Shown: piece after piece, positions 1-44,131 of the stretch
Numbering within the stretch: the first letter of the stretch is position 1
Layout of the letters: the number at the start of each line of letters is the position of its first letter
IMG/VR virus record: IMGVR_UViG_3300045947_000230
Coordinates: 1 to 44,131 of that record
Source of the DNA: a virus
Length of the DNA: 44,131 nt
Strand: one strand, 5' to 3'
The notes under the pieces: generated by a model
Seen by the model: the letters and a program-made list of their open reading frames with translations, nothing else
Databases searched by the model: none
What the model was told of the DNA's origin: nothing
Made by a program: the position numbers and the translations under genes

Positions 1-127
1 CCACAAGTAGATCTACCTAACGTCGGCTGGGCCACGGATGCAGTCGTGGCGGCGCACCGGGTAGAGCTCGTCGTGCGTCTTACAGAAGAAGGCGCGGCAC
101 AGTGGGCACCACGTCTCGATAGCTGCT
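1..127. repeat. Terminal direct repeat (circular contig overlap)
   Basis: Bases 1-127 are identical to 44005-44131. A perfect repeat of exactly 127 bp at contig ends is the usual trace of a circular assembly closed with a 127-mer, not a biological terminal repeat. The zinc-finger gene at 13-180 runs through it and is cut in the second copy. The non-redundant circle is about 44,004 bp. A true short terminal redundancy cannot be excluded from sequence alone. Confidence 0.93.
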
Positions 128-180
128 CGACAGCCAAACTGCTGGCACTGTTCCGGGATGTCTCCGTGGCCAAAGTCCAC
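13..180 (-). CDS. Small zinc-finger protein (55 aa)
   Basis: Function unknown. The 55-residue product carries a dense Cys/His pattern: QFGC, then WCPLC, then FFCKTHDELYP, then RRHDC. This spacing resembles a cross-brace zinc finger and is hard to explain by chance. It starts with GTG at 180, directly after the TGA (184-182) of the upstream minus-strand gene, so the two are probably co-translated. It stops at TAG 15-13. The reading frame lies partly in the terminal repeat. A nucleic-acid or protein-binding role is inference only. Confidence 0.75.
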   Translation of the reverse strand: MDFGHGDIPEQCQQFGCRAAIETWCPLCRAFFCKTHDELYPVRRHDCIRGPADVR

Positions 181-181
181 G

Positions 182-469
182 TCAGTTCATTCGCCCCTGA
201 GACATCATCACTGCCTGCACTCCCAGCGCGTGGGCATGGCGGCGAGCATCGGCACGAGTGTGGCCACCGATCTCCTCGAGCGCGTGCCCAAGCCAGGCAA
301 CAAGCGGCGTGATGTCGTTGCTCTCAGCCAACATTTCTTCCATCTTGGCCAGAAACAGAGGCGTGATGCGATCCAGCCGATCGCGGTAACAGCCAGAGCA
401 GAGATTTGGAGCAGTGTCTTCAGGATCTTCGTTGATGCGGCGACCACAGTCGCGACACGAGCGTTTCAT
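182..469 (-). CDS. Zinc-ribbon protein (95 aa)
   Basis: Function unknown. The N-terminus has a CxxC pair (SCRDCGRR) and a second pair (LCSGCYRD), a classic zinc ribbon, followed by a helical region with no recognised domain. I chose the ATG at 469 because it follows a purine-rich Shine-Dalgarno-like stretch (GGAAGAGGTGG). The open frame continues upstream to 550, but that part crosses a hairpin and looks untranslated. A TATACT -10-like element (495-490) lies just upstream. The gene is followed at once by the zinc-finger gene at 180. Confidence 0.75.
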   Translation of the reverse strand: MKRSCRDCGRRINEDPEDTAPNLCSGCYRDRLDRITPLFLAKMEEMLAESNDITPLVAWLGHALEEIGGHTRADARRHAHALGVQAVMMSQGRMN

Positions 470-498
470 TGGGTGCCACCTCTTCCTCAAGTATAGGA

Positions 499-532
499 AA
501 GCCCCCGCGCTGTGGAGACACCACGGGGGCTT
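499..532. terminator. Strong hairpin upstream of minus-strand zinc-ribbon gene
   Basis: AAGCCCCCG (499-507) pairs perfectly with CGGGGGCTT (524-532) around a 16-nt loop. Read on the minus strand it is followed by TTTCC and then a TATACT box (495-490), so it overlaps the expected -35 region of the gene at 469. It could be a terminator, an attenuator or an operator. The T-run is too weak to call a classical intrinsic terminator. Confidence 0.5.
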
Positions 533-611
533 GCTTGTGTAGGTTGGCACCCAAACACCAGCACCAGCAGTATAGTGGCTGTGCGGCTCGTGGTGACTCT
601 CAGGCCGCAGA

Positions 612-646
612 AACGCCCCTGGACGGCGGACACCGACGGGGGCGTT
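612..646. terminator. Second GC-rich hairpin before integrase
   Basis: AACGCCCC (612-619) pairs perfectly with GGGGCGTT (639-646). It has the same layout as the hairpin at 499-532: a G/C-tract stem with a loop of 16-19 nt. It sits in the 250-nt gap between the minus-strand operon and the integrase. This gap holds no convincing gene and is a candidate location for control sites or attP. Confidence 0.45.
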
Positions 647-681
647 CTCAACCAGACTGAAACGCTATTGTTATGCAGACG

Positions 682-712
682 CCCCGTATCTACGGGGTGT
701 TGCGTATACAAT
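682..712 (+). promoter_or_regulatory. Integrase promoter with overlapping operator-like palindrome
   Basis: TACAAT (707-712) matches the -10 consensus at five of six positions and lies 7 nt before the integrase ATG at 720. Transcription would therefore start at or next to the ATG, giving a leaderless mRNA; no Shine-Dalgarno is present. A perfect stem CCCCGT-ATCT-ACGGGG (682-697) covers the expected -35 zone, where no good -35 hexamer is visible. This fits a repressor or activator site that controls integrase expression. Confidence 0.5.
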
Positions 713-719
713 TCGCTGC

Positions 720-2120
720 ATGAGAGTCACCACTGCCCCACCGCTCCGTGGCATCGGCATCATCCGTGTTTCTGAAGTCGCTGGCCGCGACAGGGATGGC
801 GACAAGTTCGTTTCGCCCGATGACCAGCAAGCTGATATCGACAAGCTCTGCGTCATCCACAACATCAAGCTCATCGGCTTGCCGTTCCGCGAGTTGGACG
901 TCTCGGCGTTCTCGACCAAGCTCGAGAAGCGCAAGGGGCTGTACCCCGCCATCCAGGCGATCGAAAACGGCGAAGCCGACGTCATCGTCACTGCGTACTT
1001 CGACCGCTTCTTCAGGCGGCTACGCGTGCAGGCAGAAGCGATGGAGCGGCTCGCCCTGGCTGGTGGGCGCATGCTCACCGGCGACGCCGGCTGGCTCGAC
1101 ATGGGCGAAGGCAGCGCGGCTGAGTGGGCAACGCCGCAGTTTCTTGGACTGATGGCTGAGTTTCAGGCGCGCCAGACACGCGACAAAACCCGTGGCCCCA
1201 AGGAACGCGCGGTCGCACGCGGCATCCCACCTTTTCCGAACATCCCGCCCGGCTACCGTCAGGATCCCGCTACCCGTCGCCTGGTCAAGCACGCCGACGA
1301 GGCAAAGGTCATCCAGGCCCTCTACAACATGCGCCAGGAAGGTGCCAGCCTGATCGAGTGCCGCGACTACCTGCGCGCCCACGGCATCGACCGCTCGTGG
1401 CGCGCCACGCAGGAGATCCTGAAGAACCGCATCTATCTGGGCGAGCTCCACTTCGGCAAGCTGATCAACCTGCACTCGCACGAGCCGATCATCGAACCGG
1501 CGACGTTCAGAACGATCCAGAAGATGCGCGTCCGCCGCGGCCACAGACCGGTATCCACCAGCCTGTTCGCACGCCAGGGGCTGGTGCGCTGCGCGCACTG
1601 CGGTGGGCGCATGATGATCAGCCAGCAGACCAAAGCTCACCGCAATGGCGAGCGCGTCACGTATCGCGACTATCGCTGCCCGCCGAAGGGGCTTGGCAAC
1701 TGCTCACAGCGTCAGTCGATCAGCGCCACGGTGCTCGAGGAGTACGTGGTGAGCCTGGTCAAGAACGCTCAAGCTGAGGGCCGCTGGTCGCCCAACGAGC
1801 AGGTTGCAGCTGTCGAGGTGGAAGTGGTCGAGATCGAGGCAGAGCTGACCGCGCTGGCGACCACGTTCAGCAGCGTGTCGGACGTGCCGGCGATCGCCGC
1901 CAAGATCGACGCGCTCAAGGAAAAGCGCGACGCCGCGCGCGAACGCCGCGACGCGCTACTGCGAGGCGACCGGGCGGCGCGGGTGGGCACGCTTGCCACG
2001 CTTTGGGACGTCGCCACCCTGGACGAGAAGCGCGCTATCTTGCGGCTGCTGATCGAGACGATCACGGTGTCGCCGGGCAAGGGGACCGAGCGCATCTTCG
2101 TCAGGTTCTACGAGAGCTAG
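720..2120 (+). CDS. int: Large serine recombinase (phage integrase)
   Basis: The 466-residue protein catalyses site-specific integration and excision of the phage genome through a phosphoserine DNA intermediate. The N-terminal resolvase domain begins at about residue 11 with the IIRVS motif; Ser18 is the likely nucleophile. A recombinase domain follows (about 150-280), then a zinc ribbon (CAHCGGRM near 290 and RCPPKGLGNC near 320) and a coiled-coil stretch (about 360-420), as in large serine integrases, though at the short end of their length. It lies next to a repressor facing the other way, as expected in a lysogeny module. attP should be close by, but I cannot locate it. A recombination-directionality factor is not recognised. 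Confidence 0.93.
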   Translation: MRVTTAPPLRGIGIIRVSEVAGRDRDGDKFVSPDDQQADIDKLCVIHNIKLIGLPFRELDVSAFSTKLEKRKGLYPAIQAIENGEADVIVTAYFDRFFRRLRVQAEAMERLALAGGRMLTGDAGWLDMGEGSAAEWATPQFLGLMAEFQARQTRDKTRGPKERAVARGIPPFPNIPPGYRQDPATRRLVKHADEAKVIQALYNMRQEGASLIECRDYLRAHGIDRSWRATQEILKNRIYLGELHFGKLINLHSHEPIIEPATFRTIQKMRVRRGHRPVSTSLFARQGLVRCAHCGGRMMISQQTKAHRNGERVTYRDYRCPPKGLGNCSQRQSISATVLEEYVVSLVKNAQAEGRWSPNEQVAAVEVEVVEIEAELTALATTFSSVSDVPAIAAKIDALKEKRDAARERRDALLRGDRAARVGTLATLWDVATLDEKRAILRLLIETITVSPGKGTERIFVRFYES

Positions 2121-2239
2121 CCGCTTCAGCAGCCGCTCGAGCGCGAGGCGCACGCGTTCGGGCGGCACCCACCGACCGTCGGGCATGTTGGAAGGCATCG
2201 CCCCCTGAGCCTACGGGCGTGTGCTCGTCAGCCGCCTCG

Positions 2240-2440
2240 TCACTTTTCGCCAGGACGTTGCAGCGTCGCGGGCGAGACGCCCAGGACTCGAGCCAGCTTG
2301 CGGAGACTGGTCTGACGGATGTGGAGGCCGCGTTCGCCGCGCATCACGGTATCGCGCGAGACGCCGGCACGTTCAGCAAGCTCTTCCTGGGTCAGCGCTC
2401 GCGTATCTCGTAACTGACGCAGCCGCGGCACGAGCACCAC
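2240..2440 (-). CDS. XRE-family HTH repressor (66 aa)
   Basis: A compact Cro/C1-type helix-turn-helix DNA-binding protein. The HTH_3 fold is clear: LRDTRALTQEELAERAGVS, then a recognition helix and RKLARVLGVSPATL. It starts at GTG 2440; no ATG is available in frame. It is convergent with the integrase and divergent from the early operon at 2778, with a 337-nt control region between. This is the classic place for a lysogeny repressor or Cro-like regulator. It lacks a C-terminal peptidase domain, so SOS-type self-cleavage is not expected. Confidence 0.85.
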   Translation of the reverse strand: MVLVPRLRQLRDTRALTQEELAERAGVSRDTVMRGERGLHIRQTSLRKLARVLGVSPATLQRPGEK

Positions 2441-2777
2441 GCGAGATCATCAAGTGTGCAGCATCCGCCGCAACAGTGCATACGGGTCGCGCCCGTGTCG
2501 CACTTGAGGGGTAGCCAACCGTTAACAGATGGCCTACGATTGAGTACAGGACAGACCGCACGCTGGCCAAAAACGGCGATTTGTTGGCGACGCGGGGAGG
2601 GTACTAATCGTAAGGTCAGACGCGCGCAGTTGACCAGAGTGCGCTGGAGCTCCGGGTCGAGCAAGCGTCCAGACAACCGAACACTGGTCCTTTGCTACCT
2701 GGCTCCAGTGGAGTAAGTCACTGTCCAGGGACGCGACATTTTCTCCTCGCGGAGGGAGAGGAAATCTCGCTTGCCCT
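2441..2777. promoter_or_regulatory. Early control region between repressor and early operon
   Basis: No convincing gene is seen in these 337 nt. Dyad elements are visible: CAAGTG (2451-2456) with CACTTG (2501-2506), enclosing a perfect stem ACGGG-TCGCG-CCCGT (2482-2496), and GCCAA (2566-2570) with TTGGC (2584-2588). A weak promoter-like pair is TTAACA (2522-2527), 17 nt, TACAGG (2545-2550). A purine-rich GGAGGGAGAGG near 2752 is too far from the ATG at 2778 to be an ideal ribosome site. These are likely repressor operators; which protein binds is unknown. Confidence 0.45.
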
Positions 2778-3374
2778 ATGACAACTTCCATAGTTGATAT
2801 CTCCGACCCCAATTTCATCCCGCATCGTGACGTTGAGCGCGTCTGGGCTGGCCACAAGCGTCACTACGACACGGGGACCGCAGAGCCGTATGACCGTACC
2901 CGTGCGCTCAAGCAGTTCGAGAGCGACGGCATGTCGGCGAGCGAGAGCACCTTGAATCGTGCGATCACCCGCTACGGCCGTAACGGCACGATCATCCCGG
3001 GGCTGATCCCACATTGGCCGATCGGCAAATACGAAGAGCGGCCATGGATCGTGGCGCAGCGCGAGCGGCGGCAGCGTGAAGCGCTCCAGCGCGTCCCCGT
3101 CGATCAGCCCGAAACCGTCACGCTCGAGGTGGTCAACCACTTCATCGATGGTCTTGCGGCAACCGAGCCCACGGACCAGCACTTGCGCGACGTCAAGGCT
3201 GACGTGCTCGAGCTGTTTCGCATGGTCAAGAAGAACGCGAGCGACGTCAACAACATGGCGGCCGTGTTTGTCGGCGGGTTTGTGCTGCTCGACGTGTTCA
3301 GCGATGGCCGGCTCGACAACATCGTGCGCTGGTGCAAGCTGCTCGCGGCGACCCGCCACGTCATCATTGCCTGA
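2778..3374 (+). CDS. Hypothetical early protein (198 aa)
   Basis: Not recognised. It is the first gene of the early plus-strand operon, starting at ATG 2778. Residues about 20-75 (YDRTRALKQFESDG, then SESTLNRAITRYGRNG) read like a helical DNA-binding segment. The middle is charged and Arg-rich (VAQRERRQREALQ), and the C-terminal third has a hydrophobic segment (NMAAVFVGGFVLLDVF) that may be a buried helix or a membrane segment. First position after the control region suggests an early regulatory or host-takeover role, by context only. Confidence 0.65.
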   Translation: MTTSIVDISDPNFIPHRDVERVWAGHKRHYDTGTAEPYDRTRALKQFESDGMSASESTLNRAITRYGRNGTIIPGLIPHWPIGKYEERPWIVAQRERRQREALQRVPVDQPETVTLEVVNHFIDGLAATEPTDQHLRDVKADVLELFRMVKKNASDVNNMAAVFVGGFVLLDVFSDGRLDNIVRWCKLLAATRHVIIA

Positions 3375-3423
3375 CTAGAACTGACGATGCCGTTGGCGAA
3401 CGGTGGGCCAAACAATCAGGCCC

Positions 3424-3642
3424 ATGCCCACCGTTCGTCTTGCTCCACTCACGGAGTATGACCTTGGTCCCGCTGGGTTCGACATGCTGTTCGCGCTGGC
3501 GCGAAAGCGGCGGCGCCCACCACGGGAACAGGTCTATCACCTCTTTCTGTATGCCCTCGACAGAGCGATCGCCGGCGAAGACGTCGAGCTGAGCCAGGAG
3601 CGTCTCGAAGCGCTCACCGGCCCCCACGAACTGGTCGCGTAG
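3424..3642 (+). CDS. Hypothetical small protein (72 aa)
   Basis: Not recognised. The likely start is ATG 3424 (MPTVRLAPL); an in-frame start lies seven codons upstream but has no better ribosome site. The middle is basic (ARKRRRPPREQ) followed by an amphipathic helix (VYHLFLYALDRAI), which would suit a small ribbon-helix-helix-like or helical binding protein. It is followed by the next gene after 2 nt. Confidence 0.55.
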   Translation: MPTVRLAPLTEYDLGPAGFDMLFALARKRRRPPREQVYHLFLYALDRAIAGEDVELSQERLEALTGPHELVA

Positions 3643-3644
3643 CC

Positions 3645-3788
3645 ATGCCTGAGCCTACCCCGGGCGAAGCCGTGCCCGAAGCAGAAGAAGAACCCTGCAG
3701 CTGTCACTGCCACCAACCGACGTGGTGTCCCGAGTGCGACGACCCGGTCGGCGAGTTGCCGCCGCCCAAGAAGAAGGAGAACGCATGA
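3645..3788 (+). CDS. Tiny Cys-rich protein (47 aa)
   Basis: The core has CSCHCHQPTWCPECDDP, six Cys/His ligands in 17 residues, typical of a zinc knuckle or ribbon. The N-terminus is acidic and Pro/Glu-rich and the C-terminus ends in a KKKEN cluster. ATG 3645 follows the upstream stop by 2 nt and its own TGA (3786-3788) overlaps the next ATG (3785) as ATGA. Position and coupling support real translation. Function is unknown. Confidence 0.65.
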   Translation: MPEPTPGEAVPEAEEEPCSCHCHQPTWCPECDDPVGELPPPKKKENA

Positions 3789-3973
3789 CCGAAGAGATCA
3801 CCGCATCGCCGCCCGCGTGGGAAGAATGGGTGAGCCACCCCAACCGGCGCCGCTTCGTACCCACTGGCGACCATCCCATGATGGCTGGCCAGCAAGGCTG
3901 GTGGGCGCTGCCGGGCACGTACACCGAAGGCCGCGTGCTCGAGATGGGCTTCAAGCCTGAGAAGCCGCGCTAG
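3785..3973 (+). CDS. Hypothetical small protein (62 aa)
   Basis: Not recognised. The start at ATG 3785 is set by the ATGA overlap with the upstream gene; the open frame extends further upstream, but that part is a shadow of the Cys-rich gene. The protein is rich in Trp and Pro (AWEEWV, GQQGWWALPGTY), suggesting a small compact beta fold. It ends one base before the next ATG. Confidence 0.6.
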   Translation: MTEEITASPPAWEEWVSHPNRRRFVPTGDHPMMAGQQGWWALPGTYTEGRVLEMGFKPEKPR

Positions 3974-4468
3974 ATGGCGCGCTTTGCCGTGAGCCTCGTC
4001 TTCGGCGCCATCGTCGGCCACGCGTCGCCAGCGTTCGCGGCACCCGATCCGGACGCCGTTCGCGAAGCTGCGCTCGCCGCGAAGGTCGCCGAGCACAACC
4101 TGTGGGATGCGCTGCTGACGGTCGGCGAGGATGACCCGAAGACGTACCTGTACCACACGGGCGAGCTCGAACGTCCGCTGCCGATCGTGGTCGGTCCCCC
4201 GTATGGCGCTGCTGTCGCTCGAGCCCGATGCATCATCGGCAAGGAATCCGGCGGGCTGGATGTCCCCAACCGCCAGGGCAGCGGCGCGACCGGCCCGGGG
4301 CAGTACTTCCCGTCGACGTGGGCGCGCCACACGGCGCTGTACAGGAGCGCCACGGGCTACGGCGGACCGCTGAGCCTGCACAGCCTGGATCACGTCACGG
4401 CCGTGATGTCGTGGATCCTGGGGGCCATTCCGTCGACCCGCCGCGAATGGACGGTGAGCGGCTGTTGA
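3974..4468 (+). CDS. Secreted lytic transglycosylase-like protein (164 aa)
   Basis: Probably cleaves the glycan strands of peptidoglycan outside the cytoplasm. Residues 1-22 form a signal peptide with an AFA cleavage site. The catalytic region has CIIGKESGGLDVPNRQGSG followed by GATGPGQYFPSTW, the SLT/lysozyme-like pattern, with Glu91 as the likely acid. It sits in the early operon far from the holin genes, which is unusual for an endolysin; a role in entry, superinfection exclusion or lysis are alternatives. A small membrane protein gene overlaps its 3' end. Confidence 0.72.
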   Translation: MARFAVSLVFGAIVGHASPAFAAPDPDAVREAALAAKVAEHNLWDALLTVGEDDPKTYLYHTGELERPLPIVVGPPYGAAVARARCIIGKESGGLDVPNRQGSGATGPGQYFPSTWARHTALYRSATGYGGPLSLHSLDHVTAVMSWILGAIPSTRREWTVSGC

Positions 4469-4602
4469 ACGACTACCGGGGCACGGACCTCGAGCCGCAC
4501 GACGTGCTGATGCTGCTGGTCGTGCTGGGCCTGGTTGCGAGCGGGGCAATCGGGCTGGTGTGGCTGGCCGTGTGGCTGGTCCTTCGATTTGTTCGACCGT
4601 GA
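4447..4602 (+). CDS. Small single-span membrane protein (51 aa)
   Basis: Starts at ATG 4447 inside the end of the transglycosylase gene (22-nt overlap); TTG 4465 is an alternative. A charged N-terminus (RGTDLEPHD) is followed by one long hydrophobic helix (VLMLLVVLGLVASGAIGLVW, continuing) and a basic end (LRFVRP). Its size and its location after a cell-wall hydrolase suggest a holin- or spanin-like partner, but no family is recognised. Confidence 0.6.
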   Translation: MDGERLLNDYRGTDLEPHDVLMLLVVLGLVASGAIGLVWLAVWLVLRFVRP

Positions 4603-4647
4603 ACAGTGGCGTGCGCGGCGCCTTGTACCGCGAGGGCTAATGATCCC

Positions 4648-5169
4648 ATGCCGCAACCACCAGATTCGTCATCGTTTGCACCCGACATCGACGTCGACGA
4701 CAACAAGAAGTACATCGCGCAGCTCGTGGCCATGGACGAGGGTCCGTCGCAGTATCGCGACAAGCGCAAGGACGCCATGATGGACACCTACAAGTTCCAT
4801 CTGTGGGATCCCGAGACGGGCATCGGCGTGATCGACAACAACACGGGCGAGATGTTCGAGTTGTGGAAAATTACGAATGACCTGACCTACGACAACCCGC
4901 AGAGCGGCAAGATCGCGCCCGGGCGCGAGATCGCCAACGCGCTCGTCGGTCATCGGCTCACGGACGAGGAAGTGAGCCAGATGCTGGCGTCAGGCTGGGA
5001 GAAGTCGCTCAAGGGCAAGCGTGCGATGGCCGACGTCGAGTGGGTCGAGAAGCCCGACGGCACCCAGCGGCTGAGCCTGCTGCGGCTCCGCCCGTACACG
5101 AAGAAGCAGAAGACCGCACCGCCGCCACCACCAGCCGATGACGATGATGACGACGGCCTCCCGTTCTGA
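4648..5169 (+). CDS. Single-stranded DNA-binding protein-like (173 aa)
   Basis: The C-terminus ends in a run of Asp followed by GLPF (DDDDDDGLPF), the hallmark acidic tip by which SSB proteins recruit replication partners. The body (about 30-145) is beta-rich and contains FHLWDPETGIGVI and MADVEWVEKPDG, compatible with an OB fold, though not a close match to bacterial Ssb. I chose ATG 4648 (MPQPPDSS); the open frame extends 14 codons upstream without a better ribosome site. It lies upstream of primase and nuclease genes, which supports a replication or recombination role. Confidence 0.65.
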   Translation: MPQPPDSSSFAPDIDVDDNKKYIAQLVAMDEGPSQYRDKRKDAMMDTYKFHLWDPETGIGVIDNNTGEMFELWKITNDLTYDNPQSGKIAPGREIANALVGHRLTDEEVSQMLASGWEKSLKGKRAMADVEWVEKPDGTQRLSLLRLRPYTKKQKTAPPPPPADDDDDDGLPF

Positions 5170-5386
5170 GCTGCACCTGGCTACCTCAGCGCGGCGCATG
5201 CTGTCGATTCGGCGCGCTTTGGGCATGACGCAGCGTGATTGGGCGTACTACCTGGACGTCGCGGTCAACACAGTGTCGATGTGGGAAACCGGCCGACGGG
5301 CACCCAGCCATCTTGCCGAGGCGCGCATCCGAGAGGTTGCCGCTTCGCAGGGGCTGGATCTGCACACGATGCGGAGATTCGAATGA
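5138..5386 (+). CDS. XRE-family HTH protein (up to 82 aa)
   Basis: A DNA-binding protein with a clear Cro/C1 helix-turn-helix: IRRALGMTQRDWAYYLDVAV, then NTVSMWETGRRAPS. It may start at ATG 5138/5144/5147, overlapping the SSB-like gene, or at ATG 5198 (MLSIRRALG). Its TGA overlaps the ATG of the vWA gene (ATGA). It is probably a transcriptional regulator of early genes; the target is unknown. Confidence 0.78.
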   Translation: MTMMTTASRSELHLATSARRMLSIRRALGMTQRDWAYYLDVAVNTVSMWETGRRAPSHLAEARIREVAASQGLDLHTMRRFE

Positions 5387-6060
5387 GCGAGCAGGCACCG
5401 GTCCTTCACTCGCTCGACTGGATCCTGCTGCTGGTCGACCGCAGCTACAGCATGGTGGACATCTTGAACCCCACCGTGCGCGGCATGGAGCGCTTCGTCC
5501 AGCAGCAGCAGACGCAGCCGCACACCAACCTGAGCGTGGTCGCGTTCGGCACTGATGACTGGGGCAGCCTGCAGCTGCAGACGCTGCTCGACACCACGAT
5601 TGCCGACCCGCACCGTACCGCAATCCTGCCCAGCATGTATGTGCCGGATGGCGACACGCCGCTGCTGGCCGCGGTGTGGGAGTCGATCAGCCGTCTCGAG
5701 CAGAAGCAGCGCAAACGTGACCGCGTGCTGCTGGCGATCATGACTGACGGGATCGAGAACGCCAGCGGCTCGCGCTACAGCATCGAGAAGGTACGCGCGC
5801 GCATCAAACAGAAGATCGCGCAGGGTTGGCAGATCGTGTATCTGGGCGCGGAGATCGACGCCTGGAAGAGCGGCGACCACTACGGCGTGGGCAAGCTGAA
5901 TGCGCTGTCCTGGTCGCCGACGGAAGCAGGCGTCGAGGGCATGTTCCAGACGCTGGCGGACTCCACCACGCGCTGGTCGAAATCCAAGGCGCTGACGGCG
6001 GGCAAGCAGCCCGAGCGCTTCTTCCCGCTACAGCTACCACCACCGAAGGGAAGTCGATGA
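5383..6060 (+). CDS. von Willebrand factor A domain protein (225 aa)
   Basis: A metal-binding vWA fold. The MIDAS residues are visible: D19-x-S21-x-S23 (VDRSYSM), a DGDTPL loop near 88-93, and MTDGIEN near 119-126. Intracellular vWA proteins act as protein-protein interaction platforms, often with AAA+ ATPases, but no MoxR-type ATPase is encoded here. The start ATG 5383 is fixed by an ATGA overlap with the HTH gene; the frame extends upstream only as a shadow. A ribbon-helix-helix gene follows with another ATGA overlap. The phage role is unknown. Confidence 0.8.
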   Translation: MSEQAPVLHSLDWILLLVDRSYSMVDILNPTVRGMERFVQQQQTQPHTNLSVVAFGTDDWGSLQLQTLLDTTIADPHRTAILPSMYVPDGDTPLLAAVWESISRLEQKQRKRDRVLLAIMTDGIENASGSRYSIEKVRARIKQKIAQGWQIVYLGAEIDAWKSGDHYGVGKLNALSWSPTEAGVEGMFQTLADSTTRWSKSKALTAGKQPERFFPLQLPPPKGSR

Positions 6061-6263
6061 GAACGTCGATCTATTTGCCTGACGACCTGCATGAATCGGC
6101 GCGCCGCATGCGGATCAACATCTCTGCCGTCTCCGAGCGAGCTGTGCGGGATGCGATCGTCAACAGACAGCAGGAGCTCGAGGCAACCATCAAGGCAGGC
6201 GAAGAAGCGCGTGTGCTGCTACAGCAGCTAACCGAAGAGAACGAGGTGCCCGCGACCCAGTGA
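6057..6263 (+). CDS. Ribbon-helix-helix protein (68 aa)
   Basis: The N-terminus RTSIYLPDDLHESARRM is a typical RHH/CopG strand-helix, followed by INISAVSERAVRDAI, the second helix. The C-terminal half is a Glu/Gln-rich helix. Such proteins bind DNA as dimers and often serve as antitoxins or repressors. No toxin gene is recognised beside it, so an antitoxin role is not supported. The start overlaps the vWA stop (ATGA), and its stop overlaps the next GTG start (GTGA). Confidence 0.75.
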   Translation: MRTSIYLPDDLHESARRMRINISAVSERAVRDAIVNRQQELEATIKAGEEARVLLQQLTEENEVPATQ

Positions 6264-6673
6264 GCCCGCGTCGCAGTCCCAGGCCCACTGCGACGCAACC
6301 ACCGCTGACGGGACAGCAGTTCCGCCGCCTGATGGACGGCTCCCTTACTGAGGCGCAGTGGCAGAAGTCAGTCGAGCAAGCGCTCACCGTGTTCGGGTGG
6401 TGGTGGATGCACATCCCACCCAACGTGGTGGTGTGCCCCAACTGCCACACCAAGCTGTACCGCGGCATCGCACGCGGCTTTCCCGACATCCTGGCCATCA
6501 AGCCGCCGCACATCCTGTGGATCGAGCTCAAACGCGAACGTGGGCAGCTCGAGCCAGAGCAGACCACCGTTGGCCAGATGCTGCAAGCCTGCGGCCAGAC
6601 GTGGCTGCACGCCCGACCGCGGGATCGCGAGCGATTGATGGGCCTGATCGCTCACCCGGAGGACGGACCGTGA
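6260..6673 (+). CDS. VRR-NUC domain nuclease (137 aa)
   Basis: A PD-(D/E)XK endonuclease of the VRR-NUC type, often encoded next to phage helicases and thought to cut branched DNA. The catalytic segment reads GFPDILAIKPPHILWIELKR: Asp near 75, and Glu and Lys of IELK near 90-92. An unusual CPNCHTK pair lies just before the active-site Asp, which may bind zinc. It starts at GTG 6260 with a GTGA overlap. The gene sits two genes upstream of the primase-helicase. Confidence 0.82.
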   Translation: MSPRRSPRPTATQPPLTGQQFRRLMDGSLTEAQWQKSVEQALTVFGWWWMHIPPNVVVCPNCHTKLYRGIARGFPDILAIKPPHILWIELKRERGQLEPEQTTVGQMLQACGQTWLHARPRDRERLMGLIAHPEDGP

Positions 6674-6894
6674 TGACGCTGCAATGTGCTGACCTGCAAT
6701 GCCGATGCAACGCAGTGCAGTGCGACTGGTGCGAGAACGAAGCCAACTACTCGATCAACTGGGTATGCGGCCATGCATCGGCCATGTGCCAAGTGTGCTT
6801 CGACCCTGTTAGCGACGAGCAGGGGGCGCGGTACTGGTCAATGGACATCATGGATTGGGGCGACTATCCGATCTGCCCGGACTGCGCCGGCTGA
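6673..6894 (+). CDS. Cys-rich zinc-binding protein (73 aa)
   Basis: Many CxxC-type pairs are visible: CADLQCRC, CDWCENEA, VCGHASAMCQVCFDP and YPICPDC, enough for two to three zinc sites. The CGHASAMC part resembles a treble-clef or B-box-like knuckle. It starts at ATG 6673 overlapping the nuclease stop (TGATG) and ends 3 nt before the primase gene. A role at the replication machinery is inferred from position only. Confidence 0.7.
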   Translation: MTLQCADLQCRCNAVQCDWCENEANYSINWVCGHASAMCQVCFDPVSDEQGARYWSMDIMDWGDYPICPDCAG

Positions 6895-6897
6895 ACC

Positions 6898-9156
6898 ATG
6901 ACGTCGAGTGCGTCGACGTGGGTCATGGGCAGCCTGGTCGACTATGCCGTCAGGTATCTGGCGCGCGGCATGTCGATCATTGCCGTGTGCGGCACGCTGC
7001 GGCACCAGCACCGCACACCGTCGGGCCAGATGGTGTGGTGTACCGATCCGGGCAAGGTGCCGCTGGTGGCGTGGAAGCGCTATCAGAACGCGCTGCCCAC
7101 CGAAGCTGACGTGCGCCGCTGGTGGCGGCGCGAGCCGGACGCGAACATCGCGCTGGTCACCGGCCGCTTGAGCAAGGTCGTGGTGCTCGACCTGGACGGG
7201 CACATTGCCATCCGCGCCGCCCAGATGATGGGCTACGACAACGGACCCCACGCCTATACCGGTCGGGTGGGCGGCATGCACCGCTTCTTTGCGTATCGCG
7301 ATGACGAGCCGCACAACTTCGCCCAGAAGCAGAACGGCATCGATTACCGCGGCGAGGGCGGCTATGTCGTATTGCCGCCCAGCCGCCACGTGTTGGGCCG
7401 CAGCTATGCCTGGGGCGAGGAGCTCGTGGACCTCGATGACTTGCCCGAGCTGCCGGGCTGGGTCAACGACCTGGCCAGGACGCCGACGGCGACGGCTTCG
7501 AGTGCTCGAGGCGGCGGGCCGATCACCGAGCCCGGACGCAACGACACGCTGGCGCGCATTGGCGGCGGCATGCGCTACCAGGGTGCCGAAGAGGACGAGA
7601 TCCTCGAGGCGTTGCGGCAGGTCAATGCCGAGCGCTGCGAGCCGCCGCTGGACGATGACGAGGTCCGCAAGATCGCGCATAGCGTGGCGCGCTACGAGCC
7701 TGAACCTGAAGACACGCCGCGGGTCCGATTAAATGGCACGGCAGCTGTCGAGGAGGAGGCTGAGCCAGAGGATCCGTTGCCGTCGGTGCCCACCTTCCCG
7801 GCTGAGGCGTTGCCGAGCGTGATGCAGCGGCTGATCGAGGACTCGTCGCTGCCGGCGGCGTTGCTGGCGGGCGGCTACCTGGCGAGCAGCGCAATCGCGA
7901 CCGGCGGCAACGTCGAGGCGTACTACGAGCAGTTCTTTGTCGAGCGGCTCAACCTGTTCGTCGCGCTGGTGGGCAAGCCGGGGTCGGGCAAGAGCGAGTC
8001 GCAGAAGCAGCCGCTGCGGCCGGTCCAGCGCTGGGATGCCGAGCGCTTTGCCGAGTACCGTGCCGAACGCGAGCGCTGGCTGAACCGCACCAACGAGCAG
8101 AAGAAGCTGGACAAGGAAAACGGGGTACGCGAGCCGAAAGACCCGCGCATCCTGGTCGGGTCGGCGACCATCGAGGCGACCGAGCACCGTTTCATGGCGC
8201 AGCCGTCGCTGGGCATCTACCGCGACGAGCTGGTCGGCTTTCTCAAGCAGGTCAACGGCCGCTATCGGCAGAAGGGCGATGACGACACCGACTGGGTGCT
8301 CGAACGCTGGGACGGAGCACCCATCCTGACCGATCGGCGCGGCGTGGGTGGTCCCAGTGGCCAGAACGGGATCCTGATCTTTGTCGAGCGGCCGACGCTC
8401 ACGATCCTGGGCAGCATCCAGCCGGCGCGGCAGCGCTACCTGGGCGTGGATACCGAAGGTGGTCGCTCGAGGTGGTCGCTGTTCATGGTCGAGGGCACCA
8501 CCCAGACGGTGATGCAGAACCCGAACGTGACCGATGTCGAGATCTACGAGCGCACCATCACGCGGCTGCTGACGTGGCGGCAGAGCAAACGCCGATGGCT
8601 GATCACCGCGGCCGTCAAGCGACGCCTGGACGAGTTGGGTGAAGAGTGGGCGACTCGTGCGCGGAGCGGCGAGGCGTCGCCCACCACCCTGGCGGCACTG
8701 ATGAAGGCAACGCGGCAGGTTGTGCGGTTCGCTGTCGCGTTAGCGGAGTTCGAGCGGGCACAGTTTGCGGCCGACCAGCCGGACGTCGACCAGACGTTGA
8801 GTGTCGAGCTGCTCGACCGAGCAGCACAGATCGTCAACTACAACGTCGCGGTCTGGGATGTGATCGGCGACGGGACGCCGTTCGCGCGAACGTCGGCACT
8901 GGCGCACCTAGACGAGCCCATCAACCACATCCTGCAGTACCTCGAGCACGTGGGTGGTGGGCCGATCCGGACGCGGCAGCTCTGCCAGTACCGCGTCGGC
9001 GGCATCAGCTCGCGGAAGGATCTCGACCCGGTCCTGGCGCGGTACGTGGAGCGGTTCCCGGGCACGGTCGAGGACGGCTCGAGCGGTCCGGCAGGTGGTC
9101 GACCGTCCCAAACGATCCGTCTGCCGCTGCGACAAAACCGTCGACAGAACCCATGA
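6898..9156 (+). CDS. Bifunctional primase-polymerase / DUF3987-type helicase (752 aa)
   Basis: The main replication protein. The N-terminal Prim-Pol domain (about 15-200) contains VVVLDLDGH (catalytic Asp pair near 96-101), a GGMHRFF strand and PPSRH. A PriCT-like helical segment follows (GRNDTLARIGGGMRY and later DDDEVRKIAHSVARYEP, to about 265). The C-terminal half is a P-loop ATPase with GKPGSGKS at about 359-366, matching DUF3987 phage helicase-like proteins. Priming plus unwinding would start replication. The iteron array lies directly downstream (9157-9305), a common origin position. No phage DNA polymerase is seen, so host polymerase is probably recruited. Confidence 0.88.
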   Translation: MTSSASTWVMGSLVDYAVRYLARGMSIIAVCGTLRHQHRTPSGQMVWCTDPGKVPLVAWKRYQNALPTEADVRRWWRREPDANIALVTGRLSKVVVLDLDGHIAIRAAQMMGYDNGPHAYTGRVGGMHRFFAYRDDEPHNFAQKQNGIDYRGEGGYVVLPPSRHVLGRSYAWGEELVDLDDLPELPGWVNDLARTPTATASSARGGGPITEPGRNDTLARIGGGMRYQGAEEDEILEALRQVNAERCEPPLDDDEVRKIAHSVARYEPEPEDTPRVRLNGTAAVEEEAEPEDPLPSVPTFPAEALPSVMQRLIEDSSLPAALLAGGYLASSAIATGGNVEAYYEQFFVERLNLFVALVGKPGSGKSESQKQPLRPVQRWDAERFAEYRAERERWLNRTNEQKKLDKENGVREPKDPRILVGSATIEATEHRFMAQPSLGIYRDELVGFLKQVNGRYRQKGDDDTDWVLERWDGAPILTDRRGVGGPSGQNGILIFVERPTLTILGSIQPARQRYLGVDTEGGRSRWSLFMVEGTTQTVMQNPNVTDVEIYERTITRLLTWRQSKRRWLITAAVKRRLDELGEEWATRARSGEASPTTLAALMKATRQVVRFAVALAEFERAQFAADQPDVDQTLSVELLDRAAQIVNYNVAVWDVIGDGTPFARTSALAHLDEPINHILQYLEHVGGGPIRTRQLCQYRVGGISSRKDLDPVLARYVERFPGTVEDGSSGPAGGRPSQTIRLPLRQNRRQNP

Positions 9157-9305
9157 GGGGGTTTTGTCGACAGGGTTTTGTCGACGGGCGAGGGTTTTGT
9201 CGACAGGGTTATTGAGTATGGCTCAAGTTCAAAATTGGCAAAAATCGAAGGTCCCAACGCTCGGGGGGGTTTTGTCGATCGACAAAACCTCCTGGGTCCC
9301 CGGCG
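9157..9305. other. Candidate replication origin: iterons plus AT-rich tract
   Basis: A repeated GGTTTTGTCGAC motif is packed between the helicase and the next gene. Direct copies start at 9160, 9174 and 9193. A perfect 22-nt palindrome built of two inverted copies lies at 9268-9289, and an inverted partial copy (GACAAAACC, 9131-9139) lies at the end of the helicase gene. Between the direct copies and the palindrome is a stretch (9209-9250) with long A/T runs, unlike the GC-rich surroundings. Iterons plus an easily melted tract beside the replication gene fit an origin; an operator array is the alternative. Confidence 0.6.
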
Positions 9306-9494
9306 ATGCCTGAAAAGAGTGCAGCTCTGTGTCGGCACTGGGGCTGTCGGCAGCGGTGGACGTGGCGTATCCGCGCCTATCGCGGGAACCGTCGAGCCTG
9401 GGGCGACAAGGTGTGCGAGGTGCATGTGGAGCGCTACCAAACGTGGGTGTCTCCCGAGTTGAGGCTGGAGATTAAAGCGAGGATTGAAGACTGA
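9306..9494 (+). CDS. Small zinc-finger protein (62 aa)
   Basis: The protein has CRHWGC near the N-terminus and KVCEVHVERY later, giving a possible four-ligand zinc site (CxxxxC...CxxH). The middle is basic and Trp-rich (RQRWTWRIRAYRGNRRAW), suggesting nucleic-acid contact. It starts at ATG 9306, just downstream of the iterons, and its TGA overlaps the next ATG (9494). Function is unknown. Confidence 0.65.
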   Translation: MPEKSAALCRHWGCRQRWTWRIRAYRGNRRAWGDKVCEVHVERYQTWVSPELRLEIKARIED

Positions 9495-10036
9495 TGTCTG
9501 GCTGGGCGACGTGCAGGAGCTGCCATCAGCGCATCTGGTGGGGCAAGGCACCCTTCGACAACACCCGCAACTGGCCGTTCGACGACCAGGACGAGCAGAC
9601 CCAGCACTTCGATACGTGCAGCGCCATTCAGCGCGTGGTGGACTTCGCCGGCAACGTCCACCGCGTTGCCAAGTGCCGCGCGTGCGGCGAGCCTGTCTGG
9701 TGGGACACGACGTGGAAGGGGCGGCGACGCCCGATGAACGTCATGCCCAACGGTGACGCCAGCGACGAATGCCACTTCGACACCTGCGCCGGGCAGTCGG
9801 TGGGTGCGGCACCTGAGCCCGAGCCCGTGGCAGCCGAGCCGGTCGGCATCTACGACATCGACCAGTGGCTGGCGCAACTGGGACTGCGGCGACCGGTCAC
9901 GCTCGAGGAGATCACGTCGGCGTTCCGTGGCCTGGCGATGCAGCACCACCCGGACATGGGCGGCAACGCGTCCGACTTCATACGCGTCAAGCTGGCGTTC
10001 GATCGCTGCAAAGAACTGATGGGTGCCGCGGCGTGA
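9494..10036 (+). CDS. Double zinc-ribbon protein with C-terminal J domain (180 aa)
   Basis: Two zinc ribbons are followed by a DnaJ-like domain. Ribbon 1 has ATCRSCHQ with HFDTC (about residues 7-42). Ribbon 2 has AKCRACGEP with CHFDTC (about 61-98). After an Ala/Pro/Glu linker, the J domain (about 125-178) carries LRGLAMQHHPD-like sequence (FRGLAMQHHPDMGGNASDF) with the HPD motif near 152-155 that triggers Hsp70 ATPase. Phage J-domain proteins can recruit host DnaK, for example to remodel replication complexes, which suits its place by the putative origin. This order (ribbons first, J last) is not that of DnaJ itself. Confidence 0.8.
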   Translation: MSGWATCRSCHQRIWWGKAPFDNTRNWPFDDQDEQTQHFDTCSAIQRVVDFAGNVHRVAKCRACGEPVWWDTTWKGRRRPMNVMPNGDASDECHFDTCAGQSVGAAPEPEPVAAEPVGIYDIDQWLAQLGLRRPVTLEEITSAFRGLAMQHHPDMGGNASDFIRVKLAFDRCKELMGAAA

Positions 10037-10809
10037 CGCAGATGCCGCACTGGTCGGCGACCAGGTTCCAATTGTTCGAACAGTGTCCCATCCTCTTTAA
10101 GGAGCGCTACATCGACGGCATACCGATCGTGCCGACCGAAGCCATGTCGTTCGGCAGTGCGGTACACCGCGGGCTCGAGGCCCATTACCAGGGGCAGGAC
10201 GGCATACGGACCTTCCGCGCCTACTGGAAAGAGATTGCCAAAGAGTTGGCAGCTACCGGCTACCGCATCGATCCAAGCTTGACGGCGACCGGGCTGACGC
10301 TACTCGAGCAAGTCTTCGAGCTCGAGCTGAAGGGCATCCCGGAACGCGGCTTCTCGATCGACACCAACACAGAATTGCGTGCGCCGATCGTGGGCGCCAT
10401 CGATCTGTGGGACCAGGACGCGGGCATCGTCTACGACTTCAAGACCACCATCGGCAGCTGGTCGCAGGTACGGGCCCAGAAGGAGACGTGGCAGCCGTGC
10501 CTGTACTCGTGGGCGTTCTGGCAGGAAACGGGCGACTTCCCCGAATTCCACTACATCGTGCTCAATCGCGCCACCGGTGCGCTCAGCCGCTTCCAGCGCG
10601 AGTGGACAGATGACGAGGCACTCGAGCAGATGAACGATGCCTGGACGCGTATGGAAGCGATTGCGAAGGCTGTAGCAGACGACGACCTGAGCTGCAAAGG
10701 TAACCACGGGTACTGCCCGGAGTGTGGCGATCGCTGGAAGCACGAGCACGTGTGCGGCCCCACACCCGAACGTGTGCGGCTGAACAAGGAAGAGGCGTGG
10801 TTGCGATGA
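10033..10809 (+). CDS. PD-(D/E)XK exonuclease, RecB/Cas4-like (258 aa)
   Basis: A DNA exonuclease of the RecB/Cas4 superfamily. Motifs in order: WSATRFQLFEQCPILFK (N-terminal helix with Cys), SFGSAVHRGLEAHY (His of motif I), VGAIDLWDQDAGIVYDFKTT (motif II Asp and motif III DxK), then QPCLYSWAFWQ. C-terminal cysteines (CKGNHGYCPECGD) may form a zinc or Fe-S site with the N-terminal Cys. Starts are GTG 10033 (GTGA overlap) or ATG 10042. Likely used in recombination or DNA-end processing during replication. Confidence 0.85.
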   Translation: MTQMPHWSATRFQLFEQCPILFKERYIDGIPIVPTEAMSFGSAVHRGLEAHYQGQDGIRTFRAYWKEIAKELAATGYRIDPSLTATGLTLLEQVFELELKGIPERGFSIDTNTELRAPIVGAIDLWDQDAGIVYDFKTTIGSWSQVRAQKETWQPCLYSWAFWQETGDFPEFHYIVLNRATGALSRFQREWTDDEALEQMNDAWTRMEAIAKAVADDDLSCKGNHGYCPECGDRWKHEHVCGPTPERVRLNKEEAWLR

Positions 10810-10810
10810 A

Positions 10811-11440
10811 GTGGTATCGGGTCCGTCGAAGATCCGTAGCCAGGATCCGGGCTACTGCTTCAAGATGGCCGGCTTCGAGCTCGATCCGAGCTTCGTCTCG
10901 AGGCGTTTTGATTCGGTTGCGCTGTCCGTGAAGTATCTGCCGCTACTGATCTATATCGGGACGATCTTCGCGGCCAACTGGGCCATTGTGACGTTCGGAC
11001 CGGTGCCCGTGGGGTTGGGGCTGATGGCGCCCGCGGGCGTGTACTTCGCCGGGCTGGCGTTCACGTTCCGCGACCTGACCCAGGATCAGCTCGGCCGACG
11101 CTGGACCTACGGTGCCATCCTGGTCGGGGCTGTGTTCTCAGGCTTTCTCAGCGGGCCGCTGGCACTCGCGTCCGGCGTCGCGTTCCTGTTTTCGGAGACA
11201 GCCGACCTGCTGGTCTACAGCCCGCTCAGAGAACGCCGCTGGTTGCTGGCTGTCGCAGCATCGAATCTGGTCGGGCTCACGCTCGACTCGGTGCTGTTCC
11301 TGTACCTGGCGTTCGGATCGCTCGAGTTCTTGCCCGGACAGATCGTGGGCAAGCTGACGACGACGGCGATCGCCATCGTCATTCTGTGGTGGGGGAGGCG
11401 TGCAGTTCTGGCTCGGGATTCATCAAGTCGCGTGGCTTGA
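10811..11440 (+). CDS. VUT/YhhQ-family queuosine-precursor transporter (209 aa)
   Basis: An integral membrane protein matching the VUT family; E. coli YhhQ of this family imports 7-deazaguanine precursors (preQ0/preQ1). Visible signatures are YLPLLIYIGTIFAANWAIV, GLTFRD-like (LAFTFRDLTQDQLGRRWTY) and FSETADLLVYSPL, with about five to six hydrophobic spans. The N-terminal 20 residues (SKIRSQDPGYCFKMAGF) are foreign to the family and resemble part of the phage protein at 42978-43460, so the true start may be ATG 10865 or GTG 10928. Its 3' end overlaps the DpdA-like gene, supporting joint expression and a role in supplying base precursor for DNA modification. Confidence 0.85.
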   Translation: MVSGPSKIRSQDPGYCFKMAGFELDPSFVSRRFDSVALSVKYLPLLIYIGTIFAANWAIVTFGPVPVGLGLMAPAGVYFAGLAFTFRDLTQDQLGRRWTYGAILVGAVFSGFLSGPLALASGVAFLFSETADLLVYSPLRERRWLLAVAASNLVGLTLDSVLFLYLAFGSLEFLPGQIVGKLTTTAIAIVILWWGRRAVLARDSSSRVA

Positions 11441-12158
11441 GCAGCTCAGCATCCCCACCATGGTCAGCTACCGTCGGCTGAAACGGCGCCGCGGCTTCCC
11501 ACGCGCGCTCGGCGACTGGGTGCAGGACTCGGGCGGCTTTACTGAGCTGAGCCTGCACGGCGCGTATCAGACGACGCCCAAGACGTATGTGGCGCACACG
11601 CGGCGACACGCAGCTGAGATGGGGCGGCTGCAGTGGGCAGCTGTCCAGGACTGGATGTGCGAGGACGTCGTCCTGGCCAAGACCGGCTCGACGGTGGCGC
11701 AGCATCAGCTACGCACGGTCGAGTCGTACCTCGAGTTGCAGCAGTTGGCGCCCGAGTTGCCGTGGCTACCGGTGCTGCAGGGACAGGTGCTCGACGACTA
11801 TCGACGGCACGTCGACCTGTACACCGCGGCGGGTGTCGACTTGCGGGCAGCACCACTCGTGGGATTGGGGACGGTGTGCCGGCGGCAACAGACCATGGTG
11901 GCGGTACGGCTGATTCAGGGGCTGGCGTCATTGGGATTACGCCTGCACGGGTTCGGCTTAAAAGTAACGAGCCTGCTGCGGACCAGAGAGTATCTGGCTT
12001 CAGCAGACTCGATGTCGTGGAGCACGGACGGGCGCTACCCGGAAGGTGGACGCTGCCAGCGCGTGCGTGACCACTCGAACTGTGCGAACTGCCTCGACTA
12101 CGCGCTGCTGTGGCGGCAGCGCTTAGTCGATCGGCTGCAGCAGGGGATGTTGTTCTGA
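11400..12158 (+). CDS. dpdA: DpdA-like deazaguanine DNA transglycosylase (252 aa)
   Basis: Resembles phage DpdA, a relative of tRNA-guanine transglycosylase that replaces guanine in DNA with a 7-deazaguanine. Visible features: D43-SGGF (base-pocket motif), QDWMCED near 83-89, VLQGQ near 125-129, GLGTVCRRQ near 155-163, and ADSMSW, where Asp203 is the likely nucleophile. A C-terminal zinc site is formed by Cys219, His225, Cys228 and Cys231. It is short, as in phage versions, and lacks tRNA-specific domains. It starts at GTG 11400, overlapping the transporter by 41 nt. Older annotation would call it queuine tRNA-ribosyltransferase. Confidence 0.82.
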   Translation: MQFWLGIHQVAWLEQLSIPTMVSYRRLKRRRGFPRALGDWVQDSGGFTELSLHGAYQTTPKTYVAHTRRHAAEMGRLQWAAVQDWMCEDVVLAKTGSTVAQHQLRTVESYLELQQLAPELPWLPVLQGQVLDDYRRHVDLYTAAGVDLRAAPLVGLGTVCRRQQTMVAVRLIQGLASLGLRLHGFGLKVTSLLRTREYLASADSMSWSTDGRYPEGGRCQRVRDHSNCANCLDYALLWRQRLVDRLQQGMLF

Positions 12159-12161
12159 GCC

Positions 12162-12701
12162 GTGCGCGTGCTGGTGGCGTGCGAGTTTAGCGGCATTGTG
12201 CGAGATGCGTTCCGTGCGCGTGGCCATCAGGCGTGGTCGTGCGACCTGCTGGCGACCGAGCGTGATGGGCCACATATCTATGGCGACATCCTCGAGGCGA
12301 TGCAGTGGGGATGGGACATGATGATTGCCCATCCTCCGTGCACGTATCTGTGCCGAGCGGGTGACCGCTGGTACAACCATTCGCCTGAACGGCAGGCTGC
12401 GCTCGAGTTTGTGCAGCAACTGTATGCCGCGCCAATTCCGAGTATCGCGATCGAAAATCCACGCGGGTTGAATCGCCACTGGCGACAGGCCGACCAGGTG
12501 ATCCAGCCGTGGATGTTTGGCCATGGCGAGACGAAGGCGACGCTGCTGTGGCTCAAGAATCTGCCGCCGCTGCTGGCGACTGCCGTCAGGATCGAGCGCG
12601 TGGCGCGCGTGCACTTTGCGGCGCCCGGCCCCGAGCGCTGGAAAGAACGCAGCCGCACGCTCGATGGCATAGCCAGCGCGATGGCAGAACAGTGGGGTTA
12701 G
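12162..12701 (+). CDS. DNA methyltransferase-like protein (179 aa)
   Basis: Resembles short phage proteins annotated as DNA cytosine methyltransferase. The start RVLVACEFSGIVRDAFRARG is a Rossmann-type nucleotide-binding strand-loop-helix, MIAHPPCTYLC carries an (H)PPC motif at about 57-60, IAIENPRGLNRH follows as an ENP-like motif, and the end reads PGPERWKERSRT. It starts at GTG 12162, 3 nt after DpdA, and overlaps the stop of the convergent minus-strand gene. It lacks a clear target-recognition domain, so its substrate is unknown; it could methylate DNA or act on the deazaguanine product. Confidence 0.72.
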   Translation: MRVLVACEFSGIVRDAFRARGHQAWSCDLLATERDGPHIYGDILEAMQWGWDMMIAHPPCTYLCRAGDRWYNHSPERQAALEFVQQLYAAPIPSIAIENPRGLNRHWRQADQVIQPWMFGHGETKATLLWLKNLPPLLATAVRIERVARVHFAAPGPERWKERSRTLDGIASAMAEQWG

Positions 12702-13030
12702 ACGAGCTCCTGGTCAAGTTGTTTGAGGGCCAGGTTCAGGTACGGCGGCACACCATAGGTGCCGGCTTCCCAGCGCTGGACGGTGAGCCACTGCACACCC
12801 AGCAGTTTGGCGAGCTTGGCCTGGCTGAGTCCGTGCGCCGTTCTCCATGCGCGGACTTCGTTATCCGGCCTGGTCTTGTTGAGGCGTTCGGCTCCTGCTC
12901 GAGCTGCCGCGGCACCGCTCGAGCCAGGTCCGTAGACCACGACGCACGGGCTACCGTCGCTGTGGGTGCAGACCGTATCGCGCACGCGCCAGACGCCGTC
13001 GACGCGTTCGGCAATATAGCGGGCGGTCAT
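12698..13030 (-). CDS. HTH regulator, NadS/XRE-like (110 aa)
   Basis: The C-terminal half is a clear helix-turn-helix: EVRAWRTAHGLSQAKLAKLLG, then VQWLTVQRWEAGTYGVPPYL, the layout of NadS/HigA-type regulators. The N-terminal half (ARYIAERVDGVWRVRDTV) looks like a small beta domain with two Cys. It is the last gene of the minus-strand operon; its TAA (12700-12698) overlaps the TAG of the convergent methyltransferase gene. Its ATG 13030 overlaps the upstream gene's TGA (ATGA). It probably controls the operon or the switch between modules. Confidence 0.8.
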   Translation of the reverse strand: MTARYIAERVDGVWRVRDTVCTHSDGSPCVVVYGPGSSGAAAARAGAERLNKTRPDNEVRAWRTAHGLSQAKLAKLLGVQWLTVQRWEAGTYGVPPYLNLALKQLDQELV

Positions 13031-13191
13031 CGTGCGATGAGTCCGAGAATGGTGCCGATGACCAGGAAGCCGCCGATGAGCAGCATGGCCCAGGCTGGCA
13101 CGCCGGCGATGACGAACACGACGGAGGCGGCGATGACGAGCAGGATGGCGACGGCTGCCGCGTTGAAGTCATCATTGCGCTTGCGGCTCAT
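13027..13191 (-). CDS. Small two-span membrane protein (54 aa)
   Basis: The first ten residues are charged (SRKRNDDFN), followed by two hydrophobic helices (AVAILLVIAASVVFVIAGV and AMLLIGGFLVIGTILGLIA) separated by PAW. ATGA overlaps join it to both neighbours, which is good evidence that it is translated. It could be a holin-like or immunity membrane peptide; function is unknown. Confidence 0.7.
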   Translation of the reverse strand: MSRKRNDDFNAAAVAILLVIAASVVFVIAGVPAWAMLLIGGFLVIGTILGLIAR

Positions 13192-13532
13192 GGCTCAGGA
13201 TCCAGCCGCGTGACCGCGGTATGTGCGAGCACGACGAACTCTGTTCCGTCGGGTGCAGCGCAGATGAGGGCCGGCTCGACTCTGAGCACGGTCAGCGGGG
13301 TACGGGTGCCGTCGAGCACGCATTCGACCTGGGCGCCGGGCTCGAGCACGGCGGGGTCGACGTAGGCCGGGATCTCGAGCCTTCTCAGGGGTTGGGTGCC
13401 ATCCCCGTCCACGAACCATTCGCACGTACACACGGCTGGGTCGGGGTTGCATTCGCCGCTAGCGACGACGTGTTTGTGGCCACACTCGGCGCAGGTTCGG
13501 CTGCGCCAGTCGGCAGCTGCTGTGGGTGCCAT
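13188..13532 (-). CDS. Zinc-ribbon protein (114 aa)
   Basis: The N-terminus holds CAECGHKH and later CNPDPAVCTCEWF, a probable zinc ribbon. The C-terminal part is beta-rich (AQVECVLDGTRTPLTVLRVE), perhaps an SH3- or OB-like barrel. ATG 13532 has a good Shine-Dalgarno (AAGGAGAG). The stop overlaps the next ATG. Function unknown. Confidence 0.72.
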   Translation of the reverse strand: MAPTAAADWRSRTCAECGHKHVVASGECNPDPAVCTCEWFVDGDGTQPLRRLEIPAYVDPAVLEPGAQVECVLDGTRTPLTVLRVEPALICAAPDGTEFVVLAHTAVTRLDPEP

Positions 13533-13544
13533 TGGATGCTCTCC

Positions 13545-14084
13545 TTAGTTGGTGGTATCGGACTCGTGCATGAGCCCACGTTCGTACTCGTCGTTACCGT
13601 CGAGCAATGCCTCGATGTAGCCGGTGAAGTAGCGCAGCGTATCGGCGGCGGTCATGCGGACGTCGAATTCTGCCCAGAAGCCTTCATTCCAATTCTCGAG
13701 TGCGCCGTCGACGGCTTCGAGCAGCAGGTTATGGACTGCATCTTTGATGTGCTCGGGTGGGTAATCCTCGAGTAATGGCTGATCGTTCTCGAGCACGACC
13801 TGCTCCCACGTGGTGTAGTCGTTATCGAACAATGCTGGGCGGCTGATATACGGGCGCAAGAGTGCGAGGATGCTGTCCTGAGCGGTATCCCAGACCGGGT
13901 GGGGGATGACGGTATCGGCTTGAAACTGGTGCCGCAGCGGGTCAAGGATGGCGCGCACATCGGCTGGCAAGCCGGCTGCTTCGTCGTCGGTTAGCTCGAG
14001 CAGGCGCACCTCCTCGCCGTCACCGGTGCTGATGTTCCGTACCGTGTAGTCGACCAGGTGCTGATCGAAGGCTGGCGTTGTCAC
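13545..14084 (-). CDS. Hypothetical acidic protein (179 aa)
   Basis: Not recognised. The protein is acidic and mostly helical, with Leu-rich segments (LLEAVDGALENWNEGFWAEF, DTLRYFTGYIEALLDG). GTG 14084 is chosen because it follows GGAGGAGAGCGC, a strong ribosome site, and overlaps the upstream TGA (GTGA); the open frame extends to 14102. Strong acidity in an early-type operon can indicate a DNA-mimic or anti-restriction protein, but this is speculation. Confidence 0.68.
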   Translation of the reverse strand: MTTPAFDQHLVDYTVRNISTGDGEEVRLLELTDDEAAGLPADVRAILDPLRHQFQADTVIPHPVWDTAQDSILALLRPYISRPALFDNDYTTWEQVVLENDQPLLEDYPPEHIKDAVHNLLLEAVDGALENWNEGFWAEFDVRMTAADTLRYFTGYIEALLDGNDEYERGLMHESDTTN

Positions 14085-14224
14085 GCGCTCTCCTCCGTAC
14101 ACACACCGGTAGGCAGGCAGACGGAGGCGCCGGCGATGCTGAGGCTGCCATCCTCGTACAGCGTGGGCTGCCCGAGGAAGGCGAGCCCGACGACGAGGAG
14201 CACGATAGCGAGCGCACGATTCAC
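14081..14224 (-). CDS. Small signal-peptide or membrane-anchored protein (47 aa)
   Basis: It starts at GTG 14224 after GGAGGAGAGCGTCTC, the same ribosome site type as the next gene, with a GTGA overlap to the gene upstream. The N-terminus is a hydrophobic helix (RALAIVLLVVGLAFLGQP) that could be a signal peptide or anchor, followed by a short tail with two Cys (VCLPTGVC). Function unknown. Confidence 0.6.
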   Translation of the reverse strand: MNRALAIVLLVVGLAFLGQPTLYEDGSLSIAGASVCLPTGVCTEESA

Positions 14225-14526
14225 GAGACGCTCTCCTCCGTTGTCTGAACTACACGCTTCGTGTTGCCGAGTGGCGCATCGGGCATACGCTCGACCGTGA
14301 ACCCTCGCTTCCGTAGCCAGGGGTTAGCGGCGCCGCCACCTTCGCCACCGCTGAACGCCGACACCGGCAGCCCGGTGGCCATCGACACGATGACTTTGGG
14401 TGGATACGGGCGCCCGTTGAAGACGAGCGCGAATTTGTTGGACGGCCAGGCGTACTCAACGCCGGCGTGATCGTAGGTTGCGAGCGCAGTCAGGACCGCG
14501 TCTCGACTGCTGTCAGGAATTGCCAT
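14221..14526 (-). CDS. Stand-alone ScoMcrA-head-like domain protein (101 aa)
   Basis: The sequence KFALVFNGRPYPPKVIVSMA, then FSGGEGGGAANPWLRKRGF, resembles the N-terminal head domain found on ScoMcrA-like and other HNH restriction endonucleases (a YPPK/AI...FSGGE...L..LGF pattern). Here it stands alone without a nuclease domain. ATG 14526 (MAIPDSSRD) is chosen over the longer open frame because it follows AAGG at a fair distance and the longer frame runs through the end of the GP88-like gene. A decoy or modified-base-binding role is possible but unproven. Confidence 0.6.
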   Translation of the reverse strand: MAIPDSSRDAVLTALATYDHAGVEYAWPSNKFALVFNGRPYPPKVIVSMATGLPVSAFSGGEGGGAANPWLRKRGFTVERMPDAPLGNTKRVVQTTEESVS

Positions 14527-14563
14527 TTGGGTGCCAACCTTCCGAAGAGTGAACGCTCCGGGC

Positions 14564-15439
14564 CTACGCGGCCCGGGCAGTGCGAATATCAGTAACGAAG
14601 CCCGAGGTATCGATTCGAGCCAAACCCTTAGCTTTGAGCCCAACGTAGACGCCGGGCGTATCCAGAAAACGTAGGTCGTCGTGGTCGCCGGAGACGACGC
14701 TTGCGCCTTCGAACGTGAAGCCGTCCGAAATTTCGTGGCGGCACTGTCCCTTTGGGCTGCAGCCGCAGATTTTGAACACGGCTGCGACGTTGCCGCCGGC
14801 GGCCAGTACGCGTTCACAGTCGTTCGCGTTCACTTCCGAACGCGAAAACGTCAAGTGATAGTTGGCCGGCATCTTGCCGTGGGCAAAGCGCAGGGCACGG
14901 TCGATGTGCTTGGTGTAGTCGTAGAACTGCACATCAGGAAACCATTCGAGAATGGTCCGGCCGTCATTCATCAGCAGCCGCTCCCATGGCAGGTCGGATG
15001 TTCCGTTCAGGCGAACGCACGGAATCATGCCGGCCAAACGAGCCTTCTCAACGTGCAGCCGAATTTCGTGGCACAGCCGAACGTTGAACAGAAAGCGATT
15101 CAGAAAGAAGAGTCGGGTGCGAGCGACTCGAGCGCGCTGCACGTCGTTGAGTCCTGAAACGTCAAGCTTCTTGGCGATGCCGCCGTGCCCGGCCGTGTTC
15201 AGGCACGAGGCCGTGCAGCCGGCGGAGCGGTACTGGCAGACGTCATACCCCGAAAGATCGGCCGGCGCAAAGTACATGATCGCCGTCGAGTAGCCTCGCG
15301 CGCGACCTTTGTCTGTCTTCGGCGCGTACCCCTCAGGGGTGAGCAGGGACGTGAAGCCAAACTCGGCCTTCAACGTCGTTGTGCGAATTTCCGTCGCATG
15401 CACGATCCGAAGATCGGCCGCTGTGAGCGTGGGTGCCAT
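14564..15439 (-). CDS. GP88-like conserved phage protein (291 aa)
   Basis: Resembles the phage Gp88 family, whose biochemical role is not established. Conserved-looking parts: QYRSAGCTASCLNTAGHGG (Cys cluster), LNGTSDLPWE, FYDYTKH, and a late cluster KICGCSPKGQCRHEI. The cysteines could hold a metal or an Fe-S site. ATG 15439 (MAPTLTAAD) is used, after GAAAGAGAG, with a 1-nt TGATG overlap to the upstream gene; the longer open frame is a shadow. A GC-rich hairpin forms around the stop codon. Its co-occurrence with the DpdA module suggests a link to nucleic-acid modification, which is inference. Confidence 0.65.
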   Translation of the reverse strand: MAPTLTAADLRIVHATEIRTTTLKAEFGFTSLLTPEGYAPKTDKGRARGYSTAIMYFAPADLSGYDVCQYRSAGCTASCLNTAGHGGIAKKLDVSGLNDVQRARVARTRLFFLNRFLFNVRLCHEIRLHVEKARLAGMIPCVRLNGTSDLPWERLLMNDGRTILEWFPDVQFYDYTKHIDRALRFAHGKMPANYHLTFSRSEVNANDCERVLAAGGNVAAVFKICGCSPKGQCRHEISDGFTFEGASVVSGDHDDLRFLDTPGVYVGLKAKGLARIDTSGFVTDIRTARAA

Positions 15440-15780
15440 CAGTTGCTCTCTTTCGATACCGCTACCGGCTCGTATGCCCACAGTTCAGAGAGCATGCCCT
15501 CGCGGTGATACTCGCAGACATACGTCGTCGAGCCATCAGCCGTAATTACGACCGTGGCCGGTTGATCGCAGTCGTTGCCGCTTGTCGCAATGCTTTCGCA
15601 GATTGATGTGCCAATTGAGCGGTATGCCGCAACGAGTGAGTCGTGTAGCGACTCGAGCCCGCTTGCGTAGCGGCGCAGCAGAAAGAAGCCGTTCGGTAAT
15701 CGTTCGATCGAATACTGGCGCGGACTCGTGAAATGCACGAGCCCGTCGGGTGACCGATGCCAGAAAGTGTTGGGTGCCAT
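15439..15780 (-). CDS. Hypothetical first gene of minus-strand operon (113 aa)
   Basis: Not recognised. MAPNTFWHRSPDGLVHFTSP is followed by a helical centre and CDQPATVVITADGSTTYVCE, a small beta hairpin with Cys that might bind metal. ATG 15780 has no Shine-Dalgarno, but a promoter places the transcription start at this ATG, so a leaderless mRNA is likely. The stop overlaps the GP88-like start by one base. Confidence 0.68.
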   Translation of the reverse strand: MAPNTFWHRSPDGLVHFTSPRQYSIERLPNGFFLLRRYASGLESLHDSLVAAYRSIGTSICESIATSGNDCDQPATVVITADGSTTYVCEYHREGMLSELWAYEPVAVSKESN

Positions 15781-15786
15781 ACCGTG

Positions 15787-15815
15787 TTTATATCGGATTG
15801 ATATGTAGGCGACAA
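15787..15815 (-). promoter_or_regulatory. Promoter of the 15780-12698 operon
   Basis: On the minus strand, TTGTCG (15815-15810) is followed by a 17-nt spacer and TATAAA (15792-15787). The -10 differs from consensus at one position. Six bases then separate it from the ATG at 15780, so transcription should begin at or next to the start codon. Confidence 0.7.
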
Positions 15816-15833
15816 GGGGAAGCGCCCACAAAG

Positions 15834-15969
15834 GGGGAGAATTCCTCCCCACGTGGGGAAAAACCAGGATCGACTCCGTGGGGAGAGCTCCCACACGGCT
15901 GTAGGAATTCCCTAGGACAGCTGTCGTCGGACGTTGACCGCGCGCTGTAGCCTAGGCTGGCATGCCAGC
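15834..15969. promoter_or_regulatory. Cluster of palindromes between divergent operons
   Basis: Five dyads lie in 136 nt: GGGGAG-AATTC-CTCCCC (15834-15850), the perfect 12-mer CCCCACGTGGGG (15847-15858), a CCGTG...CACGG arm pair around GGGAG-AG-CTCCC (15876-15898), AGCCTAGGCT (15949-15958) and the perfect 14-mer GCTGGCATGCCAGC (15956-15969), which covers the terS start codon. They sit between the minus-strand operon promoter and the late operon. They are probably operators; the late promoter itself is not obvious. Confidence 0.55.
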
Positions 15970-16396
15970 TTCAGGACGTCCACGGAAAACACTCAAACAG
16001 TCTGCACGAGCCAAGCACGCGTTCCTTGAAAGCTATCGCGAATGGGCAAATATCTCGTGTGCCGCGGCTGCAGCGGGTTGCGACCGGTCGGCTGTCTACT
16101 ACTGGCTCGAGCACGATCCGGCCTTCTCAGCAGCATTCAATCTCGCCGGCGAGGCTGCGACAGAACGACTCGAGAAGGAAGCGTGGCGCCGAGCTACGGA
16201 GGGCACTCCCTACAAACGGACTAGCTACTGGCACGGTGAGCCGGTGGGCACTGATGAGAAGATTGAGTACTCCGATCAACTGATGATGCTGCTACTCCGC
16301 GCTCGGAAGCCGGATACCTATCGCGAGAAGGTTGACGTGACCGTGAGTCAGGTCGTGAAAGCGATCGCCGGTATCGAGCCCGCATCTGTTCTGTAG
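15962..16396 (+). CDS. terS: Terminase small subunit (144 aa)
   Basis: Recognises phage DNA and feeds it to TerL for packaging. The N-terminus is basic (GRPRKTLKQSARAKH), followed by a helix-turn-helix (WANISCAAAAAGCDRSAVYY, then WLEHDPAFSAAF) and the helical segment EAATERLEKEAWRRATEG typical of TerS proteins. The C-terminus is short. It starts at ATG 15962 inside a 14-nt palindrome. Its position at the head of the late operon before TerL is standard. Confidence 0.82.
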   Translation: MPASGRPRKTLKQSARAKHAFLESYREWANISCAAAAAGCDRSAVYYWLEHDPAFSAAFNLAGEAATERLEKEAWRRATEGTPYKRTSYWHGEPVGTDEKIEYSDQLMMLLLRARKPDTYREKVDVTVSQVVKAIAGIEPASVL

Positions 16397-16654
16397 TCAC
16401 CCCGTCACTACGGAATGTCTCTCTCACCACGAACACGGTAAGGCGAACCTGAAGCCGTAGCGGAGCGCCAGGCTCGAGAGAAGGATCGTGCGCGCGCACC
16501 TGGACCTTGATCTCACAACGCGCGGGTACGGGTGCCACCATGCCCCGCGGCGCTTCCGTCCCCCATATGCTCTAGCCCCAAATCCAGAAATCTACGATTG
16601 AGCGAAACGAAAACCGGGCTACGGGAAACCGTAGCACGAGCTCCGCAGGACGCA
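16397..16654. other. terS-terL gap with GNRA hairpin
   Basis: This gap holds no convincing gene. It contains a perfect 7-bp stem GCTACGG-GAAA-CCGTAGC (16618-16635) closed by a GNRA tetraloop and, just past the gap end, a stem CGCACT-ACGC-AGTGCG (16651-16666). There is also a GTGCGCGCGCAC palindrome (16489-16500). Two stable stems this close together suggest a structured RNA, a terminator-like attenuator or a packaging (cos/pac) recognition region. No T-run follows. Confidence 0.4.
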
Positions 16655-16900
16655 CTACGCAGTGCGTGGGTCAGGGGGCGGGGCGTCCTTCGCGGAGTAG
16701 TAGACGGGAGTTGAGCGCGGAGAGACGAACTGTCGGTGGGCGTTGAGGCGTTGCTGAGCTCGAGTGATGCAGCGCTGGCAGCCGCCGAAGTACCAGGTCT
16801 GGCATTGCCGGCAGAAGCGGGGTGGCGACTTCGGTTCCGACACGGTGCGCGAGTATGTCCAGGGTAGCAGAAAGTCAAGTATGCTGCGGCGTGAAACCAT
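16655..16900 (-). CDS. Possible zinc-finger protein (81 aa)
   Basis: The centre reads FCRQCQTWYFGGCQRC, two CxxC pairs with aromatic spacing typical of a zinc ribbon, followed by a basic helix (ITRAQQRLNAH). It lies antisense to everything around it, between terS and terL, and starts at ATG 16900 inside an inverted repeat with no clear Shine-Dalgarno. The zinc pattern is the only real support; it may be a shadow. Confidence 0.4.
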   Translation of the reverse strand: MVSRRSILDFLLPWTYSRTVSEPKSPPRFCRQCQTWYFGGCQRCITRAQQRLNAHRQFVSPRSTPVYYSAKDAPPPDPRTA

Positions 16901-16948
16901 GCAGTTTCACGTACCCATGCCGGCACTTGTGAAACGGAGTGGTTTCAC
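16891..16948. promoter_or_regulatory. Tandem inverted repeats GTGAAAC-N6-GTTTCAC
   Basis: Two copies of GTGAAAC-N6-GTTTCAC occupy 16891-16910 and 16929-16948, with identical 7-nt arms, identical 6-nt spacers and the same GTAC after each. Centres are 38 bp apart. They lie just before or over the start of the small gene preceding terL and at the start of the antisense zinc-finger frame. This is probably a cooperative operator for a dimeric regulator. Confidence 0.6.
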
Positions 16949-17081
16949 GTACTGGCGTTGTCATCCGTTGATGGAGCGCTGGACGTGGCCGCTGGTTGGG
17001 CACCGCATTCGTATTGCGTACGGGCAGGCGCTGTGCGATCGCTGCGAGCCGCTGCCGCAGGTGAGGGACGGACCCAGGTGA
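16899..17081 (+). CDS. Small protein before terL (about 60 aa)
   Basis: The frame ends with TGA 17081, overlapping the terL GTG as GTGA, which supports real translation. Candidate starts are ATG 16881, 16899 and 16917; none has a clean Shine-Dalgarno. The product contains FTYWRCHPLMERW and ALCDRCEPLP, so a CxH...CxxC zinc site is possible. Small HTH- or Cys-type proteins often precede TerL in phage operons; function here is unknown. Confidence 0.55.
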   Translation: MQFHVPMPALVKRSGFTYWRCHPLMERWTWPLVGHRIRIAYGQALCDRCEPLPQVRDGPR

Positions 17082-18448
17082 CGAAACGGCAAGAGGCGCT
17101 GCTCAGGCCGGCCAGTGTGCAAACAGGGTCGAGTGCAACAGCAGAAGAGCGGCCGTACCAGCCGTTTGGAGCAGCGCTCGAGTTGTTTCGGAATCGAAGT
17201 CGGGAAGTGCTGCTGAGTGGGCCGGCGGGGACGGGCAAGAGTCGGGCGTGTCTGGAGAAGCTGAACCTGATCTGCATGCAGAAGCCGATCCGGGCGGCGA
17301 TCGTGCGCAAGACGCGGAAGAGCCTGACCCAGAGTGCCATGACGACACTGGAGACGAAGGTGCTGCCGGTGCCGAACCAGGTGCGCTTCCACGAGGGCGA
17401 CCAGGAGTACCGGTATCCGTCAGGGGCACGGGTGATGGTGGCCGGGCTGGATGACCCGGAGAAGATCGGCTCGACCGAGTTCGACCTGGTGTACGTGCAG
17501 GAAGCGACCGAGCTCGAGGAAGACGACTGGGGCATGCTGCTGCGTGGGCTGCGGAACGGGGTGCTCTCGTACCAGCAGATCGTGGCCGACTGCAACCCGA
17601 GTGCTCCGACGCACTGGCTCAAGCAGCGCTGCAATCGGGGCGAGACGCTGCTGCTCGAGAGCAAGCACGAAGATAACCCCAGCCTGATCGATCCCACCAC
17701 AGGGCAGTACGCGAATCAGATCGCCGAGGACTATCTCAAGGGGCTGGATTCGCTGCGTGGGTATCTGTACCAGCGCTTGAGGCTGGGGCTGTGGGTGGCG
17801 GCCGAAGGGATGTACTTCACCGAGTTCGATCCGGCAGTCCACGTCACGGAGCCGTTTCCGATACCCGAGGAGTGGCCGCGCTGGATCGCCGTCGACTACG
17901 GCTTCGCGGCTCCGTTCTGCTGCCTGTGGCTGGCCAGAGAGCCCGAGACGAGACGCATCTACGTGTATCGGGAGCTGTACGGGGCGGGGTTGCGGGACGA
18001 GCAGCAGGTCGAGAAGATCCTCGACGCCACCGGTGGCGAGCAGCTGCTGCTGCGGGTGCTGGACCCCAGCATGTTCAATTTGCGGACCGAGCAGCAGCGG
18101 CCCAGCATCGCCGCGGTGTACGCGTCGAACGGGCTGTGGCCGGTGGTGCCGGGGATGAATAGCCGCAAGCAGGGCTGGGCGATCGTCAGACGAGCGCTTG
18201 CCAAGGATGCACCAAAGCTCGAGGAGGCTTTGGAAGGCCCAAGGCTGCGGATCTTCAAAGACCGCTGTCCGAACCTGATCAGGACGTTGCCCACCATGGT
18301 CGTCGACCCGCTGGACCCCGAGGACGTGGCCGACAAGGTGGGGTCACAGAAGACCGAGGACCACGCGGTGGATGCGCTGCGCTACGCGCTGGCGGCCGAG
18401 GCGCAGCCGCCGCAGCCGGCCGAAACGGTGAACCTGAGGTACGGCTAA
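17078..18448 (+). CDS. terL: Terminase large subunit (456 aa)
   Basis: The packaging motor: ATPase plus headful or cos nuclease. The ATPase domain has Walker A GPAGTGKS (48-55), Walker B FDLVYVQEATE (about 135-145) and a coupling motif near VADCNPSAPTHW. The RNase H-like nuclease domain has IAVDYGF (Asp near 274) and the terminal DHAVDALRYAL with acidic residues near 427-431. Length is normal for TerL. GTG 17078 is chosen by the GTGA overlap; the frame extends 40 codons upstream as a shadow. It acts with TerS and the portal. Confidence 0.93.
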   Translation: MTKRQEALLRPASVQTGSSATAEERPYQPFGAALELFRNRSREVLLSGPAGTGKSRACLEKLNLICMQKPIRAAIVRKTRKSLTQSAMTTLETKVLPVPNQVRFHEGDQEYRYPSGARVMVAGLDDPEKIGSTEFDLVYVQEATELEEDDWGMLLRGLRNGVLSYQQIVADCNPSAPTHWLKQRCNRGETLLLESKHEDNPSLIDPTTGQYANQIAEDYLKGLDSLRGYLYQRLRLGLWVAAEGMYFTEFDPAVHVTEPFPIPEEWPRWIAVDYGFAAPFCCLWLAREPETRRIYVYRELYGAGLRDEQQVEKILDATGGEQLLLRVLDPSMFNLRTEQQRPSIAAVYASNGLWPVVPGMNSRKQGWAIVRRALAKDAPKLEEALEGPRLRIFKDRCPNLIRTLPTMVVDPLDPEDVADKVGSQKTEDHAVDALRYALAAEAQPPQPAETVNLRYG

Positions 18449-18450
18449 GC

Positions 18451-19155
18451 GTGGTCGTCTCGGCGGCGCACTTCAAAGAAGTGACGAACGGGTACGAGCA
18501 GCAGACCGACGGGCTGTGGGTGCATCGGGGGGTTCTGAATGCGGGGACGTTGCGGGCAAGGAATCTGATTGCCCCGCGCAGCGGTGAAGGTGTCGAAACG
18601 CAGTATGACCAGCTTTCGCACGCTGGTCACTTCCTGGCCTACAACCGCGACACGGCGCAGTACACCGATCTAAACATCAGCGCCAAGAACCTCTACCTCA
18701 ACACGTTTGGCGGCACGCTGAATCTGCCGGACGGGTCGGTGCAGACGGCCGACCTGGCCCCTGGTGCGGCGCAGGCAAGCCTGGGGAGTTGGATCGGTAC
18801 TCCGTCATGGTCAACGCCGGGCGTCGGTATCAATTGCGAGACGCCGATTCAGGTGACCACAGGGGCAACGACCAGCGGTGCCACGATACGGGTCGAACTC
18901 ACCACTGCAATTGCCAATAACACCGTTGGTGGCTTCACGTATGTTGGCATCGGCACCAATGGCGCGGTGCAGATATGGAACACCGGGTTTCACACGGTAG
19001 CCGTCAACTATGTCGTGCCGCTTTCTATTGTCTACTACTTCTCGGGAACTGGCGGCAGCATGAAGTTCTCGATGTTTGTGCATCTCACTGCCGGTGTCAC
19101 GACCTTCTTCAGTGGGAACACTTCAAGCATGTTCGTGTATGAGCAACGGAGGTAG
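18451..19155 (+). CDS. Beta-rich structural protein (234 aa)
   Basis: Not recognised by family. NTFGGTLNLPDGSVQTADLA and TYVGIGTNGAVQIWNTGF are repeat-like beta segments similar to tail-fibre or head-decoration proteins (the PDGSV-TADL phrase is common near fibre domains). It is odd to find it between terL and the portal; a head fibre or decoration protein is a reasonable guess. It starts at GTG 18451, 2 nt after terL. Confidence 0.6.
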   Translation: MVVSAAHFKEVTNGYEQQTDGLWVHRGVLNAGTLRARNLIAPRSGEGVETQYDQLSHAGHFLAYNRDTAQYTDLNISAKNLYLNTFGGTLNLPDGSVQTADLAPGAAQASLGSWIGTPSWSTPGVGINCETPIQVTTGATTSGATIRVELTTAIANNTVGGFTYVGIGTNGAVQIWNTGFHTVAVNYVVPLSIVYYFSGTGGSMKFSMFVHLTAGVTTFFSGNTSSMFVYEQRR

Positions 19156-19161
19156 GTGGAG

Positions 19162-19413
19162 ATGGTTGGACTTGCGCCACTGAACGGCCAAGAGGTCAAC
19201 AACCTCGTGGGCACGCACCTCCGCTCGTTCACCGACATCAAGGAAACCATCAACCACGACAAGGAGTGGCTCGAAGCCATCGACCTCAAGGCCGAGCCGT
19301 ACCTGCTGAGTGCCGACGACGAGACGCTCATCAAGAGCGCCATCCTGCAACTCGACCAGACGCTGGATGACGTGGACATGACGTTCATCGAACGCCTGAC
19401 GGGGATGTGGTAG
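19162..19413 (+). CDS. Small helical protein before portal (83 aa)
   Basis: Mostly alpha-helical and acidic (LRSFTDIKETINHDKEWLEA, LIKSAILQLDQTLDDVDMTF). ATG 19162 is preferred over GTG 19156 because a GGAGG site lies 9 nt before it. The TAG stop is immediately followed by the portal ATG. Small helical proteins at this position occur in other phages and may help portal assembly; no family is recognised. Confidence 0.65.
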   Translation: MVGLAPLNGQEVNNLVGTHLRSFTDIKETINHDKEWLEAIDLKAEPYLLSADDETLIKSAILQLDQTLDDVDMTFIERLTGMW

Positions 19414-21552
19414 ATGAGCATGTCGTCGGTGCCGCCAGCGGGCTGGTTCAAGGATTCCAAGAGCTCGGACGAGGACGCCATGGAGCGCGCCACGCTCGAG
19501 CTGGCCACCGACCTGCAGCACCAGTTCGCGGACCGCGACCAGCTGTATCGGGACATCGACGCGGTGCTGTTCGGGGAATTGCCGGTCGAGATCCCGGAGG
19601 CGTACAGGAAGACCGCCATCGAGGTCCGCTCGCCGCTGGCCATGCACATCGCCACGACTGTCACAGCAGCGCTGTCCGTGAACCCGATGTCCATCGTCTT
19701 CAAGCCGATCGGCTTCGGCGACATCTACCAGTCCAACTCGACGTTGCGTGAACATTTCTTCGAGGCAAGCTGGACGCGCCAGGAGCAGGAAGCACGTCGG
19801 CAGCTGCTGCGGCTGTTCATGTGGAGCATGGCCGTCAAGGGCGAGGGCGTGCTCAAGACCGTCGAACGTACGCGGGCCGCGTGGGGCACCTACGACAGCA
19901 AGCAGGACGCGCTCAAGAAGACGCTCGAGGCCGACGAGGACCTGGACCAGGACGCCCGCGACCGCATGTACGACCACGAAACCGAGGGCTACAAGCTCGG
20001 CCTGCCGTATCCGATCGCCTCAAGCGACGTGCCGCCCGAAACCTTCTACTACACCAAAAACGAGAACGGGTTCACGTCCGTCGTCGAGATCAAGGAGCTG
20101 CCGTACCAGGAAGCCCTCGAGCGCTTCGGCACCGGCCTGAACAGCAACGGCGAGGTCGTCAGCCCGAAAACGTGGTCGGGCATGGACCCTCGAGCCGCCG
20201 AGCTTGCCAGAGCCGAGTGGACGCAGTCAGTGCGCGGCACCAGTCGCGGCGACCAGACCGTGCGCTGCATCGAAGCCTGGGACTGGCAGCGGCAGGTGAT
20301 CCTGCTCTCTGGGCCGGGCCAGCGCCACAAGGGCAACGGCTCGCTGGGCGAAGCCACGCTGTGCCGCGTCCTCAAGCACCCCTACGGCGACCCGGTCCTG
20401 AAAACGTTGCGAGGCCCGTACTTCCACGCGCTGGGCATCACTACGTCCAGTCGTCTTCCCGAACGTGCCGGGCTCAGCATCCTGTTCGGCTTTCTGCGGC
20501 TGTTCCCGCTCATGGACAGCCTGCTGACGATGCAGGGCCAGGCGGCGTACATGACCGCCTACCCGGCGTTCAAGAAGACCACCCCGCCGGGCGTCATCCC
20601 CGGACTGCCGACGATGCCCTACGGCACCGACGGACGCGAGCGCGCCCAGACCATCGAGCCAGGCAAGCTGTTCCCGTTTGACGTCAGCCCCATCGACCAG
20701 CCCAAGTCGGGTGTCGACGCCGACAAGCTGATCGCCAACATCAAGGACATGATGGAGTGGGCGCTGCCATCCGTCGTGCAGGGCATGGTGGCCAGCGATC
20801 AGAGCGGGTACGCCCTGAACCAGGCGGCGTACCTCGCTCGCCTGGGGTGGGATCCGATCGTCAGCAACGCCCAGGTCGCGCTCGGCGAGCGCATCGGCTT
20901 CGAGTCGTGGCTGATCGAGAACCGCATCAGCGAGAAGGTCTATGCCTGGGGCGAGATCGAGGCCAAGAAAGGCAAGAAGACCATCGGCGGCCAGTCAAAG
21001 GCTACCTGGCTGGGCATCGGTCCCGACGATCTCAAGGGCGTACACCGGTACGAAGTGAAGCTCGCACCCTCCACACCCTCGAACGAAATCATCGAGACGC
21101 GGGCTATCGGTGAGAAGATGCAACTCAAGCTCATCACGTATGAAGATGCCGTCGAGCGCGCGGGATCGAATCCCGACGAGGTAGAGAAGTCCTGGCTGCT
21201 GCACGATCTCAAGGGTAGTCAGGAAATCCAGCAGGAATTGAAGAACGCCATCTTCCAGAAGATCGCGACGATTCGGTCGGCGCGTATGGAAGCAGCAGGC
21301 ATCCCACAAGGACCACCCGGCGCCCCGCCATCTGGCATGCCTCCAGCCGGTGCAACGGGCGTGCCGGGCGGAACCCCTGGCGCACCACCCATGCCAGGCC
21401 CGGGCGGCATGCCGCCCAATCCGGTGCCATCCCCCGGTCAGGGCCTGCCCGTCGCCCCACCTCCCCCGGGTGGCGGCGGCGGACCAGGGTTGCCGCCCGG
21501 CGGCATCCCCGGCACGCCCGCGGTGCCGATGCCGCGGGGGCCGATGCCATGA
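19414..21552 (+). CDS. Portal protein (712 aa)
   Basis: Forms the dodecameric ring at the head vertex through which DNA is packaged. The N-terminal helices (YRDIDAVLFGELPVEIPEAY) and the core (EVRSPLAMHIATTVTAALSV, later WNWQRQ-like AWDWQRQVILL and IEPGKLFPFDVSPIDQPKSG) fit portal proteins of podovirus-like phages. Residues from about 620 to the end form a long Pro/Gly-rich tail (PPGAPPSGMPP and repeats), unusual for portals and perhaps flexible inside the capsid. The stop overlaps the next ATG. Confidence 0.8.
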   Translation: MSMSSVPPAGWFKDSKSSDEDAMERATLELATDLQHQFADRDQLYRDIDAVLFGELPVEIPEAYRKTAIEVRSPLAMHIATTVTAALSVNPMSIVFKPIGFGDIYQSNSTLREHFFEASWTRQEQEARRQLLRLFMWSMAVKGEGVLKTVERTRAAWGTYDSKQDALKKTLEADEDLDQDARDRMYDHETEGYKLGLPYPIASSDVPPETFYYTKNENGFTSVVEIKELPYQEALERFGTGLNSNGEVVSPKTWSGMDPRAAELARAEWTQSVRGTSRGDQTVRCIEAWDWQRQVILLSGPGQRHKGNGSLGEATLCRVLKHPYGDPVLKTLRGPYFHALGITTSSRLPERAGLSILFGFLRLFPLMDSLLTMQGQAAYMTAYPAFKKTTPPGVIPGLPTMPYGTDGRERAQTIEPGKLFPFDVSPIDQPKSGVDADKLIANIKDMMEWALPSVVQGMVASDQSGYALNQAAYLARLGWDPIVSNAQVALGERIGFESWLIENRISEKVYAWGEIEAKKGKKTIGGQSKATWLGIGPDDLKGVHRYEVKLAPSTPSNEIIETRAIGEKMQLKLITYEDAVERAGSNPDEVEKSWLLHDLKGSQEIQQELKNAIFQKIATIRSARMEAAGIPQGPPGAPPSGMPPAGATGVPGGTPGAPPMPGPGGMPPNPVPSPGQGLPVAPPPPGGGGGPGLPPGGIPGTPAVPMPRGPMP

Positions 21553-21917
21553 GTCCGCAGCAGACGATGATGGACGAGGTCGCCAACGACCTCGCGTTAT
21601 GGATCGATGAGACGGCGACCAACATCGCGCTGGCGTTCGCACCCACCAGGGCGCCGTTCGCGGCCAAGACCACCGAGCAGCAGAAGCTCGAGTACTACAG
21701 GTCCAGGCTGTTCAACCCCGACGGCTCGCCCAACGAGCAGGGGCGCAGCGAAGAGCTGCGGCGGCTGGGCGTGGAGGGCTTCGGGCTGGTCTACAAGTCC
21801 ATCATTCGACGCTGGCCGGAGCTGAAGATCCCCACCCCGCCGCCGATCGAAGTGCCTGACGAGTGGCCGAGCGGTGCGCCGCCGCCACCCATGCCACCTG
21901 GAGGGGCAGCCGCATGA
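21549..21917 (+). CDS. Hypothetical head-region protein (122 aa)
   Basis: Not recognised. Helical N-terminus (MDEVANDLALWIDETATNIA), a charged centre (EYYRSRLFNPDGSPNEQGRS) and a Pro-rich tail (PPPIEVPDEWPSGAPPPPMP) echoing the portal tail. ATGA overlaps with both neighbours. Likely a virion or assembly component by position. Confidence 0.6.
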   Translation: MSPQQTMMDEVANDLALWIDETATNIALAFAPTRAPFAAKTTEQQKLEYYRSRLFNPDGSPNEQGRSEELRRLGVEGFGLVYKSIIRRWPELKIPTPPPIEVPDEWPSGAPPPPMPPGGAAA

Positions 21918-23110
21918 GCATGCAGTACACCGACACCTCGCTCGCCGACAGCGCCGCCAAGAACGCGTACTACGACGCCCAGTCCAGGGGATTGGACGCG
22001 AGCGCTGCCAATGCCGCGGCGCAGCTCGCCTGGAAGAAGACCATGGACGAGGCGTCGATGACTGGCATGTGGAACGGCCAGTGGTCGATGCCCTCCAACC
22101 AGTTCTTCGCCAACACCTTCGGGCAGTGGATGCCGAACGGGCCGCAGTCCGGCCAGCAGACGCTCCAGGGACAGCAGACCGCCGCCGACATTGCCCAGAA
22201 CTGGTCGCAGATGTTCGGCCAGTACTACGCGCCCGGCACCGCGCCCACCCAGGGCGCGGCCACGCTCGCCGCCCAGAACCAGGCCAACCAGCTCGGCCTC
22301 GCCCAGGGCGGCCTGACGGGCTGGTACACCAATCCCGCAGGCAGCCGCGAGCAGACGCTCGCCGGCCAGCAGCAGCAGTGGCAGCAAGGCTTTGCCCAAC
22401 AGGGCTTCGAGGCGCAGCAGCGGCAACTCCAGCAGCAGAACGCCCAGAACTACCTCCAGCTACTGGCGAGCCTGCGCGGACCCGCCGATTGGGCCAAGTA
22501 CCAGCAGGTGCTCGGCACCACACCCGGTGGCATGCGCGACCTGTACGCCGCGGCCATGGGCCAGTACGTGCCCGGCGGCGGCGCCACCACCGGCGTGCAG
22601 CCGCAGGCAGCCAGCCTGCAAACCATGATGCAGCAGGTCCAGGGCACGCCCGGCCAGTACGAGGGGTACGTCACGCCGCAGCAGCAGGGCGGCTACCAGT
22701 ATTACAACGCGGCAGGTCCGGCGCAGACCTACCAGCAGGTGGGCGGCCCGCAGTACGCCAACATGGAGCAGGCTCAGGCCGCACGCGCGCAGCAGGCGCA
22801 GCAGGGCGGCACCCAGGTGTGGGGCTCGGGCATCGGCGTCGGCGCCCAGCAGCCCACACCCGCCCAGCAGCAGCAGGCCCAGGGCGGCGGCACCAACATG
22901 TACGGTGGCCAGCAGCAGCAGTACAACCTGCCCGCCCCCAACCAGATCTCGAGCCAGGCGTGGAACGCGTTCACGCCCAGCCAGCAGCAGATGATGCTGG
23001 GCGAGTACGAGTCGCGGGGCTGGGACAAGAACGACGTCCAGGCGCTCTACAACCAGAGCCTGCCCAAGTACGCCCAGAACACCGCCAGCACGGGCTCGTG
23101 GGGCCGGTGA
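21914..23110 (+). CDS. Gln/Ala-rich virion protein (398 aa)
   Basis: A low-complexity protein with very high Gln, Ala and Gly content (QQQQWQQGFAQQGFEAQQRQ and several similar stretches). The N-terminus (MQYTDTSLADSAAKNAYYDA) is helical. ATG 21914 is set by the ATGA overlap; the upstream extension is a shadow. Between portal and capsid, such Gln-rich proteins are typically internal virion or ejection proteins; its exact role is unknown. Confidence 0.65.
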   Translation: MSMQYTDTSLADSAAKNAYYDAQSRGLDASAANAAAQLAWKKTMDEASMTGMWNGQWSMPSNQFFANTFGQWMPNGPQSGQQTLQGQQTAADIAQNWSQMFGQYYAPGTAPTQGAATLAAQNQANQLGLAQGGLTGWYTNPAGSREQTLAGQQQQWQQGFAQQGFEAQQRQLQQQNAQNYLQLLASLRGPADWAKYQQVLGTTPGGMRDLYAAAMGQYVPGGGATTGVQPQAASLQTMMQQVQGTPGQYEGYVTPQQQGGYQYYNAAGPAQTYQQVGGPQYANMEQAQAARAQQAQQGGTQVWGSGIGVGAQQPTPAQQQQAQGGGTNMYGGQQQQYNLPAPNQISSQAWNAFTPSQQQMMLGEYESRGWDKNDVQALYNQSLPKYAQNTASTGSWGR

Positions 23111-23214
23111 GACGAAGCCATAGGTTCACGCTCGCCCGGATGCTGCTGTATCGCGGCATGGGCTGGCGCGGCTGCTGGGGCTGGACGCACTTCCCGTGGA
23201 GACGCTGGCAATGA
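23107..23214 (+). CDS. Tiny Arg/Trp-rich peptide (35 aa)
   Basis: This open frame fills the only gap between two virion genes. GTG 23107 overlaps the upstream TGA (GTGA) and its TGA (23212-23214) overlaps the next ATG (ATGA). The peptide is basic and aromatic (RRSHRFTLARMLLYRGMGWR, then GCWGWTHFPWRRW). It may be a coupling peptide that carries ribosomes to the giant gene, or an expressed cationic peptide. No homology is recognised. Confidence 0.45.
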   Translation: MRRSHRFTLARMLLYRGMGWRGCWGWTHFPWRRWQ

Positions 23215-26200
23215 CGATGCCGCTGCCGGACATCGACCAGCAGGCGTGGGACAGCTACGAGCAGCAGAACCTGGCCGACGAGCTCAAACGCAAGTTCGAC
23301 GGCTTCGGGCTGCAGCAGGCGATCAACGACAAGATGGCCGGCGTCCAGTCGCTGCTGGGCGGCAACACCGTCGAGCCGCAGCCGCCAGCCGTTCTGCCAC
23401 CCGAGCCCGAACCTGCACCACAGCCAACACCCGAGCAGGGGCTTGCCAATGTCGGCAGCTGGGCAACCAGCGGTCCGCCGCAAACGCTCTCAGCTGAGGC
23501 GTTCGACCAGCCGCAGCCTACCCCCGCCCCAGAACCAGTGCCGCCCCCGCCGCCGCCAGAACCAGCAGCACCAGCCACGCCATCCCCGCCGTCGGGCAGC
23601 GGCAACTGGCTGGGCGACCTGTTCGGCTCCGGGCTGAACGCGGTCTACCAGGCGGGCGGCGACGTCGACGCGTTCGCCCAGAGCTTTGGCTCGCACCTGG
23701 GCCAGGCAGGCAGCGACGCGTCAAGCGCCATCGGCGGCGCGCTGAATGCCGCCTCGAGCGCGGGCGCGGACATCGAACGGTTCATGGGCGCGTTCCAGAT
23801 CCCACAACAAGCCGCTGCCCCCCTTCCCAGCAGCGGAATCGAGCCAGCGGGGACACCGGTGTCGGGCGTCTCCGGCGTCCCCGACTGGCTGTCTTCCCTG
23901 ATCGCCAGGAACGCGCCCGAGCTGGCCAACGACCCCGAGTTCATCAGGACCGTCGCCGCGGGCGCCAAGGCAGAGTCGGGCTGGGACGTGAACCGCGTCC
24001 AGAACGGCTACCGCATGGGGTCCGGTGCCGGTGCGCGCGGGCTGTTCCAGTTCGACATGGCCGGCATGGGCGCGGGCATCCCCGAAGAGGCGCTGCTGGG
24101 CCAGAGCGGTGCCGAATTGCAGGCGTCGCGTATCGTGCCGCTGTACGCCAAGGCGTACCAGTCGGCGCCCCAGGGGCTTTCGAGTGCAGAGAAGGCATCC
24201 TGGGTCGCCGCTCAGGCCGAGCGACCGTTCGACTACCAGAACCCCAACTCGGCCGCGCGCCGCAACTACGCGTCAGCCTTCAACGACATCAGCGCCGGGC
24301 CGGGCCAGACCCCGACCGATCTGCTGGCGCGCACCGGCGGGTGGGCCGAGCAGGCCGCGTCCGGGTCCGAAGCCGCCAAGCCCGACTGGCTGCGGCTCGC
24401 CGAGGGGCAACTGGGCAAGCCCTACATCTGGGGCTCCGGGTCGGGTGCAGGTGGCCGCGGCCGCGGCGACATCGATCCCGAGACCGGCATCCCGAAGGGC
24501 TTCGACTGCTCGGGCTTCGTGTCCTACGTGTACGAGAACGCGCTGGGCATCAAGCTGCCAGCCCAGACCGCCGCGGCCTACGACGCCACCAAGCCGATCA
24601 CGATGGCCCAGGCGCGGCCCGGCGACATCGTGCTCTACAACATGGATGACCCCAGCCCACGCGTCCAGCACATCGCCATCTACCTGGGCGACGGCAAGAT
24701 CATCCAGTCCGGTGGCGTGGCCAAGAACGTCAATATCGGCGACCTGGGTGGGCCGGGCAGCTACCAGTTCCGCCGCGCCGACGGCGCAGAGACGGCACTC
24801 GGCAACGCCAGGGCGTCCTACGTCGTCAGCGACCACCTGGACCCCAGCACGCTGCCCCCACCCGGGGTTGACCCCGAGCGCTACGTCACCCACGTCAAGA
24901 AGTCGGTGTTGGGCCAGTTCGAGCCCGCCGTCGTCGAGGAGCCGCAAGAGCGGGTCATGGCAGCCAGCGAGCTCGCGCTGCCCAGGGAAGAACAGAGTCC
25001 TGTCGATCGGCTCAAGAGCGCGTTCGGCGACTTTCTCGACTCCTTCGGCAGCAGCGCCCAGGAACGTGTGTCTGGTATTCAGTCGCCCGAAAGCGAGGTG
25101 CCGGTGCTGGGCGGTGCGGTCATCAACCCGGTGGGCACGGCGATGTCTGCGCTGGGGACTGGCGTGACGGCTGCGACCGACGTGCTCGATCAGATCACAC
25201 CCACCAGCATCGCCTCGCGCGAGATCGTCGGTCAGGATGTCTACAGCCAGAAGTACCGCGAAGCCGGTGGACTCGCGCTCGAGCAGGAGCTCAAGGGTCT
25301 GCTGGATCAGAAACTGGCCGGCGACGAGTCGGTCGTGCCGCGCATGGCAGACATCAGCAACCAGCTGAACGCCATCAACGAGGGCATCAAGGGACCGGGC
25401 GGGTTCGAGGACGTCAATCAGCGGCTGTCGGAAGAAAACCCCGGCGCAGTGACTGCGCTATCGCTCATGAGCGGCCTGGGTGCCGGCGTCGCTGCCACGC
25501 CGCTCACGCTGGCTGAAGCACCAGTTGCTGCTCGCGTTGCAGCTGAAGTGCTGCAGCCAGGCAGCAACGCGGGCGAGCTGCTCGGTCTGGGCGCGCGCGG
25601 TGTACGCGCCGCCGCGGGCGAGGTTGGGCAGGCGATCGAAGCGGCTGCCGAGCCAGCTCGGGCCGCGCGCGCGGGACAATCGCTCGAGGAGTTCTTGCAG
25701 GCTGCACCGCGAGCGGATGATGTGGTGGAAACCAAGACGGTCCAGGAGCTCGCCTCGAATCTCCGCACGCCGCAGGGACAGCCAGGCATCTCTATCGAGC
25801 CGGGCTATTTCGGTCTGCCTGGTGGATCCGAAGTCAGCGATACCGGGACGCGCTACGCGGTGTACCGCAACGAGCAGGGCCAACCCGTGGGCGTGCTCGA
25901 GATGTTCATCGACCGCGCCACCGGGCAGCCCGACCTGCTGCAGGTCGCCGTCGATCCTGAGTACCAGCGGCAGGGCATCGCCACCAGCCTGTACAGGGCC
26001 GCAGAGGAGGCAGGCTTCAACGTCGAAGCTGCGAGCGGCGCGGGTGGCTACACGGAAGAAGGAGCGAAGTTCGCGTACTCGCGGCTCCTGGGTGAAGGTG
26101 AGCCTGCCCGAGCGAGTGCTGGGCTCGCGGCGCGTGCGGCTGGTGGTGTCGGAGGTGCCGCTGCGGGGTGGCAGACCGCGCCCGAAGATGCATCCATTCA

Positions 26201-29141
26201 GGAGCGGCTGCTGCGCGCGGGCGTGGGCGGCGCGGCCGGGCTGGCCGGGTCTGAAGCTGCACTGCGTGCGCCGGGCTGGCTCTCGGGCCGCGTCGCGCAA
26301 GTGCCAAACACCGGGAACACGATCCGTGACGAAACGCTGAGGATGCTCCGCGCCCAGGACACCGAGCCGCCCAAGTGGTCGCAGGCTGCCGACTGGCTTG
26401 CCGAGACGCTGGGGACGGGAGAGCGCACGGGCACGCTCGATCGGGCAATGGCTGACAAGAACGCGTACATCAACCAGATGAACGCGCGCGCCAAGCGTGC
26501 GCTGGGCTCGATGTGGACGCCGGAGATGGACGCTGAAGCCGCGGTCGCGACGCTGCCCGGTCGTGGCGCACGCGCCAAGCTGCTGGTCGACGACGAGATC
26601 GTGCCCGCGCTCAAGGTGGCGCGCGACCACTTCGGACAGCGCAAGGCCGACGAATATCTGAACGAGTACCGCAAGTACCAGCGCGATCTCGAGGTTGCCA
26701 ACCTGTTCGGCGGCACGCGCGAAGCTTCAGCTGGGATCAAGTCCGCGGCTGACGCCCAGGCAGCGCTCGACGGGCTCGAGCAGGAGGTGGGTGCTGCCGG
26801 CTGGCAGGTGCTCCAGCAGGCCGACCAGATGCTGATCGACGCCACCAACCGCTTGCTGCAGGAGCGCGTGCGGGTGGGCATGGTCAAGCCCGACCTGGCC
26901 CAGCGGCTGATGGACGAGCAGCCGCACTTCAACCCCACCGTGTTCCTGAAGTACCTGGATGAGGGGGCTGGAGGGGCACAGTCCGGTGGAAACCGCATGG
27001 TCACTACCGACAACTTGCTGCGGCGCCTGGCCAAGGAAGGCGGGACCGATGACACCGAGCAGCCGCTGCGATCGCTGATCCGCCACTTCGTGACCAGCGA
27101 CGTTCGCAACAACCAGAACGAGGTCGCCACCGCGATCATCAACGCGGCCATGAACGACCCCAAGATGGTCGATGCCCAGGGCAAGAAGCTGGTGCGTCGC
27201 ATCAACCCGATGGAGCTGATCACTGGTCCCGAAGTGGCTGGCCCGGGCGGACCTGCTCGAGGGAGCCCAGGCGACATCGCCACCGTGCTCAGCCGCAAGT
27301 CGGGCGATGTCAAAGGCAAGGTCAGCGTGTTCGAAGACGGCGAGCGCGTCTACTACGAGGCGCCGAAAGAGCTCGAGCGGCTGATGAAGAACCTCGACGG
27401 CGTCGATCCTGGCGTGCTCGGCAAGGTGCTCAACTCGCTCAATGCGCCGCTGCGCTGGGGCGCGACCGCGGCGAGCCCACCCTTCCTGGTGACCAACGCG
27501 ATCGCCGATGCCATTACGACGTTTGTTCGTGAAGGAGCCGGGACAGCTGCCAGGATTCCCAAGGGCTACCTGTCCGCAGCCAGGCAAGACGAGCTGTGGC
27601 ACGACTACATCAAGGCTGGCGGCGGCATGGAGTCGCTCTACCAGAGCTCGTCGCAGGATCTCGACAAGCTGATTGCCGATACCGGCGGCATCGTGATGCG
27701 CGACAAAAGCGATCTGGCGCGCTTTGCCAAGGACGCGCTCACCCTGCAGTGGATCCGCCGTGCGGGTGAGGTGATCGAGCAGGGGCCGCACCTGGCAGCA
27801 TTCGAACGCCACCTGGCCGCGGGCGAGTCGGCTGCCCAGGCAGCCATGGCTGGGCGCCGCGCGACGGTGGACTTTGGCCGCAGCGGCGACGTGCTCCAGC
27901 AGCTCAACATGATGTCGCTGTTCCTGAACGCCAGGACGCAGGGCACGCTGAACCTGGGCCGCAGCCTGCGCGACGATCCAATCGCCAGGCTGCGTCTGGG
28001 TGGGCTCGCGGCCACGGTGGCCATGAACAACGAACGCAACCGGCAATTCCCCGAGTACTGGGACATCCCCGAATACGAACGCAAGAACAACGGCATCATC
28101 ATGCTGCCCGGGTCGGAAAAGAACGACAACGGGGTCGGCTACAAGAAGATCAATCGCGTCTCGATCCCGCTACGCGAGATCTCGGCGTTTACCGATCCCC
28201 TCAACTGGCTGGTGTCGCAGGCCGACCCGGACCCCGCCAAACGTGACAAGCGCTCGATCGGCGACGTGGGCATGGGCGTGCTGAGCACCGCATCGCCACT
28301 TTCTGGCAGTGATGTTGGCTCGGCGGCTGCGTCCTTGATTCCGGCTCCGCTGAAGACGCCGGTCGAGCTGCTGGCCAATCGGCGCTTCTATACCGGGTTG
28401 CCGATCGTGCCGCAGGAGTACCAGGACGTGCCGCCGTCGGCGCAGGCCAATGACCGCACCAGCCTGCTGGCGCGCAAGATCGGCGAGGAGCTGGGCATCT
28501 CACCCATGCAGCTCGACTTCATCATCAACGAGAACCTGGGCACGCTGGGCCGCTACGGGCTGGGCGTCAGCGACGCGGCCATGGGCAAGGAAGGCACCGA
28601 GCCGCTGGAGCGCCTGGGCGCAACGGCAAAAGCCATCATCGGCGGTCTGGGGTCTGGCGTCGTTCGCAACTACGGCGGGCAGATGGCAGCCGACAAGTAC
28701 GAGAAGCTCGACCAGCTGATGGGCCAGTTTCAAGAGCCCATCGTGGCCAGGTCGATCCGTGCCATGCCCGAATATGCCGACGCGACCGAAGACCGGCGGC
28801 TGAACATGATGCGCTCCGCGCAGCTGCATCTGCGCGACACGCTGCGCGAACAGGTGGGCATCCCCAGCTCGACCAAGGACACTGGGCTGCCGCAGAAGTA
28901 CCCGGGCGTGACCGATGCCGTCGAAGAGAGCCGCATCGATCGCGCGGTGGCGCGCTGGAACGCGTACAAGTCCGACCCCAGGAACGCGCCGGTGCCCAGC
29001 AACGAGGAAATGCAGCTCGCCAACCTGTACGGCACGCTGGCGAGTCCGATCTACAGGGCGCAGGAACAGATCTTCCAGCAGGAGAACGCCGCGATCCGGC
29101 GCATGATCGAAGAAGAGCTCGCCACGGCGCAGGGGAGGTAA
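23211..29141 (+). CDS. Giant polyvalent internal virion protein (1976 aa)
   Basis: A multidomain protein likely injected with the DNA. Order: a Gln/Pro-rich head (1-220); an SLT/lysozyme-like domain (about 224-360; AAGAKAESGWDVN with catalytic Glu, GARGLFQFD); an NlpC/P60 peptidase (about 393-515; Cys433 in FDCSGF, His487 in QHIAIYLGDG); Ala-rich helices; a GNAT-like acetyltransferase segment (about 865-970; VAVDPEYQRQGIATSLYRAA); long helical regions; and a segment near 1400 (NAPLRWGATAASPPFLVTNA) like LPD38 of phage polyvalent proteins. ATG 23211 is used; the frame starts five codons earlier. The wall hydrolases would open peptidoglycan during entry. No frameshift is seen. Confidence 0.82.
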   Translation: MTMPLPDIDQQAWDSYEQQNLADELKRKFDGFGLQQAINDKMAGVQSLLGGNTVEPQPPAVLPPEPEPAPQPTPEQGLANVGSWATSGPPQTLSAEAFDQPQPTPAPEPVPPPPPPEPAAPATPSPPSGSGNWLGDLFGSGLNAVYQAGGDVDAFAQSFGSHLGQAGSDASSAIGGALNAASSAGADIERFMGAFQIPQQAAAPLPSSGIEPAGTPVSGVSGVPDWLSSLIARNAPELANDPEFIRTVAAGAKAESGWDVNRVQNGYRMGSGAGARGLFQFDMAGMGAGIPEEALLGQSGAELQASRIVPLYAKAYQSAPQGLSSAEKASWVAAQAERPFDYQNPNSAARRNYASAFNDISAGPGQTPTDLLARTGGWAEQAASGSEAAKPDWLRLAEGQLGKPYIWGSGSGAGGRGRGDIDPETGIPKGFDCSGFVSYVYENALGIKLPAQTAAAYDATKPITMAQARPGDIVLYNMDDPSPRVQHIAIYLGDGKIIQSGGVAKNVNIGDLGGPGSYQFRRADGAETALGNARASYVVSDHLDPSTLPPPGVDPERYVTHVKKSVLGQFEPAVVEEPQERVMAASELALPREEQSPVDRLKSAFGDFLDSFGSSAQERVSGIQSPESEVPVLGGAVINPVGTAMSALGTGVTAATDVLDQITPTSIASREIVGQDVYSQKYREAGGLALEQELKGLLDQKLAGDESVVPRMADISNQLNAINEGIKGPGGFEDVNQRLSEENPGAVTALSLMSGLGAGVAATPLTLAEAPVAARVAAEVLQPGSNAGELLGLGARGVRAAAGEVGQAIEAAAEPARAARAGQSLEEFLQAAPRADDVVETKTVQELASNLRTPQGQPGISIEPGYFGLPGGSEVSDTGTRYAVYRNEQGQPVGVLEMFIDRATGQPDLLQVAVDPEYQRQGIATSLYRAAEEAGFNVEAASGAGGYTEEGAKFAYSRLLGEGEPARASAGLAARAAGGVGGAAAGWQTAPEDASIQERLLRAGVGGAAGLAGSEAALRAPGWLSGRVAQVPNTGNTIRDETLRMLRAQDTEPPKWSQAADWLAETLGTGERTGTLDRAMADKNAYINQMNARAKRALGSMWTPEMDAEAAVATLPGRGARAKLLVDDEIVPALKVARDHFGQRKADEYLNEYRKYQRDLEVANLFGGTREASAGIKSAADAQAALDGLEQEVGAAGWQVLQQADQMLIDATNRLLQERVRVGMVKPDLAQRLMDEQPHFNPTVFLKYLDEGAGGAQSGGNRMVTTDNLLRRLAKEGGTDDTEQPLRSLIRHFVTSDVRNNQNEVATAIINAAMNDPKMVDAQGKKLVRRINPMELITGPEVAGPGGPARGSPGDIATVLSRKSGDVKGKVSVFEDGERVYYEAPKELERLMKNLDGVDPGVLGKVLNSLNAPLRWGATAASPPFLVTNAIADAITTFVREGAGTAARIPKGYLSAARQDELWHDYIKAGGGMESLYQSSSQDLDKLIADTGGIVMRDKSDLARFAKDALTLQWIRRAGEVIEQGPHLAAFERHLAAGESAAQAAMAGRRATVDFGRSGDVLQQLNMMSLFLNARTQGTLNLGRSLRDDPIARLRLGGLAATVAMNNERNRQFPEYWDIPEYERKNNGIIMLPGSEKNDNGVGYKKINRVSIPLREISAFTDPLNWLVSQADPDPAKRDKRSIGDVGMGVLSTASPLSGSDVGSAAASLIPAPLKTPVELLANRRFYTGLPIVPQEYQDVPPSAQANDRTSLLARKIGEELGISPMQLDFIINENLGTLGRYGLGVSDAAMGKEGTEPLERLGATAKAIIGGLGSGVVRNYGGQMAADKYEKLDQLMGQFQEPIVARSIRAMPEYADATEDRRLNMMRSAQLHLRDTLREQVGIPSSTKDTGLPQKYPGVTDAVEESRIDRAVARWNAYKSDPRNAPVPSNEEMQLANLYGTLASPIYRAQEQIFQQENAAIRRMIEEELATAQGR

Positions 29142-29145
29142 CCCG

Positions 29146-31116
29146 ATGGATCCCGATCAGCTTCAGCTCCCAACCGACAGCGGCGGCTACCAGCAGCTCG
29201 TCCTCGACCAGTGGCGACGGCTCAAGGCGGAACAGGCCAGGCAGCAAGCCATCATCGACGCGGGCGGCGTCGATCCTGTTCTGAATCCGGATGGCAAGAA
29301 CAATGCGGCCGCACTCCAGGTTGCTCGACAAGCGCTCGACAAGCTGAGTGCTGACGAGCGGGCGATGCTGCCGTACCTCAAGCCGTCCGCGGGGTCGCAG
29401 TCGGCGCCCACCACCAAGACGCTCGACGTGCCGCAGGCTGACGGCTCGACCATCACCTATACCTATAAGTGGAACCCGCAAGGCATTCCGCCCGGCGGAA
29501 CGGCAGCCAGCGGCGCGTTCGAGCTCGACACCAGCATGCCGCCCGAGACGAAGCCGGGCGCGCAGGGTAGCCGCCCACCTACCGACCCCAGCAAGTGGAC
29601 GCCGATCCGTGCCAACCCGTCCGATCCGAATAGCCGCGTCATCGCGCTGCAGGATCCCAACAACTCGAGCAATCGGGTCACCGTGCCAGCCGAGTCGACC
29701 GCGTCGCGACCCACGGTCGTCGACGGCGAGCGCGGCGCCAAGTACTCGTGGGACGGCACCACGCTCAAGACGCTGATCCAGGCCAGCCCCGAGAAGAAGC
29801 AGATCATCCAGGGCGCCGGCGGGCTGCTCCAGACATGGGACGGCTCGAACCTCGTCACCGTCCAGGCCGGCCAGTACCAGCCCAGGCCCGGCGACACCAT
29901 GCAGGACGTCGACAGCAAGGGCAACCAGATCACCAGGACCTTCCAGAACGGCCAGTGGGGCACCACCAGCGTCGGTCCGTCGCTGCTGCCGGGCGCGGCC
30001 AGGGAAGGCGATACCCGCGACCTGATCCAGAACAACTACAACACCACCCAGACGTACCGAAACGGCGAGTGGATCACGACCGGGATCGGCAGCAAGGCCG
30101 TCCCTGAAAAGCCGACCCAGCTTCAGGGCTCGGCCGAGCTGCCGTACCAGGAGTTCATGGACGCGCAGGGCAACATCACCCGCCGCGACAACCCCAACTA
30201 CCAGCCCAAGACGCCGGGCGACATCGCCTCGCGCGTGGGTCAGATCCAGACCCTGATGCAGGCCAAGTCCGCCGAAGTTCAGGCCAAGGTGGGCAAGAAC
30301 AACTACACGGCAGAAGACGCGCTCAAGGAATTCAACACGTGGTACGACGTCAACGTCACGCCGCAGCAGTCGGCGCTCCAGGCTGCCCAGGAGCAGGTCC
30401 AGTTCCTGCGCGGCCAGGAATTGGCCAAGACGCGCACCAGCGCGCAGACAGCCGCGACCGGCTATGGCAGTGGTCTGACCAGTGCCTTCAATGCCATGGC
30501 CGGAGCGCATCCGATGCCGACCCACCCGGGCTATGCCGCGGCTTCAGCCGAGCTCGCCAAGGGCAAGATCCCCAGTGACCCGAGCGCGTTGGCGTGGACC
30601 GGTCCGAACCCGGTCGAGCTGTACCAGCAGGGCGTGCAGAACGCGCTCAAGTACATCGACCCGGCATCTGCCGCGGCCAGCGGCATGCCCGCACCGAGCT
30701 TCCAGGGCATCGATATCGGGGCCGCGCTGGGCGCCAAGAACTACGCGCCGCAGGGTATGTCCGCTCCGCCGGCTGCGCCGCCAGGAGCGCCTGCTCCGCC
30801 GCCACCACCCGGACCTCCCGTCCCGCCTGCCCCTCCGCCGCCCATGCCTGGTGGAGGTGTGAACGGCATGGGGACGCCGATCGGAGCCGGTGGCATGGCG
30901 GCGCTGATGCCCGGGCGTGCCGACCAGTTCTCGGGCGCCACGCCGCTGGGCAACGCGCTGGCACCCGCGCCGGGCTTGACGGGCACGGTCAATCCGGGCG
31001 ACCCGAACTATCTGGGCGGACCGGCCGGACAGCCGATGCCCGACTGGTATCAGCAGATGATGGCGGGCATTCGCGGCGGGTGGGAGAACGCACCTGACTA
31101 TTTGCCCGGCGGGTAG
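29146..31116 (+). CDS. Large virion protein (656 aa)
   Basis: Not recognised. ATG 29146 follows a strong GGGGAGG site. The N-terminus is helical (YQQLVLDQWRRLKAEQARQQ); the centre has repeated beta units around NGQWGTTSVG and NGEWITTGIG and GGLLQTWDGSNLVT; a coiled-coil-like part follows (QSALQAAQEQVQFLRGQELA); and the C-terminus is Pro/Gly-rich. It lies between the polyvalent protein and the scaffold and is probably a second internal or head-associated virion protein. Confidence 0.65.
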   Translation: MDPDQLQLPTDSGGYQQLVLDQWRRLKAEQARQQAIIDAGGVDPVLNPDGKNNAAALQVARQALDKLSADERAMLPYLKPSAGSQSAPTTKTLDVPQADGSTITYTYKWNPQGIPPGGTAASGAFELDTSMPPETKPGAQGSRPPTDPSKWTPIRANPSDPNSRVIALQDPNNSSNRVTVPAESTASRPTVVDGERGAKYSWDGTTLKTLIQASPEKKQIIQGAGGLLQTWDGSNLVTVQAGQYQPRPGDTMQDVDSKGNQITRTFQNGQWGTTSVGPSLLPGAAREGDTRDLIQNNYNTTQTYRNGEWITTGIGSKAVPEKPTQLQGSAELPYQEFMDAQGNITRRDNPNYQPKTPGDIASRVGQIQTLMQAKSAEVQAKVGKNNYTAEDALKEFNTWYDVNVTPQQSALQAAQEQVQFLRGQELAKTRTSAQTAATGYGSGLTSAFNAMAGAHPMPTHPGYAAASAELAKGKIPSDPSALAWTGPNPVELYQQGVQNALKYIDPASAAASGMPAPSFQGIDIGAALGAKNYAPQGMSAPPAAPPGAPAPPPPPGPPVPPAPPPPMPGGGVNGMGTPIGAGGMAALMPGRADQFSGATPLGNALAPAPGLTGTVNPGDPNYLGGPAGQPMPDWYQQMMAGIRGGWENAPDYLPGG

Positions 31117-31125
31117 GAGGGATCT

Positions 31126-31896
31126 ATGATGGCCGACGAACAAGGAAATACGCCTTCAGCGGACGAGCAGCCAACCGATGCAGCAGCACCGGAGCCGTCT
31201 TCAGACGAGCCGAAGGAAGGTTCTTCACCAGGCTGGTGGCAGCGACTGTTCAATCGCCGCCCAATAGCCCAGGAGGACACTCCAGAGCACGAGGAGTCGG
31301 ACCAGCCAGGAAGCAGCGCATCGGATCTGCCCCGAACCCAGGAGGAGTTACAGCGTCGGGTTCAGAGCGAAGTCGATCGCCGCGAAGCCAAACGCGCCGC
31401 CGAACAGCGGGCCGAGCAGCGCAAGAAACTGCGCGACCAGGATCCGTGGGCGTATGCCGAAGAGGACCGCAAGGCCGAACAACAGGCCGAGCAGAGCCAG
31501 GGCATCCAGTCGTTCTTTGCGGACGTGGGCACCCAGCACGATCGCATCGCCATCGATCCGCTGATGGAAGCGCTGCCGACAAAGGAGCGCCAGCGGATCA
31601 TGCAGATGGAGGGCGCCGGCAGAGGTCTGGACGGACGCAAGCTGGTGGTCGACGCAGCGCTCAAAGCGCTCGAGAAGCAGTGGAAGGCTGAGGGCGAGAA
31701 GGAAGCCGAAGCCAGGCTGCGCCGCAACCCGGCGTTCCGCAAGCAGCTCCTGAGTGAGATCCGCGGCAACGCCCCGGAACCAGAGCTCCTGCCGGCTGCC
31801 CAGGGCTCGGAAGCCGACAAGACCATGTCGAACATCTTCCGCGAGTACTACGGCATCGGCGGGGGCGCGATTCAACGACACAACAGCGCGGGCTAG
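31126..31896 (+). CDS. Probable capsid scaffold protein (256 aa)
   Basis: Acidic, disordered N-terminus (SADEQPTDAAAPEPSSDEPK) followed by charged coiled-coil helices (SEVDRREAKRAAEQRAEQRK). Located directly upstream of the major capsid gene with a strong AGGAGGG ribosome site, this is the profile and place of a scaffolding protein that guides head assembly and is then lost. No sequence family is recognised; starts are ATG 31126 or 31129. Confidence 0.68.
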   Translation: MMADEQGNTPSADEQPTDAAAPEPSSDEPKEGSSPGWWQRLFNRRPIAQEDTPEHEESDQPGSSASDLPRTQEELQRRVQSEVDRREAKRAAEQRAEQRKKLRDQDPWAYAEEDRKAEQQAEQSQGIQSFFADVGTQHDRIAIDPLMEALPTKERQRIMQMEGAGRGLDGRKLVVDAALKALEKQWKAEGEKEAEARLRRNPAFRKQLLSEIRGNAPEPELLPAAQGSEADKTMSNIFREYYGIGGGAIQRHNSAG

Positions 31897-31941
31897 TGTT
31901 CCTCTCCGGGAGCTGGCCCTGTTCTCAGGAGGGCCACTCCC

Positions 31942-32949
31942 ACGCCGTACAACTCAATCGCCACACGCGCCGTCCCGGGCTCGGGGCCGCTGATCCCCGA
32001 AGAGGTCCAGCGCGAGATCGTGCAGTCGATCGAAGTCAAAAGCGCGGCCATGCAGCTCATGCCGCACGTGCGGATGAAACGGGCGCAGCAACGCATCCCG
32101 GTCATGTCGCAGCTGCCGGTGGCGTACTGGGTCACCGGTGCGTCTCTGGATGCCAGAGACATCGGCATGAAGCAGACGACCAGCCTGATGTGGGACAACG
32201 TCTATCTCAACGCCGAAGAGATGGCCGTGATCGTCCCCATCGCGAAAAACTTGCTCGACGACATGGACTACGACTTCTGGTCGCAGACCAAGCCCAAGAT
32301 CACCGAAGCCTTCGGCGTCGCACTCGACGACGCAGTCTTCTTCGGCACCAATGCGCCGACCACCTTCCCCCCCAGCATCGTCTCGGGCGCCAACGCCGCG
32401 GGCAACCTCGTCGTCGCAGGCACGTCGACCGTCGACTTTCTGGACGACGTCAATAACGCGATGGCCACCGTCGAGGCGGACGGATTTGACGTAACTGGCT
32501 TCTGGGCACGTCGACAGGTGCGCGCCAAGCTGCGCGGCCTGCGGACCACGGACAAGGAATTCATCTACTACCCGGACGCGCCACCGACTGCCGACTCGCG
32601 CGTGGGCATGCTGTTTGGCGAGCCGATCGTGTTCAGCAACGCCGGCCTCGCCAGCTTCGCCACGGGCGCCACCGGCTACAGCATGATCGGTGGGCAGTGG
32701 GACCAGTCGATGCTCGCCATCCGCGACGACATCTCGATGGAGATGTTCGACACCGGCGTCATCACGGATGCTGGCTCGCCGCCCGTCATTCAGTACAACC
32801 TGCTCCAGCAGGACATGGTCGCGCTCAGGGTGACGGCCAGGTTTGCGTGGGCAATCCCGAACCCGGTCAACCGTCAACAGCCGACCAAGGCGTCGCGTTA
32901 TCCGTTCTTCGCGATCCAGCAGAAGGCCACCACTGGAGGCGAGGGCTAG
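31942..32949 (+). CDS. Major capsid protein, HK97-like (335 aa, apparent ACG start)
   Basis: The shell protein. The N-terminal region PLIPEEVQREIVQSIEVKSA, AYWVTGASLDARDIGMKQ, and IAKNLLDDMDYDFWSQTKPK match the HK97-fold capsid pattern (N-arm, E-loop, spine helix), then IEVSM-like DDISMEMFDTGVIT. No ATG, GTG or TTG exists in frame between the upstream TAG (31894-31896) and GTG 32020, which would cut off the N-arm start. ACG 31942 lies 8 nt after a perfect AGGAGGG (31927-31933) and opens PYNSIATRAVPGSG, a natural capsid N-terminus. Start codon use is therefore unusual or the base is wrong. Confidence 0.85.
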   Translation, partial: TPYNSIATRAVPGSGPLIPEEVQREIVQSIEVKSAAMQLMPHVRMKRAQQRIPVMSQLPVAYWVTGASLDARDIGMKQTTSLMWDNVYLNAEEMAVIVPIAKNLLDDMDYDFWSQTKPKITEAFGVALDDAVFFGTNAPTTFPPSIVSGANAAGNLVVAGTSTVDFLDDVNNAMATVEADGFDVTGFWARRQVRAKLRGLRTTDKEFIYYPDAPPTADSRVGMLFGEPIVFSNAGLASFATGATGYSMIGGQWDQSMLAIRDDISMEMFDTGVITDAGSPPVIQYNLLQQDMVALRVTARFAWAIPNPVNRQQPTKASRYPFFAIQQKATTGGEG

Positions 32950-33054
32950 ATGTTCGAGCAGCCCGATCCCAACCCACCCGAGCCGCCGCCTGAGCCAGAC
33001 GACGACGACCAGCCCGAGGTGCCGGACCCAGCTCCGGCACCACCCGCCGGGTAA
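32950..33054 (+). CDS. Tiny Pro/Asp-rich protein (34 aa)
   Basis: ATG 32950 directly follows the capsid TAG. The product is nearly all Pro, Glu and Asp (DPNPPEPPPEPDDDDQPEVP), so intrinsically disordered. It may be a head accessory peptide or a linker frame. Confidence rests on spacing and the absence of another gene here. Confidence 0.45.
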   Translation: MFEQPDPNPPEPPPEPDDDDQPEVPDPAPAPPAG

Positions 33055-33057
33055 CGC

Positions 33058-33189
33058 ATGCCCAGCAAGACCGAAAAGCAGCGCCGCTTCATGGGCGCGG
33101 AGCTCCAGCGTGCGCGTGAGGGCAAGAAGACCCAGACCGGCATGTCCAAGAAGCAGCTCGAGGACTTCGCCAAGAAAAGGAAGAAGTAA
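33058..33189 (+). CDS. Small basic protein (43 aa), DUF3008-like
   Basis: The sequence PSKTEKQRRFMGAELQRARE, ending SKKQLEDFAKKRKK, resembles the short Lys-rich proteins near phage capsid genes (MPxKSxxQQRFMG pattern, DUF3008-like). Starts at ATG 33058 and its TAA overlaps the next ATG. Role unknown; perhaps DNA or capsid binding. Confidence 0.65.
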   Translation: MPSKTEKQRRFMGAELQRAREGKKTQTGMSKKQLEDFAKKRKK

Positions 33190-33437
33190 TGCCCAAGGTT
33201 CGAGCCCTGGTGCCGCTCACCCACCCCAAGAGCGGCGAGGCGATCGCGGCTGGCACCGAGGTCGACGTCGATAGCGACACGGCCGCCGACTGGCGCGCGG
33301 ACGGCAAGGTGTCGCTGCTCTCAGCTGAGCAGGATGCGGCCAAGGCTGCCGAAAGCGGCAGTTACGGTGCGCGCACCGGGCGCGAGGACGTGGCCAGCAC
33401 CAAGACCGAGGCGCCAAAGCCCAAGGAGAAGAAGTAG
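33189..33437 (+). CDS. Small head-region protein (82 aa)
   Basis: The first half is a small beta unit (KVRALVPLTHPKSGEAIAAG, TEVDVDSDTAADWRADGKVS) often seen as a short protein after phage capsid genes; the second half is a Lys/Glu-rich tail (KTEAPKPKEKK). It shares its general plan with the next gene (basic start, RV/RF strand, GTEVD versus GAGHETD), suggesting an old duplication. Confidence 0.62.
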   Translation: MPKVRALVPLTHPKSGEAIAAGTEVDVDSDTAADWRADGKVSLLSAEQDAAKAAESGSYGARTGREDVASTKTEAPKPKEKK

Positions 33438-33632
33438 ATGCCCAGGGTGAGATTCATCGCGCCGTCGGCCGATCCGCGGCCCGAGAAGGCGGGCACGGTC
33501 TACGGCGCGGGGCACGAGACGGACTACGACCCCGACGACTACGACTACATCAAACTGCTGCTGCTCGACGGCAAGGCCGAGCTGCTCGACGGTCCGCCGC
33601 CACCCGAGCTGTTCGGTGCGCCGCCGGCGTGA
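33438..33632 (+). CDS. Small head-region protein (64 aa)
   Basis: Starts at ATG 33438 directly after the upstream stop. It begins PRVRFIAPSADPRPEKAGTV and continues with an acidic Tyr/Asp stretch (YDPDDYDYIKLLLLDGKAEL), similar in plan to the previous gene. Probably a head completion or neck accessory protein by position. The stop overlaps the next GTG. Confidence 0.6.
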   Translation: MPRVRFIAPSADPRPEKAGTVYGAGHETDYDPDDYDYIKLLLLDGKAELLDGPPPPELFGAPPA

Positions 33633-34471
33633 TTACCCTGGCACAGCTCGAGCAGGAAGTAGCCCGCAGGGTCGGGCCGTTCTTCCAGGCTGCCCAGGAT
33701 TCGGGCGTGCCGACGTCATCGACCACGACCAGTGCCATCATGCCCACGCTCAAGAGCAATTCGCTCCTGGGCGGGCCCGAGAACCTGTGGTTGCTGCGCC
33801 GTAGCGCCACCGACACCACCGACCGCGAGCGGCTGGTGCAGGCGTTCGATTCGGCAGCTGGGCGCGTGATCGTGGATCGCAACTGGGCGTACCCGATGGC
33901 GCCCAGCGAGCTCGCCGAATTCCACCATCTGCACCCCAGCCAGGAGCTGCGCGCCATCGTCCTGGCGGGCTTGCGGCGCTGTTTCTTCGAGGACCGCGGC
34001 CCGGTCTACACCAACACCACGATGGGCATGGACCTGACCGCGCTCTTGCCATGGCTGGTCGAGCCGTCGCAGGTACTGGGCGCACGTTCGGGCTGGCAGG
34101 GCAGCGGACCCGAGTCCCCGGTGGATGCCGTCACACAAGCCGGCCACGTCATCCTGATCGGTTCGAGCGTGCCCGAGGGAAGCTATCTCCAGGCACTGCG
34201 GCCACACTGGTCATGGGTCAACGGGACCGATTCCACCACTGGTCCGGCGGCGGACGACGACGAGCTGGCCGTCGATCTTGACTACGCCGCCGCCGCCGCC
34301 CACATCGAGGCCTGGCACCTGTACCCGAATCGCATGTTCGCGGCCGCGGCCGGCAACCTGCAGGCAACCCAGGAGATGGCAGCCAGGGAATTCACGCGCC
34401 AGGCATTGATCCACGGGCCTCAGCCCGCGCGCAGCGTCGGCTTTAACGAGGTCGTTCGGTTACCCCTATGA
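33629..34471 (+). CDS. Head-tail connector/adaptor-like protein (280 aa)
   Basis: The GTG 33629 start overlaps the upstream TGA (GTGA). The helical start (LAQLEQEVARRVGPFFQAAQ) and the later AAHIEAWHLYPNRMFAAAAG with EMAAREFTRQALIHGP resemble adaptor proteins that sit under the portal in short-tailed phages. Its position after the capsid group and directly before the fibre genes agrees. Family assignment is tentative. Confidence 0.6.
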   Translation: MITLAQLEQEVARRVGPFFQAAQDSGVPTSSTTTSAIMPTLKSNSLLGGPENLWLLRRSATDTTDRERLVQAFDSAAGRVIVDRNWAYPMAPSELAEFHHLHPSQELRAIVLAGLRRCFFEDRGPVYTNTTMGMDLTALLPWLVEPSQVLGARSGWQGSGPESPVDAVTQAGHVILIGSSVPEGSYLQALRPHWSWVNGTDSTTGPAADDDELAVDLDYAAAAAHIEAWHLYPNRMFAAAAGNLQATQEMAAREFTRQALIHGPQPARSVGFNEVVRLPL

Positions 34472-36201
34472 CAGCCCCGCCACGTCCCGACGTCGTCAAC
34501 TGGAACGAGATCGACACCAACCCTGGGCCACCCGATTGGAACCAGGGACCGCAGGGGCCAGCCGGACCACCTGGGCCAGCCGGGCCTATCGGGCCACCTG
34601 GCGAAAACGGGCAGGAGGGCATTCAGGGCGACGACGGCCAGACCGGTGCCGGCTGGAAGGTGATGACTCGTCCACCAAACGCGGGCGAGGTGACGGGCGA
34701 CACGCTGGGCACCATCTGGTACGACTCGGTCAGCGGCCAGTTCTGGACGCTCACCGATAACACCAGCCCCACCTGGACGTGGCGTTTCGACGGTGCCGTG
34801 GTGGGCGCCCAGGGTGTCCCGGGTCCGCAAGGGCCAGCCGGTCCGACCGGAGCAACCGGGCTGACCGGGCCGACCGGGCCAACCGGGCCACAGGGCGTCG
34901 TCGGACCACCTGGGCCGCAGGGCATCCAGGGAACGGTCGGGCCGCAGGGACCAACCGGCAACACCGGCGCCACCGGAGCACCTGGCGCAGCAGGGGCACC
35001 CGGTGCCGCCGGGGCGCAGGGTGCCATCGGGCCGAGCTCGAGCGTGCATGAGGAGTTCATGCCCACGGCTGCGGCGACCACGGTCACGCTCAGCCAGGTG
35101 CCGCAGTGGATCCTGGTGCTCAGCAGGGGTGGCGTGGTGCAGTCGCTGGCCGATGGGCACTACACGCTGGCCGGTAGCACGATCACGTTCAGCGACGCCT
35201 TCTCGGGCAGCGAGCGAGTGGTGGTGGACTACGCCAGCACCAGCTACACGCCGGTGCCGCCCATCAACGGGTCGGGGATCAGCGACGGCACGATCACGAC
35301 GGCGAAGCTGGCGGATCGGTCGGTCACCAACGTCAAGCTCGCCAGCGATACGGCTCGCAGCAACCTGCTGACCAACGGTAGTCTGGCTATTTCTCAGCGT
35401 GGCAGCGGACCGTTTTCTACCAATAGCCTCTTTATCTGCGACCGCTGGTTGATGTCGATGGGATCAGGATCGACATATAGCGCTGTTGCTATTGCGTCTC
35501 TCGTCAGTGCCAGTCCGTCGGGCGGATCTGTCATCGGGATCAGCGGCTCGTATGTTCATTCCAGCAACTCGTATCTGGCTCAAACGCTGAAGTTCAGTGA
35601 TATCGGCGCGCATTTGCGCCTTACTCAGGTCGCCTTCTCGATGCGCGTTTATGCGAATGCGGCAAACGCAGTGCGTATCCGAATTTCAGGCGATGGGACG
35701 GGTATCACGCCAGCAACGTCGGCATTTCATCCAGGCAATGGCACCTGGCAAACGCTGACGGTAACGAGCAACGTCATTCCGTCTGACGCGAACTCTGTGA
35801 TTGCACAGATCGAGTTCGCTGCCTCTACATCATCGTGGGGTGCGTGCATGGCTATGCTGGTGGTGGGGAGCGTGCCCGCCGACTACGCCCCCTTGCATCC
35901 CGCCGAGGATCTGGCGCGGTGTCAGCGGTACTACCAGATTGCATGCGACAAGGCGGAGTGGAACTGGTCTGCGAGTGGTGCTCATATTTGCGGCGTGGGG
36001 TATCCGCTGATACCGCCTATGCCGGTCGTTCCGACGTTGACCAAGATTGGCACATGGGGTGTTGCGAACTGTAGTCAGCCGGTAGTCGTTGCTGGTAGTG
36101 GTTCGACATTTCGCCTGTACACAACCGCAACTGCTGCGGGTCAGGTCAGCCTTGGTAGTTCCGGGGTTGGACAGGCTGTTACTGCGGAGGCTAATCCCTG
36201 A
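34468..36201 (+). CDS. Collagen-like tail fibre protein (577 aa)
   Basis: A trimeric fibre candidate. Two Gly-X-Y blocks (about residues 22-55 and 115-190; GPAGPPGPAGPIGPPG, GPTGATGLTGPTGPTGPQG) flank a small beta segment. A T7-fibre-like strand follows (TVTLSQVPQWILVLSRGGVV). The C-terminal 240 residues (LLTNGSLAISQRGSGPFSTN onward) look like a carbohydrate-binding jelly roll, ending in the ADYAPLHPAEDLARCQRYY motif. ATGA overlap with the connector gene. The C-terminal part is repeated in the next gene. Confidence 0.82.
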   Translation: MTAPPRPDVVNWNEIDTNPGPPDWNQGPQGPAGPPGPAGPIGPPGENGQEGIQGDDGQTGAGWKVMTRPPNAGEVTGDTLGTIWYDSVSGQFWTLTDNTSPTWTWRFDGAVVGAQGVPGPQGPAGPTGATGLTGPTGPTGPQGVVGPPGPQGIQGTVGPQGPTGNTGATGAPGAAGAPGAAGAQGAIGPSSSVHEEFMPTAAATTVTLSQVPQWILVLSRGGVVQSLADGHYTLAGSTITFSDAFSGSERVVVDYASTSYTPVPPINGSGISDGTITTAKLADRSVTNVKLASDTARSNLLTNGSLAISQRGSGPFSTNSLFICDRWLMSMGSGSTYSAVAIASLVSASPSGGSVIGISGSYVHSSNSYLAQTLKFSDIGAHLRLTQVAFSMRVYANAANAVRIRISGDGTGITPATSAFHPGNGTWQTLTVTSNVIPSDANSVIAQIEFAASTSSWGACMAMLVVGSVPADYAPLHPAEDLARCQRYYQIACDKAEWNWSASGAHICGVGYPLIPPMPVVPTLTKIGTWGVANCSQPVVVAGSGSTFRLYTTATAAGQVSLGSSGVGQAVTAEANP

Positions 36202-37127
36202 TGGTGCGGCAGCGCGTCGCCAACCCGATGCTGCACGCCGATACGGCACGCGCCAACCTGCTGACCAACGGCGGCTTCGAGATCTGGCAGCGGGGTAATG
36301 GACCATTCTCTGCGAACATTTATACGGCTGATCGCTGGCTAACGTCATGGGTGGGAACCGACACGCTGAACGTGTCACGCGATACGACCAACGTCGATAC
36401 CGTCTCTGGTGCATGCGCGGCATGCACGTTTGTGCTAGGTACTGGTGCCGGGCAAACAGTGTTTTACCAATCGCTGCGCGGCGTCGATGCCTTGCGTGTA
36501 GCAGGCCCTGTTTCCATTTCCATTCGCGTTCGGACCACAACTGCTAATGCTGTCCGTCTCGCGTACTACGACGGTACGGCGTGGAATTATGCCGCTGGCC
36601 CAGTTCATACAGGCAATGGAACGTATCAGACGTTATCGACCACATTTACTGCCGCAGGTGGGGCAACATCTACATCGATAGCCGTTTCTTTTGCCGCCTC
36701 CTGCACGGCCTACATCGACAACGCCATGCTGGTGGTTGGGTCGCAAGCGGCCGACTACGCGCCGCTGCACCCGGCCGACGACCTGGCGCGGTGTCTCCGG
36801 TACTACGAGCGATGGACAGGGACTCAGGCTTCCTATGCCACGCTGTTGGGGCATGCGTATGCCAGTACCGGGGTGATTTGCTCAGGGACATTAGCCGCAC
36901 CCAAGCCAGTGACGCCCACGCTCACAGTCTCGCAGACGACTCACTGGTCATTAGTAAACAACAGCTACGCCGGAACGCAGCAACTCACGGGTCTGGCTAT
37001 TGGGGGATTCATGCATAACAACTTCCTCTTGAATGCGACGGTAGCTAGCGGTTTCGCTGCGGGGCAAATTAGCGGGCTATTTTCCAACTCAGTGGGCGGA
37101 TGGTTTGCGTTTGAGGCAAATCCATGA
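36201..37127 (+). CDS. Tail fibre paralogue with binding domain (308 aa)
   Basis: ATG 36201 shares its base with the upstream TGA. The whole protein parallels the C-terminal domain of the previous fibre: LLTNGGFEIWQRGNGPFSAN, ADRWLTSW and MLVVGSQAADYAPLHPADDL with LARCLRYYER. It lacks the collagen stem. Such domains often bind host sugars. Two tandem versions suggest duplication with divergence, possibly to widen host range. Confidence 0.75.
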   Translation: MVRQRVANPMLHADTARANLLTNGGFEIWQRGNGPFSANIYTADRWLTSWVGTDTLNVSRDTTNVDTVSGACAACTFVLGTGAGQTVFYQSLRGVDALRVAGPVSISIRVRTTTANAVRLAYYDGTAWNYAAGPVHTGNGTYQTLSTTFTAAGGATSTSIAVSFAASCTAYIDNAMLVVGSQAADYAPLHPADDLARCLRYYERWTGTQASYATLLGHAYASTGVICSGTLAAPKPVTPTLTVSQTTHWSLVNNSYAGTQQLTGLAIGGFMHNNFLLNATVASGFAAGQISGLFSNSVGGWFAFEANP

Positions 37128-37480
37128 GCGTAAGGCCAGTCACCTTCAACCCTGACGGCAGCGTGGACGTGGTCTTTGACGAGACAGGTCACGCGGGCAC
37201 CATCTCGGCTGCCGACATCCGCTGGACAACCAACATGGATGGCTCCGACAACCACAACTTCATCGTGCTCAACTGCCCGGATGGCTGCGGCGGCTCGTCC
37301 ACTCACCCCGTTGGCGGCGGCGCGGACGCACCTAACGTGCAGCAGATGTTCGTCAACAAGACCGAGGCCGAGGGCTGCGCGTGCGGCAACGTCGCGGCCA
37401 GCACCAATGCCGTACCCGAGGCGCACGTCCACCTGAACGTGGCGCGCATGGATGGAGAGGAGCGCTGGACCCTTGGCTGA
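37124..37480 (+). CDS. Cys-rich tail-region protein (118 aa)
   Basis: Not recognised. Contains NCPDGCGGSSTHPVGGG and EGCACGNV with later AHVHLNVAR, a set of Cys/His that could bind metal, which is unusual inside a tail gene cluster. The start is RPVTFNPDGSVDVVFDET, a small beta domain. ATGA overlap with the fibre gene. Possibly a tail accessory or a fibre chaperone. Confidence 0.62.
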   Translation: MSVRPVTFNPDGSVDVVFDETGHAGTISAADIRWTTNMDGSDNHNFIVLNCPDGCGGSSTHPVGGGADAPNVQQMFVNKTEAEGCACGNVAASTNAVPEAHVHLNVARMDGEERWTLG

Positions 37481-37670
37481 AGGACCGCCACAACGACCGA
37501 TCGTGTACCGCCGCTCTGATCGCCTGGTGGTTGGCATCCACCCCAAGGGCGGTGTCGGCAACCAGCACAGCGTCGAGGTGATTGCCGTCGAGGAGTACGA
37601 CAAGCTCCTGCGTACCGAGCCGGCGTATGTGACCACCGACGGCAAGATCGTGAGCGAGCCGCCTACCTGA
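37473..37670 (+). CDS. Small tail-region protein (65 aa)
   Basis: TTG 37473 (coding AEGPPQRPIVYRRSDRLVVG after the first residue) lies 10 nt after GGAGAGGAG; ATG 37452 in the same frame is an alternative. The product is a small beta-rich protein with GIHPKGGVGNQHSVEVIAVE. It overlaps the upstream stop and its TGA overlaps the ATG of the large tail gene (TGATG). Function unknown. Confidence 0.58.
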   Translation: MAEGPPQRPIVYRRSDRLVVGIHPKGGVGNQHSVEVIAVEEYDKLLRTEPAYVTTDGKIVSEPPT

Positions 37671-39757
37671 TGGCGCTCGTCAGCAGCCGCCGCAGACCCT
37701 GGCCATATCACGCCCGTCTAGGCAGCATCCTTGGCTCGCCCAATGACCGCATCGGGCTGATGCTGGTCGCCAAGGAAAGCGGGCTGCTGATCGGTCGCAA
37801 ACAACAGATGTTGGACGGGGTGGTGCCGTCCGCCCAGGAGTACGCCAGCGCGCCCGTGTACCGAGAGCGGACCTGGCCGGCCAAGCCGACAGCTGGCTAT
37901 GGCGAGCGCGTGCAGTCGAGTTTCGGTGACCGCCGCTACTACTGGGGCATGGACATCCAGGTGAGCGGTGGGCTGGTCGGCAAGGGACCGCTGCTGCACC
38001 CCATCGTGCCTACCACGACGAACACCGGGGTCACTAAGTTCATCGACGGGTTCAACACCGCGTCATTGACGCCGACCCAGTTCATCCTGGGCGGAGACAG
38101 GGTGTACCGCCGCACCGATGACACGAACGCCGGGCAAGCAATGGATGTCCAGGGGCCAGGATTGGCAACCGATGGCGCGGTGTTTCAAGGGGGCTTCGCA
38201 GGAGCCACCCGCAGCCTCTACGTGACGTGGAGTACCGGCGGCCTCTCGGAGCGGACACCGACTGGAACGTGGGCTGCTTGCGCCTTGCCCTCTGGTTTTC
38301 TGGCGCATCGCGTGGAGGTAGTCGGCACCGAGTTATGGGCGGCTGACTGCACCAACTCGGTGGTTCGCAACGTCAAGTCTGACCCCAAGGTCGCGGCCAA
38401 CTGGAGCGGGCCATTCTTCGTAGGCGACCCGTCCGTCAAGATCAGCACCATACGAGCAACCGGCAACCAGCTCGTCATCTTCAAAGAGGACGGCTCGCTG
38501 TTCACGCTCAACAGCGACGGCAGCACCAACGACCTGTTCCCAGGCGTGACCGCGCCCATCAACCCCGACAATGGCCTGCGCGCCCAGGCGTGGATGAATG
38601 CGCTGTGGTTCAACGTCGGGCCGTCGTTCTACAAGCTCGAGATGCCAGGGGCACAACTGACGCCCACCGGGCCGGGACGCCTGCTCGACAACGGCTCACC
38701 CGTTCGGGGTGAGGCGCGCGTGTTCTGCGGCTGGGGCGGCTACCAGGGCTATCTGGCGCTCTACAATCCGCTCTCGACGCCGCTCACCAGAGAGGCCGAC
38801 CTGAACGCCGCTGCGCCTCTGCCGCCCACGTCGTACCTGCTGAGCTACGGCTCGTGGGAGATGCGGCAGACCGAGGAGGGCGCCGACGCAAAGTTCGACG
38901 ACCAGTGGGACGGAGCGCTCGCGCACTGGCCTAACCGCAAGGTCACGGCCATGAGCGTCAGCGGCGTGTCGGGCACTGACCGCCTGTATATCGGGTTTGA
39001 GGACGGTGGCTGGGACTGGATCAAGCTGGTTCGCAACCCGCTGGCGACCGGCAGCGGCGCAGAGTTCATGCTCGGTCCGAGCGAGATCGTGCTGCCGCTC
39101 CACACGGCCATGTTTCAAGCTGACCTGAAGCACTGGTTGGGCTTTTCGATCTTCGGGCCGGTGCTGCGGGTGGGCGATGAGGCGACGCTGTACTACCGCA
39201 TCATGGGCAGCGCCGGTGCGCCGCCAACCGATCCGAGCGGCAACTGGCTGCTGCTGGGCGAGTTCACCCAGAATGGCCAGCGCATTCCGACACCGCCGAA
39301 TCTGGCCGGCCACGCCATCTCGCTCAAGCTGGCGCTTTCGAACCAGGACGCCAGCACCACGCCGGTGATCGAGATCCTGGCCATCCACGAGCGGGTGATC
39401 CCGGCATTCAAACGCGATATCGCGGGCACCGTGGACGGGCGCGCGGTGATCAGCCGCCTGGATGGGGCGGCGTATCGCCCGAACCCCGAGCAGGTGCATA
39501 AGGCGATGATGAACGCCGCGGCGTTCCCCGGCAGTCTGGCGATCGAGCTCCCCGACGAGACGGTCAACGAGGTCGCGATCTTCGACTACTCGGAACGCCT
39601 GCTGCCGATGGCAGCTGGTGGTGGACACGCCTGGCAGATCGACTTCCAGGCGACGCAGTTCCGCGTGCTGACGGTGTACGGGATTATCGGCCGACTGAGA
39701 GGCACCCGTATCGGTGACCTGCGCGGCTACAAAGTCGGGAGTTTGCATTACCTATGA
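37670..39757 (+). CDS. Beta-propeller-like tail nozzle protein (695 aa)
   Basis: Large all-beta protein with repeated blade-like phrases (RSLYVTWSTGGLSERTPTGT, VVGTELWAADCTNSVVRNVK, TGNQLVIFKEDGSLFTLNSD, GTDRLYIGFEDGGWDW). This fits the tail-nozzle proteins (gp10/gp12-like) of podovirus-type phages. Length and position after the fibre genes are consistent. It ends with an ATGA overlap to the next gene. A receptor-binding role is an alternative. Confidence 0.62.
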   Translation: MALVSSRRRPWPYHARLGSILGSPNDRIGLMLVAKESGLLIGRKQQMLDGVVPSAQEYASAPVYRERTWPAKPTAGYGERVQSSFGDRRYYWGMDIQVSGGLVGKGPLLHPIVPTTTNTGVTKFIDGFNTASLTPTQFILGGDRVYRRTDDTNAGQAMDVQGPGLATDGAVFQGGFAGATRSLYVTWSTGGLSERTPTGTWAACALPSGFLAHRVEVVGTELWAADCTNSVVRNVKSDPKVAANWSGPFFVGDPSVKISTIRATGNQLVIFKEDGSLFTLNSDGSTNDLFPGVTAPINPDNGLRAQAWMNALWFNVGPSFYKLEMPGAQLTPTGPGRLLDNGSPVRGEARVFCGWGGYQGYLALYNPLSTPLTREADLNAAAPLPPTSYLLSYGSWEMRQTEEGADAKFDDQWDGALAHWPNRKVTAMSVSGVSGTDRLYIGFEDGGWDWIKLVRNPLATGSGAEFMLGPSEIVLPLHTAMFQADLKHWLGFSIFGPVLRVGDEATLYYRIMGSAGAPPTDPSGNWLLLGEFTQNGQRIPTPPNLAGHAISLKLALSNQDASTTPVIEILAIHERVIPAFKRDIAGTVDGRAVISRLDGAAYRPNPEQVHKAMMNAAAFPGSLAIELPDETVNEVAIFDYSERLLPMAAGGGHAWQIDFQATQFRVLTVYGIIGRLRGTRIGDLRGYKVGSLHYL

Positions 39758-40311
39758 GCAACCTCACCCCGGAACTGGCCCTCGCTCAGGCAGTCGATGA
39801 TGACGACACGGCCGACTACCTGACCCTGAACTCGGGACTGGCGGGCAGCCTGGCCATCATCGACGGCTTGTTCAGCCAATCGACCGGCCACAAGCATTCC
39901 GGTGCGCGGCAAGGCGGCACGCTGGGTGCCGAGGCGTTTGCCGACAACACCCTGCCCGGGGCAAAGCTGGTGGACGGCTCGGTCACTAACGCCAAGCTGG
40001 CGACACCGATCACCCAGGAGACGCTGTTCGCCGGCTCGTGGGTCAACACGGGCACCAACTACACGGTGGCGACCGGCGTCATGTTCGTGTTCGCCACGGC
40101 GGCGATCACGGTCACGCTGCCCGCCGCGAACGTCACCAATCGACCGATCACGGTGGCTGCGGTCACCGGGCAGAGCACGGTCGCGGCGGTCGGCGGCAGC
40201 ATCATTGGCGGCTCGGCTAACCAGACGACGGGCGCGGTCATGAACGGCACCATCCTCGCAGGCGAAGCGTTCACCTATAAGAGCGACGGCACCAACTGGC
40301 GGGCGGTATGA
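39754..40311 (+). CDS. Tail fibre-like protein (185 aa)
   Basis: The middle (STGHKHSGARQGGTLGAEAF, then LVDGSVTNAKLATPITQETL) is the typical HKH plus DGSVTNAKLA motif of phage fibres and virion head fibres. The C-terminus is a beta sandwich (AAITVTLPAANVTNRPITVA). ATGA overlaps on both sides. Likely a tail spike or fibre component. Confidence 0.7.
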   Translation: MSNLTPELALAQAVDDDDTADYLTLNSGLAGSLAIIDGLFSQSTGHKHSGARQGGTLGAEAFADNTLPGAKLVDGSVTNAKLATPITQETLFAGSWVNTGTNYTVATGVMFVFATAAITVTLPAANVTNRPITVAAVTGQSTVAAVGGSIIGGSANQTTGAVMNGTILAGEAFTYKSDGTNWRAV

Positions 40312-40949
40312 CCTATCAGAACCTGGGCTACTGGATCGGTCAGGCCAACGACACCAGCACCGGCCGTCATCCGCCGGGCTGGACCAATGGCCAGCGTTGG
40401 AGCGAGTCAGCCACCGAGTGGATGGCAGACCGCGACGCGAATGCCACGAACGCAAGCACCTGGCAGGGGCGCGCCGACCAGGCGTGGGGACCGAGCCGTG
40501 TCTGGAACAACGGCATCTCGTGGGAGACGGATCGGAACAACTGGTACAACCAGGCTCAGTCCTGGTACACGCAGCGCTACAACGAGGGCTACGCGGCGGG
40601 CGCTGCGTCCAAGACCACCAGTGCGGTCAGCGCCACCACGGCTGGCACCGGTGGGCTGAGCGGCTCGTACTCGGGTGATCTGGCTTCGGTCACCTGTCCA
40701 AGGACTGGTCTGGCGCACATCAGTTGCCGTGTCGGATCGAACGGCGATGACGCGGCCATCCACATCTTCAGGAATGGCGCGCTCGCAATCGGCGGCGCAA
40801 GCGCAAACGGTGGCCTGAACACCACCTTTGCCGTGCAGGGGAATCTGAGCGTCAACGCCGGCGACGTCATCTCGGTGCGCGCCACGGGCGACGCGAATTC
40901 GGGCCTGCAAGCCGGCGGCGTGCTGTTGGTGACGGTGGGGTCGGTATGA
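40308..40949 (+). CDS. Virion-associated beta protein (213 aa)
   Basis: The N-terminal half is Trp/Asn-rich (WNNGISWETDRNNWYNQAQS), a surface-exposed helical repeat with the W-x-R pattern; the C-terminal half is a jelly-roll-like domain (AAIHIFRNGALAIGGASANG, GDVISVRATGDANSG). It probably forms part of the tail tip or a fibre. It precedes the lysis genes with an ATGA overlap. Confidence 0.6.
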   Translation: MTYQNLGYWIGQANDTSTGRHPPGWTNGQRWSESATEWMADRDANATNASTWQGRADQAWGPSRVWNNGISWETDRNNWYNQAQSWYTQRYNEGYAAGAASKTTSAVSATTAGTGGLSGSYSGDLASVTCPRTGLAHISCRVGSNGDDAAIHIFRNGALAIGGASANGGLNTTFAVQGNLSVNAGDVISVRATGDANSGLQAGGVLLVTVGSV

Positions 40950-41633
40950 GCGAGTATGTGATTGGCCCCGGGGTGGCTGACGCCATCAACGCTGCCGGCG
41001 ATGAGGCGAGGTCTGACGAGCAATACATCATCCTGCGGGAAGGTCACAAGATCTCGCAGACGTTCGGTAGGGATGCCACCTACTACTGGATGGAGGTCGA
41101 CAACGCTGTGAAGCGTTGTCCCTTTTGAATGGGATGTTGAGGAGCTCCCGCCGCCGAGCGGCATTAGCTGGGACGCCCACGCCCCGATGCCCGGCCAGCT
41201 GTACGACTGGACGTGCTCGGCCTGTGCGCTCGAGTTCGTGCTCAGGGCAACTGGGCTCGACCCAGGGTCGGGCGACATCTACGCCAATCGCGAGCGGACC
41301 GCGTACCAGATCGGCTATCCCGACAACATCAACCCGGCTTGGGGGCTGACGGACGGCTCGGGCCGTGCGTTGCAGGACGTCCTGGCCACCTACGGCCAGC
41401 GCAGCGAGCAGAGCTGGCTCGACTTCGACACCGTCTACCAGTTGGCGACGAGCACCACGGGCATGATGTCGGGTGCCGAGTGGTATCACTGGGTTGCGCT
41501 CCGCGGGGTATCGGGCGACAACCTGTGGATTGCCAACTCGGCGCCCGGCTACCGCGGGATCTGGGACGTGCTCACGTGCGAGGACTTCAACCGATTGGGC
41601 GGCTTCAGCGTCGTGTGGCTGGTCGAAGGATGA
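40946..41633 (+). CDS. C39-like peptidase/endolysin, split by a +1 frameshift
   Basis: Two frames encode one protein. Frame A (ATG 40946 to TGA 41128; SEYVIGPGVADAINAAGDEA) gives 60 residues. Frame B continues in +1: coding PFEWDVEELPPPSGISWDAH and DWTCSACALEFVLRATGLD, ending at TGA 41631-41633; ATG 41187 is an internal start. The Cys (codons 41214, 41223), WYHWVALRG (His codon 41487) and LWIANSAPGY fit a C39/papain-like fold, so a cell-wall peptidase role next to the holins is likely. The joined product would be about 228 residues. Sequence error, mutation or programmed frameshifting could explain the split. Confidence 0.68.
41099..41128 (+). promoter_or_regulatory. Hairpin and slippery-like site at the frameshift
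   Basis: GACAACGCT-GTGA-AGCGTTGTC (41099-41120) is a perfect 9-bp stem closed by a GNRA tetraloop. It is followed directly by CCC-TTT-TGA (41120-41128) in the first frame. TTT followed by TGA lets tRNA-Phe re-pair after a +1 slip, as in the CTT-TGA site of prfB, but the usual upstream Shine-Dalgarno spur is missing. The T-run also makes it look like an intrinsic terminator. Confidence 0.5.
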
Positions 41634-41637
41634 GACG

Positions 41638-41886
41638 GTGCCGCGGCTCGAGGCTCCGATCTGGCACGGGACGCTGGCGGAGTCCTACGACCTGGCTGTC
41701 GTCCTCGAGCACCACTGCGAATGCATGCAGCTCAAGCGTCGCTGCCCTGCCCACGCCGCCATGCTCGAGCAGCGCTTTATCGACGGGCTGCTCTACGCCC
41801 GTTATCTGGTGCCTCAGCTGAGGCAAGAGGAGTTCGAATGCAGATCACCACAGTCGGAAATATGGCGATCACTATTGGATGGCTGA
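41638..41886 (+). CDS. Conserved lysis-region protein (82 aa)
   Basis: GTG 41638 follows the endolysin stop. EAPIWHGTLAESYDLAVVLE, then HHCECMQLKRRCPAHAAMLE, carries two CxC/C-type ligands and reads like the short Cys/His-containing proteins found next to such endolysins in environmental phages. It is helical and soluble. The 3' end overlaps the holin gene by 49 nt. Function unknown. Confidence 0.62.
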   Translation: MPRLEAPIWHGTLAESYDLAVVLEHHCECMQLKRRCPAHAAMLEQRFIDGLLYARYLVPQLRQEEFECRSPQSEIWRSLLDG

Positions 41887-41999
41887 TCGCGCTGCTGGTC
41901 CTGATCCTGGCGATCCTGGGGGTGGTGGGCGTGGTGCCGAATAGCGCGACGGTGGTGTTCGGGCTGATCGCAGCCTTGGCGGTAGCACGCCTGACCTGA
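41838..41999 (+). CDS. Two-span membrane protein, probable holin (53 aa)
   Basis: After a short polar start (QITTVGNMA) come two hydrophobic helices (ITIGWLIALLVLILAILGVV and ATVVFGLIAALAVA) joined by a short VPNS turn. Start ATG 41838 follows AGAGGAG. Small two-span proteins next to the endolysin at the end of the late operon are usually holins that permeabilise the membrane for lysis. Confidence 0.68.
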   Translation: MQITTVGNMAITIGWLIALLVLILAILGVVGVVPNSATVVFGLIAALAVARLT

Positions 42000-42000
42000 G

Positions 42001-42252
42001 ATGGAAGAGCAGGCGATTTACCGTCCTGAACCCCCACCGCGGGGATTGCCTGCCGACCAGACGGAGCTGCTCCAGAGCCGCTACGAGCTGGTCTACCTGA
42101 TCTTCCAGTTCTTGATTAGCCTCGCGGTCCTGGTGGGCGTGTTCCTGCTAATTGTGGTGTTTCAGGAAGGGGCGATTGCCAGCGGCGGAGTGGCGTTAGC
42201 AGCGATCGTGGTGTCGTACTGGTTCGGCATCAGCGGCAAGAAGCTGCACTGA
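42001..42252 (+). CDS. Membrane protein, holin/antiholin-like (83 aa)
   Basis: ATG 42001 directly follows the holin stop. A polar Pro-rich N-terminus (YRPEPPPRGLPADQTELLQS) precedes two membrane spans (LVYLIFQFLISLAVLVGVFL with LLIVV, and GVALAAIVVSYWFGI). It ends with a basic tail (SGKKLH). This is the last plus-strand gene of the late operon. It could be a second holin, an antiholin or an anchor. Confidence 0.65.
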   Translation: MEEQAIYRPEPPPRGLPADQTELLQSRYELVYLIFQFLISLAVLVGVFLLIVVFQEGAIASGGVALAAIVVSYWFGISGKKLH

Positions 42253-42262
42253 GGCAGATCTA

Positions 42263-42547
42263 CTACTTCTTATCGTGACCAAGAGCATCGGCTAGTTCTT
42301 GGACATGGTCGCATGCATCCTTGAGCAATGGGCAATCGACTAACGCCTGCGCCGCCGCCCTCAGCCGCGCGCGTTCAACGTCTGCCTCAGCGAACAACTT
42401 CGACAACGCATCCCTGTCATGTTCCAACTGCGCCTCATGTACCCGCAGCCGCTCGATCTCGGCGCGAAGTTCGTCAATGTCGAAGTTTGTAACTAGCGCT
42501 TGAGGCTGGCTCGCGCCCGATGCCTGATGGGTGACCTTGGTCGTCAT
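42263..42547 (-). CDS. Coiled-coil protein (94 aa)
   Basis: Long charged helix (IDELRAEIERLRVHEAQLEH) with heptad repeats, then RDALSKLFAEADVERARLRA. A helical tail has two Cys (LVDCPLLKDACDHVQEL). AAGGGAGTGAC before ATG 42547 is a strong ribosome site, and the start overlaps the upstream stop (ATGA). Such small leucine-zipper phage proteins are of unknown function; multimerisation is likely. Confidence 0.7.
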   Translation of the reverse strand: MTTKVTHQASGASQPQALVTNFDIDELRAEIERLRVHEAQLEHDRDALSKLFAEADVERARLRAAAQALVDCPLLKDACDHVQELADALGHDKK

Positions 42548-42765
42548 GTCACTCCCTTAGCGTTACCAAGTGCTTCGAGAGCGATTTCAACGAGGGGGGC
42601 GCGTTCCATGTAATCGCCTTTCTGGCCCTTGACGATGATTGCCTCTAGCGCCGCCCGCAGCCGCTCGTTCTCGGCGCGGAGTTCGTCGCGCTCGCGGGTC
42701 ACTTCGCGCAATACGCTTGAGACGCCTGACACGGCTTTCACGGCATGCTCAGTCTTGTCAGTCAT
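42544..42765 (-). CDS. Coiled-coil protein (73 aa)
   Basis: ATG 42765 (MTDKTEHAVK) follows AAGGAGTGAT and is preferred over the longer frame (to 42903), whose extra part overlaps the zinc-finger gene. The core (RERDELRAENERLRAALEAI, preceded by SSVLREVT) shares the RxELRAExERLR phrase with the downstream gene, so the two are probably paralogues. ATGA overlap with the next gene. Confidence 0.7.
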   Translation of the reverse strand: MTDKTEHAVKAVSGVSSVLREVTRERDELRAENERLRAALEAIIVKGQKGDYMERAPLVEIALEALGNAKGVT

Positions 42766-42766
42766 A

Positions 42767-42949
42767 TCACTCCTTATGGTGACCAAGCAGTTGGACGACT
42801 CGCCAATCGCGCCAACCTGCGGGGCTGGTCTTGGCAATCGACTCAGCGAAACGCTGGGCGGCATCAGGGCTGGCGGCGAGGCAAAACCAGCAGCGGTCAG
42901 CATCGACGTTCTCGGCCAGACAGTTCGTGCAGTGCCAGGTCTTGGTCAC
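42767..42949 (-). CDS. Zinc-ribbon protein (60 aa)
   Basis: WHCTNCLAENVDADRCWFCL is a clear four-Cys zinc ribbon (RanBP2-like spacing) at the N-terminus, followed by an amphipathic helix (AAQRFAESIAKT). It uses GTG 42949; GGAGTGA lies about 14 nt upstream. The stop lies 1 nt before the next gene. Function unknown, possibly protein or RNA binding. Confidence 0.68.
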   Translation of the reverse strand: MTKTWHCTNCLAENVDADRCWFCLAASPDAAQRFAESIAKTSPAGWRDWRVVQLLGHHKE

Positions 42950-42977
42950 ACTAACGGCACATCACTCCATATGTCTA

Positions 42978-43460
42978 TCAAGATGGCAGTCGTTCAAGGA
43001 CGAGTAGTTTGCCGTCGCCGTTCGTGCCCGCGTTGCGCCAGCCAGCTCGAATGAAGCAACGTCCTGGGTCACGCTTTTTGCGAATCTTGCCTGGATTGAC
43101 ATATGTATAGTGGCGTTCGCCCGGCCATCGCCAGTCTGCCAGGAGGTCAGCTTCCTTGATGAGGTCCGACGAAAGGATCGGCCCTTCATTCCGGAAAACG
43201 CTACAGACCACGCCGTGCTGACTGCCATTGCGGTTCAAGCCATCGGGATAGCGTTTCCAGACCCACAGCGCGAGGCAATCGACAGTCATCAACACGATGC
43301 GTTGTCCCCCACCCACGATGCCGCCCTCACGGCCAGCCAACTTGGCTGCACGTTGTCTGGGCAACTGCCGATTGGCTACTGAACTGTAGTGACGCAGATA
43401 CAGACCCACGGCGCGCGGATCTTTGTCGCTTACGGCTAGCCAATGGCCGTCGTCGATCAC
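42978..43460 (-). CDS. Conserved phage protein of unknown function (160 aa)
   Basis: GHWLAVSDKDPRAVGLYLRH, then LMTVDCLALWVWKRYPDGLN, GVVCSVFRNEGPILSSDLIK, LADWRWPGERHYTYVNPGKI and DPGRCFIRAGW. I recognise this pattern from unrelated environmental phages and bacterial genomes, but its function is not known. GTG 43460 lies 10 nt after the -10 of a good promoter, so it is nearly leaderless. Part of the C-terminal motif (KIRxxxDPGxCFxxAGF/W) also appears at the start of the transporter gene at 10811. Confidence 0.75.
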   Translation of the reverse strand: MIDDGHWLAVSDKDPRAVGLYLRHYSSVANRQLPRQRAAKLAGREGGIVGGGQRIVLMTVDCLALWVWKRYPDGLNRNGSQHGVVCSVFRNEGPILSSDLIKEADLLADWRWPGERHYTYVNPGKIRKKRDPGRCFIRAGWRNAGTNGDGKLLVLERLPS

Positions 43461-43470
43461 AGCGCGCGAA

Positions 43471-43499
43471 TTTAAACATTACGTCTTGCGTGCTGTCAG
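43471..43499 (-). promoter_or_regulatory. Promoter for minus-strand operon (43460 to 42263)
   Basis: On the minus strand, CTGACA (43499-43494) matches -35 at five of six positions; a 17-nt spacer follows, then TTTAAA (43476-43471). Ten bases separate it from the GTG at 43460. It overlaps the end of the gene at 43496. Confidence 0.6.
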
Positions 43500-43657
43500 C
43501 CCGACGAGCCGGGCTGCCAGTTACGGCTCAGCCACTGTTGAAGGTGGAACCCAAGTTCGTCATCGCCAATATGCTCACGCACGATATCTTCGAGCGTCCG
43601 TAGCCGCTCAATCTCAGACTCGTACTGGTTGGACTTGCCAGGCGCACCGGTTTTCAT
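43496..43657 (-). CDS. Small helical protein (53 aa)
   Basis: ATG 43657 (MKTGAPGKSNQYESEIERLR) follows GTGAGGGC; an in-frame TTG at 43711 would extend it by 18 residues. The ESEIERLRTLEDIVREHIGD segment is a coiled-coil-type helix related in style to the downstream coiled-coil genes. Its end WLSRNWQPGSSG is polar. Function unknown. Confidence 0.58.
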   Translation of the reverse strand: MKTGAPGKSNQYESEIERLRTLEDIVREHIGDDELGFHLQQWLSRNWQPGSSG

Positions 43658-43717
43658 GCCCTCACTGGGGTTCGGCAAGCTCGGACCTGGCAACCGTCGC
43701 TTGCGAGTCAAAGCCCG

Positions 43718-43792
43718 TCACTTCATAGTGCAGGCTACTGCCAGCCATAGTGCCAACATGTAGCCGATTGCGAATGCAAGAAGGATTTCCAT
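43718..43792 (-). CDS. Possible 24-residue membrane peptide
   Basis: ATG 43792 opens MEILLAFAIGYMLALWLAVA, followed by CTMK, a single hydrophobic helix. It lies just upstream of the helical gene and has no strong Shine-Dalgarno. Tiny membrane peptides are common in phage genomes, but support here is only composition and position. Confidence 0.38.
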   Translation of the reverse strand: MEILLAFAIGYMLALWLAVACTMK

Positions 43793-44004
43793 CGAGGTAG
43801 AACTATCGGCACATAGATCTATCAAGCATCGTTCTGTATAGTCAGTGCTGGACACGAACGAGCGCCACGGGTTGCCGTGGAGATTGTTGGATGGAGATCA
43901 GCGCGATCCATGCCTTGGCGATGACGCTACTCATGGGACTGCAGTAGCCGAGCGGAGGTAGCTCAACCAGCCCATATCGCCTGTGCCCACTTTGCTAGAC
44001 ATAT
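43793..44004. other. Intergenic region across the circular junction
   Basis: No convincing gene. It contains ATAGATCTAT (43813-43822), echoed by GTAGATCTAC at 44011-44020 (7-16), and a perfect CCACGG-GTTG-CCGTGG hairpin (43865-43880). On the minus strand a TATACA box (43845-43840) could be a -10. Two very short overlapping frames (MSSKVGTGDMGW and MSSVIAKAWIALIS) are present but unsupported. It separates the zinc-finger genes at 13-469 from the downstream minus-strand genes. Confidence 0.4.
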
Positions 44005-44131
44005 CCACAAGTAGATCTACCTAACGTCGGCTGGGCCACGGATGCAGTCGTGGCGGCGCACCGGGTAGAGCTCGTCGTGCGTCTTACAGAAGAAGGCGCG
44101 GCACAGTGGGCACCACGTCTCGATAGCTGCT

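Follow-up and report, generated by a model that had tools for sequence, protein, structure and literature searches.

A repeat array overlapping the 3′ end of a Prim-Pol–DUF3987 gene is a probable replication origin of an uncultured phage

What is the function of the cluster of short repeats found at the 3′ end of the primase-helicase gene in this viral DNA? The window, which is the whole 44,131-nt virus record IMGVR_UViG_3300045947_000230, carries an exact 127-bp terminal repeat (positions 1–127 are the same as positions 44005–44131) and therefore the genome is probably complete and was assembled as a circle. Its genes include those for both terminase subunits (small and large), a major head protein, and tail proteins, as well as one for an integrase (positions 720–2120) that is similar to DNA invertases. 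This set of genes indicates that the genome belongs to a whole tailed phage that is probably temperate. A preliminary description of the sequence proposed that the repeats form a probable replication origin, and the comparative evidence given below (a close relative, a survey of Prim-Pol loci, covariation with a winged-helix domain, and the phage Sfi21 precedent) strongly supports this proposal.

Seven units of GGTTTTGTCGA(C) are present within 162 bp (positions 9128–9289): two inverted, three direct, and one palindromic pair. The two inverted units, on the minus strand, lie within the last codons of the gene at positions 6898–9156. Unit 1 (9128–9139) has two mismatches, and unit 2 (9140–9151), which reads GGTTCTGTCGAC and was reported also as GTCGACAGAACC, has one. 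An inverted unit had been recognized here previously, but it was placed at 9131 and the second one was missed. The three direct units that had been listed at 9160, 9174, and 9193 are all exact copies of GGTTTTGTCGAC on the plus strand (units 3, 4, and 5 at 9160–9171, 9174–9185, and 9193–9204). Likewise, the palindrome noted at 9268–9289, GGTTTTGTCGATCGACAAAACC, is perfect over 22 bp and comprises units 6 (plus strand) and 7 (minus strand). The A/T-rich stretch said to separate the units proves to be the lowest-GC 46-bp segment of the genome (9200–9245; 37% GC versus ∼64% for the genome), and it is a putative melting element. The layout, with five units followed by the GC minimum and then the palindromic pair, is that of PICI/Sfi21-type origins, as is the location directly 3′ of an initiator gene. 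The array was originally thought to begin after the primase-helicase gene. The two are indeed adjacent, but the gene ends inside the array, which overlaps the stop codon at 9154–9156 and reaches to the next ORF.

This clustering is far beyond what is expected by chance. When up to two mismatches are allowed, the unit has 12 matches in the window versus 2.4 expected (maximum of 6 in 100 shuffles), and 7 of the 12 fall within the 162 bp. The best 10-mer of the region is present in seven copies, whereas 300 dinucleotide shuffles averaged 2.1 copies and never gave more than 3. Nowhere else in the 44 kb of the window does a 9-mer reach four copies within 200 bp. A search for more copies of the motif, as advised in the preliminary description, added only the unit at 9140–9151, and no unit with zero or one mismatch was found elsewhere in the window. 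An Rfam search and a DNA-level search among annotated phages each gave no match, and among viral contigs the exact palindrome is present only in L004/L006, the contig that matches the window. A terminator-like match at 9140–9171 was rejected, as it is merely one inverted and one direct unit pairing. Near the genome end is a second A/T minimum (43785–43844; 40% GC over 60 bp), where no repeats of the unit are present.

The gene at positions 6898–9156 (plus strand) encodes a 752-aa putative initiator with Prim-Pol, PriCT_1, and DUF3987 domains (Pfam E-values of 9e-29, 4e-15, and 2e-30). A helicase function has been predicted for DUF3987, and origin recognition has been suggested for the C-terminal winged helix of such PrimQH proteins (PMC5862659). 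A similar domain is predicted at residues ∼667–745 of the window protein (8896–9132, plus strand), where it is the likely iteron binder. An AF2 model of the last 112 residues has the H-H-H-beta-wing-beta arrangement of a winged helix with a core pLDDT of ∼83, which corresponds to moderate confidence; the full-length model, with a mean pLDDT of 53, was used for the C terminus only. Structure searches with the C terminus returned almost exclusively winged helices, with weak E-values, and the absence of the P4 origin-binding domain from the matches listed says nothing either way. A C-terminal DNA-binding winged helix, as in PICI/Sfi21-type initiators, is thus predicted from the model. Neighboring zinc-finger proteins, which had also been considered as binders, are less likely candidates than this domain.

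Viral-contig searches identified one primase that is identical to that of the window (L004) and another, from L005, that is 80% identical. The L005 locus has seven sites in the same order as in the window, although its outermost inverted site is degenerate (three mismatches). The unit offsets are 0/12/31/46/65/151/161 in L005 versus 0/12/32/46/65/140/150 in the window. However, the L005 unit is CCTTCTGTCAC(A) where the window has GGTTTTGTCGA, and the counterpart of the window palindrome is CCCTTCTGTCACGTGACAGAAGGG. Both loci retain a TTnTGTC core within the unit and GAGTTCAAA/CAAAAA-type elements within the A/T tract. Since the layout is preserved and the unit differs in all copies, the copies have changed in concert and the sites evolve together. 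Such a pattern would be expected if a single sequence-specific protein reads all of the copies. The two initiators are 89% identical in DUF3987 and 72% identical in the winged-helix region. Within the winged helix, H3 is 93% identical, the turn/H2 segment is 65% identical, and the wing, at 54%, is the most changed. The high identity of H3 means that this helix alone does not explain the change in the unit. The gene that comes directly after the array in L005 is DnaJ-like. Directly 3′ of the array in the window is a 62-aa ORF (9306–9494) with no obvious counterpart in L005, which appears to be a recent insertion or a spurious ORF.

Prim-Pol loci were drawn from viral contigs and from bacterial and archaeal genome contigs, and each was scored by the most repeated 10-mer (up to one mismatch, both strands) in a 400-bp segment located at the 3′ end of the Prim-Pol ORF, with at least five units counted as an array. 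Arrays were found at 17 of 56 Prim-Pol 3′ ends in a first set versus 17 of 1037 control windows from the same contigs (Fisher 1e-14). A second set, gathered later, gave arrays at 34 of 73 Prim-Pol genes versus 19 of 1178 controls. After deduplication, 52 of 124 loci are positive at a control rate of 1.8%, including 22 of 40 in the DUF3987 class. Under the strictest control, which is restricted to intergenic gaps of at least 120 bp, an array is present in 28 of 42 post-Prim-Pol gaps versus 5 of 229 others (p = 9e-23), a rate ∼30 times that of other gaps. One of the five positive control gaps (L025) holds an array displaced by one gene.

The unit differs among most elements (e.g., CCGCTACACC, AATTATGGAC, ACTTTCGCG, TTGTCCCGC, and ACCTATTGCG), and both unit orientations are usually present. 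The A/T minimum of the array ranks in the lowest tenth of its locus in 81% of the loci with arrays (median rank 0). Cultured strains that share this layout include Metarhizobium album NS-104 (L066) and Tsuneonella litorea YG55 (L057). The scoring script recovers both crr and ori1 of P4, and it gives the Sfi21 origin three units with the strict 10-mer and five with a 9-mer. The low score of Sfi21 by the strict 10-mer indicates that the survey undercounts origins with short units. Arrays beside Prim-Pol genes are not universal, since none was found right after the gene in nine cultured or annotated phages that were checked (Kurnik, H188, CRP-810, Sucellus, H40/1, C7, Bobby, McProf, and MetMV) or in BIP-1, the latter being consistent with a published account (PMC4234260). 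Among these, the primase of Vibrio phage H188 aligns over nearly the full length of a DUF3987-type query. Genes for VWA-like, Prim-Pol, and DnaJ-like proteins are grouped at positions 5239–10036 of the window and likewise at 3158–7902 of uncultured phage MW202444 (L007), whose primase is 27% identical to that of the window and whose locus lacks the array.

If the initiator reads the units through its winged helix, then the two should vary together. Among 25 array-bearing loci of the DUF3987 class, similarity of the units is correlated with similarity of the winged helices (r = 0.53). A partial Mantel test in which the similarity of Prim-Pol plus DUF3987 is controlled still shows this relation (r = 0.27, p = 2e-4), although tests of this type are lenient on related sequences and the covariation is therefore supporting rather than decisive evidence. 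The converse test, of unit against Prim-Pol plus DUF3987 similarity with the winged helix controlled, is not significant (r = 0.08, p = 0.17). These comparisons support the view that the unit follows the winged helix, and not the primase or the helicase.

The array at 9128–9289 is very probably the replication origin of this phage, or the essential part of it that its own initiator would bind through the winged helix. This reading draws on the seven units surrounding the GC minimum of the genome, on the architecture that was kept while the unit changed in concert in L005, on the family-wide linkage of arrays to Prim-Pol genes and their coincidence with the A/T minimum, on the covariation of the unit with the winged helix, and on characterized precedents that share the position (Sfi21 ori, PICI ori, P4 crr, Cch2 iterons, and pRN1). 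By analogy with such systems, a theta origin beside its own initiator gene is the best-supported type. The Prim-Pol/PriCT-1/DUF3987 product would bind the seven units through its C-terminal winged helix, and initiator oligomers built on both sides would melt the A/T-richest tract between the unit sets. The DUF3987 ATPase could then load at the melted tract as a helicase, and initial priming would fall to the Prim-Pol domain, with polymerases of the host or the phage taking over from there.

Some observations count against an origin at this site. The GC-skew analysis that had been suggested as a check does yield a detrended minimum, but this is at 6.6 kb and not at 9.2 kb (the maximum is at 18.6 kb), and skew proved uninformative as an origin marker. 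The phages named above that lack an array also weigh against the origin, as does, by analogy, the fact that crr of P4 is not the start point of replication.

The closest precedent in layout is the origin of Streptococcus thermophilus phage Sfi21, a 302-bp noncoding “phage inhibitory” element (Foley et al. 1998, as cited in PMC6356513). It has been described as an independent origin that infection activates, and as a resistance decoy whose effect depends on copy number (PMC6356513). In the Sfi21 record, the annotated 302-bp origin overlaps the last codons of a Prim-Pol/PriCT_1/D5-type primase gene, and direct GTTAC-type units are followed by an extremely A/T-rich tract and then by inverted units. 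The window therefore resembles Sfi21 in its Prim-Pol plus PriCT_1 initiator, in an array lying over the last codons of the primase-helicase gene, and in its similar layout. In contrast, Sfi21 has a D5/DUF5906-type helicase rather than DUF3987, a coding region split into two CDSs, an unrelated unit sequence, and a much more A/T-rich origin.

In PICIs, the origin directly follows the 3′ end of the initiator gene and invariably has two sets of iterons around an A/T-rich melting region, an organization that in 2018 was considered unmatched among other known bacterial replicons (PMC6092414). For SaPI Rep and for Cch2, C-terminal domains bind iterons directly downstream from their own genes (PMC7581432; for SaPI replication origins, see Ubeda et al. 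2007, as cited therein). The window shares with these elements the position of the array immediately 3′ of the initiator gene and the two unit sets around an A/T-rich region; its predicted winged helix would correspond to the iteron-binding C-terminal domain of Rep. However, PICIs are satellites without their own full virion genes, whereas the window encodes terminase, major head, and tail proteins and so represents a whole phage, and its initiator is of the Prim-Pol–DUF3987 type. The array has a Sfi21/PICI-type layout, and the element that carries it is neither a PICI nor a relative of P4.

Phage P4 encodes a bacterial-type (Toprim) primase in its alpha protein, whereas Pfam assigns archaeo-eukaryotic Prim-Pol, PriCT_1, and DUF3987 domains to the window protein. 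The crr element of P4 begins 46 bp after the alpha gene and, like the array, places iterons of either orientation close behind the 3′ end of a primase-helicase gene. The alpha protein binds its origin through a C-terminal winged-helix domain (PMC4234260). P4 differs from the window in having two separate cis regions, ori1 and crr, which are 4.5 kb apart and carry the same repeats; of the two, it is crr that follows the alpha gene directly on its 3′ side. By this precedent, the array could be an auxiliary site that is bound by the initiator and needed in cis, with strand opening at a second site elsewhere. We consider this unlikely, given that the probably complete genome has no second cluster of the unit and that its GC minimum falls inside the array.

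Somewhat less likely still is an operator or stoperator array for transcription control that is bound by a phage repressor or by an autoregulating initiator. Direct and dyad sites in an intergenic gap would suit such a function, as would the integrase of a probably temperate phage, and autoregulation by the initiator itself, which the preliminary description raised, is also possible. Yet a scan of the region gave no sigma-70-type promoter match, and the array sits at the 3′ end of its gene and not in front of it. Stoperator systems, as in cluster A mycobacteriophages, have many single sites spread over the genome, whereas here there are no units with one mismatch or fewer outside 9128–9289. 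Across many phages and elements, moreover, it is the Prim-Pol gene with which arrays are associated.

The origin of pRN1 also lies 3′ of a Prim-Pol gene encoding a C-terminal winged helix, and it is a 100-nt stem-loop (PMC4234260). It resembles the array in this position and in a sequence that diverges rapidly between close relatives, but differs in having no iterons. That the window initiator similarly reads a large single-stranded stem-loop instead of linear sites is possible in principle but improbable: the array region folds much better than shuffles (z of −5.5, and −3.7 for L005), but inverted units force good folding anyway, the predicted base pairing takes a different form in L005 than in the window, and the direct units also changed in concert, with the unit following the winged helix.

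If the array is indeed the origin, then the predicted start of replication of an uncultured temperate phage is placed to within ∼160 bp, and its likely binder is named. The best reading is that this kind of origin is already known and the window is a further case. Two results extend past those already described: the layout is more general, in that the survey found it beside Prim-Pol genes in viral, bacterial, and archaeal contigs, well outside PICIs, and unit and reader diverge in concert between close relatives. A tentative hypothesis, which we regard as possible but not probable, is that a single origin architecture is common to Prim-Pol phages and mobile elements, and that within it the unit and its winged-helix “reader” diversify as matched pairs, even when the relatives are close. 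Recognition of the origin would then act as a compatibility type that evolves fast, driven perhaps by decoys of the origin, by satellites, or by relatives infecting the same cell, much as the Sfi21 origin provides phage resistance as a decoy. Matched pairs of repeats and reader domains could serve as orthogonal plasmid origins and as anti-phage decoys.

Several minor features were noted in the window and the surveyed loci. At positions 10811–12155, the window encodes a Vut_1-family protein (putative vitamin uptake transporter) and then DpdA (deoxypurine in DNA, E-value of 2e-69). This phage may put 7-deazaguanines into its own DNA, and the G residues of the units could be modified in this way. 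Contig L010 carries a Prim-Pol/RepA-like helicase gene with a 28-bp perfect palindrome, CAGAGTGGACACGCGCGTGTCCACTCTG, ∼2.2 kb upstream (1717–1744) and GGACA-type repeats downstream (5740–5880), which perhaps make up a split (P4-like) origin. Six copies of AGGGGAGTA are located at 3790–3912 of L042 in the gap upstream of a Prim-Pol/DUF3987 gene, which is the other side of the gene. The different contigs L025 (6871–7058) and L026 (7164–7352) have the unit GCGGAAGTA in common, in arrays separated from the end of the Prim-Pol gene by ∼750 and 1030 bp and by an intervening gene. Similarly, L012 (4122–4334) and L127, again different contigs, both have the unit CCGCTACACC right after the Prim-Pol gene.

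Follow-up and report, generated by a model that had tools for sequence, protein, structure and literature searches.

A transporter gene coupled to a DpdA gene: a probable salvage module for 7-deazaguanine modification of phage DNA

Phages that encode the transglycosylase DpdA without genes for preQ0 synthesis, such as Mycobacterium phage Orion, form group 3 in the classification of Hutinet et al. 2019 (PMC6884629) and raise the question of the source of the base to be inserted into their DNA. The same question is posed by the viral record IMGVR_UViG_3300045947_000230, analysed here over its whole length of 44,131 nucleotides (the window), in which a DpdA-like gene overlaps the gene of a VUT-type membrane transporter. 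Uptake of an exogenous precursor has already been suggested for group 3 phages, and YhhQ was noted in some phages, with no correlation with any group; Orion, which has DpdA alone, showed no modification in M. smegmatis (PMC6884629). Our analysis indicates that positions 10811-12158 of the window probably constitute a module of two genes that salvages a 7-deazaguanine for DNA modification.

The record carries genes for a serine recombinase, a primase-polymerase and terminase, which make a temperate tailed phage the most likely identity of the virus. The closest terminase is that of a Thermobifida phage (39%), which suggests an actinobacterial host; megablast of the 8-18 kb region against annotated phages gave no match. 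The transporter gene (10811-11440) and the dpdA gene (11400-12158, 252 aa), both on the plus strand, share 41 nt (11400-11440) according to their ORF coordinates, an arrangement consistent with a single transcript. Directly 5' of the transporter gene lies a gene for a PD-(D/E)XK nuclease-like protein (10030-10809, plus strand; Pfam PDDEXK_1, E 5e-18), and dpdA is followed by a DNA methyltransferase-like gene (12162-12701, plus strand; phrog_757, E 1.4e-58; no Pfam match). A facing operon, which converges with the transporter/DpdA operon at about position 12700, ends with the gene of an HTH protein (12698-13030, minus strand; Pfam HTH_3, E 8.4e-6) and includes that of a GP88-family protein (14564-15481, minus strand; Pfam GP88, E 1.4e-35). 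A preliminary description of the locus had named the transporter, DpdA, methyltransferase and GP88-like proteins and an overlap of the first two genes. All four are borne out by profile matches and by a GC content that is higher at third than at second codon positions, like that of real genes here, and the overlap was likewise confirmed.

The product of 11400-12158 scores far above the cut-off of the Pfam DpdA family PF23859 (234 bits, cut-off 27; E 2e-69) and matches phrog_1279 (E 1.2e-78); enzymes of this family are termed class D1 in the following. A first scan with the single window protein retrieved, apart from copies from the same virus, only one distant relative, and a sequence search of the PDB with the DpdA profile gave no meaningful match, so that TGT and DpdA structures were found by fold search only. 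In an AlphaFold (AF2) model built on 24 transporter-linked relatives (mean pLDDT 90), the protein is predicted to adopt the TGT-type (beta/alpha)8 fold. All 21 PDB matches with E < 0.001 are TGT or DpdA structures (E values of 2e-6 to 1.3e-4), the second-ranking one being 7ui4, the TGT-fold enzyme bDpdA of bacterial dpd islands that inserts preQ0 into DNA (PMC11888242). The fold search, set beforehand as the refutation test for the DpdA-like identity put forward in the preliminary description, thus places 11400-12158 within the TGT/DpdA family. The 24 VUT-linked relatives, and also seven diverse members, invariably have Asp43 (in the motif DSGGF) and Asp203 (in ADSM); by analogy with TGT, these residues are candidates for the general acid/base and the nucleophile, respectively.

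The transporter passes the cut-off of Pfam Vut_1 (PF02592; 42.7 bits, cut-off 27.2; E 9.8e-11), matches phrog_4899 (E 3.5e-34) and contains several hydrophobic, transmembrane-like segments, while a PDB sequence search with the VUT profile gave no meaningful match. The conserved part of the protein begins at about position 10870; the true start may be further downstream than annotated. E. coli YhhQ, for which a part in preQ0/preQ1 salvage has been demonstrated, is a member of the same Vut_1 superfamily. The phage subfamily differs from YhhQ in its linkage to DNA-type transglycosylases and in scoring below the cut-off (50.95 bits) of TIGR00697, the equivalog of queuosine precursor transporters, at 31.8 bits for the window protein and 34.0-44.9 bits for other DpdA-linked phage VUTs; because of these scores, we only infer a preQ0 or preQ1 cargo.

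Profile searches of all 44,131 bases detected no gene for QueC, QueD/PTPS, QueF, FolE or a radical-SAM/QueE-type protein, upholding the earlier observation that FolE, QueD, QueE and QueC are missing; since the completeness of the record is not established, absence from the record is not quite the same as absence from the virus. With a DpdA and none of these four synthesis proteins encoded in the record, the window falls into group 3, from the other phages of which it differs by the direct coupling of a transporter to DpdA. Neither QueC nor QueD occurred in any of the 30 viral records with VUT and DpdA that were tested, and among 20 D1 records without VUT a single one has the two genes; FolE was absent from 51 out of 51 viral records. 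Phage Aoka carries a QueF-like reductase gene between its VUT and DpdA genes, and a QueF-like reductase is likewise present in G025, the record to which locus L177 belongs, with a match in L178 too. Such a reductase would convert preQ0 to preQ1. Pantoea phage Vid5 encodes a Vut_1/COG1738 protein like that of the window, for which salvage was hypothesised; however, Vid5 also possesses genes for archaeosine/preQ0 synthesis, and its transporter was described as lacking phage homologues (PMC6266253), whereas the window transporter has many.

Among annotated phages, a VUT gene adjoins a DpdA-like gene, or is separated from it by a few small genes, in Aoka, Pam5, RHph_N3_2, Bhagsy, phiLM21, ReqiPine5 and RHph_X2_30, and likewise in PEAT2, Tbat1_6 and ECO111 5-P; RHph_X3_2 is an exception. 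Two scans of IMG/VR were seeded on the transporter alone, counting loci flanked by 1.5 kb or more on each side, and revealed a DpdA-like gene within 2 kb of the transporter in 66/66 and 15/16 loci. The two genes were on the same strand in all 94 pairs, in either order, and the gap between them had medians of 23 and 26 nt. Of the 44 transporter lineages left by dereplication at 80% identity, 43 had a DpdA-like gene within 2 kb, compared with about 20% of lineages for the next real neighbour families (helicase and C5 methyltransferase). As the seed transporters were taken from phages having the pair, the near-100% rate holds for this transporter subfamily. In bacterial dpd islands, by comparison, YhhQ is found in about 9% (PMC11888242). 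Judged by this conservation of gene context, the pair in the window is not a chance neighbourhood.

Besides D1, two further enzyme classes accompany the transporter, namely D2 (phrog_15826, annotated as "unknown function") and D3 (phrog_887, "queuine tRNA-ribosyltransferase"). Seeding on the enzymes instead, the transporter was present in 26/66 (D1), 15/18 (D2) and 25/50 (D3) loci. Simple HMM searches gave no cross-matches among the three classes; profile comparison, with the D-[SN]-G and H motifs lining up, related D2 to D1 (E 7.7e-6) and D3 to D2 (E 5e-5), the direct comparison of D3 with D1 being weak (0.013). Assignment of D2 to TGT by fold was rejected: its model is a confident TIM barrel, for which generic TIM barrels rank first and DpdA 7ui4 ranks 36th. 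Because other barrels match the model no worse than TGT does, D2 is only likely to be a transglycosylase, as suggested by motifs, profile comparison and gene context, and the designation of D2 and D3 as transglycosylases is less certain. Transporters up to 91% identical sit with different enzyme classes, and a tree of 119 transporters shows at least 23 changes of class. The nearest relatives of the window transporter (loci L278 and L279) are paired with a D2 enzyme and the window one with D1, and over the stretch compared these loci have no gene besides the transporter in common with the window. That diverged enzymes have been exchanged repeatedly next to a single type of transporter argues strongly that transporter and enzyme act together.

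The genomes of 50 actinobacterial hosts of related DpdA elements, 27 with and 23 without VUT, contained a genuine TGT in a single case, and 49 were devoid of one. This result bears on the notion that the pair serves tRNA queuosine, the imported precursor being put into tRNA by a phage or host enzyme so as to improve translation. The enzymes do belong to the TGT superfamily, phage records carry the annotation "queuine tRNA-ribosyltransferase", and such genes of cyanophages have been interpreted as tRNA queuosine genes (PMC9837993); but a host range in which only one genome in 50 encodes TGT, and hence no Q pathway is expected, disfavours a tRNA role, and the family corresponds to Pfam DpdA, whose phage members, where studied by experiment, act on DNA (PMC6884629). 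We therefore regard a function in tRNA modification as unlikely.

Full-length QueC (E < 1e-40) is encoded by 11 of the 27 VUT-bearing and 9 of the 23 VUT-free hosts. The supposition that VUT is present only where the host lacks QueC was thus not upheld as a simple rule; with such similar proportions, the presence of VUT is not simply explained by host inability. Import also does not seem to be needed in every case, given that 40 of 66 D1 loci have no adjoining VUT and that those 11 VUT-bearing hosts have QueC. The latter hosts, as well as the missed TIGR00697 cut-off, would fit a scenario in which the enzyme uses preQ0 made by the host and VUT carries another cargo, adjoining dpdA by chance or because of common regulation. 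We consider this quite improbable in view of the adjacency to DpdA-like genes throughout the dereplicated lineages (all except one), with three enzyme classes and in both orders, the repeated exchange of partners, and the 16 VUT-bearing hosts out of 27 without full-length QueC.

In bacterial genomes, D1 occurs together with VUT in 31 of 80 loci, mostly of Pseudonocardiaceae, with VUT always first and gaps of 5-35 nt; some of these loci adjoin integrases, recombinases and DNA methyltransferases. That of Amycolatopsis tucumanensis has the order N6/N4 methyltransferase, VUT, DpdA, C5 methyltransferase, integrase, and also contains a PrgI-family conjugation gene. Judged by these flanking genes, integrated elements of actinobacteria carry the pair as well, and one or more of these elements is conjugative. 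On such chromosomal elements the module could mark host DNA, and one might suppose that it acts on a different DNA or base instead of protecting the phage, for instance by modifying host DNA or depleting the precursor of a host Dpd system; the loci examined, however, showed no recognisable Dpd restriction genes, and we deem this very improbable. The window genes scanned with Pfam contain neither dpdB (DndB-like) nor restriction domains and do not resemble a bacterial dpd restriction-modification island, from which the locus also differs in the shortness of its enzyme and in a transporter type that nearly always adjoins a DpdA-like gene.

The preliminary description had further supposed that the methyltransferase or the GP88-like protein acts on the modified product, which our data do not support. 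The HMMs of the phrog_757 methyltransferase and of GP88 matched hardly anything but the window and further copies of this virus; the methyltransferase is rare in other pair-bearing loci, and GP88 matches outside the near copies were confined to L100/L276. The syntenic relative L276 keeps the order nuclease-VUT-DpdA-HTH-ORF185-GP88 without the methyltransferase. Both genes were accordingly rejected as cassette parts and are presumably separate passengers. The upstream nuclease gene, which L276 retains at 59% identity and in the same order, is treated here as a neighbour, its membership of the unit being putative.

In the proposed mechanism of import and DNA insertion, which is well supported by genomic evidence from sequences and models, VUT would be placed in the membrane of the infected or lysogenic host and, as its family and linkage suggest, take up a 7-deazaguanine as the free base (preQ0 or preQ1 being the likeliest), which the phage presumably does not make. 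The short TGT-fold DpdA would then exchange guanine in phage DNA for the imported base, probably in a double displacement via Asp43 and Asp203, for which both the fold and the residues speak. Resistance of modified DNA to host restriction is established for other DpdA phages and may be expected here. Of the original proposal that the phage imports a precursor and hypermodifies its own DNA, import and insertion are thus retained, on the strength of the linkage, the missing synthesis genes, the fold and the hosts lacking TGT, with preQ0/preQ1 as the presumed cargo; the part assigned to the methyltransferase or GP88 is not. The pairing is modular, combining one transporter subfamily with three different DpdA-like enzyme families. 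With slightly more confidence than doubt, we extend this interpretation to an import-and-insert anti-restriction module of phages and integrative conjugative elements, in which one dedicated transporter subfamily serves three interchangeable, diverged transglycosylase families and protection relies on bases released by other microbes; D2 would in that case represent a new DNA transglycosylase class, and the inserted base may not be preQ0.

Phage salvage of a 7-deazaguanine precursor as such has been suggested before; the near-obligate, partner-swapping association of VUT and DpdA appears to be undescribed in the openly accessible literature searched. By gene content, many phages that are unrelated, and some mobile elements, carry the pair, and genes for synthesis of the building block are absent from the pair-bearing viral records tested. 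Among 7-deazaguanine phages, those with DpdA but no synthesis genes made up the largest group and the hardest to predict, and a dedicated transporter next to DpdA tells where the base would come from. Modification is predicted to depend on the growth medium, so that in ordinary culture these phages could appear unmodified. Sequenced Mycobacterium smegmatis phages allow a direct test of this prediction: in Brusacoram as compared with GreaseLightnin, which like Bhagsy is a cluster P phage with VUT and DpdA, a clean deletion of about 1.6 kb takes the 3' end of the transporter gene (the VUT C-terminus) and the whole of DpdA, providing a natural test pair without and with the module, respectively. 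If the prediction is true, protection of phage DNA would depend on metabolites of the microbial community.

In Arthrobacter phage Aoka, a QueF-like protein (gene 39; locus L002, positions 5480–5806) is encoded between the VUT/YhhQ-type transporter (VUT) and the transglycosylase DpdA, and QueF-like proteins are present in loci L177 and L178 as well, suggesting that preQ0, once imported, is converted on-site to preQ1. L177 also codes for a member of the phrog_15826 family (5962–6570), annotated as being of "unknown function". Genes of this family adjoin VUT in 15 of their 18 loci, and structure prediction yielded a confident TIM-barrel model; the phage family likely represents a diverged DNA transglycosylase.

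A small phrog_9572 protein ("sulfatase-modifying factor") is encoded beside VUT, with a phrog_887-class enzyme near by, in L004 (4744–5001) and L009 (5522–5764). It occurs in 8 of 108 loci combining VUT with an enzyme of this class, as compared to none of the 40 that have the enzyme without VUT. PAPS-reductase-like (PP-loop) genes lie near DpdA in ReqiPine5 (L008, 6245–7162) and Gilgamesh (L013, 2002–3093); a PP-loop gene located upstream of VUT-DpdA in L297 has matches in further pair-bearing loci.

No recognisable DpdA-like gene was found near the phage VUT genes of L283 and L370 (Rhizobium phage RHph_X3_2); their partner enzymes may be encoded elsewhere in the genome, or may belong to a fourth class. 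Among 50 viral records with DpdA, only G043, which contains locus L136, encodes QueC and QueD side by side (78949–79964); FolE is absent from this record, and there is no VUT near its DpdA.

Fragments from two other IMG/VR metagenomes (L010 and L011) encode a DpdA 100% identical to that of the window; thus, the same virus recurs there. The module is not restricted to phages, since an integrated element of Amycolatopsis tucumanensis (L329, 190–12109) with a PrgI-family conjugation gene carries an N6/N4 methyltransferase, VUT, DpdA, a C5 methyltransferase, and an integrase. Compared with Mycobacterium phage GreaseLightnin (L375), Mycobacterium phage Brusacoram (L374) has cleanly lost about 1.6 kb, comprising the C-terminal part of VUT and the entire DpdA. 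Brusacoram thereby represents a natural negative control.
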